In this document: positions 1-35,459 of the stretch, piece by piece | How positions within the stretch are numbered: the stretch's first letter is position 1 | Layout of the letters: the number at the start of each line of letters is the position of its first letter | Assembly (NCBI GenBank): GCA_946477505.1 | Contig: CAMKYP010000002.1 | Coordinates: 1-35,459, forward strand | Length of the DNA: 35,459 nucleotides | Direction: 5' to 3' | From: an uncultured Dechloromonas sp. | GTDB lineage: Bacteria; Pseudomonadota; Gammaproteobacteria; Burkholderiales; Rhodocyclaceae | The notes under the pieces: model-generated | What the model saw: only the letters and a program-made list of their open reading frames with translations | Told to the model about the DNA's origin: nothing | Databases searched by the model: none | Position numbers and translations under genes: made by a program

Positions 1-20
1 AAAAGTGACTCGATTTTATG

Positions 21-2249
21 TCACCCTTGGCAGACGAAATTTCGGGGGAAGCTCATTTTGTTGCTGGGATGGACGTAAAAGCTTCTGTCGTCTCCTCCTC
101 GAACTGTTTCCATGCCGTATGCTCGCTGTGCTTCCTCCATGCTTCGATGCCACATCTTCTCAAGTCGTCCTTGGCAGACCGAATTAGGCAGGGGCAGGTT
201 TGCTGATATTTTTTTAAGGTCGAGAAGGCCCAGGCGTATTTCAGGTACGAAGCCTGCAGGTCGAGATGCGTACGGCCGGAAACTGTTGAGCTTTTTTGGA
301 ATGTTGAAGCCGACGCACCAAACATTGGGTGGGCTCGCAGCTTCAAGCATTTCCAGCAAATAATCGTGCTCGTGGTCTTTTCGGCCGATCAGCACATCCA
401 GGTCAGCTTGAAGGACGAAGCGCGTCGATACCTGTCCAAATGCCCACAATTGGGCGAACAGTGGCGCACCCGAATGAGTGTGCGTTGCAGTAATTCCGTT
501 GATGGAGAACCAGTTGGCGTAGGTTGCTTCAATTACTTCCGCGTCTTCTGGTGCCACCCATACAGCATCGATGACGCCGTTGGTTTTCAGCTCGTCGGCA
601 CTATCCAGCAGGGCTTGGAGATCGCCCGTAGTGTATTGACGAAGGTATGCCCCCACGAAAGGATCAATCGCAACCACCACCTTGGCGAAGAGCCTTGGGG
701 TTGATAACTGAAAAACGATATGCGCAACCTGCTCTCGGAAGGTGGCGTGGTCCTGCGGGCATGCCTTTATGAGTAGAGTGACATCATTTGCGACAAGCGC
801 CTTGGTGGCCGGGGCCTTGGGTAAAGTTGCCAGCGGGTGTAGTTCGCGCACTAGACCATCATAAAAAGCAGCAAAGCCATGCAGTTCGGCCAACACCTCA
901 TGTTGCCGTTTGGTGCTGTTTCTGCGCACCAGTTCGCCATCCGGCCAACCAAGGACGCCCAGCGCGTAAAGGCGAGCAGCAGAATCCAAAAATCTCGATG
1001 GTGCGTATGGCTGGATGTCGCGCCCGATATCGATGTAGGTCAGGCGACCTGTAGAAAAGCGTAGGTTCTCTCTCTTGATATTGCTGGCCACTAAGCCGGC
1101 TTGCGCGAGGTCGAGCAAGAAACCTCGTACCTCATCAAGGGGAATGTTTGTACCGATCGTCTCAAGTGGTTTGTCTCGATAGCGGCAAAATGTCGCTCCG
1201 GACTCCGAAAACGAATGATGAAAAACGGGGATGCGGCCCTTGGCGCTGATTGATGCTTTGGCCAGTTGGGCGATATCGGTCTGTTTTGCGGTGTGAGGAT
1301 AAAATAACTTGACGACATATTCACCTTGTCGCCAAACACATCCCTCCATGCCGAAGCCAAGGAACTCTCCCGGTTCCGAAAGTGAAGCAAGCCACGTCTG
1401 ACTAGCCGAGGCGAGTTCTTCTCTGACACGCCGATGGGCACCGATTTTTTCGTTGTTCGTTGTCGTCTGGCCGCGTAATGAATAGTGGCAATAGACTGGA
1501 TACGGGAGGATTGCAGCCTCATCGGCTCGGAAGAAAAGCAATTGGGCTACAAGCCAATGATCTTCTGCGCTGCGGATTGATGGGTATCGAATGCCGCATC
1601 GTGTTCGGAGGAGCAGGTTGCAAGAAGGGAGTTCGTTGACCGATTGCCCGAAGCAGAATGCCTCAATGAACTGAACCAGTTGTTCGCGATCGAGCAAAAT
1701 ATCAGGGTTGGCTATGTTGTCTGGTTTGACCGGAACTCGGTCTCTTTCCAGGTGGTTGCTACCTAGGACAAAGCTTGCACCCTTGGATTCTCCTGCGCAT
1801 ACCAGAGTATCTACTGACGTCGATGAACAAAGCAGGTCATCCGGGTCCAAGCGCGCAACCCAGCGTGCATTGGGTAGATCAGATTCAACAAAATCAAGAA
1901 TGGCATTTCTGGCCAGTGCAGCACTGCCACAATGCCCTTTCAGCAAAACCAGTCCGGGATGTTCAAGCAGATCGGCAATCTCGGTTTGCCAATCATCGGT
2001 GGAATTGTCATCCAGTAGAACAACGGCACAGTGCCCCTCGGTTAAGGTTTGGCTCAGTGCTGACTCCAGGGCGAAATAGAGTGTTGACGCCTGGTTGTGC
2101 AATGGCATCGCAATGATGACAGCGGCCGATTGTGCGTAGCTGCTGATTTCCCCCATCGTTCGCAGATTGCGTGGGCACAAAATCGCTTCTTCCTTGATTG
2201 GTGCTCGAAACCCGTCAAACGGGTCATCCCTAAGTGCGCGGCTACTCAT
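21..2249 (-). CDS. Three-domain protein: GT2 glycosyltransferase, kinase-like domain, second glycosyltransferase-like domain
   Basis: A 742-residue protein with three regions. Residues about 43-260 look like a family 2 glycosyltransferase, with LLDDNS near the start and an RLDPDD acidic motif at 133-138. Residues about 295-430 resemble a protein-kinase fold: a glycine-rich GFGMEG, VVK with a candidate ATP lysine near 314, a catalytic-loop-like NIKREN at 390-395 and IDIGRD at 406-411. The usual catalytic aspartate of the D-x-K-x-x-N loop is asparagine here, so this may be a pseudokinase. Residues about 489-742 resemble a second sugar transferase with a D-x-D-like ADLD near 616-618. I chose the start at 2249 because its ATG overlaps the TGA of the upstream gene (ATGA); a start at 2288 is open but overlaps by 43 bases. 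It is last in the operon seen. The domain order is unfamiliar to me; substrate and activity are unknown. Confidence 0.75.
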   Translation of the reverse strand: MSSRALRDDPFDGFRAPIKEEAILCPRNLRTMGEISSYAQSAAVIIAMPLHNQASTLYFALESALSQTLTEGHCAVVLLDDNSTDDWQTEIADLLEHPGLVLLKGHCGSAALARNAILDFVESDLPNARWVARLDPDDLLCSSTSVDTLVCAGESKGASFVLGSNHLERDRVPVKPDNIANPDILLDREQLVQFIEAFCFGQSVNELPSCNLLLRTRCGIRYPSIRSAEDHWLVAQLLFFRADEAAILPYPVYCHYSLRGQTTTNNEKIGAHRRVREELASASQTWLASLSEPGEFLGFGMEGCVWRQGEYVVKLFYPHTAKQTDIAQLAKASISAKGRIPVFHHSFSESGATFCRYRDKPLETIGTNIPLDEVRGFLLDLAQAGLVASNIKRENLRFSTGRLTYIDIGRDIQPYAPSRFLDSAARLYALGVLGWPDGELVRRNSTKRQHEVLAELHGFAAFYDGLVRELHPLATLPKAPATKALVANDVTLLIKACPQDHATFREQVAHIVFQLSTPRLFAKVVVAIDPFVGAYLRQYTTGDLQALLDSADELKTNGVIDAVWVAPEDAEVIEATYANWFSINGITATHTHSGAPLFAQLWAFGQVSTRFVLQADLDVLIGRKDHEHDYLLEMLEAASPPNVWCVGFNIPKKLNSFRPYASRPAGFVPEIRLGLLDLKKISANLPLPNSVCQGRLEKMWHRSMEEAQRAYGMETVRGGDDRSFYVHPSNKMSFPRNFVCQG

Positions 2250-3034
2250 TGCAACTCGTCCGCCGTTAGAGAAAACAACTCGAAACATCGAGACATGAAT
2301 CGCTGGCGAATCTCAAGGGACATTCGATGGCCGTGCAATGCCAAGAAGTGTCGAAGTGCATTGGTTTTTTCGGGGCCTGGTCGAGAAAGTGCGTTCGGAT
2401 AGGCATTCAGATTCCATGTTGCGGTGTGGCGGCCGGTGAACGAAATCCGGGTTTCAGGAAGGTCGAGCATTCGAATTGCCAAATCCCTGTCATGGCAACA
2501 GACGAGACTCTCTCGGAATCCACCGGCCGCGACGAGTTTGGTCGCAGTTGCAAAAGTGTTGCTTCCCTGCCAACCAGGATTGCCGATCAGGAAATCATTG
2601 ACCGCCAGGATTTTGAGGGGAGGGCGCGGGATTTCCTGCCCCTCAACGCAAATCCGCAAACCCGAGATCACTACATCCGGCCAAGATTCGCTTTCGGCCG
2701 TGCTCATGCAGAGGGCTAGATGGTCGGTATCCCACCGGTCATCATCGTCGAGGATTGCGATGTAGGATTCAGGCCAAGCTTGCTGGATAAAGGCGAGGCC
2801 GGTGTTCCAAGTGCCGGCAACACCTGAGGCGCGGGCATTCTCAAGGAAATGGATTTCGGTGGCTGGTATCAACGCCCGAATGGCTTGGCGCGCATTGGTG
2901 GGTAACCCCTGGCGATCAGCAACAATTACTAGAGCATCTGGCAGACGAGACTGTTGGGCAATGCTTGGGATTGATGTCGTCAGTAGCGCTTCAACTCTTG
3001 GACAGGTTGCGACAAGGCCGATGATTTGGGTCAC
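2246..3034 (-). CDS. Family 2 glycosyltransferase
   Basis: A 262-residue protein with the N-terminal layout of GT2 glycosyltransferases: a beta-strand start (IIGLVATCP), then an ILDDDDRW nucleotide-sugar/metal motif with the aspartates at about 96-99. A WQGSNTF segment follows near the acceptor side. The start is taken as GTG at 3034. A GGAGG ribosome site lies five bases upstream, and the GTG overlaps the upstream TGA as GTGA, so translation is probably coupled. An in-frame start at 3178 would put about 48 residues inside the preceding gene and has no support. It probably transfers a sugar from a nucleotide donor to a product shared with its operon partners; donor and acceptor cannot be told. 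Confidence 0.8.
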   Translation of the reverse strand: MTQIIGLVATCPRVEALLTTSIPSIAQQSRLPDALVIVADRQGLPTNARQAIRALIPATEIHFLENARASGVAGTWNTGLAFIQQAWPESYIAILDDDDRWDTDHLALCMSTAESESWPDVVISGLRICVEGQEIPRPPLKILAVNDFLIGNPGWQGSNTFATATKLVAAGGFRESLVCCHDRDLAIRMLDLPETRISFTGRHTATWNLNAYPNALSRPGPEKTNALRHFLALHGHRMSLEIRQRFMSRCFELFSLTADELQ

Positions 3035-3930
3035 TCGACCTCCGAACGGTGAGCTGCTGTCCCGGCCCGTGACCGCCAATCTTCGTAGATTTTTTGCCAC
3101 GATGGTGACGTTTCCTGCGTCAAGAGAGGAGGGCGAAGCTTTTCTGGAACATAGTGCCCATCGCGAAACCGTCCGCATAACCGACAGGCAGTGTCCATCA
3201 GATCGCGCATTTCATCACTCGGCGGGGGCAATCGACTCCTTCCTCGCTGGAGGCCCAGTACGCGGTCGATTCCTCCTGCTATTGCGCAGGGGTAATAGCC
3301 TTGCGGGGTCAAACCCAACCCGCATGTGCTCGCGATAGCGCATCCATTTCTATAGTCGGCCCACGAGTACGCAATGCTGTCTTGTGGTGCGAGATTGAAT
3401 GGGCCGAATCCTGGCTGCACATCGCTGTTCTTGGACGAGTTCTCGATGTAGATGGATCTGGGAATCGATTGGAGGATGCGCTTCACCTTTGGTCCATAGC
3501 CATTGGTCACGAGCTGAATCGATGTGTCGGGATATTCAGCGCTATAGCGCTTCAATTCGTCGAGTATTGCCATGAAATCCGGATGGAGAGTCGGTTCCCC
3601 TCCAAGAAGTCGAATACGGCTCCAACTGCGTCGAGCCAACAGTGAATCGTCAACGAATTGTCTGACAGTATCTAGACCGATATGAGCGGCCTCTGGGGCT
3701 TGTGCACTAGACCTGTTGCAGTTATTGCAGCGGAGGTTGCATAGGTAGGTCAGATCGATCTCGATGGTGTCGGTCGCCGCGCGGTATTGGTAACCAAGTA
3801 GCTTGGTCGTTGGGCGCTGGACACGAATCCAACGAAGCAACTTCATCACCGCGAATACGCAGCGATAGAACGTCCTGAATCGACGGGGGAAATCCCGCGA
3901 ATATGAAAAGCCGCTCTTCGAGATGGACAA
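3031..3930 (-). CDS. Radical SAM protein with an auxiliary cysteine region
   Basis: It carries the radical SAM signature C-x3-C-x2-C (CNLRCNNC, residues about 64-71), which binds a 4Fe-4S cluster and S-adenosylmethionine, followed by the LLGGEP motif at about 108-113 and a VTNGYG strand. The C-terminal third has further cysteines arranged like a SPASM or Twitch domain (a cysteine, then GYYPC, then CRLC), so a second iron-sulfur cluster is likely. Such proteins often modify peptides or sugars. The start is uncertain: TTG at 3930 is used because codons 3846-3930 have GC-rich third positions like the rest of the gene, but ATG at 3846 (271 residues) is possible; neither has a strong ribosome site. 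It appears to head the operon with the two glycosyltransferase genes. Confidence 0.8.
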   Translation of the reverse strand: MSISKSGFSYSRDFPRRFRTFYRCVFAVMKLLRWIRVQRPTTKLLGYQYRAATDTIEIDLTYLCNLRCNNCNRSSAQAPEAAHIGLDTVRQFVDDSLLARRSWSRIRLLGGEPTLHPDFMAILDELKRYSAEYPDTSIQLVTNGYGPKVKRILQSIPRSIYIENSSKNSDVQPGFGPFNLAPQDSIAYSWADYRNGCAIASTCGLGLTPQGYYPCAIAGGIDRVLGLQRGRSRLPPPSDEMRDLMDTACRLCGRFRDGHYVPEKLRPPLLTQETSPSWQKIYEDWRSRAGTAAHRSEVE

Positions 3931-4020
3931 TTTTCTGCTCAGTTCGGCAGCGGGGTGAGCTGCCCAGCAAGTTGGGAGGGGCTGAAGAATGCCAGATAAT
4001 TGGGGGGTAATTCAATCTAA

Positions 4021-4932
4021 CTAAGTTGCTATCGCTCTTCCGGCTTCGCCAAGCTTCTTTCTTTGAACATAGGCGCTTTTGCTTTCGTCGTCGTATTTGC
4101 ATTCCCAGGCTGTTTTTCCATCGATTTCCTCCAGTGCTTTTTTCACGGACATTCGACGGCCATAGAGGGCATCACCACTGCTGCTGTCGCCCCAAATGTG
4201 CTTGACGAGCAGGTCGAGTCCAATACGGTTTCCCTCGCATGGTCTCAGCCAACCACTCAGCCAGACAAGTAAGCGTACTGCGGCATCAGTTTTGAGTTTT
4301 CGCAGTTCATCCATATCGACGAAGGTGGTTGGTGCCAAAACCAGTGCTTTGCTGAGCATAGGGTTGAATGCAATCTGCAATTCTCCATCGCCTTGGACTA
4401 CGCCGATCAGTTGAGCCTTCCAGTACGCTTCTGCAGAGTCCTCCTGGTAAATCGAGAATGTTGTGCTGGCCAGTCGTCCCAGGCTTTCCTCAATTCTCGT
4501 AATGGCCGGGCCGCTGATTTTCAGTCCGAGCGTATGGGCAATCTCTCTGGGCGTGACCGCAATGGTTAGGCATTCGAGATTGCTGGCATCAAGGTCTAAT
4601 TTGAGGGCGTCTCGCGCTGAAAGCTGCTCTGCATTCGAGCACTCTTGCCCGGTGCGCGTGGCTCGCCCTGGTTGGGCGGCAATTCGATGGATAGCGAGGA
4701 AGACTTTTTGGTCTTTGATGCACAAGCGGCCAGCAGGGTTTTGCCATCGAAACGTTACGATTTTGTATGGGTAGGTCACATCCAGCGGTGATTCGCTACG
4801 CGCTCCATGCATGATGGGACGGAATAGACCATCGGCTAAGCAGTGTGAGGTATCGATTCGTGCGTGATCAAAGACGATGCCTTTGACAGAGATTTCACGT
4901 TTTTTTGCGGTGAGAGATTTTGTATTTGTCAT
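4021..4932 (-). CDS. IncQ-type RepC-like replication initiator
   Basis: A 303-residue protein resembling the RepC initiator of IncQ plasmids. In particular, the N-terminal block DTSHCLADGLFRPI (about 27-40) followed by LDVTY (50-54) matches, from memory, the start of RSF1010 RepC, which has a similar HCL..GLFR..LDVTY order. The later part has the paired winged-helix character of such initiators (RLLVWLSGW, then MSVKKALEEI). RepC binds iterons and opens the origin; IncQ plasmids also need RepA helicase and RepB primase, which are absent here. The gene is followed after about 90 bases by the radical SAM operon and preceded by AT-rich repeat DNA that could be its target. Its codons are less GC-rich than in the core genes, which suggests transfer. 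Confidence 0.65.
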   Translation of the reverse strand: MTNTKSLTAKKREISVKGIVFDHARIDTSHCLADGLFRPIMHGARSESPLDVTYPYKIVTFRWQNPAGRLCIKDQKVFLAIHRIAAQPGRATRTGQECSNAEQLSARDALKLDLDASNLECLTIAVTPREIAHTLGLKISGPAITRIEESLGRLASTTFSIYQEDSAEAYWKAQLIGVVQGDGELQIAFNPMLSKALVLAPTTFVDMDELRKLKTDAAVRLLVWLSGWLRPCEGNRIGLDLLVKHIWGDSSSGDALYGRRMSVKKALEEIDGKTAWECKYDDESKSAYVQRKKLGEAGRAIAT

Positions 4933-5392
4933 GAAAACAGCCTATCAAAGTGACCTGGGCTGTTGTCAAGTGAGTGAGCTAATCAACTGAAATGCTCAAT
5001 TGCCATCAGGATTTGCCGTGGCATTTTGTGGCATTTTGACCCCGCAAAAATGTAGCCTATATGTAGCCCAGTTGTGGTGTGAAAATTTCAATATATTGAT
5101 TTATATATAAAATTAAAACATGCACCGGTGATGCTGCATCATCGGGGTATGCTTGGGCTGCTCTTTTGATTCTTTAACCATTTGATTTTATGTAATAGTT
5201 TTTATATTTTCATTTGGTTTCCGGAAGGCTTCCGGAAACCAGGAAAATCTTAATGAAGATGTCTTGCTGGAATAGGGTGATTATCCCTTCAATGCATGCA
5301 TTGCCCAAGTGCTCGCGGTGATTTCAAGGACTGATCCCCGCGGTTGGAGGAACAATGGGCATTGCTTCATGTCAGGCGAAGGCAGAAAACGA
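4933..5392. other. AT-rich non-coding region with repeats; possible origin or attachment-site remnant
   Basis: I see no convincing gene in this 460-base stretch. It holds a perfect tandem 10-mer GTGGCATTTT at 5018-5037, two copies of TGTAGCC about a turn apart near 5052-5068, an AT-rich run at about 5085-5120, a 13-base palindrome TGATGCTGCATCA at 5129-5141 and a 25-base palindrome at 5216-5240. Repeats plus an AT-rich run beside a RepC-like gene are what a plasmid origin looks like, but the classical 20-bp IncQ iterons are not evident. The TGTAGCC pair could equally be recombinase arm sites. Confidence 0.45.
5216..5240. repeat. 25-bp perfect palindrome (11-bp arms, 3-bp centre)
   Basis: The arms GGTTTCCGGAA (5216-5226) and TTCCGGAAACC (5230-5240) are exact reverse complements around GGC. 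Each arm contains TTCCGGAA, itself an 8-bp palindrome, so the site is two nested dyads. No T-run follows on either strand, which argues against a simple terminator. A protein-binding operator or origin element fits better. Confidence 0.6.
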
Positions 5393-5416
5393 AAAACCCT
5401 GCCGGAGCAGGGTTTT
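5393..5416 (-). terminator. Intrinsic terminator after tRNA-Val
   Basis: A perfect 10-bp stem, AAAACCCTGC (5393-5402) with GCAGGGTTTT (5407-5416) around CGGA. On the minus strand the stem ends in a run of T, so it should stop transcription leaving tRNA-Val; the symmetry would allow it to work in both directions. Confidence 0.8.
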
Positions 5417-5448
5417 GAGATTTCGTGCTACCTTGGGGTAGGACTGTT

Positions 5449-5524
5449 TGGTGGGTGCTGACGGGGTCGAACCGCCGACATTCGCCTTGTAAGGGCGACG
5501 CTCTACCAACTGAGCTAAGCACCC
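5449..5524 (-). tRNA. tRNA-Val (anticodon TAC)
   Basis: A 76-base gene with a GGGTGCT acceptor strand pairing at the 3' side, a TAGCTCAG D-loop, anticodon stem CGCCC/GGCG around loop CTTACAA (anticodon TAC, valine GTA), a GGTTCGA T-loop and an encoded CCA at 5451-5449. It lies 61 bases downstream of hupB. Accessory DNA begins just beyond its terminator. Confidence 0.95.
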
Positions 5525-5535
5525 GGTCCATCAAT

Positions 5536-5574
5536 GCAATACGTAGCCGATTTTGTCTCGTCTTTGCGTATTGC
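5536..5574 (-). repeat. Inverted repeat in the hupB to tRNA-Val spacer
   Basis: GCAATACG (5536-5543) and CGTATTGC (5567-5574) are exact reverse complements separated by 23 bases, filling most of the spacer between hupB and the tRNA. It could fold in a hupB-tRNA transcript and affect processing. No T-run is present and I found no clear separate tRNA promoter here. Confidence 0.35.
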
Positions 5575-5585
5575 GCTGGTGATGG

Positions 5586-5858
5586 TTAGTTGCAAGCGTC
5601 CTTCAGGCCCTTGCCGGCGCGGAACTTCGGCGACTTGGCTGCCTTGATCTGCAGGGTCTTGCCGGTTTGCGGGTTGCGGCCGGTACGGGCGGCACGTTCG
5701 CCAACGTAGAAGGTGCCGAAACCGATCAGGCTGACCGAGTCGCCCTTCTTCAGTGCGCCGGTGATGGCTTCAACAGCGGCATCCAGAGCGCGGCCAGCCG
5801 CAGCCTTGGAAATATCGGCTTGGGTGGCGATGGCGTCGATCAGTTCAGATTTGTTCAT
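5586..5858 (-). CDS. hupB: DNA-binding protein HU-beta
   Basis: A 90-residue histone-like protein, the usual size for HU. It starts [11 protein letters not shown], has the GFGTF turn and ends the DNA-binding arm with [10 protein letters not shown] (arginine, proline and glycine as in all HU proteins) and [11 protein letters not shown] dimers bend and compact DNA in the nucleoid. The start at 5858 has an AGGGGA ribosome site; a longer frame from 5942 would translate the promoter and is rejected. It lies downstream of lon with its own strong promoter and a hairpin in between, an arrangement common to betaproteobacteria. Confidence 0.95.
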
Positions 5859-5912
5859 GTGAAAGTCCCCTAAAAGTAGGATTTGGAGTGGTGAAAACTT
5901 TGCGAGGACGGA

Positions 5913-5942
5913 TTTATATCTCTCGCGAAATCCTTGTGTCAA
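5913..5942 (-). promoter_or_regulatory. Sigma-70 promoter of hupB
   Basis: On the minus strand TTGACA (5942-5937) is followed after 18 bases by TATAAA (5918-5913), about 55 bases before the hupB start. Both boxes are at or near consensus, which fits a highly expressed nucleoid protein and uncouples it from lon. Confidence 0.75.
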
Positions 5943-5978
5943 GCGGATTTTCGGTCATTTTACCGCGGGGCGGAGGGA

Positions 5979-6017
5979 GGGAAGGATGCCAGAGCGCAGG
6001 CCGCTGGCATCCTTCCC
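5979..6017 (-). terminator. Long hairpin between lon and hupB, probable lon terminator
   Basis: GGGAAGGATGCCAG (5979-5992) and CTGGCATCCTTCCC (6004-6017) form a perfect 14-bp stem with an 11-base loop, seven bases past the lon stop. Only a mixed C/T stretch follows on the minus strand, so it is either a weak terminator or an mRNA 3'-end stabiliser. Confidence 0.6.
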
Positions 6018-6024
6018 TTCAAAA

Positions 6025-8439
6025 TCAATGAGTAACGACGGTCGAGGCCGCGGCAGCATCGGTGGCGGCCTGAACGCCTGAATTGGCGTCGGTTTCGGCC
6101 GGCAGCGCTTCCGGCTTGCGTTCCAGGGCTCTTTCCAGAACCTGATCGATCCACTTGACCGGCACGATCTCGATCTTGTTTTTGATGTTGTCGGGGATTT
6201 CGGTGAGATCCTTGACGTTCTCTTCCGGGATCAGTGCCGTCTTCAAGCCGCCACGCACGGCTGCCAGCAGCTTTTCCTTGAGGCCGCCGATGGCCAACAC
6301 CTCGCCGCGCAGGGTGATTTCCCCGGTCATGCAAACGTCGCAGCGAACCGGGATGCCGGTGTAGGAGGAAACCAGCGCGGTGGTCATGGCGATGCCGGCC
6401 GACGGTCCATCTTTCGGCGTGGCGCCTTCCGGAACGTGGATGTGGATATCGGTCTTTTCAAAAGCCTCATCCTTGACCCCCAGGCGGTGCGAGCGGGCAC
6501 GGACCACCGAACGAGCGGCTTCGACCGATTCCTTCATGACGTCGCCCAGCGAGCCGGTGCGGATGATGTTGCCCTTGCCCGGCATGTTGGCGCATTCGAT
6601 GGTCAGCAGTTCGCCACCGACCTCGGTCCACGCCAGCCCGGTGACCTGGCCGACCTGATTTTCCTTTTCGGCCATGCCGAAGCTGTAGCGACGGACACCG
6701 AGGAACTTGTCCAGGTTCTTGGCATTGACGGCGATCTTCGAGTCGCGTTTCTTGAGAACGAGCGTCTTGACGATCTTGCGGCAAATCTTGGAAATCTCGC
6801 GCTCGAGCGCACGAACGCCGGCCTCGCGGGTGTAGTAGCGGACGATGTCGCGGATGGCGCTCTCGGCGACCATGGCTTCCGTCTTCTTGACGCCATTGTT
6901 CTTCAACTGCTTGGGCAGCAGGTAGCGCATGGCGATGTTGACCTTTTCGTCCTCGGTATAGCCGGACAGGCGGATCACTTCCATGCGGTCGAGCAGCGGC
7001 GCCGGGATGTTCAGCGTATTGGCCGTGGCCACGAACATCACATCGGACAGGTCGAAATCGACTTCGACATAATGGTCCTGGAAGGTGTTGTTCTGTTCCG
7101 GGTCGAGCACTTCGAGCAGGGCGGACGATGGATCGCCACGGAAATCCTGGCCGAGCTTGTCCACTTCGTCGAGCAGGAACAGCGGGTTGCGCACGCCGAT
7201 CTTGGTCAGGCTCTGCAGGATCTTGCCCGGCATGGAACCGATATAGGTGCGGCGGTGGCCGCGGATTTCGGCTTCGTCGCGGACGCCGCCCAGCGCCATG
7301 CGGACGAACTTGCGGTTCGTCGCCTTGGCGATGGACTGGCCAAGCGAGGTCTTGCCGACACCTGGAGGGCCGACCAGGCACAGGATCGGCGCCTTGACCT
7401 TCTCGACGCGTTGTTGCACGGCAAGGTATTCGACGATGCGTTCCTTGACCTTGTCGAGACCGTAGTGGTCTTGGTCGAGAATCTTCTCGGCGGCACGGAG
7501 ATCCTTGCTGATGCGCGTCTTCTTGCGCCAGGGCAGACCGATCAGCGTTTCGATGAAGTTGCGGACGACGGTGGCTTCGGCGGACATCGGTGACATCAGG
7601 CGCAGCTTCTTCAGCTCGCTCTGTGCCTTGGCCAGTCCTTCCTTGCTCATGCCGGCAGCGGTGATCTTCTTGTCCAGTTCCTCGAGATCGGCGCCTTCCT
7701 CGCCTTCGCCCAGTTCCTTCTGGATGGCCTTGACCTGTTCGTTCAGGTAGTACTCGCGCTGGCTCTTTTCCATCTGGCGCTTGACGCGGCCACGGATGCG
7801 TTTTTCGACCTGCAGGATGTCGATTTCGGCTTCCAGTTGGGAGAGCAGGCGGTCGATGCGGTCGCGGATGCTTTCCATCTCCAGCACTTCCTGCTTCTGC
7901 TCGAGCTTGAGCGGCAGATGGGCGGCAATAGTGTCGGCCAGGCGGCCTGCGTCCTCGATGCCGGCGATGGAGGAGAGGACCTCCGGCGGAATTTTCTTGT
8001 TCAGCTTGACGAACTGGTCGAACTGGGCGACCACGGCGCGGCGCATGGCCTCAATCTCGTGATCCTCGACGCCGGGCTGGACGAGCGGGGTGGCGGTGGC
8101 CATAAAGACGGAGGTTTGGACGTCGATGGCTTCGACGTGGGCGCGCTGCGTGCCCTCGACCAGCACCTTGACGGTACCGTCGGGCAGCTTGAGCATCTGC
8201 AGGATATTGGCGAGGCAGCCGATGCGGTACAGGTCGTCCGGTTCGGGCTCATCCTTGGCGGCAGACTTCTGGGCCAGCAGCAGGATGCTCTTGCCTGATT
8301 CCATGGCCATTTCGAGAGCCTTGATCGATTTCGGGCGGCCCACGAACAGCGGGATGACCATGTGCGGAAACACGACGACATCGCGCAACGGCAGCAGCGG
8401 CAGTTCGACGGTTTCCGGGAGGGTGTTGGGGTTCGACAT
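6025..8439 (-). CDS. lon: ATP-dependent protease Lon
   Basis: An 804-residue LonA protease, close to the 784 residues of the E. coli enzyme. The order is an N-terminal substrate-binding domain (ELPLLPLRDVVVFPHM), a coiled linker about 180-260, an AAA+ module with Walker A GPPGVGKT at 357-364 and Walker B LFLLDEVDK, then the protease domain with the catalytic serine 680 in KDGPSAG and lysine 723 in GGLKEKLL. It degrades misfolded and regulatory proteins in the cytoplasm. The last about 40 residues are alanine-rich and variable. It follows clpX after 70 bases containing a GC hairpin and probably has its own start of transcription; heat-shock control is usual in the family but I did not find a clear sigma-32 site. 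Confidence 0.97.
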   Translation of the reverse strand: MSNPNTLPETVELPLLPLRDVVVFPHMVIPLFVGRPKSIKALEMAMESGKSILLLAQKSAAKDEPEPDDLYRIGCLANILQMLKLPDGTVKVLVEGTQRAHVEAIDVQTSVFMATATPLVQPGVEDHEIEAMRRAVVAQFDQFVKLNKKIPPEVLSSIAGIEDAGRLADTIAAHLPLKLEQKQEVLEMESIRDRIDRLLSQLEAEIDILQVEKRIRGRVKRQMEKSQREYYLNEQVKAIQKELGEGEEGADLEELDKKITAAGMSKEGLAKAQSELKKLRLMSPMSAEATVVRNFIETLIGLPWRKKTRISKDLRAAEKILDQDHYGLDKVKERIVEYLAVQQRVEKVKAPILCLVGPPGVGKTSLGQSIAKATNRKFVRMALGGVRDEAEIRGHRRTYIGSMPGKILQSLTKIGVRNPLFLLDEVDKLGQDFRGDPSSALLEVLDPEQNNTFQDHYVEVDFDLSDVMFVATANTLNIPAPLLDRMEVIRLSGYTEDEKVNIAMRYLLPKQLKNNGVKKTEAMVAESAIRDIVRYYTREAGVRALEREISKICRKIVKTLVLKKRDSKIAVNAKNLDKFLGVRRYSFGMAEKENQVGQVTGLAWTEVGGELLTIECANMPGKGNIIRTGSLGDVMKESVEAARSVVRARSHRLGVKDEAFEKTDIHIHVPEGATPKDGPSAGIAMTTALVSSYTGIPVRCDVCMTGEITLRGEVLAIGGLKEKLLAAVRGGLKTALIPEENVKDLTEIPDNIKNKIEIVPVKWIDQVLERALERKPEALPAETDANSGVQAATDAAAASTVVTH

Positions 8440-8465
8440 TACGAAGCCTTTGAAATAGGTATGTT

Positions 8466-8481
8466 GCCCCCAAATGGGGGC
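8466..8481 (-). repeat. GC-rich hairpin between clpX and lon
   Basis: GCCCCC (8466-8471) and GGGGGC (8476-8481) pair around AAAT, with a second short dyad (GAAACC/GGTTTC) beside it near 8484-8496. No T-run follows, so it may attenuate or separate the clpX and lon transcripts rather than end one fully. Confidence 0.4.
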
Positions 8482-8509
8482 GGGAAACCGGGTTTCAAGA
8501 GCCCCCGGC

Positions 8510-9772
<1,263 letters not shown>

Positions 9773-9785
9773 CTGTCGTTCTCCG

Positions 9786-10418
9786 TTAAGCCGCGGCGTC
9801 GCGGCGGGTCAGAACCTTGTCGATCAGGCCGTATTCGGCCGCTTCGGCCGACGACATGAAATTGTCGCGGTCGGTATCCTTTTCCAGGCGTTCCAGTGGC
9901 TGGCCGGTATGCTCGGCCATGATGCGGTTCAGTTTGTCCTTGATGGACAGGATTTCCTTGGCGTGGATGGCGATATCCGAGGCCTGGCCCTGGAAGCCGC
10001 CCAGCGGCTGGTGGATCATGACGCGCGAGTTGGGCAGGGCGAAACGCTTGCCCTTGGCGCCGGCGCAGAGCAAGAAGGCGCCCATCGAGGCGGCCTGGCC
10101 GATACACAGCGTCGATACGTCCGGCTTGATGAACTGCATGGTGTCATAGATCGACATCCCGGCCGTCACCGAGCCGCCTGGCGAGTTGATGTAGAAATAG
10201 ATGTCCTTGTCCGGATTTTCCGCTTCAAGGAACAGCAACTGGGCAACGACCAGGTTGGCGCTGGCGTCGTTCACCGGGCCGACAAGAAAGATCACACGCT
10301 CCTTCAATAGGCGCGAATAGATGTCGTACGCGCGTTCACCGCGTCCGCTCTGTTCCACCACCATCGGGACGAGGCCCAGAGCCTGCGGATCCCAGTTGCT
10401 TGCGTTGTCGATATTCAT
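9786..10418 (-). CDS. clpP: ClpP, proteolytic subunit
   Basis: A 210-residue serine peptidase of the ClpP family. The catalytic triad is visible: serine 111 in GQAASMGA, histidine 136 in [10 protein letters not shown] and aspartate 185 in DTDRDNF. The oxyanion-side NSPGGSV motif is at about 78-84. Fourteen subunits form the chamber that ClpX caps. The ATG at 10418 is preceded by AAGGG. It sits between tig and clpX; the 65-base gap to tig contains a small dyad (TGTCGCA/TGCGACA, 10459-10474). Confidence 0.97.
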
Positions 10419-10483
10419 GTCAGCCCTTGTGTGTTGCGTTGGTTACATTCAAGACGTTTGTCGCATGTGCGACAGGGTCGAGA

Positions 10484-11788
10484 TTACTGCTTTTGGCCCA
10501 TCAGTTCATCAAAAACGGCAGCCTTGTCGGTAACCTTGGCCTTGCTCAGTACCCAGGCGACCACGTTGTTCTCGATGGCCACGCCTTCGACTTCCTGTAG
10601 GCGCTGCGGTTGAGCGTAGTACCAGCGGATGACTTCTTCCGGCTGTTCGTAGGAGGCTGCGGTTTCCTCGACCATCGCACGGACCTGTTCCGGGGTTGCT
10701 TGAAGCTTCTCGGTCTTTACGACTTCGGCGAGGATCAGGCCGAGGGTGACGCGGCGCTTGGCTTGGTCAGCGAACCATTCCGGCTGGATCGGTAGATCCT
10801 TGACCTTCATGCCGCGCTGTTCCATGTCCTGGCGGGCGGCCTGCATCAGGCGCTGGATTTCCATGTCGACGAGGGCGACCGGCACGGTGATCGGGTTGGT
10901 GGCGAGCAGGGCTTCCATGACCTGATCCTTGATCTTGCCTTCGATGCGGCGCTTGACCTCACGCTTCAGGTTGGCTTCGATCTCGGCGCGCATCTTGGTC
11001 ACATCGCCGTCGGCGATACCCATGCCCTTGGCGAATTCGGCGTCGACTTCAGGTAGCTTCGGCGCTTGCACCTGCTTGACGGTGATCTCGAACTGAACTG
11101 TCTGGCCTGCCAGGTCCTTGGCGTGGTAGTCGGCCGGGAAGGTCAGGTCGAAAGTCTTGGATTCGCCGGCCTTGGCGCCTTCGACGGCATTTTCAAAGTC
11201 AGGCAGCATCATGCCCTGACCGAGGACAAACGGATAATCGTTGGCTTGACCGCCCTGGAACGGCACGCCGTCCTTCTTGCCGAGGAAGTCGATGACGACG
11301 CGGTCTTCCTTGGCGGCGGCGCGGTCGGCGTCGGCGTAAGAGACGCGCTGCTTGCGCAGAATGTCCAAGGTCTTGTCGACTTCGGCGTCGCTCACGTCCA
11401 GCGTCGGGCGCTCGATTTCGGAGGCGGCGAGGTCACCAATGGCGAATTCCGGGTAGGTCTCGAAAATGGCGGTGAATTCGAGGTGGGTGGTGCTTTCGGT
11501 AACCTTCGGCTCGATGCGCGGATAGCCGGCAACGCGGGTCTTCTGGGCAGTGACGGTTTCGCCGAAGACGCGGTCGAGTTCCTCGGACAGCACTTCATGG
11601 CGGGCCTGGTCGCCATACTGCTGCTTGACGATATTGAACGGCACCTTGCCCGGACGGAAGCCAGGCATCTTCATGTTCTTGCCCATACGCTTCAGGCGTT
11701 GTTCCATTTCCTTCTCGACATCGGCGATAGCGATGGAGAGGTCGACGCGGCGTTCGAGTTCGTTAGCTTGTGCAGTGGTTGCTTCCAT
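10484..11788 (-). CDS. tig: Trigger factor, ribosome-bound chaperone
   Basis: A 434-residue trigger factor, the usual length. The ribosome-docking signature GFRPGKVP is at 43-50 in the N-terminal domain. A peptidyl-prolyl isomerase (FKBP-like) domain follows at about 155-245 (VVIDFLGKKDGVPFQGG, then PFVLGQG), and the long helical C-terminal arms complete it. It binds nascent chains at the ribosome exit tunnel. The start has an AAGGA site. It heads the tig-clpP-clpX block and is divergent from tRNA-His, with about 160 bases between them. Confidence 0.97.
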   Translation of the reverse strand: MEATTAQANELERRVDLSIAIADVEKEMEQRLKRMGKNMKMPGFRPGKVPFNIVKQQYGDQARHEVLSEELDRVFGETVTAQKTRVAGYPRIEPKVTESTTHLEFTAIFETYPEFAIGDLAASEIERPTLDVSDAEVDKTLDILRKQRVSYADADRAAAKEDRVVIDFLGKKDGVPFQGGQANDYPFVLGQGMMLPDFENAVEGAKAGESKTFDLTFPADYHAKDLAGQTVQFEITVKQVQAPKLPEVDAEFAKGMGIADGDVTKMRAEIEANLKREVKRRIEGKIKDQVMEALLATNPITVPVALVDMEIQRLMQAARQDMEQRGMKVKDLPIQPEWFADQAKRRVTLGLILAEVVKTEKLQATPEQVRAMVEETAASYEQPEEVIRWYYAQPQRLQEVEGVAIENNVVAWVLSKAKVTDKAAVFDELMGQKQ

Positions 11789-11906
11789 GAGTATTCCTTG
11801 TGACTACGGAGCCGAGAAAAAATAAGCCGACAATAATATCACGGTCGATCAAATGCCGTGATGCCCGCGCCAATTCAGACAGCTGTCGATTTTCTGCAAA
11901 AGCCTG

Positions 11907-11935
11907 TAGACAGAAGCGAGTGAGCATCGTACAAT
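11907..11935 (+). promoter_or_regulatory. Promoter of tRNA-His
   Basis: TAGACA (11907-11912) and TACAAT (11930-11935) are 17 bases apart, one mismatch each from the sigma-70 consensus. A GC-rich discriminator (GCGCGCC) follows, typical of stable-RNA promoters under stringent control. The tRNA begins about 10 bases after the expected start of transcription. Confidence 0.7.
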
Positions 11936-11951
11936 GCGCGCCTTCTTCGAC

Positions 11952-12028
11952 GGCGGCATTAGCTCAGTCGGTAGAGCACTGGATTGTGATTCCAGGTGTC
12001 ACCGGTTCGATCCCGGTATGTCGCCCCA
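11952..12028 (+). tRNA. tRNA-His (anticodon GTG), integration site of the element
   Basis: Acceptor GCGGCAT (11953-11959) pairs with ATGTCGC (12018-12024). An extra G at 11952 stands opposite C 12025, the mark of histidine tRNAs, and CCA is encoded at 12026-12028. Anticodon stem CTGGA/TCCAG carries loop TTGTGAT, anticodon GTG. The last 38 bases are repeated exactly at 18076-18113, so the element's attachment site restores a complete tRNA on insertion. Confidence 0.95.
11991..12028 (+). repeat. Left attachment repeat (attL core, 38 bp)
   Basis: Identical to 18076-18113 from the 3' side of the anticodon stem through the T arm to the encoded CCA. The bases just outside differ (T at 11990 against G at 18075; A at 12029 against G at 18114), so the exact repeat is 38 bp and crossover lies inside it. 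Confidence 0.9.
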
Positions 12029-12034
12029 AGATTC

Positions 12035-12066
12035 AAGGCCCCGCAAGGTTATCCCTGCGGGGCCTT
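12035..12066 (+). terminator. Element-borne terminator after tRNA-His
   Basis: AAGGCCCCGCA (12035-12045) pairs perfectly with TGCGGGGCCTT (12056-12066) around a 10-base loop. It ends the tRNA transcript with element DNA, replacing the host terminator that is now at the right end, and should keep the tRNA promoter from reading into the integrase. Confidence 0.75.
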
Positions 12067-12093
12067 ATCTATTCTGCCCTCTGAACTGGCTTG

Positions 12094-12115
12094 GTGTCCC
12101 AATCCAGTGTCCCAA
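12094..12115 (+). repeat. Two GTGTCCCAA repeats before the integrase, possible arm-binding sites
   Basis: GTGTCCCAA occurs at 12094-12102 and 12107-12115, 13 bases apart, and again at 17983-17991 near the right end inside a dyad. Shared short motifs near both ends and next to the integrase gene are typical of arm-type sites bound by tyrosine integrases. Confidence 0.5.
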
Positions 12116-12147
12116 ATCACCACCGGGACGGTTCATGCGAGGGCCGT

Positions 12148-13635
12148 ATGTCCTATCGTTTGCCGGCCAATCTTCACCGCAACCGACACGGCACCCTATA
12201 CTTCCGCCTTTCCGTTCCTCTTGACCTGCGCCAGATGGTCGGCCAGGGGGAGATTTACCGCAGTCTCGACACGTCCAGCGTGCGCCAGGCTGCGGATGTC
12301 GCTCAAACGCTCAGAATCGAGCTGTGGGCGATTTTCAGGGAGTGTAGGGCTGCAACCATGTCCGAAGGAGAAAAAACGCTGCCAGCGGTCAATATTGAAC
12401 GTCTGCAAGAGTTGGTGCGCTCGACCAAGAAGATTCTGAAGGCCGAAGCGCGTGGCGATGAGTTACAGGCCGATAAGGATGCGCTGCTAGACGAGTTGGC
12501 CAGGGTCAAGGCGCAGCACCGCCGGGAGTTGGCCATAGCCATCAAGTCGAAGATGCCCGGAGGTGCCACCGCAACGGCGCCAGCCAAGCCCACCGGTGGC
12601 AAGACCATCAAGGAGGTGTGGGAACTATACCGCGCTCAGATGGTGGCACTTGGCAAGCAGGGCGATGTGAAGGGCGGTTGGCGGGACGAGGGACGAGCCG
12701 ATATCGACCATTGGCCCCACGTTCGAGACTTCATCGAGCGCATCGGCGGCGACAAACCCATCCGGGAGGTGACAGAGGACGAGGTTATCGACTTCCACGG
12801 CCATGTCATGGTTACACCTGACATCAAGTCGGCGGGTTCGCGCAAAAAGAAGTTAAACAGGGCTGCGGCACTGTTTAAGTTTGCGAAAACGAAGCGCCTA
12901 ATTCAAGACGACTTCGCCGATCTTTTCAAATTTACAGGAACGATTAAGAAGAACTCATTCCTCAAGTTTTCAACAGATGACTTGAAAGCATTATTCGAGT
13001 CTGTCGCATACCGGGAATGTCAGTTTGACACGCCGTCAAAATACTGGCTTCCCGTGCTTGGTCTTTTCACGGGTGCGCGATTGAATGAGCTTTGCCAGTT
13101 GCTCAAGACTGACATTGGCCGGCATGGTGAAATCGACACGATCAGCATTATGGATGAGGAAGAGAACAAGCGGCTAAAGACAGAGGCATCGCGTCGTATT
13201 GTTCCAATTCATTCAAAGTTAATCGAGCTTGGCTTTCTTGAATTTGTGAAGTCAGCACCGGCAGGAAGATTGTTCCCTCACCTGAGAGAAGATCCATTGA
13301 AGCCAGGCAGCTACATTGCGAAGGCAACGGAGGACTTTACGAGCTACAGGCGCACAGTAGGCGTTGGCAACAAAGAGGGGGAGGGCAAGAGTCGTAAGGC
13401 TTTTCATAGCTTCCGCTCAACGTTTATTGATGCGATGCGCCATGCCAAGCCTGAGCCGGTTCCGGAAGAGCGCAGAACCCGTCTGGTCGGGCATGAATAT
13501 GATGGCACCCATAACACAAGTTATGATGGTGGCGACGCGCGGGATATGTTCCCCATCGAAACGCTAAAGGCTGACGTTGAGCGCGTGCAGTTTGACGTGG
13601 CATTCACTCCCTACGGATTAAGGTATGTGTCATAA
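12148..13635 (+). CDS. Tyrosine recombinase (integrase) of the element
   Basis: A 495-residue phage-type integrase. The N-terminal segment (MSYRLPANLHRNRHG, then YFRLSVPLDLR) is like the short DUF6538-type domain found at the start of such integrases. A coiled region follows at about 90-160, then the core-binding domain. The catalytic residues are arginine 311 (GARLNEL), histidine 420 and arginine 423 (HSFR), histidine 449 (VGHEYDG) and the nucleophile tyrosine 459 (NTSYDGG). It should recombine the tRNA-His site with the circular element. ATG at 12148 is preceded by GAGGG; a TTG at 12091 in frame would run through the GTGTCCCAA repeats and is less likely. No excisionase is recognised, though one of the small genes could serve. 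Confidence 0.92.
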   Translation: MSYRLPANLHRNRHGTLYFRLSVPLDLRQMVGQGEIYRSLDTSSVRQAADVAQTLRIELWAIFRECRAATMSEGEKTLPAVNIERLQELVRSTKKILKAEARGDELQADKDALLDELARVKAQHRRELAIAIKSKMPGGATATAPAKPTGGKTIKEVWELYRAQMVALGKQGDVKGGWRDEGRADIDHWPHVRDFIERIGGDKPIREVTEDEVIDFHGHVMVTPDIKSAGSRKKKLNRAAALFKFAKTKRLIQDDFADLFKFTGTIKKNSFLKFSTDDLKALFESVAYRECQFDTPSKYWLPVLGLFTGARLNELCQLLKTDIGRHGEIDTISIMDEEENKRLKTEASRRIVPIHSKLIELGFLEFVKSAPAGRLFPHLREDPLKPGSYIAKATEDFTSYRRTVGVGNKEGEGKSRKAFHSFRSTFIDAMRHAKPEPVPEERRTRLVGHEYDGTHNTSYDGGDARDMFPIETLKADVERVQFDVAFTPYGLRYVS

Positions 13636-13665
13636 TTAAGATGCATTCAATAAAAGGGAGGAACT

Positions 13666-14247
13666 ATGCTTAAGACTGCATTCGCAGCTCTGGCTTTGAT
13701 TGTGCCGTTCTGCACAGTTCAAGCAAAGGAGCAAACAAAGCAACCGCAAAAGTTTGTTTCATCGGCTCTTGAGCTAAAGGGCGCTCGGTTAGGTTTGTCT
13801 ATGAGTGACATCAAAGGAGATTTCTCTATCTCTTGCAGCAAAGACAAATGCGATGACTACTATTTCCCAAAAATTGGTGGAAGTCTGTCCGTAATTCCCG
13901 ATAAGAGGACATTTGCAGGCGCACCAATTACACGTTACAGCTTTGAGTTCTACGAAGATCGGCTTGTTGAAATGCACGTCTGTGTTGAGCCAGATTACTT
14001 TCAACTGATCTTGCTGGCGTTGCAAGAAAAATACGGCGAACCTCAAGTCAAGGAAAAGGATGTTTTGCAAAATGGCTACGGCGCAACCTTCAATAACCTC
14101 AAGGGAACATGGAAGGCGAAGGATGGCTCAACGATGCGACTGGAGCGATTCTATCCAAACATGGAATCGTCTTGCGTCATACTCAAAGACAACGTAGCGT
14201 TAAGCAAGAAACCGACGACGGGTAAGAACCCGATGGCTGACCTATAG
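13666..14247 (+). CDS. Secreted protein of unknown function
   Basis: A 193-residue protein with a clear signal peptide (MLKTAFAALALIVPFCTVQA, cut after about residue 20), so it is exported to the periplasm or beyond. The mature part has four cysteines that could form disulfides (CSKDKC early, then one in HVCVEP and one in SSCVIL). I do not recognise a family. It has a strong GGGAGG ribosome site and lies 30 bases after the integrase and 21 before the H-NS-like gene. As cargo of a small element it could affect surface properties, for example superinfection, but nothing in the sequence proves this. Confidence 0.75.
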   Translation: MLKTAFAALALIVPFCTVQAKEQTKQPQKFVSSALELKGARLGLSMSDIKGDFSISCSKDKCDDYYFPKIGGSLSVIPDKRTFAGAPITRYSFEFYEDRLVEMHVCVEPDYFQLILLALQEKYGEPQVKEKDVLQNGYGATFNNLKGTWKAKDGSTMRLERFYPNMESSCVILKDNVALSKKPTTGKNPMADL

Positions 14248-14268
14248 TTCTTTAATCGTGAGGAAATT

Positions 14269-14487
14269 ATGCAGACCATTGACGAACTTAAAGCAGAGCA
14301 GAAACGCCTCGAATCTGAACTGAGCAAGGTCAAAGCAAAGATCAAGCGATTCGACCAAGACCGGGAGCGCGAGAAGGTTAAGCAGGTTCGCAAGCTCATG
14401 GATGAATTGGGCCTGACCATTGAACAGATCACACCCAAGACCCGCAAGCCGCGCAAGGTTAAGCCGTCACCGGCTCCAGCCGCTTAA
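14269..14487 (+). CDS. Small H-NS-like coiled-coil protein lacking the DNA-binding domain
   Basis: A 72-residue protein. Residues 1-50 are a charged coiled coil (DELKAEQKRLESEL) leading to RKLMDELGLTIEQI, the pattern seen in the oligomerisation half of beta-proteobacterial H-NS proteins. It then has a basic linker (TRKPRKVKP) and stops where H-NS proteins continue into the GRGRxP-containing DNA-binding domain. Truncated H-NS proteins on islands are known to antagonise host H-NS. The ribosome site is GAGGAA. The last 29 bases overlap, tail to tail, the end of the serine recombinase gene, so the truncation may have arisen when that module was inserted. The H-NS link rests on short similarity; a generic coiled-coil protein is the alternative. 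Confidence 0.55.
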   Translation: MQTIDELKAEQKRLESELSKVKAKIKRFDQDREREKVKQVRKLMDELGLTIEQITPKTRKPRKVKPSPAPAA

Positions 14488-15136
14488 TCACGCGCTGCAC
14501 CTGAGCAAGTAGCCAGCTCCCACCCTTCGGAGCTGGCACGCCGATTCTGTTAAGTTCGGCCATCATTCCACGTTGAGACAATCCACGCGCCTTCATTCCA
14601 TCGAACAGGGAGCGCAGCTTCTCGGCGTAATCGTCGGCGACCTTCTGACGTGCTTCGACATTGGGACGCAGATTGTCAGCTCCGGCACGACCCAGGACAA
14701 CACCGCGAGACTTCGCGACGGCCAAAGCGTCTTTCGTGCGCTGGCTAATCCGCTTCGCCTCATGCTCGGCAAACGCGGCCATGATGTGAATGGTTAGTTC
14801 GTTCGCTTCGGGCATATCGCACGCGACGAACTTCACTTTCGACTCCATCAGACCGGACACGAAATGCACGTTACGCGCCAGGCGGTCGAGCTTGGCAATG
14901 ATGAGCGTAGCGCCTTTCTTGCGACACGCAGCGAGAGCCGATTTCAACTGGGGGCGCTTCGCCAGGGCGTCCGAACCCTTGCCCGTTTCGACTTCCTGAA
15001 ACTCGGCGACCAACTCCCATTCGCCACCATTCAGGAACCGGCTAACGGCTTCCTTCTGAGCGTCCAGGCCAAGACCGGACGCGCCTTGCTTTTGCGTGCT
15101 GACTCGAAAGTAAGCGATGAACTTGCCGTTTGCCAT
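14459..15136 (-). CDS. Serine recombinase (resolvase/invertase family)
   Basis: A 225-residue small serine recombinase. Serine 13 in YFRVSTQKQ is the nucleophile; KLDRLARN supplies the conserved arginines, and EHEAKRISQRTKDAL leads into the long E helix. A C-terminal helix-turn-helix (GLSQRGMMAELNRIG) binds DNA. It may resolve multimers, invert a segment or move its own module. The start at 15136 has a GGGAGG site. It is the only gene of the element on the minus strand and overlaps the H-NS-like gene by 29 bases at the 3' ends. No inverted or direct res-type repeats were obvious beside it. Confidence 0.9.
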   Translation of the reverse strand: MANGKFIAYFRVSTQKQGASGLGLDAQKEAVSRFLNGGEWELVAEFQEVETGKGSDALAKRPQLKSALAACRKKGATLIIAKLDRLARNVHFVSGLMESKVKFVACDMPEANELTIHIMAAFAEHEAKRISQRTKDALAVAKSRGVVLGRAGADNLRPNVEARQKVADDYAEKLRSLFDGMKARGLSQRGMMAELNRIGVPAPKGGSWLLAQVQRVIKRLEPVTA

Positions 15137-15187
15137 TGTTGCCTCCCTTGCTGACTACAGAACAAGACGTTCGTTTAATGTGTGGTC

Positions 15188-15217
15188 AGTATGCCATGCC
15201 GAGCATGTAGGAGTCAA
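15188..15217 (-). promoter_or_regulatory. Possible promoter of the serine recombinase
   Basis: On the minus strand TTGACT (15217-15212) and CATACT (15193-15188) are 18 bases apart, about 50 bases before the recombinase start. This is in the divergent region shared with the gene at 15295. Confidence 0.45.
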
Positions 15218-15294
15218 TAGTGAATCTTATACTTGCATTCGCGTATGATTTATGTTAATGTCTCGTCCATAGTGAATAACCAGGACGCAACAGC

Positions 15295-15855
15295 ATGACC
15301 ACCACCGAACTTCTGAGCCGCCAGGCAGCCGCCGAATGGTTGGCGCAGCAGCTCCAGGACAAGAACGCCGAACAGTGGGCGCTCTTCCTCCGCAACAACG
15401 CGAACAATGCACGCCGCGCCATCTACCGCCTGCCGGTCGAGCAGATCGGGCGCAACTCCTTCTATCAGCCCGACGAGCTGGCGAAGTTCGTCCAGTTCGA
15501 GCAAGGCCGACAGCTCGGCCAGCTCAAACTTACCGGAAGAGCCGCCGAAGTCCTCCAGGCATTCGGAACCGGAACCAGAGGCGCAACCGCTAACGGGCGC
15601 AAATGGAAGGGCGGTAGCGCAAACATCGGCCTGACCAATAGCGGCGAACGCTTCGTTCAGACCATGATTAACGAGCCGCTTACCGTGTTCGCAATGACAC
15701 CCGCCCAGGCTGTCGAATTCGGCAAAGAGCTGATCGAAGCAGGCCAGGCCGCACAACGTCAGAACAGCCAGGCCAACACCGGCAACGGTGCCGACATGAC
15801 CGGCTACAAAACCGTCACCGACAATCAAGACATCCTGATTCAGCGAAAGGGCTAA
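15295..15855 (+). CDS. Unknown element protein, 186 residues
   Basis: Not recognised. It starts MTTTELLSRQAAAEWLAQQL, which could be a helix-turn-helix or winged-helix start like those of proteins reading a planting site (AAEWL), and has a QPDELAKFV segment of the same type. The later part is rich in glutamine, asparagine and glycine. It has no membrane segment or signal peptide. An AGGA site lies upstream. It is the first of four same-strand genes ending in the Rep-like gene and is 2 bases from the next one, so they form an operon. A regulatory or replication accessory role is likely from position only. Confidence 0.65.
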   Translation: MTTTELLSRQAAAEWLAQQLQDKNAEQWALFLRNNANNARRAIYRLPVEQIGRNSFYQPDELAKFVQFEQGRQLGQLKLTGRAAEVLQAFGTGTRGATANGRKWKGGSANIGLTNSGERFVQTMINEPLTVFAMTPAQAVEFGKELIEAGQAAQRQNSQANTGNGADMTGYKTVTDNQDILIQRKG

Positions 15856-15857
15856 TC

Positions 15858-16286
15858 ATGGCAAGCAAGACAGCAAAACCCGTCAAGACCGACACCGTTA
15901 GTCTTGCCGAAGCGGCATACATGCTGCAATCCGAACTCGGCAACTTTCGTCAGTGGGTAGCGTTCCTTAACGACACCAACAAGGGCGATCCGACCAGCGT
16001 TTGCGGTATCAGCCTTCATGCCTGCGCTCACATGCACGACGGCCACCAGTTCAGACCCCGTTACGCGCTTATCGACGTGCTGGAGTTCATTAGTCGAGTC
16101 CAGGCAATTGAACCGAACGCCAGGCCGGCGAAGATTCAGCCGATCCCGCTCATGATCCACAAGGGCCGCTATTGGAAGCTCAACAAGTTCGACAAGGAAG
16201 GCAACCCCGTAACCACAACCATGCGGCACCTTGCACCCTTGAACGGCGCAAAGAGCAGCACCGGCACAGCCGCAACGATGCACTGA
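15858..16286 (+). CDS. Unknown element protein, 142 residues, possibly DNA-binding
   Basis: Not recognised. VSLAEAAYMLQSELGNFRQWVAFLND at about 14-39 resembles the start of a MerR/excisionase-like winged helix, and RPRYALIDVLEFI at about 66-78 resembles the part of such proteins that reads the target name (R-Y-x-x-x-D-V). This would fit an excisionase or a regulator, a role otherwise empty in the element. It begins 2 bases after the stop of the preceding gene and precedes the 57-residue gene by 58 bases. Confidence 0.65.
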   Translation: MASKTAKPVKTDTVSLAEAAYMLQSELGNFRQWVAFLNDTNKGDPTSVCGISLHACAHMHDGHQFRPRYALIDVLEFISRVQAIEPNARPAKIQPIPLMIHKGRYWKLNKFDKEGNPVTTTMRHLAPLNGAKSSTGTAATMH

Positions 16287-16344
16287 ATACCCGACCAGGG
16301 GCGGCGGGATAACCGCCCCACCACTCAACCAAGGAGCAACAACA

Positions 16345-16518
16345 ATGCAAACCGTAACCTTTGACCAGGCCCACGAAATCATCGACCAAGCCAGCTACTT
16401 GCAACCGTCCATCGACGGCGGCGACAAGACAGTTCATTTTGGCATCGACGAGAAAGGCCGCGAGTTCGTTTTGATCGTGTCGGCGATGACCGGAAAGGGC
16501 AAGATCGGCATCCTGTAA
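16345..16518 (+). CDS. Small element protein, 57 residues
   Basis: A short gene with a perfect AAGGAG ribosome site 8 bases before ATG 16345 and a TAA at 16516. The product is soluble and mixed in charge (begins MQTVTFDQAHEIIDQ, ends GKGKIGIL), without membrane segment or cysteine. It lies just before a strong hairpin and the Rep-like gene, where filamentous phages and small plasmids often carry a single-strand binding or copy-control protein; that role is a guess. The good ribosome site and operon position are the reasons to believe it is expressed. Confidence 0.6.
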   Translation: MQTVTFDQAHEIIDQASYLQPSIDGGDKTVHFGIDEKGREFVLIVSAMTGKGKIGIL

Positions 16519-16526
16519 CCAGGGCA

Positions 16527-16631
16527 ACAGGGAAAGCGAAAGCCGTTTTCCCTGTCGTCTTGAGTCAGTCAGGAGTGACTGAGCGAGACACCAAAAAGAA
16601 AGCCGCCAGCAGGCACAAGACCAGCGGCGGC
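16527..16631 (+). repeat. Three consecutive inverted repeats before rep, possible origin or control region
   Basis: Within about 105 bases: ACAGGGAAA (16527-16535) with TTTCCCTGT (16547-16555); TCAGTCA (16565-16571) with TGACTGA (16576-16582) around GGAG; and GCCGCC (16602-16607) with GGCGGC (16626-16631), the last ending two bases before the rep ATG. The first could end the upstream transcript, the third could hide the rep start, and the middle one has the look of a nick-site hairpin. Confidence 0.6.
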
Positions 16632-16633
16632 AA

Positions 16634-17872
16634 ATGTTCATACGCAAAATGGATTATACCAATTCCCTTCACTGTCGGGCCGTAGTTGATTGGATCGAAG
16701 TAGAGATTCAGACGATCAATGCGACCAACTTTCAGACCGTTCAACGGGCGTTTGGTAAGGTGCTTAACTTGCCCGAAAGCATCAATATTTGGGTAAAAGC
16801 ACATGATGCAAATGAAGGTGGCGGAACATGCCGTTTTTCGGTTCGCATTCAGGACGTTACGCGCTATTACGACCTTGAGAAATGGTTAATAAATGTTAGC
16901 GCAATGTTACCCCTTTCCGAGAGTTGGCTTATCTCGAAAATGGAGCTTGCGTTAGACGTATATTGCGACGATCAAGAAGCAATGACGGCACGCCTTTACA
17001 AGTTCATGGCAAACCCTGTCAGCGATAACCGGCGCATGTATCACGAGGGGCGCGGCACACCTAAAGCCGTTCCTCGACACTTCGATTCAATCGAGCGCCA
17101 TCTGTCCGAAGGCTGGCAAATCGCCATCGGCAACAAGACCGACAACGAGTATCAACACCTCTACGTTAAGGACACCGACACACAGGACGGACAGCGGCAC
17201 AAGGTAGAGAAACGAGCCAGGCTCGAAATCAGATTGTCGGGTGCAGCATTGCCTTACCAGACCCCGGAAGAGTGGCAGCAATGCAAGTTCGAGAGGATGG
17301 CCGCTTACTTCAAGCAGCGTCAGCTTAAAGACAATCTCGACCCGCTCATTCAAACGCTGGCAGAGGCAACCGACCAGATCGGCGAACGCAAGACCAGGAA
17401 CAGGCGGGAAGGTGGCACACGGCAATACAGCAAGGCGACCAAGGCCGACCCCATTAACGGGGCGATCCGTCAGGCACTACGCGACCTGTCGAAGCGATGG
17501 GCAAGCACTGGCAAGCGGGGACGGGTTGCAAAGTCGGCTTGCGGAAATTCGGGGCGAATTAACGAGCAGAACCCGCATGAACAAAGGAAACAGGTAGCTG
17601 ACTCTAATAACTACATATACGAACAAGAAGAACAACAAGGCAAAGACAACCAGGAACAACACATTCAGGGCAACAACGGGCGCAACCGTGAGCAGTCGGC
17701 AGAATCGGCCAAGCCGATTCAGACCGACCCAACACGCAGCGCACTGGATGACCTGATCCAGAGTTACGAAGCAACGCCGGAAGCGAAGAACGAACACAAC
17801 CGGATTGATGAACTCATGGGGGCGGTTGTCGGCGCTGCCGACTCCCCGCCCCATCAAACATCGAAGTCCTAG
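16634..17872 (+). CDS. Putative phage/plasmid replication initiation protein
   Basis: A 412-residue protein. Residues about 163-205 (IAIGNKTDNEYQHLYVKD, then ARLEIRLSG) match the pattern of the Rep_trans/RstA-type initiators of filamentous phages and rolling-circle plasmids, in which a G-x-R/K-x-S-like turn is followed by a tyrosine-lysine strand and an R-x-E-x-R-L strand. The first 150 residues have the alternating strands expected of such a fold. After about residue 290 it is glutamine-, asparagine- and lysine-rich and probably disordered. The start is ATG 16634 with only a weak ribosome site inside a hairpin; ATG 16649 is an alternative. It is the last and largest gene of the operon. Without a search the family is not certain. 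Confidence 0.55.
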   Translation: MFIRKMDYTNSLHCRAVVDWIEVEIQTINATNFQTVQRAFGKVLNLPESINIWVKAHDANEGGGTCRFSVRIQDVTRYYDLEKWLINVSAMLPLSESWLISKMELALDVYCDDQEAMTARLYKFMANPVSDNRRMYHEGRGTPKAVPRHFDSIERHLSEGWQIAIGNKTDNEYQHLYVKDTDTQDGQRHKVEKRARLEIRLSGAALPYQTPEEWQQCKFERMAAYFKQRQLKDNLDPLIQTLAEATDQIGERKTRNRREGGTRQYSKATKADPINGAIRQALRDLSKRWASTGKRGRVAKSACGNSGRINEQNPHEQRKQVADSNNYIYEQEEQQGKDNQEQHIQGNNGRNREQSAESAKPIQTDPTRSALDDLIQSYEATPEAKNEHNRIDELMGAVVGAADSPPHQTSKS

Positions 17873-17924
17873 AAAAATCGACGACCCTCGAAGGCAGTCC
17901 ATTCATCAACGAGGACGATTTTTC
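17872..17924 (+). repeat. Extended imperfect hairpin after rep
   Basis: GAAAAATCG (17872-17880) with CGATTTTTC (17916-17924), and inside it CCTCG (17886-17890) with CGAGG (17910-17914), around a 19-base loop. It starts at the rep stop codon. The right arm ends in T5C, so it may be a terminator, or a single-strand origin of a rolling-circle replicon. Confidence 0.55.
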
Positions 17925-17939
17925 GTGAAATCTTATACA

Positions 17940-17970
17940 TTGGCACCGCTCGGCCAGGCCGCGATATACT
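17940..17970 (+). promoter_or_regulatory. Possible outward promoter near the right end
   Basis: TTGGCA (17940-17945) and TATACT (17965-17970) are 19 bases apart, a little long. Transcription would start about 12 bases before the dyad at 17982 and run out of the element toward pepD, or toward the integrase in the circular form. Confidence 0.35.
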
Positions 17971-17981
17971 TGCCCCAAGCA

Positions 17982-18001
17982 GGTGTCCCAACCGGGACAC
18001 C
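17982..18001. repeat. 20-bp dyad with the GTGTCCC motif near the right end
   Basis: GGTGTCCC (17982-17989) and GGGACACC (17994-18001) are exact reverse complements around AACC. The left half contains the GTGTCCCAA motif repeated before the integrase. A further dyad, GGTGACAC (18062-18069) with GTGTCACC (18081-18088), reaches into the attachment core. These may be integrase or excisionase sites or an operator. Confidence 0.55.
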
Positions 18002-18075
18002 GTGCGACGATCAAGATTTGTTTGGGGTGCCGAAGAATCAAGCGGTTGGCGCCGGTAGGATGGTGACACGGTGAG

Positions 18076-18113
18076 TCCAGGTGTCACCGGTTCGATCCCG
18101 GTATGTCGCCCCA
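18076..18113 (+). repeat. Right attachment repeat (attR core, 38 bp)
   Basis: Exact copy of 11991-12028, the 3' half of tRNA-His including the T arm and CCA. The 5' half of a tRNA is absent, so this is an attachment site and not a second tRNA gene. Confidence 0.9.
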
Positions 18114-18121
18114 GATTTAAA

Positions 18122-18153
18122 CCCCCGAAAGTCGAAAGACTCTCGGGGGTTTT
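18122..18153 (+). terminator. Original host terminator of tRNA-His, displaced by the element
   Basis: CCCCCGA (18122-18128) pairs with TCGGGGG (18143-18149), with an inner AGTC/GACT stem around GAAA, and TTTT follows. It stands 9 bases after the right repeat, where the tRNA-His terminator would lie if the element were removed. Confidence 0.8.
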
Positions 18154-18170
18154 CTCTTTGGAGTTTTGCG

Positions 18171-19640
18171 ATGCCTTCGTCCCTTGCCACACCTGCTGTG
18201 TTTTCCGGTCTTCAACCTGCAGTCGTATGGGCGCATTTTGCCACGCTGTGCCGTATTCCCCGTGCCTCCAAGCATGAAGCCTTACTCCGCGACGAATTGC
18301 TCGCCTGGGCGCTTGGAAAGGGATTGCATGGCGAGGTCGACGGTGTGGGGAATCTGCTTATCCGCAAGCCGGCAACGGCAGGTCGCGAGCATTCGCCTGG
18401 GGTGATTCTCCAGGCACACCTCGACATGGTGTGCCAGAAGAACGGCGACAGCGCGCACGATTTTCTGCGTGATCCGATTGTTCCTGTGCTTGACGACGGC
18501 TGGCTGGTTGCTGACAAAACTACCCTCGGGGCGGACAACGGGGTAGGCGTGGCGCTGATCCTGGCCGTTCTCGACAGCGAGGACATTGCGCACGGTCCGA
18601 TTGAAGCTCTGCTGACGATCGATGAGGAGGCCGGCATGGGTGGTGCGCGCGGTCTGGCGTCGGGTGCGCTGCAGGGGCGTCTGATGCTGAATCTGGATAC
18701 CGAGGAGTGGGGCGAGTTTTATCTCGGTTGCGCAGGTGGGCTGGATGTCAACGTCGAGCGCCCCGGCCGGTCGGTTTCCGTAGCCGAAGGCCATCAAGGC
18801 TGGGAGATCACGCTTCATGGCTTGCGCGGTGGGCATTCGGGAGTTGATATCCACGAAGAACGCGGCAATGCAATCAAATTGCTGGTACGCGTGCTGCGCC
18901 ACCTGGAACAGGATTTCCCGTTGCGCTTGGCGGCATTGAGGGGCGGTACGGCACGCAATGCCCTGCCGCGGGAGGCTAGCGCGTCGTTTACGCTGCGTGC
19001 GGGGATGGGGAATGCCCTGGTGGCTCGCGTGGCGGAACTCCAATTGTTGCTGCGTAGCGAATTGCTGGGCGTGGATGACGCGCTGGTGCTGGACGTCTCG
19101 CCTTGTGCTGTGAGTACCGTTTTGACGGCGGAGGAGCAGGCGGTCTGGCTGTCTACCCTGCATGCGGCGCCGCACGGTGTCCGACGCATGAGCCGGCAGG
19201 TTCCGGGCGTGGTCGAGACGTCCAATAATCTTGGCATGGTTGACCTGCACCCGAATGGTGGCTCGTGTAACTTCATGGTGCGTTCGCTGCTCGACAGCGG
19301 AAGTGCAGCATTGGCTGACGAGATTGTCAGTTTGTGGGGACTCAGTGGCACGGTGGCGAGTAGGGATGGCTACTACCCCGGATGGACGCCGAATCCGTCG
19401 TCAGCCCTGCTGAAAACCTGCCAAGCGGTCTATAAGCGGAATTTCGGTGCAGATTCGAGCGTGCAGGTAATTCATGCCGGACTGGAGTGCGGCATCATTG
19501 GCGCCAAGTATCCTGGGCTGGATATCGTTTCCTTCGGTCCGACCATACGCGGTGCCCACGCGCCGGGGGAACGGGTCGAGGTCGCATCGGTAGCACGCTG
19601 CTGGCGACTGCTGACGGCTATCCTGGCTGAATTGCGGTGA
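18171..19640 (+). CDS. pepD: Aminoacyl-histidine dipeptidase (peptidase D)
   Basis: A 489-residue M20/M28-type zinc peptidase close to E. coli PepD (485). The metal ligands are visible: histidine 83 and aspartate 85 (QAHLDMVCQK), aspartate 122 (TLGADNGVG), the glutamate pair 152-153 (DEEAGMGGA) and a late RGAHAPGE histidine. It cleaves X-His and other dipeptides in the cytoplasm. The start is ATG 18171 with GGAG 11 bases upstream; a frame open back to 18081 would translate the attachment site and terminator and is rejected. Only 17 bases lie between the terminator and the ATG, so there is no room for its own promoter there. A small lipoprotein gene follows. Confidence 0.93.
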   Translation: MPSSLATPAVFSGLQPAVVWAHFATLCRIPRASKHEALLRDELLAWALGKGLHGEVDGVGNLLIRKPATAGREHSPGVILQAHLDMVCQKNGDSAHDFLRDPIVPVLDDGWLVADKTTLGADNGVGVALILAVLDSEDIAHGPIEALLTIDEEAGMGGARGLASGALQGRLMLNLDTEEWGEFYLGCAGGLDVNVERPGRSVSVAEGHQGWEITLHGLRGGHSGVDIHEERGNAIKLLVRVLRHLEQDFPLRLAALRGGTARNALPREASASFTLRAGMGNALVARVAELQLLLRSELLGVDDALVLDVSPCAVSTVLTAEEQAVWLSTLHAAPHGVRRMSRQVPGVVETSNNLGMVDLHPNGGSCNFMVRSLLDSGSAALADEIVSLWGLSGTVASRDGYYPGWTPNPSSALLKTCQAVYKRNFGADSSVQVIHAGLECGIIGAKYPGLDIVSFGPTIRGAHAPGERVEVASVARCWRLLTAILAELR

Positions 19641-19651
19641 TGGGAGTGATC

Positions 19652-19855
19652 ATGAAACGATTACCGATGGTATTGATGTTCGGCATTCTTTCCGCCTGTG
19701 GTGTGGAGACGGCAAGTACGGCCACGACTTCGGCTGCCCTGAAGAAGCAGGAACTGGAACAGGGGCTTGCCACTCTGGACAAGGTTCAGCGCGATCTGGG
19801 CGAGGTGGTCAAGCAATCTGAGCAACGCGCTGCGCAGACTGACGAGGCCAAATAG
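19652..19855 (+). CDS. Small lipoprotein, 67 residues
   Basis: It begins MKRLPMVLMFGILSACG, a lipoprotein signal peptide with lipobox LSAC, so the mature protein starts at the cysteine at about residue 16 and is anchored to a membrane. The rest is a short charged helix (KKQELEQGLATLDKVQRDL). ATG 19652 has GGGAG upstream; an earlier ATG at 19637 overlaps the pepD stop and is less likely. It is 11 bases after pepD and ends 4 bases from the convergent spermidine-synthase-like gene. Function unknown. Confidence 0.75.
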   Translation: MKRLPMVLMFGILSACGVETASTATTSAALKKQELEQGLATLDKVQRDLGEVVKQSEQRAAQTDEAK

Positions 19856-19859
19856 GCGC

Positions 19860-20729
19860 TTAGCGCCGGCGGATGGCTTCGCGGCGGGCGAGGCCGAGTT
19901 TGCTGGAGCGTTCCATCTTTTGCACGAAGGCCGGGAAGTCGAGGCCGAATTTGGCGCGCAGTTCCTTGGCGTAGTTGTGCAGCCAGCGCCAGCGCGGCTC
20001 GAAGTAGGTTTCCTTGAAGGCGTAAAGCACGTGGTTGCCGTCGTCTGGCACCGAAATGACGATGACCTGATCGTCGAATACGTGCATCGCTTCGCCGATC
20101 AGTCCGGCATAGCTTTCCTTTTCGCCGGCCAGGTTGATGACCAGCACCCCGTTACCGGCCAGCTTGGCGTAAGCGTTCTCGAAGAATTCGCGGTTGGCCA
20201 GGCTGGGCGCGAAACCGGTTTTGTCGAAGGCATCGACGAGCAGGACGTCGAGGCCCTTGTCGGTGGTTTCGAGAAACGCCGCACCATCCCCGTTGATGAT
20301 ACGCAGGCGCTCGTTGTCCGGCGGTACCAGGAAGGTATCGCGAAAGGCGATCACCTCGGGGTTGAGTTCAACGGCCGTCATGTGCGTGCCGGGCATCCGG
20401 TGGTAGCAGAACTTGACCAGCGAGCCGCCGCCCAGGCCGATCAGCGCAATGCGCTTCGGCCGGGGCTGGAAGAGCAGGAAGGCCATCATTTTCTGCGTGT
20501 AGCGGATGGCCAGGTCGTTCGGCGCCTTGAGCGACATTTCGCTCTGCATCAGACGGACGTTGAAATACAGGAAGCGCGATTTTCCGTCGTCGATGACAAA
20601 AGGCTTGGGATAGCTTTCGTCGAGCAGTTGGGCGCGTAACTCGCCGGCCCGCGCCCAGGAGGGTTCGTGCAGCAGTACCGTGCCCGTTTCAACTTCGAAC
20701 GGGCTGGGCAGTTCGTACAGCTTGCTCAA
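19860..20729 (-). CDS. Spermidine-synthase-like methyltransferase-fold protein
   Basis: A 289-residue protein with the Rossmann methyltransferase fold of spermidine synthases: GLGGGSLVKF at about 98-107, an acidic AVELNP strand end, INGDGAAFL, and VDAFDKTGFAP where polyamine synthases have their acidic catalytic residue. Whether it makes a polyamine or is one of the many SpeE-like proteins of other function cannot be decided. The start is TTG at 20729 with a weak ribosome site; no ATG lies nearby. It is 9 bases after prmB, at the end of the dap run. Confidence 0.8.
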   Translation of the reverse strand: MSKLYELPSPFEVETGTVLLHEPSWARAGELRAQLLDESYPKPFVIDDGKSRFLYFNVRLMQSEMSLKAPNDLAIRYTQKMMAFLLFQPRPKRIALIGLGGGSLVKFCYHRMPGTHMTAVELNPEVIAFRDTFLVPPDNERLRIINGDGAAFLETTDKGLDVLLVDAFDKTGFAPSLANREFFENAYAKLAGNGVLVINLAGEKESYAGLIGEAMHVFDDQVIVISVPDDGNHVLYAFKETYFEPRWRWLHNYAKELRAKFGLDFPAFVQKMERSSKLGLARREAIRRR

Positions 20730-20738
20730 GCGGCGAAC

Positions 20739-23952
<3,214 letters not shown>

Positions 23953-23979
23953 GACAAGACCTTCGTGGATTGACGGAAC

Positions 23980-24795
<816 letters not shown>

Positions 24796-24812
24796 GTGAA
24801 GTTCTCTCTTGG

Positions 24813-26012
24813 TTACAGTTGTTGTGCGAATTGGCGGATGCGCTGGGTTGCGTCGAGACACTCGGCCAGCGAGGCAACCAGCGCTATACGGATGAAATTG
24901 GTGCCCGGATTGATACCCTGTGACTCGCGGGCGAGAAAGCTGCCGGGTAGAACCACGACATTATAGTGTTCGAGCAAGCCACGGGCGAACTCGGTGTCGG
25001 CGATCGGGGTCCTGGCCCACAGGTAGAAGCTGGCGTCCGGCATGCCGGTCCCGAGTACCTCGGAAACCAACGGCGTGCAGGCCGCGAATTTCTCGCGGTA
25101 CTGGTTGCGGTTGTCGAGCACATGCGCCTCGTCGTTCCAGGCGGCAATCGATGCGGTCTGCACCGGCGGCGACATGGCGCAGCCCTGGTAGGTGCGGAAC
25201 AGCAGGTATTTCTTGAGAATTGCCGCATCGCCAGCGACGAAGCCGGAGCGCATGCCCGGCACATTCGAGCGCTTGGACAGGCTGGAGAACATGACCAGGC
25301 GTTCGTTGCCGCGGCCAAGCAGCTTCGCGGCCTGCAGACCGCCGATCGGCGGGTTGGCTTCGTCGAAGTAAATTTCCGAATAGCACTCGTCGGAGGCTAT
25401 CACGAAGCCATATTTGTCAGACAGGGCAAACAGTTGTTTCCAGTCGTCCAGCGACAGTACCTTGCCGGTCGGATTGCCCGGCGAGCAGACGTAGAACAAC
25501 TGGACGCGCGCCCATTCGGCATCGGTAAGCTGGCTGTAGTCGAAGGCGAAGCCGTTTTCCGGCAGGTTGTTCAGGAAACGCGGTTCGGCGCCGGACAGGT
25601 AGGCTGCCCCCTCGTAGATCTGGTAGAACGGATTGGGGCTGACGATGAGTGGAACGTGCCCGCGACTGGGGTCGATCACCGTTTGCGCGAATGAGAAGAG
25701 GGCTTCACGGGAGCCGTTGACTGGCAGGATTTCCGTTTCCGGATTCAGCTCGAGGCCGTATCGGCGCTGGCACCAACCGGCGATGGCCTGGCGCAATGCC
25801 GGCAAGCCTTGGGTAGTCGGATAGTTGGCCAGGCCTTTGAGGCCGCCAGCCAAGGCTTCCATGATGAAAGCCGGTGTGGCGTGCTGGGGCTCGCCGATGG
25901 ATAGCTTGATTTCCTTGTACTGCGGGTTCGGTGTGAGGCCGGCAAATAAGGCGCGCAGCTTTTCGAAGGGATAGGGCTGAAGTTGGGCGAGATGCGGATT
26001 CACGTCGGACAT
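24813..26012 (-). CDS. dapC: Succinyldiaminopimelate aminotransferase
   Basis: A 399-residue class I/II PLP aminotransferase. The PLP lysine lies in [17 protein letters not shown], with [13 protein letters not shown] and [10 protein letters not shown] before it. The N-terminus ([19 protein letters not shown]) is typical of DapC, which gives N-succinyl-LL-diaminopimelate. It heads the minus-strand run dapC-dapD-pilU-dapE-prmB. Only 49 bases separate it from the divergent lipoprotein gene, so the promoters overlap or are very close. Confidence 0.92.
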
Positions 26013-26061
26013 CGAATGGGTGTAAAAAGCTGATTATCGCCGAAAACGACTTGCCTGCCTC

Positions 26062-26442
26062 ATGAACCGACGCGTTATGCTTTGCATTGTCCTGCCGCTG
26101 CTTTTGGCGGCCTGTGCCTTCGGTTATCACGCCCACGGCACGTTCAGCGGCATTTCCGGCGAGCTGCGGGGCAAGGCGTTTCCGAGCAATACGCAGGGCG
26201 GCGGGCGCTTTTTGCTGGCCGATCAGGAAGGGCGGCTTCGCTGCGAGGGCGAGATGGCGCCGCCTCAATCCGCAACGCCTTCGGGGAGTTGCGAGGATGA
26301 GATGGGGGTCGGGATAGTCCGCTGTAGCGACGGGCGCGTGATGGCGGCACGTTGGACAGCCATCTCGTGTCGGGCGTTTCGGGGATACGCCGAGGATGAA
26401 AGGGGCAATCGCCTTGATTTTCGCGTTGAACGTCGGCGCTGA
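26062..26442 (+). CDS. Small lipoprotein, 126 residues
   Basis: The N-terminus is a lipoprotein signal (MNRRVMLCIVLPLLLAAC) with lipobox LAAC and lipidated cysteine 18. The mature part has alternating strands and paired cysteines (RLRCEGE, SGSCEDE, IVRCSDG, AISCRAF) with glycine turns, as in small beta-sandwich outer-membrane lipoproteins. I do not recognise a family. It is divergent from dapC. Confidence 0.78.
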   Translation: MNRRVMLCIVLPLLLAACAFGYHAHGTFSGISGELRGKAFPSNTQGGGRFLLADQEGRLRCEGEMAPPQSATPSGSCEDEMGVGIVRCSDGRVMAARWTAISCRAFRGYAEDERGNRLDFRVERRR

Positions 26443-26548
26443 GTCTATCCTCAACGATATATTGTTAAAATTGTAATATTCGTCTAGATTTGACAGGTAT
26501 CTGGCCGTGCGGGCAGGCGGTGTGCAGGATTGCTGGTTGGGGAGGAGT

Positions 26549-27004
26549 ATGCGCCGTTCATTCTTGTCTTATTTGCCAAGTACGTTGGTGATCGATATTC
26601 CGGAGATCGACGCGCAGCACGCGCATCTTTTTGAGCAGCTCGATGAGTTCAAGACCTCCTGCATCGACCATAACGCCTATCAGGCCGACGAGGCCGAGGC
26701 ACTTTTTGCGACGCTGGCGGCACATTGCCGGACCGAGGAGCGGCTTGCCGGCGAGGCGGGGCTCGATTTCCGGCGGCATGGCGAAAAGCACCGGGTCATG
26801 CTGCGCGGTATCCGGAAAATGCTCGATGACATGGAAAAGCCGGGCGCCGACGTATTCAGCCTGATCCGCTATGTCGATTACTGGTTCGAGCGGCATATCC
26901 AGGAGGAGGATAGGAACCTCGGCATCAACCTGAAGCAGCTGGCATTCGCCGAGGTTGGGGAGCAATTTGCCGATGAATTCCTGGGGCAGCGTACGTCGGG
27001 ATGA
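26549..27004 (+). CDS. Bacteriohemerythrin
   Basis: A 151-residue hemerythrin-fold protein. The di-iron ligands are in order: histidine 24 (DAQHAHLFEQL), histidine 59 and the EE pair at 63-64 (HCRTEERL), histidines 77 and 81 (HGEKH), histidine 116 and aspartate 121 (HIQEEDRNL). It binds oxygen reversibly and may carry, store or sense it. ATG 26549 has GGGAGG upstream; a GTG at 26507 is less likely. Confidence 0.9.
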   Translation: MRRSFLSYLPSTLVIDIPEIDAQHAHLFEQLDEFKTSCIDHNAYQADEAEALFATLAAHCRTEERLAGEAGLDFRRHGEKHRVMLRGIRKMLDDMEKPGADVFSLIRYVDYWFERHIQEEDRNLGINLKQLAFAEVGEQFADEFLGQRTSG

Positions 27005-27013
27005 GCGTTGCCG

Positions 27014-27328
27014 CTAGCCGAGCAGGGTGACACGTATTTTTTCGAACAGGCTCAGGCTGGCCCACCAGACCAGGCCTTTTTCACGAAACAGGTCGCCGCT
27101 GGGGGTTAGGGTCAATTTACGCGCCCCGAATTCGGTGCGCCCCGTTTCGGCGATAAAGCCCGACTCCATGAGATAACGGGCAATGGCTGGCTGAATCTGC
27201 TGTCCGCCCAGCGTCCAGCGCGAGCCGTATCCTTCGTCGTCACCGCTCAGCATCAGAATCGGTTCGCTGGCGATGAAACGCAGTACTTGCAGGGTTTCAG
27301 CGCGATGGGGAATGATGTTGGGCGACAT
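27014..27328 (-). CDS. Unknown protein, 104 residues, winged-helix-like
   Basis: Not recognised by name. IQPAIARYLMESGFIAETGRTEF followed by KLTLTPSGDLFREKG resembles a recognition helix and wing, and the end (WWASLSLFEKIRVTLLG) is a conserved-looking hydrophobic tail. The start is ATG 27328 with a weak ribosome site; the frame is open further but would overlap the deaminase gene. It lies 11 bases after that gene. Confidence 0.65.
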   Translation of the reverse strand: MSPNIIPHRAETLQVLRFIASEPILMLSGDDEGYGSRWTLGGQQIQPAIARYLMESGFIAETGRTEFGARKLTLTPSGDLFREKGLVWWASLSLFEKIRVTLLG

Positions 27329-27339
27329 CGGGTGTCGGC

Positions 27340-27813
27340 TCAGTAGGCAACGCGGGTCGGATTTTGGGACCAGGCGATCAGCGGCGCCAATGCGTCCGCC
27401 AGCGGATGGTGTTCCATGACAATACCGCGTTCGGTGAAATGCCGTTGCAGCTCGTCGTACAAAGCGTCGTCGCAAAAGCCGATGGCAGCGGCCTCGCTGC
27501 GGCTGTTGGCGAAAACCACCCGCTCGATGCGCGCCCAGTAGGCCGCTGCCAGGCACATCGGGCAGGGTTCGCTGGAGGTGTACAGGGTACAGCCGGTCAG
27601 GTGGAAATCACCCAGTTGCGCGCAGGCTGAGCGGATGGCGGAAATTTCGGCGTGGGCGGTGGGGTCGCGGTCGGCGACAACCCGGTTCCAGCTTTCCCCT
27701 ATGATTTGGCCATCACGGACGATGACGGCGCCAAAAGGGCCGCCGTCGCCGGCTTCGCTGCCGCATCGTGCCAATTCGACGGCACGGGTGAGGAAAACAT
27801 CGTCGGAGTTCAT
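27340..27813 (-). CDS. Zinc-dependent nucleoside/base deaminase, guanine-deaminase-like
   Basis: A 157-residue cytidine-deaminase-fold enzyme with HAE at 54-56 and PCPMC (cysteines 84 and 87), the zinc site and proton shuttle. Length and the GGPFGAVIV start fit the small guanine deaminases (GuaD of Bacillus type) and relatives; tRNA adenosine deaminase (TadA) is less likely. Guanine to xanthine is the probable reaction. It is divergent from smc, 110 bases away. Confidence 0.8.
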   Translation of the reverse strand: MNSDDVFLTRAVELARCGSEAGDGGPFGAVIVRDGQIIGESWNRVVADRDPTAHAEISAIRSACAQLGDFHLTGCTLYTSSEPCPMCLAAAYWARIERVVFANSRSEAAAIGFCDDALYDELQRHFTERGIVMEHHPLADALAPLIAWSQNPTRVAY

Positions 27814-27923
27814 GCGCTTGCCCTCGGGTTGGCGACCATGAAGCGTTTAAGGCGTCGGTGTCATGGATGCTATCATACGCCCCACCGCTGCGGTGCGGCA
27901 TGGTGCGCCGGGCGGAATAAACC

Positions 27924-30900
27924 ATGCGCCTGACCAAACTAAAACTCGCCGGCTTCAAATCCTTCGTCGATCCAACATCCGTTGCCTTGCCCGGGCAATT
28001 GGTCGGGGTCGTCGGCCCCAATGGCTGCGGCAAATCCAACATCATGGATGCCGTACGCTGGGTGCTGGGCGAATCCAAAGCCTCGGAACTGCGTGGCGAG
28101 TCGATGCAGGATGTCATCTTCAACGGCTCGACCAACCGCAAGCCGGTGTCGCGCGCCTCGGTCGAGCTGATATTCGACAACTCGCTTGGTCGGGCGATGG
28201 GGCAGTGGTCGCAGTATGGCGAGCTGTCGGTCAAGCGCGTGCTGACGCGCACCGGGCAGTCCGACTATTTCATCAATAACCAGAAGGTCCGCCGCAAGGA
28301 CATCACCGACCTGTTCCTGGGAACCGGGTTGGGGCCGCGCGCCTACGCCATCATCGGCCAGGGCATGATCTCGCGCATCATCGAGGCCAAGCCGGATGAT
28401 CTCCGCGTCTTTCTCGAGGAGGCCGCCGGCGTCACCCGCTACAAGGAGCGCCGCAAGGAAACGCAGGGCCGCCTCGAAGATACGCGCGAAAACCTGCTGC
28501 GCGTCGAGGATATCCGCGAGGAACTCGGTCACCAGATCGGTCGCCTGGAAGCGCAGGCGGAAGTGGCGCGGCGCTATCAGGCGCTCAATGAGCAGCTGGT
28601 CCGGCGCCAGCAGTTGCTCTGGTTGTTGAAGAAGCGCGAAGCGGAGGCCGAACGTCAGCGACTGGCGCTCGAAGTCGAACGCGCAACGACTGATCTCGAA
28701 GCGCAGAGCGCGGCATTGCGCGAAACCGAGGCACGTGCCGAGGAAACCCGCGAGGCGCACTTTGCCGCCGGCGACGCGCTGCATGTGGCGCAGAGCGAGA
28801 TGTATGCGGCCAATGCCGAAGTGGCGCGCATCGAGGCTGAAATCCGCCATCGCCGCGAGTCGCGCAGCCAGCTCGAAGCGCGTCTCGTGCAATTGGAGGG
28901 AGAGCTGGCGCACTGGACGGCGACCGCCGAAAAGCTGGCCGAAGACCGTCTGCGCTGGGAGGAGCAGCAGGAAATCACCCGCCTGCGCGTCGAGGAAGCT
29001 GAGGAGCGCCTGCACCAGCAAATGAACCTAGCGCCGCAGGTTGAGGAGGACCACGCCCAGGCACAGGAAGAACTGCAGCGACTGAAGACGCGTTCGACGA
29101 ACGGCGAGCAGAAGCTGGAAGTCGAGTTGACGAACAAATCGCACGCCCAGCGCGCCCTGCAGGCCATCACCCAGCGCCGCGAACGCCTGCGCGAAGAAAC
29201 CTTCGGCGACGCACCGGACGAGCTCGAACTCGCCGAAAAGGAAGAAGAGCTGTCGCTGTTGCGCGAGGAGCTTGCTGGCGATCAGGACCAGTTGCAACAA
29301 TTGCAGCAGGAAATGCCGCAGCTTGAAGCCCGCCGCCGCGAGGCGCAGGCCGAATTGCAGCGACTCGAACGCGAGCTGGCCGCCGGCCATGCCCGCCGTG
29401 CCGCGCTGGAGCAGATGCAGGTCAAGACGCAGGCAACCGGCCAACTGCCGGAGTGGCTGCGCCGTCATGGCCTGGAGGACGCCCCGCCGCTGTGGCAAAA
29501 AATTCATGTCGAGGCCGGCTGGGAAGAGGCCGTCGAAGCGGTTCTGCGCGAGCGCCTGTCGGCCATCGCCTGCGACGATCCGGCCAAACTCGACGAATGG
29601 CTGCATGACCGTCCCGAAGCGCGGCTGGCCGTGGCCCTGCCGGAAAACACGGAGGATATGGACCGGCGTTTTCGGCCGGCCAGCGGATCTCTCGCCGAGC
29701 GCCTGCGCTGCGACGATGCAGGTCTCGCCGCCGTGCTGGCGGATTGGCTGTCGCCGGTGCGCACGGCCGAAACGCTGGCCGATGCCCTGGCCGGACGCGC
29801 CGCGCTGGAAGCCGGGGCGGCGATCGTGACCCGGGGCGGCGATCTGGTCACGGCGACCAGCGTCACCTTCTTTGCCCCCGATGCCGGCGAACACGGCCTG
29901 CTCGAACGGCAGCGCGAGATCGAGACGCTGGCCGACGGCATCGCCTTGGCCGAGGAGCGCTCCGAGTCGCTGCGCGAGCAACTGGCGATGTTCGACGAGC
30001 AGGTCGGCGATAAGCAGGAGGAGATGGACGAAATCCGCCAGTACGTGACGGACCGCCAGCAGCGCGTGCATGTCGCGCAGATGGACGTGCTGAAGATGAC
30101 GCAGGCTATTGAGCGCTACAGGGAACAGAAGGAGCGGATTTCCGAGCAACTGGCCGAACTTGCCGAGGAGGAAGAGGGCGAGCGCGAGCGCGAAATGGCG
30201 GCCGACGAGCGCATCGAGGAGATTCGCGACGGACTGGCGCGCATTCGCGTCCTGGTCGCCGGTGCGCAGTCGCGCCTCGATGAATGCGAACGGGCGGTTC
30301 GCGCCGAGCGCGAGCGCAACGCCGATCTCGACCGTGCCTTGCGTGAGGCGCAGTTCTCGCTGCGCGAGGCCGACGGCAAGCTGCAGGATGTTTTCGCCCA
30401 GCAGGCCATGGCACAGCGCGAGTTGACCCGTATCGAAAAGGACAGGGCGCTGTGCGCCGAGCAGGTCGAAGCGGCGCCGCCGGATGTCATGGAAGGCCAG
30501 CTCCAGGCGGCGCTGGAAGCGCGGCAGTCGGCCGAACTGGTCCTTGCCGGCAAGCGGGACGCACTCGAAAACGCCACCAATGCCTTGCGCGCACTCGACG
30601 AACAGCGCCTTAAGATCGAGCAGGGCTTGGAGCCCTTGCGCGCGCGTATCGGCGACCTGAAATTGAAGGAACAGGCGGCGGCGCTCAATACCGAGCAGTT
30701 CGCGCTGCAGTTGCTCGAAGCCGGGGCCAACGAGGAAGCGTTGCAGGCCGAACTCGGCACGGCGCGTCCGCCGGCGCTACAAGGTGAAATTACCCGTCTG
30801 TCGAATGCCATCGCCGAACTGGGGGCGGTCAACATGGCTGCCTTGCAGGAGCTTGAAACGGCGACCGAGCGCAAGGGCTACCTCGACATGCAGGCAGCCG

Positions 30901-31436
30901 ACCTGAACGAGGCGATGGAAACGCTGGAAAACGCCATCCGCCGCATCGACCGCGAAACGCGCGACCTGCTGCAGAGCACCTTCGATACGGTCAATGGTCA
31001 TTTCGGCCAATTGTTCCCGGAGCTTTTCGGTGGTGGCCGTGCAGAATTGGTAATGACCGGCGACGAAATCCTCGATGCCGGCGTGCAGGTTATCGCCCAG
31101 CCGCCGGGCAAGAAGAACTCGACCATCCATCTGCTGTCGGGTGGGGAAAAAGCGTTGACGGCGATCGCGCTGGTCTTTTCGATGTTCCAGCTCAATCCGG
31201 CGCCGTTCTGCCTGCTTGACGAGGTCGATGCGCCGCTCGACGACACCAATACCGAGCGTTTCTGCGGCATGGTGAAGAAAATGTCAGGAGCAACCCAATT
31301 CCTGTTCATTTCCCATAATAAAATCGCGATGGAAATGGCCGAGCAGCTGGTCGGCGTCACCATGCAGGAATCCGGTGTTTCGCGCGTGGTGGAAGTGGAT
31401 ATCGAAGAAGCCTTGAAGATGAGGGATGCTGCCTGA
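27924..31436 (+). CDS. smc: Chromosome partition protein Smc
   Basis: A 1,170-residue SMC ATPase of full length. Walker A GPNGCGKS is at 31-38, followed by two long coiled-coil arms at about 165-480 and 665-1000 around a hinge at about 500-650. The ABC signature LSGGEKAL is near 1070 and Walker B FCLLDEVDAP near 1095. It organises the chromosome and helps segregation with ScpA and ScpB, which are not in the window. The start is ATG 27924 with GGCGGA upstream. It heads smc-zipA-ligA-galU, a typical betaproteobacterial order. Confidence 0.97.
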   Translation: MRLTKLKLAGFKSFVDPTSVALPGQLVGVVGPNGCGKSNIMDAVRWVLGESKASELRGESMQDVIFNGSTNRKPVSRASVELIFDNSLGRAMGQWSQYGELSVKRVLTRTGQSDYFINNQKVRRKDITDLFLGTGLGPRAYAIIGQGMISRIIEAKPDDLRVFLEEAAGVTRYKERRKETQGRLEDTRENLLRVEDIREELGHQIGRLEAQAEVARRYQALNEQLVRRQQLLWLLKKREAEAERQRLALEVERATTDLEAQSAALRETEARAEETREAHFAAGDALHVAQSEMYAANAEVARIEAEIRHRRESRSQLEARLVQLEGELAHWTATAEKLAEDRLRWEEQQEITRLRVEEAEERLHQQMNLAPQVEEDHAQAQEELQRLKTRSTNGEQKLEVELTNKSHAQRALQAITQRRERLREETFGDAPDELELAEKEEELSLLREELAGDQDQLQQLQQEMPQLEARRREAQAELQRLERELAAGHARRAALEQMQVKTQATGQLPEWLRRHGLEDAPPLWQKIHVEAGWEEAVEAVLRERLSAIACDDPAKLDEWLHDRPEARLAVALPENTEDMDRRFRPASGSLAERLRCDDAGLAAVLADWLSPVRTAETLADALAGRAALEAGAAIVTRGGDLVTATSVTFFAPDAGEHGLLERQREIETLADGIALAEERSESLREQLAMFDEQVGDKQEEMDEIRQYVTDRQQRVHVAQMDVLKMTQAIERYREQKERISEQLAELAEEEEGEREREMAADERIEEIRDGLARIRVLVAGAQSRLDECERAVRAERERNADLDRALREAQFSLREADGKLQDVFAQQAMAQRELTRIEKDRALCAEQVEAAPPDVMEGQLQAALEARQSAELVLAGKRDALENATNALRALDEQRLKIEQGLEPLRARIGDLKLKEQAAALNTEQFALQLLEAGANEEALQAELGTARPPALQGEITRLSNAIAELGAVNMAALQELETATERKGYLDMQAADLNEAMETLENAIRRIDRETRDLLQSTFDTVNGHFGQLFPELFGGGRAELVMTGDEILDAGVQVIAQPPGKKNSTIHLLSGGEKALTAIALVFSMFQLNPAPFCLLDEVDAPLDDTNTERFCGMVKKMSGATQFLFISHNKIAMEMAEQLVGVTMQESGVSRVVEVDIEEALKMRDAA

Positions 31437-31459
31437 GGCGCTCCCGGGAAGAGATCGAG

Positions 31460-35459
<4,000 letters not shown>

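Follow-up and report, generated by a model that had tools for sequence, protein, structure and literature searches.

The closest published precedent for a polypeptide that joins a kinase domain to glycosyltransferases is K. pneumoniae O7 ORF6, in which a methyltransferase-kinase, a coiled coil and two successive GT2 domains follow one another and the kinase caps the glycan chain with phosphate, an activity lost in the D441A mutant (PMC11231755). Chondroitin polymerase K4CP and heparosan synthase PmHS2 carry several GT-A domains per chain and have no kinase-like domain. Among proteins with an altered kinase fold, the pseudokinase SelO is an AMPylase despite having no catalytic Asp (PMC12409994), and ActPs2, a bacterial Ser/Thr pseudokinase family, carries Arg at the beta-3 Lys position and in most cases a DFG motif with a deletion (PMC12599244).

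Here we describe a family that combines these traits in an order of its own, starting from a window of 35,459 nucleotides of an uncultured Dechloromonas sp. Like O7 ORF6, the family unites a kinase-fold domain with two GT2 modules in one polypeptide of glycan assembly. The O7 kinase, however, is N-terminal, depends on its Asp and is accompanied by a methyltransferase and a coiled coil, whereas the domain studied here lies between glycosyltransferase domains and carries Asn. The family resembles K4CP and PmHS2 in having several GT-A domains per chain, but has three GT-A-like domains and is only ~10–13% identical to these polymerases. It shares with SelO a kinase fold without the canonical catalytic Asp in which the nucleotide-binding residues are kept; SelO is not fused to glycosyltransferase domains and has no sequence match to the family, and the inverted ATP and AMPylation are features of SelO. 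As in ActPs2, Asn replaces the HRD Asp (PMC12599244); unlike in ActPs2, the Lys (K327) and the metal Asp (D420) never vary, and the domain has glycosyltransferases on both sides. Glycosyltransferase-kinase fusions and bacterial pseudokinases are thus known kinds of protein, while the order GT2 / kinase-like with Asn / GT-A-like / GT2 is undescribed in the searches made: no family with the same fusion order was found in Pfam, NCBIfam, PHROGs, PADLOC, the PDB or open-access papers. The first-pass annotation, which knew of no described family with this order, was right in that respect, although a kinase / GT2 / GT2 fusion has been published (PMC11231755).

In the window, the fusion gene is interrupted (Table 1). 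Its open reading frame has a first possible ATG at 2288, which would give 755 amino acids (2288 to 21, minus strand); residue numbers in this text refer to that form and equal those of the first-pass annotation plus 13. The shorter extent tabulated is the likelier gene, because its ATG at 2249 forms an ATGA overlap with the end of the partner GT2 gene (stop codon 2248–2246).

Table 1. Positions in the window of the fusion gene, its domains and key codons, and the adjoining genes.
Feature	Position	Strand	Details
Interrupted fusion gene GT2 / kinase-like / GT-A-like	21..2249	-	Open reading frame and translation; 742 aa as read
Domain 1, GT2 glycosyltransferase	1419..2183	-	Residues 36-290; Pfam PF00535 E 1.5e-9
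Kinase-like domain	813..1439	-	Residues 284-492; AlphaFold pLDDT 90.3, pTM 0.85
Codon of K327 (beta-3 lysine equivalent)	1308..1310	-	Lys in 26/26 members
Codon of N403, Asn replacing the HRD catalytic Asp	1080..1082	-	Asn 25/26, Thr 1/26
Codon of N408 (catalytic-loop Asn)	1065..1067	-	Asn 26/26
Codon of D420 (DFG-type metal Asp, here DIG)	1029..1031	-	Asp in all 26 members with the domain
Domain 3, GT-A-like	56..806	-	Residues 495-744 (about 495-741); DxD 629/631
End of IS3-family-like repeat interrupting the fusion gene	1..55	-	Encodes the foreign tail MSFPRNFVCQG-stop
Partner GT2 glycosyltransferase gene	2246..3034	-	Pfam PF00535; ~262 aa from GTG at 3034, longest ORF to 3178
Partner radical SAM gene	3031..3930	-	Pfam PF04055 E 2.5e-9; CxxxCxxC and conserved C-terminal Cys motifs
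RepC/Rep3-type replication initiator adjoining the cassette	4021..4932	-	Pfam PF06504 E 4e-28
tRNA-Val; island with the cassette on its 3' side	5449..5524	-	ARAGORN

The start of the window is a contig edge (G000:C2), and its first 55 bases match the end of contig G000:C24 exactly (55/55 bases). On a Cupriavidus plasmid, 29 of 30 bases of this repeat recur 38 bp upstream of an IS3-family transposase gene. Native coding ends at base 56, near residue 744, and the repeat supplies the final ~11 residues. The gene is therefore broken: it terminates, at the contig edge, in 55 bases that belong to the end of an IS3-family-like repeat, and base 21 as the natural end of the protein is ruled out on the same ground. 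The third GT2 domain of complete relatives is missing from this copy, which the insertion has probably left non-functional. Such interruption occurs elsewhere too, since the fusion gene is also split in L052 (4267–5565 and 10004–12337) and L055 (9713–10771 and 10741–12903), in both cases near the start of the kinase-like domain.

Relatives of the fusion protein are encoded at 25 loci found in a search of 85,000 species genomes, and one more lies on a 607-kb Salinivibrio plasmid. Conservation of the 25 related loci over full or partial length rules out a chance or misread reading frame. The window protein is 38–50% identical to its relatives, 22 of which are single uninterrupted reading frames of ~1000 amino acids that all run past the break in the window into a C-terminal GT2 domain. 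These intact copies come from beta-, gamma- and alphaproteobacteria, Planctomycetota, Myxococcota and one metagenome-assembled genome labelled UBP17. The full architecture of the family is GT2 / kinase-like / GT-A-like / GT2. Two sugar-transferase-like domains around the kinase-like fold had been noticed before; the flanking glycosyltransferases are real, but the family has three, the window protein being truncated by the insertion. Other genomes of the same order as the window gave single-domain matches only, so that the fusion gene occurs rarely and sporadically, a distribution that would be expected of mobile cargo. No relative was found in phage records or viral contigs, and a phage origin was rejected on this ground.

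The first domain scores 38.4 bits against PF00535 (cut-off 23.3), and its GT2 signature is complete, with D94, DxDD at 148–151 and EDH at 242–244 invariant in all 26–27 members that cover them. Profile comparison matches it both to the partner GT2 and to the C-terminal GT2 domain of relatives (PF00535 at 813–942 of the L032 protein). GT2 alone exceeds the Pfam cut-off, and no methyltransferase was found in the chain. Domain 3 has no sequence or profile match to any family, nor did profile comparison detect a relation to domain 1 or to the C-terminal GT2. Its DxD is conserved in 25 members, and in the confident full-length model of the L034 relative the strands and helices of the corresponding region follow a GT-A-like order. 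This relative, from a Rhodocyclales metagenome-assembled genome and complete at 1008 amino acids, was modelled as one confident unit (pLDDT 89, pTM 0.82) in which the kinase-like domain directly adjoins the glycosyltransferase domains, and its best matches in the PDB are K4CP (E 9e-15) and PmHS2.

Does the middle region indeed fold as a kinase? It is modelled with high confidence as a two-lobed fold, and a Foldseek search of the model against the PDB returned 1211 matches at E <= 0.001, of which the best 50 are all protein kinases, with E down to 5e-7; TM-scores to kinases reach only ~0.4–0.5. When the family profile was compared with PDB sequences, kinases also came first, and among the matches listed N403 was aligned to the HRD Asp ('vtsnikRdNlrl...yiDiG' on 'vyrdiklENlml...itDfG'). 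The kinase-like fold with an asparagine at the position of the catalytic aspartate, and with lysine, asparagine and metal aspartate retained, is therefore as the first-pass annotation had it. In Pfam the only signal for the region is a weak one to ABC1, seen in nine of 23 members; for SelO, there was no Pfam match in the 23 members and no match among PDB sequences.

The glycine loop LGxGxEGxV (310–318), with its unusual Glu, is invariant in all 26 members. The catalytic loop reads N403-I-K-R-E-N408 and the metal motif D420-I-G; the catalytic-loop Lys is kept in 25/26 members, and the single Thr at the position of N403 belongs to L046. D424 is lost in five of the 26. For the helix-C Glu that would pair with the Lys, no acidic column above 15/26 was found in residues 332–351. 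Of the residues that mark a canonical kinase, the Asn and the metal Asp are thus present, and the HRD Asp and the helix-C Glu are absent. The asparagine recurs in homologues, and none with a canonical Asp at the position of N403 was found among the 26 members and three proteins of a sister family. Neither of the outcomes named as overturning the first-pass annotation, a middle region of another fold or homologues with the canonical residue, was thus observed.

This sister family emerged from a kinase-profile search of 399 genomes of the phylum and comprises L084, L085 and a protein of Pseudoalteromonas donghaensis (WP_162898086.1). Its members, of ~1120 amino acids, begin with a GT2 domain that is homologous to the product of the partner GT2 gene and continue with a kinase-like domain and another GT-like domain. 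They resemble the window family in having GT2, a kinase-like domain with Asn and a GT-like domain in one protein, and differ from it in that the partner GT2 is fused N-terminally. Over the kinase-like domain their identity to the window protein is only 21–23%, with the motifs CNNIHPKN and LIDYG; the Asn at the catalytic Asp position is kept (3/3), and the Lys, catalytic-loop Asn and metal Asp are the same. Because the same residues are retained at such low identity, the Asn appears functional and old rather than a product of decay; the alignments argue that it is an ancient, functional state that has been kept.

The operons of the sister family (L084:1982-8521, L085:1811-8338, L087:9001-15523) also contain genes for GTP cyclohydrolase II (a NADAR fusion in L084), an asparagine synthase-like protein and an arylamine N-acetyltransferase. 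One copy lies on a mobilizable Pseudoalteromonas plasmid, adjoining tra genes. By its gene content this operon looks like an undescribed small-molecule pathway.

The fusion gene of the window does not stand alone. The partner GT2 gene starts with a GTG that shares bases with the radical SAM stop codon (GTGA), and this overlap, together with the ATGA at the next junction, makes radical SAM, GT2 and fusion gene one tightly coupled operon. The three genes lie downstream of the RepC/Rep3-type initiator gene and the tRNA-Val, and cassette, initiator and tRNA together look like an integrated mobile element; beyond the tRNA-Val follows an ordinary tig-clpP-clpX-lon neighbourhood. A second small mobile-looking stretch, with a DUF6538 protein and a resolvase, occupies 12091–15136 of the window after a tRNA-His. 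The window radical SAM protein is 48–68% identical to those of other cassettes, and C64, C68 and C71 are invariant.

Across 22 cassette loci, the partner GT2 is present in 21, the radical SAM gene in 12 and a further protein, which we call GNGP, in 16; the GT2 gene overlaps or abuts the fusion gene in most cassettes. GNGP is a protein of 250–290 amino acids with the motifs 'GNGP...FN...PSxG...HNWLGERR', encoded by a convergent gene that overlaps the 3' end of the fusion gene (for example L042:12941-13693, with equivalents in 16 loci). It has no Pfam or PDB profile match. The order of its motifs (GNGP, FN, PSxG and a conserved His) resembles that of GT42 (GT42/GT29-like) sialyltransferases. Neither GNGP nor the third glycosyltransferase domain was found elsewhere in the Dechloromonas genome, an absence that is weak evidence given an assembly 89.6% complete. 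Pairwise distances between the four cassette genes correlate at r 0.91–0.97 (Mantel p <= 0.0025), with shared descent contributing; the highest value, 0.97, is that between partner GT2 and fusion protein. From these distances, fusion protein, GT2, radical SAM and GNGP appear to coevolve, shared inheritance being part of the signal.

Genes beside the cassettes point in the direction of sugars. In L054, a sugar-nucleotide gene of epimerase type is transcribed divergently from the cassette, and L037, L038 and L041 have similar genes upstream, the carriers of the epimerase being Vibrio/Photobacterium. A gene of the UDP-glucose dehydrogenase family (UDP-sugar dehydrogenase; L051:8264-9157) directly precedes another cassette, whose product may contain a uronic acid, and Pfam identifies a methyltransferase gene beside the cassette in L042. 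The sugar-nucleotide genes and this methyltransferase fit glycan synthesis. No flippase, polymerase, exporter or lipid-carrier gene was seen to travel with the cassette in the neighbourhoods. In L042, L053 and probably L039 (upstream gene at ~5.6–9.1 kb) the cassette sits between hsdR-like and hsdM/hsdS-like genes of type I restriction, PtuA-like ATPase genes occur in the neighbour set, and in L032 (Rhodocyclus purpureus) a PP2C phosphatase and a canonical Ser/Thr kinase form a gene pair just beyond the cassette (13975–16099).

What might such a protein do? The reading to which we give an even chance is that of a cytosolic glycan synthase built of several modules, the kinase-like one binding ATP/Mg without normal phosphotransfer and serving as a nucleotide-sensing or structural hub. 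An intact member would then be a single-chain synthase of the assembly-line type, in which the GT-A domains of one chain act in turn with the separate partner GT2, often joined by the GT42-like protein and the radical SAM enzyme, and the product would be a short heteroglycan or glycoconjugate. The module would hold ATP and Mg2+ through its glycine loop, beta-3 lysine, catalytic-loop Asn and metal Asp. Phosphate transfer by the usual route would not be expected, because the catalytic base is Asn and a conserved helix-C Glu is lacking; as none of the members retains the catalytic Asp, ordinary phosphotransfer seems unlikely. The module would most likely order, position or gate the glycosyltransferase domains. 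In favour of a glycan synthase are the best structural matches of the full-length model, which are two-GT-domain glycan polymerases, the glycosyltransferase signatures of domain 1, the DxD of domain 3 and the neighbouring sugar-nucleotide genes. The reading is supported as well by the kinase fold, by the conservation of its motifs here and in the sister family, by the close linkage of the partner GT2 gene and its fusion in the sister protein, and by the distance correlations within the cassette. Against the whole reading count the low TM-scores to kinases, the lack of a sequence match for domain 3, the absence of an export or lipid-carrier gene with the cassette and the share of common descent in the distance correlations.

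The same reading is also challenged by two precedents, the pseudokinase SelO, active by other chemistry (PMC12409994), and the O7 ORF6 kinase, which phosphorylates the glycan end (PMC11231755). Both lend some weight to a kinase-like module that is active by another mechanism, in which Asn and other residues would take over from the usual base and phosphate or AMP would be transferred to the growing glycan, to a partner or to the module itself. All nucleotide- and metal-binding positions are kept, among them the catalytic-loop Lys; SelO AMPylates without a catalytic Asp (PMC12409994); O7 ORF6, the closest published fusion of a kinase with two GT2 domains, phosphate-caps its chain (PMC11231755); and the methyltransferase gene of L042 echoes methyl-phosphate caps. 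Yet all members have Asn or Thr in place of the base, with no other invariant Asp nearby, given the losses of D424; O7 ORF6 requires its Asp (PMC11231755), and neither Pfam nor PDB sequences link the family to SelO. We regard such activity as possible but doubtful. Decay to a purely structural relic, a mere spacer of the glycosyltransferase domains that binds no nucleotide, would account for the missing base and helix-C Glu and sit well with a compact, confident full-length model. Nevertheless, glycine loop, Lys, Asn and metal Asp show no variation between phyla or in the sister family; since such constancy is not expected without nucleotide binding, we consider a relic improbable.

The islands in which some cassettes lie raise a quite different possibility, that the cassette is an anti-phage or competition system whose glycosyltransferases modify a phage receptor or component or make an inhibitory small molecule. 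By reading of the sequence, hsdR- and hsdM-like genes flank the cassettes of L042 and L053, type I-E-like CRISPR (cas) genes adjoin L036 and DUF262-like genes adjoin L051; PADLOC profile matches number 284 near cassettes and 40 in control stretches of the same contigs; and the sister operon resembles a small-molecule pathway in its gene content, with one copy on a mobilizable plasmid. The unit of the PADLOC numbers, however, is the model and not the protein, and the highest-ranking models, for type I restriction, derive from a few loci. The cassette itself is not represented in PADLOC, its association with defence genes can be explained by shared islands, and several copies lie amid housekeeping genes (L043, L044, L031). 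Because the counts are of profiles and other cassettes are found among housekeeping genes, we treat the enrichment as a lead and not as a result; a defence role is very improbable and was set aside as the main reading.

The first-pass annotation had offered a regulated or scaffolding glycosyltransferase, a role that we only infer, and a sugar kinase with altered chemistry, for which the present analysis gives no support. A bolder version, which we think unlikely, is that the family represents a new class of glycan synthases, mobile and present in at least three phyla, in which an ancient Asn-bearing kinase-fold module performs a distinct ATP-dependent step that couples the glycosyltransferase domains. 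If so, this step would be non-canonical phosphate or AMP transfer or ATP-gated switching, and the module would be shared with the small-molecule-like operon of the sister family.

Multi-module glycosyltransferases with an active capping kinase are already known; here, a conserved 'dead' residue is found in a domain placed between glycosyltransferases. The cassette, with its glycosyltransferase genes, radical SAM enzyme and GT42-like protein, predicts an unknown glycoconjugate. The Asn state is kept across Pseudomonadota, Planctomycetota and Myxococcota and in a distant sister family, and the family therefore offers a clean test case for what pseudokinases do inside enzymes, be it nucleotide-gated control, scaffolding or unrecognised chemistry.
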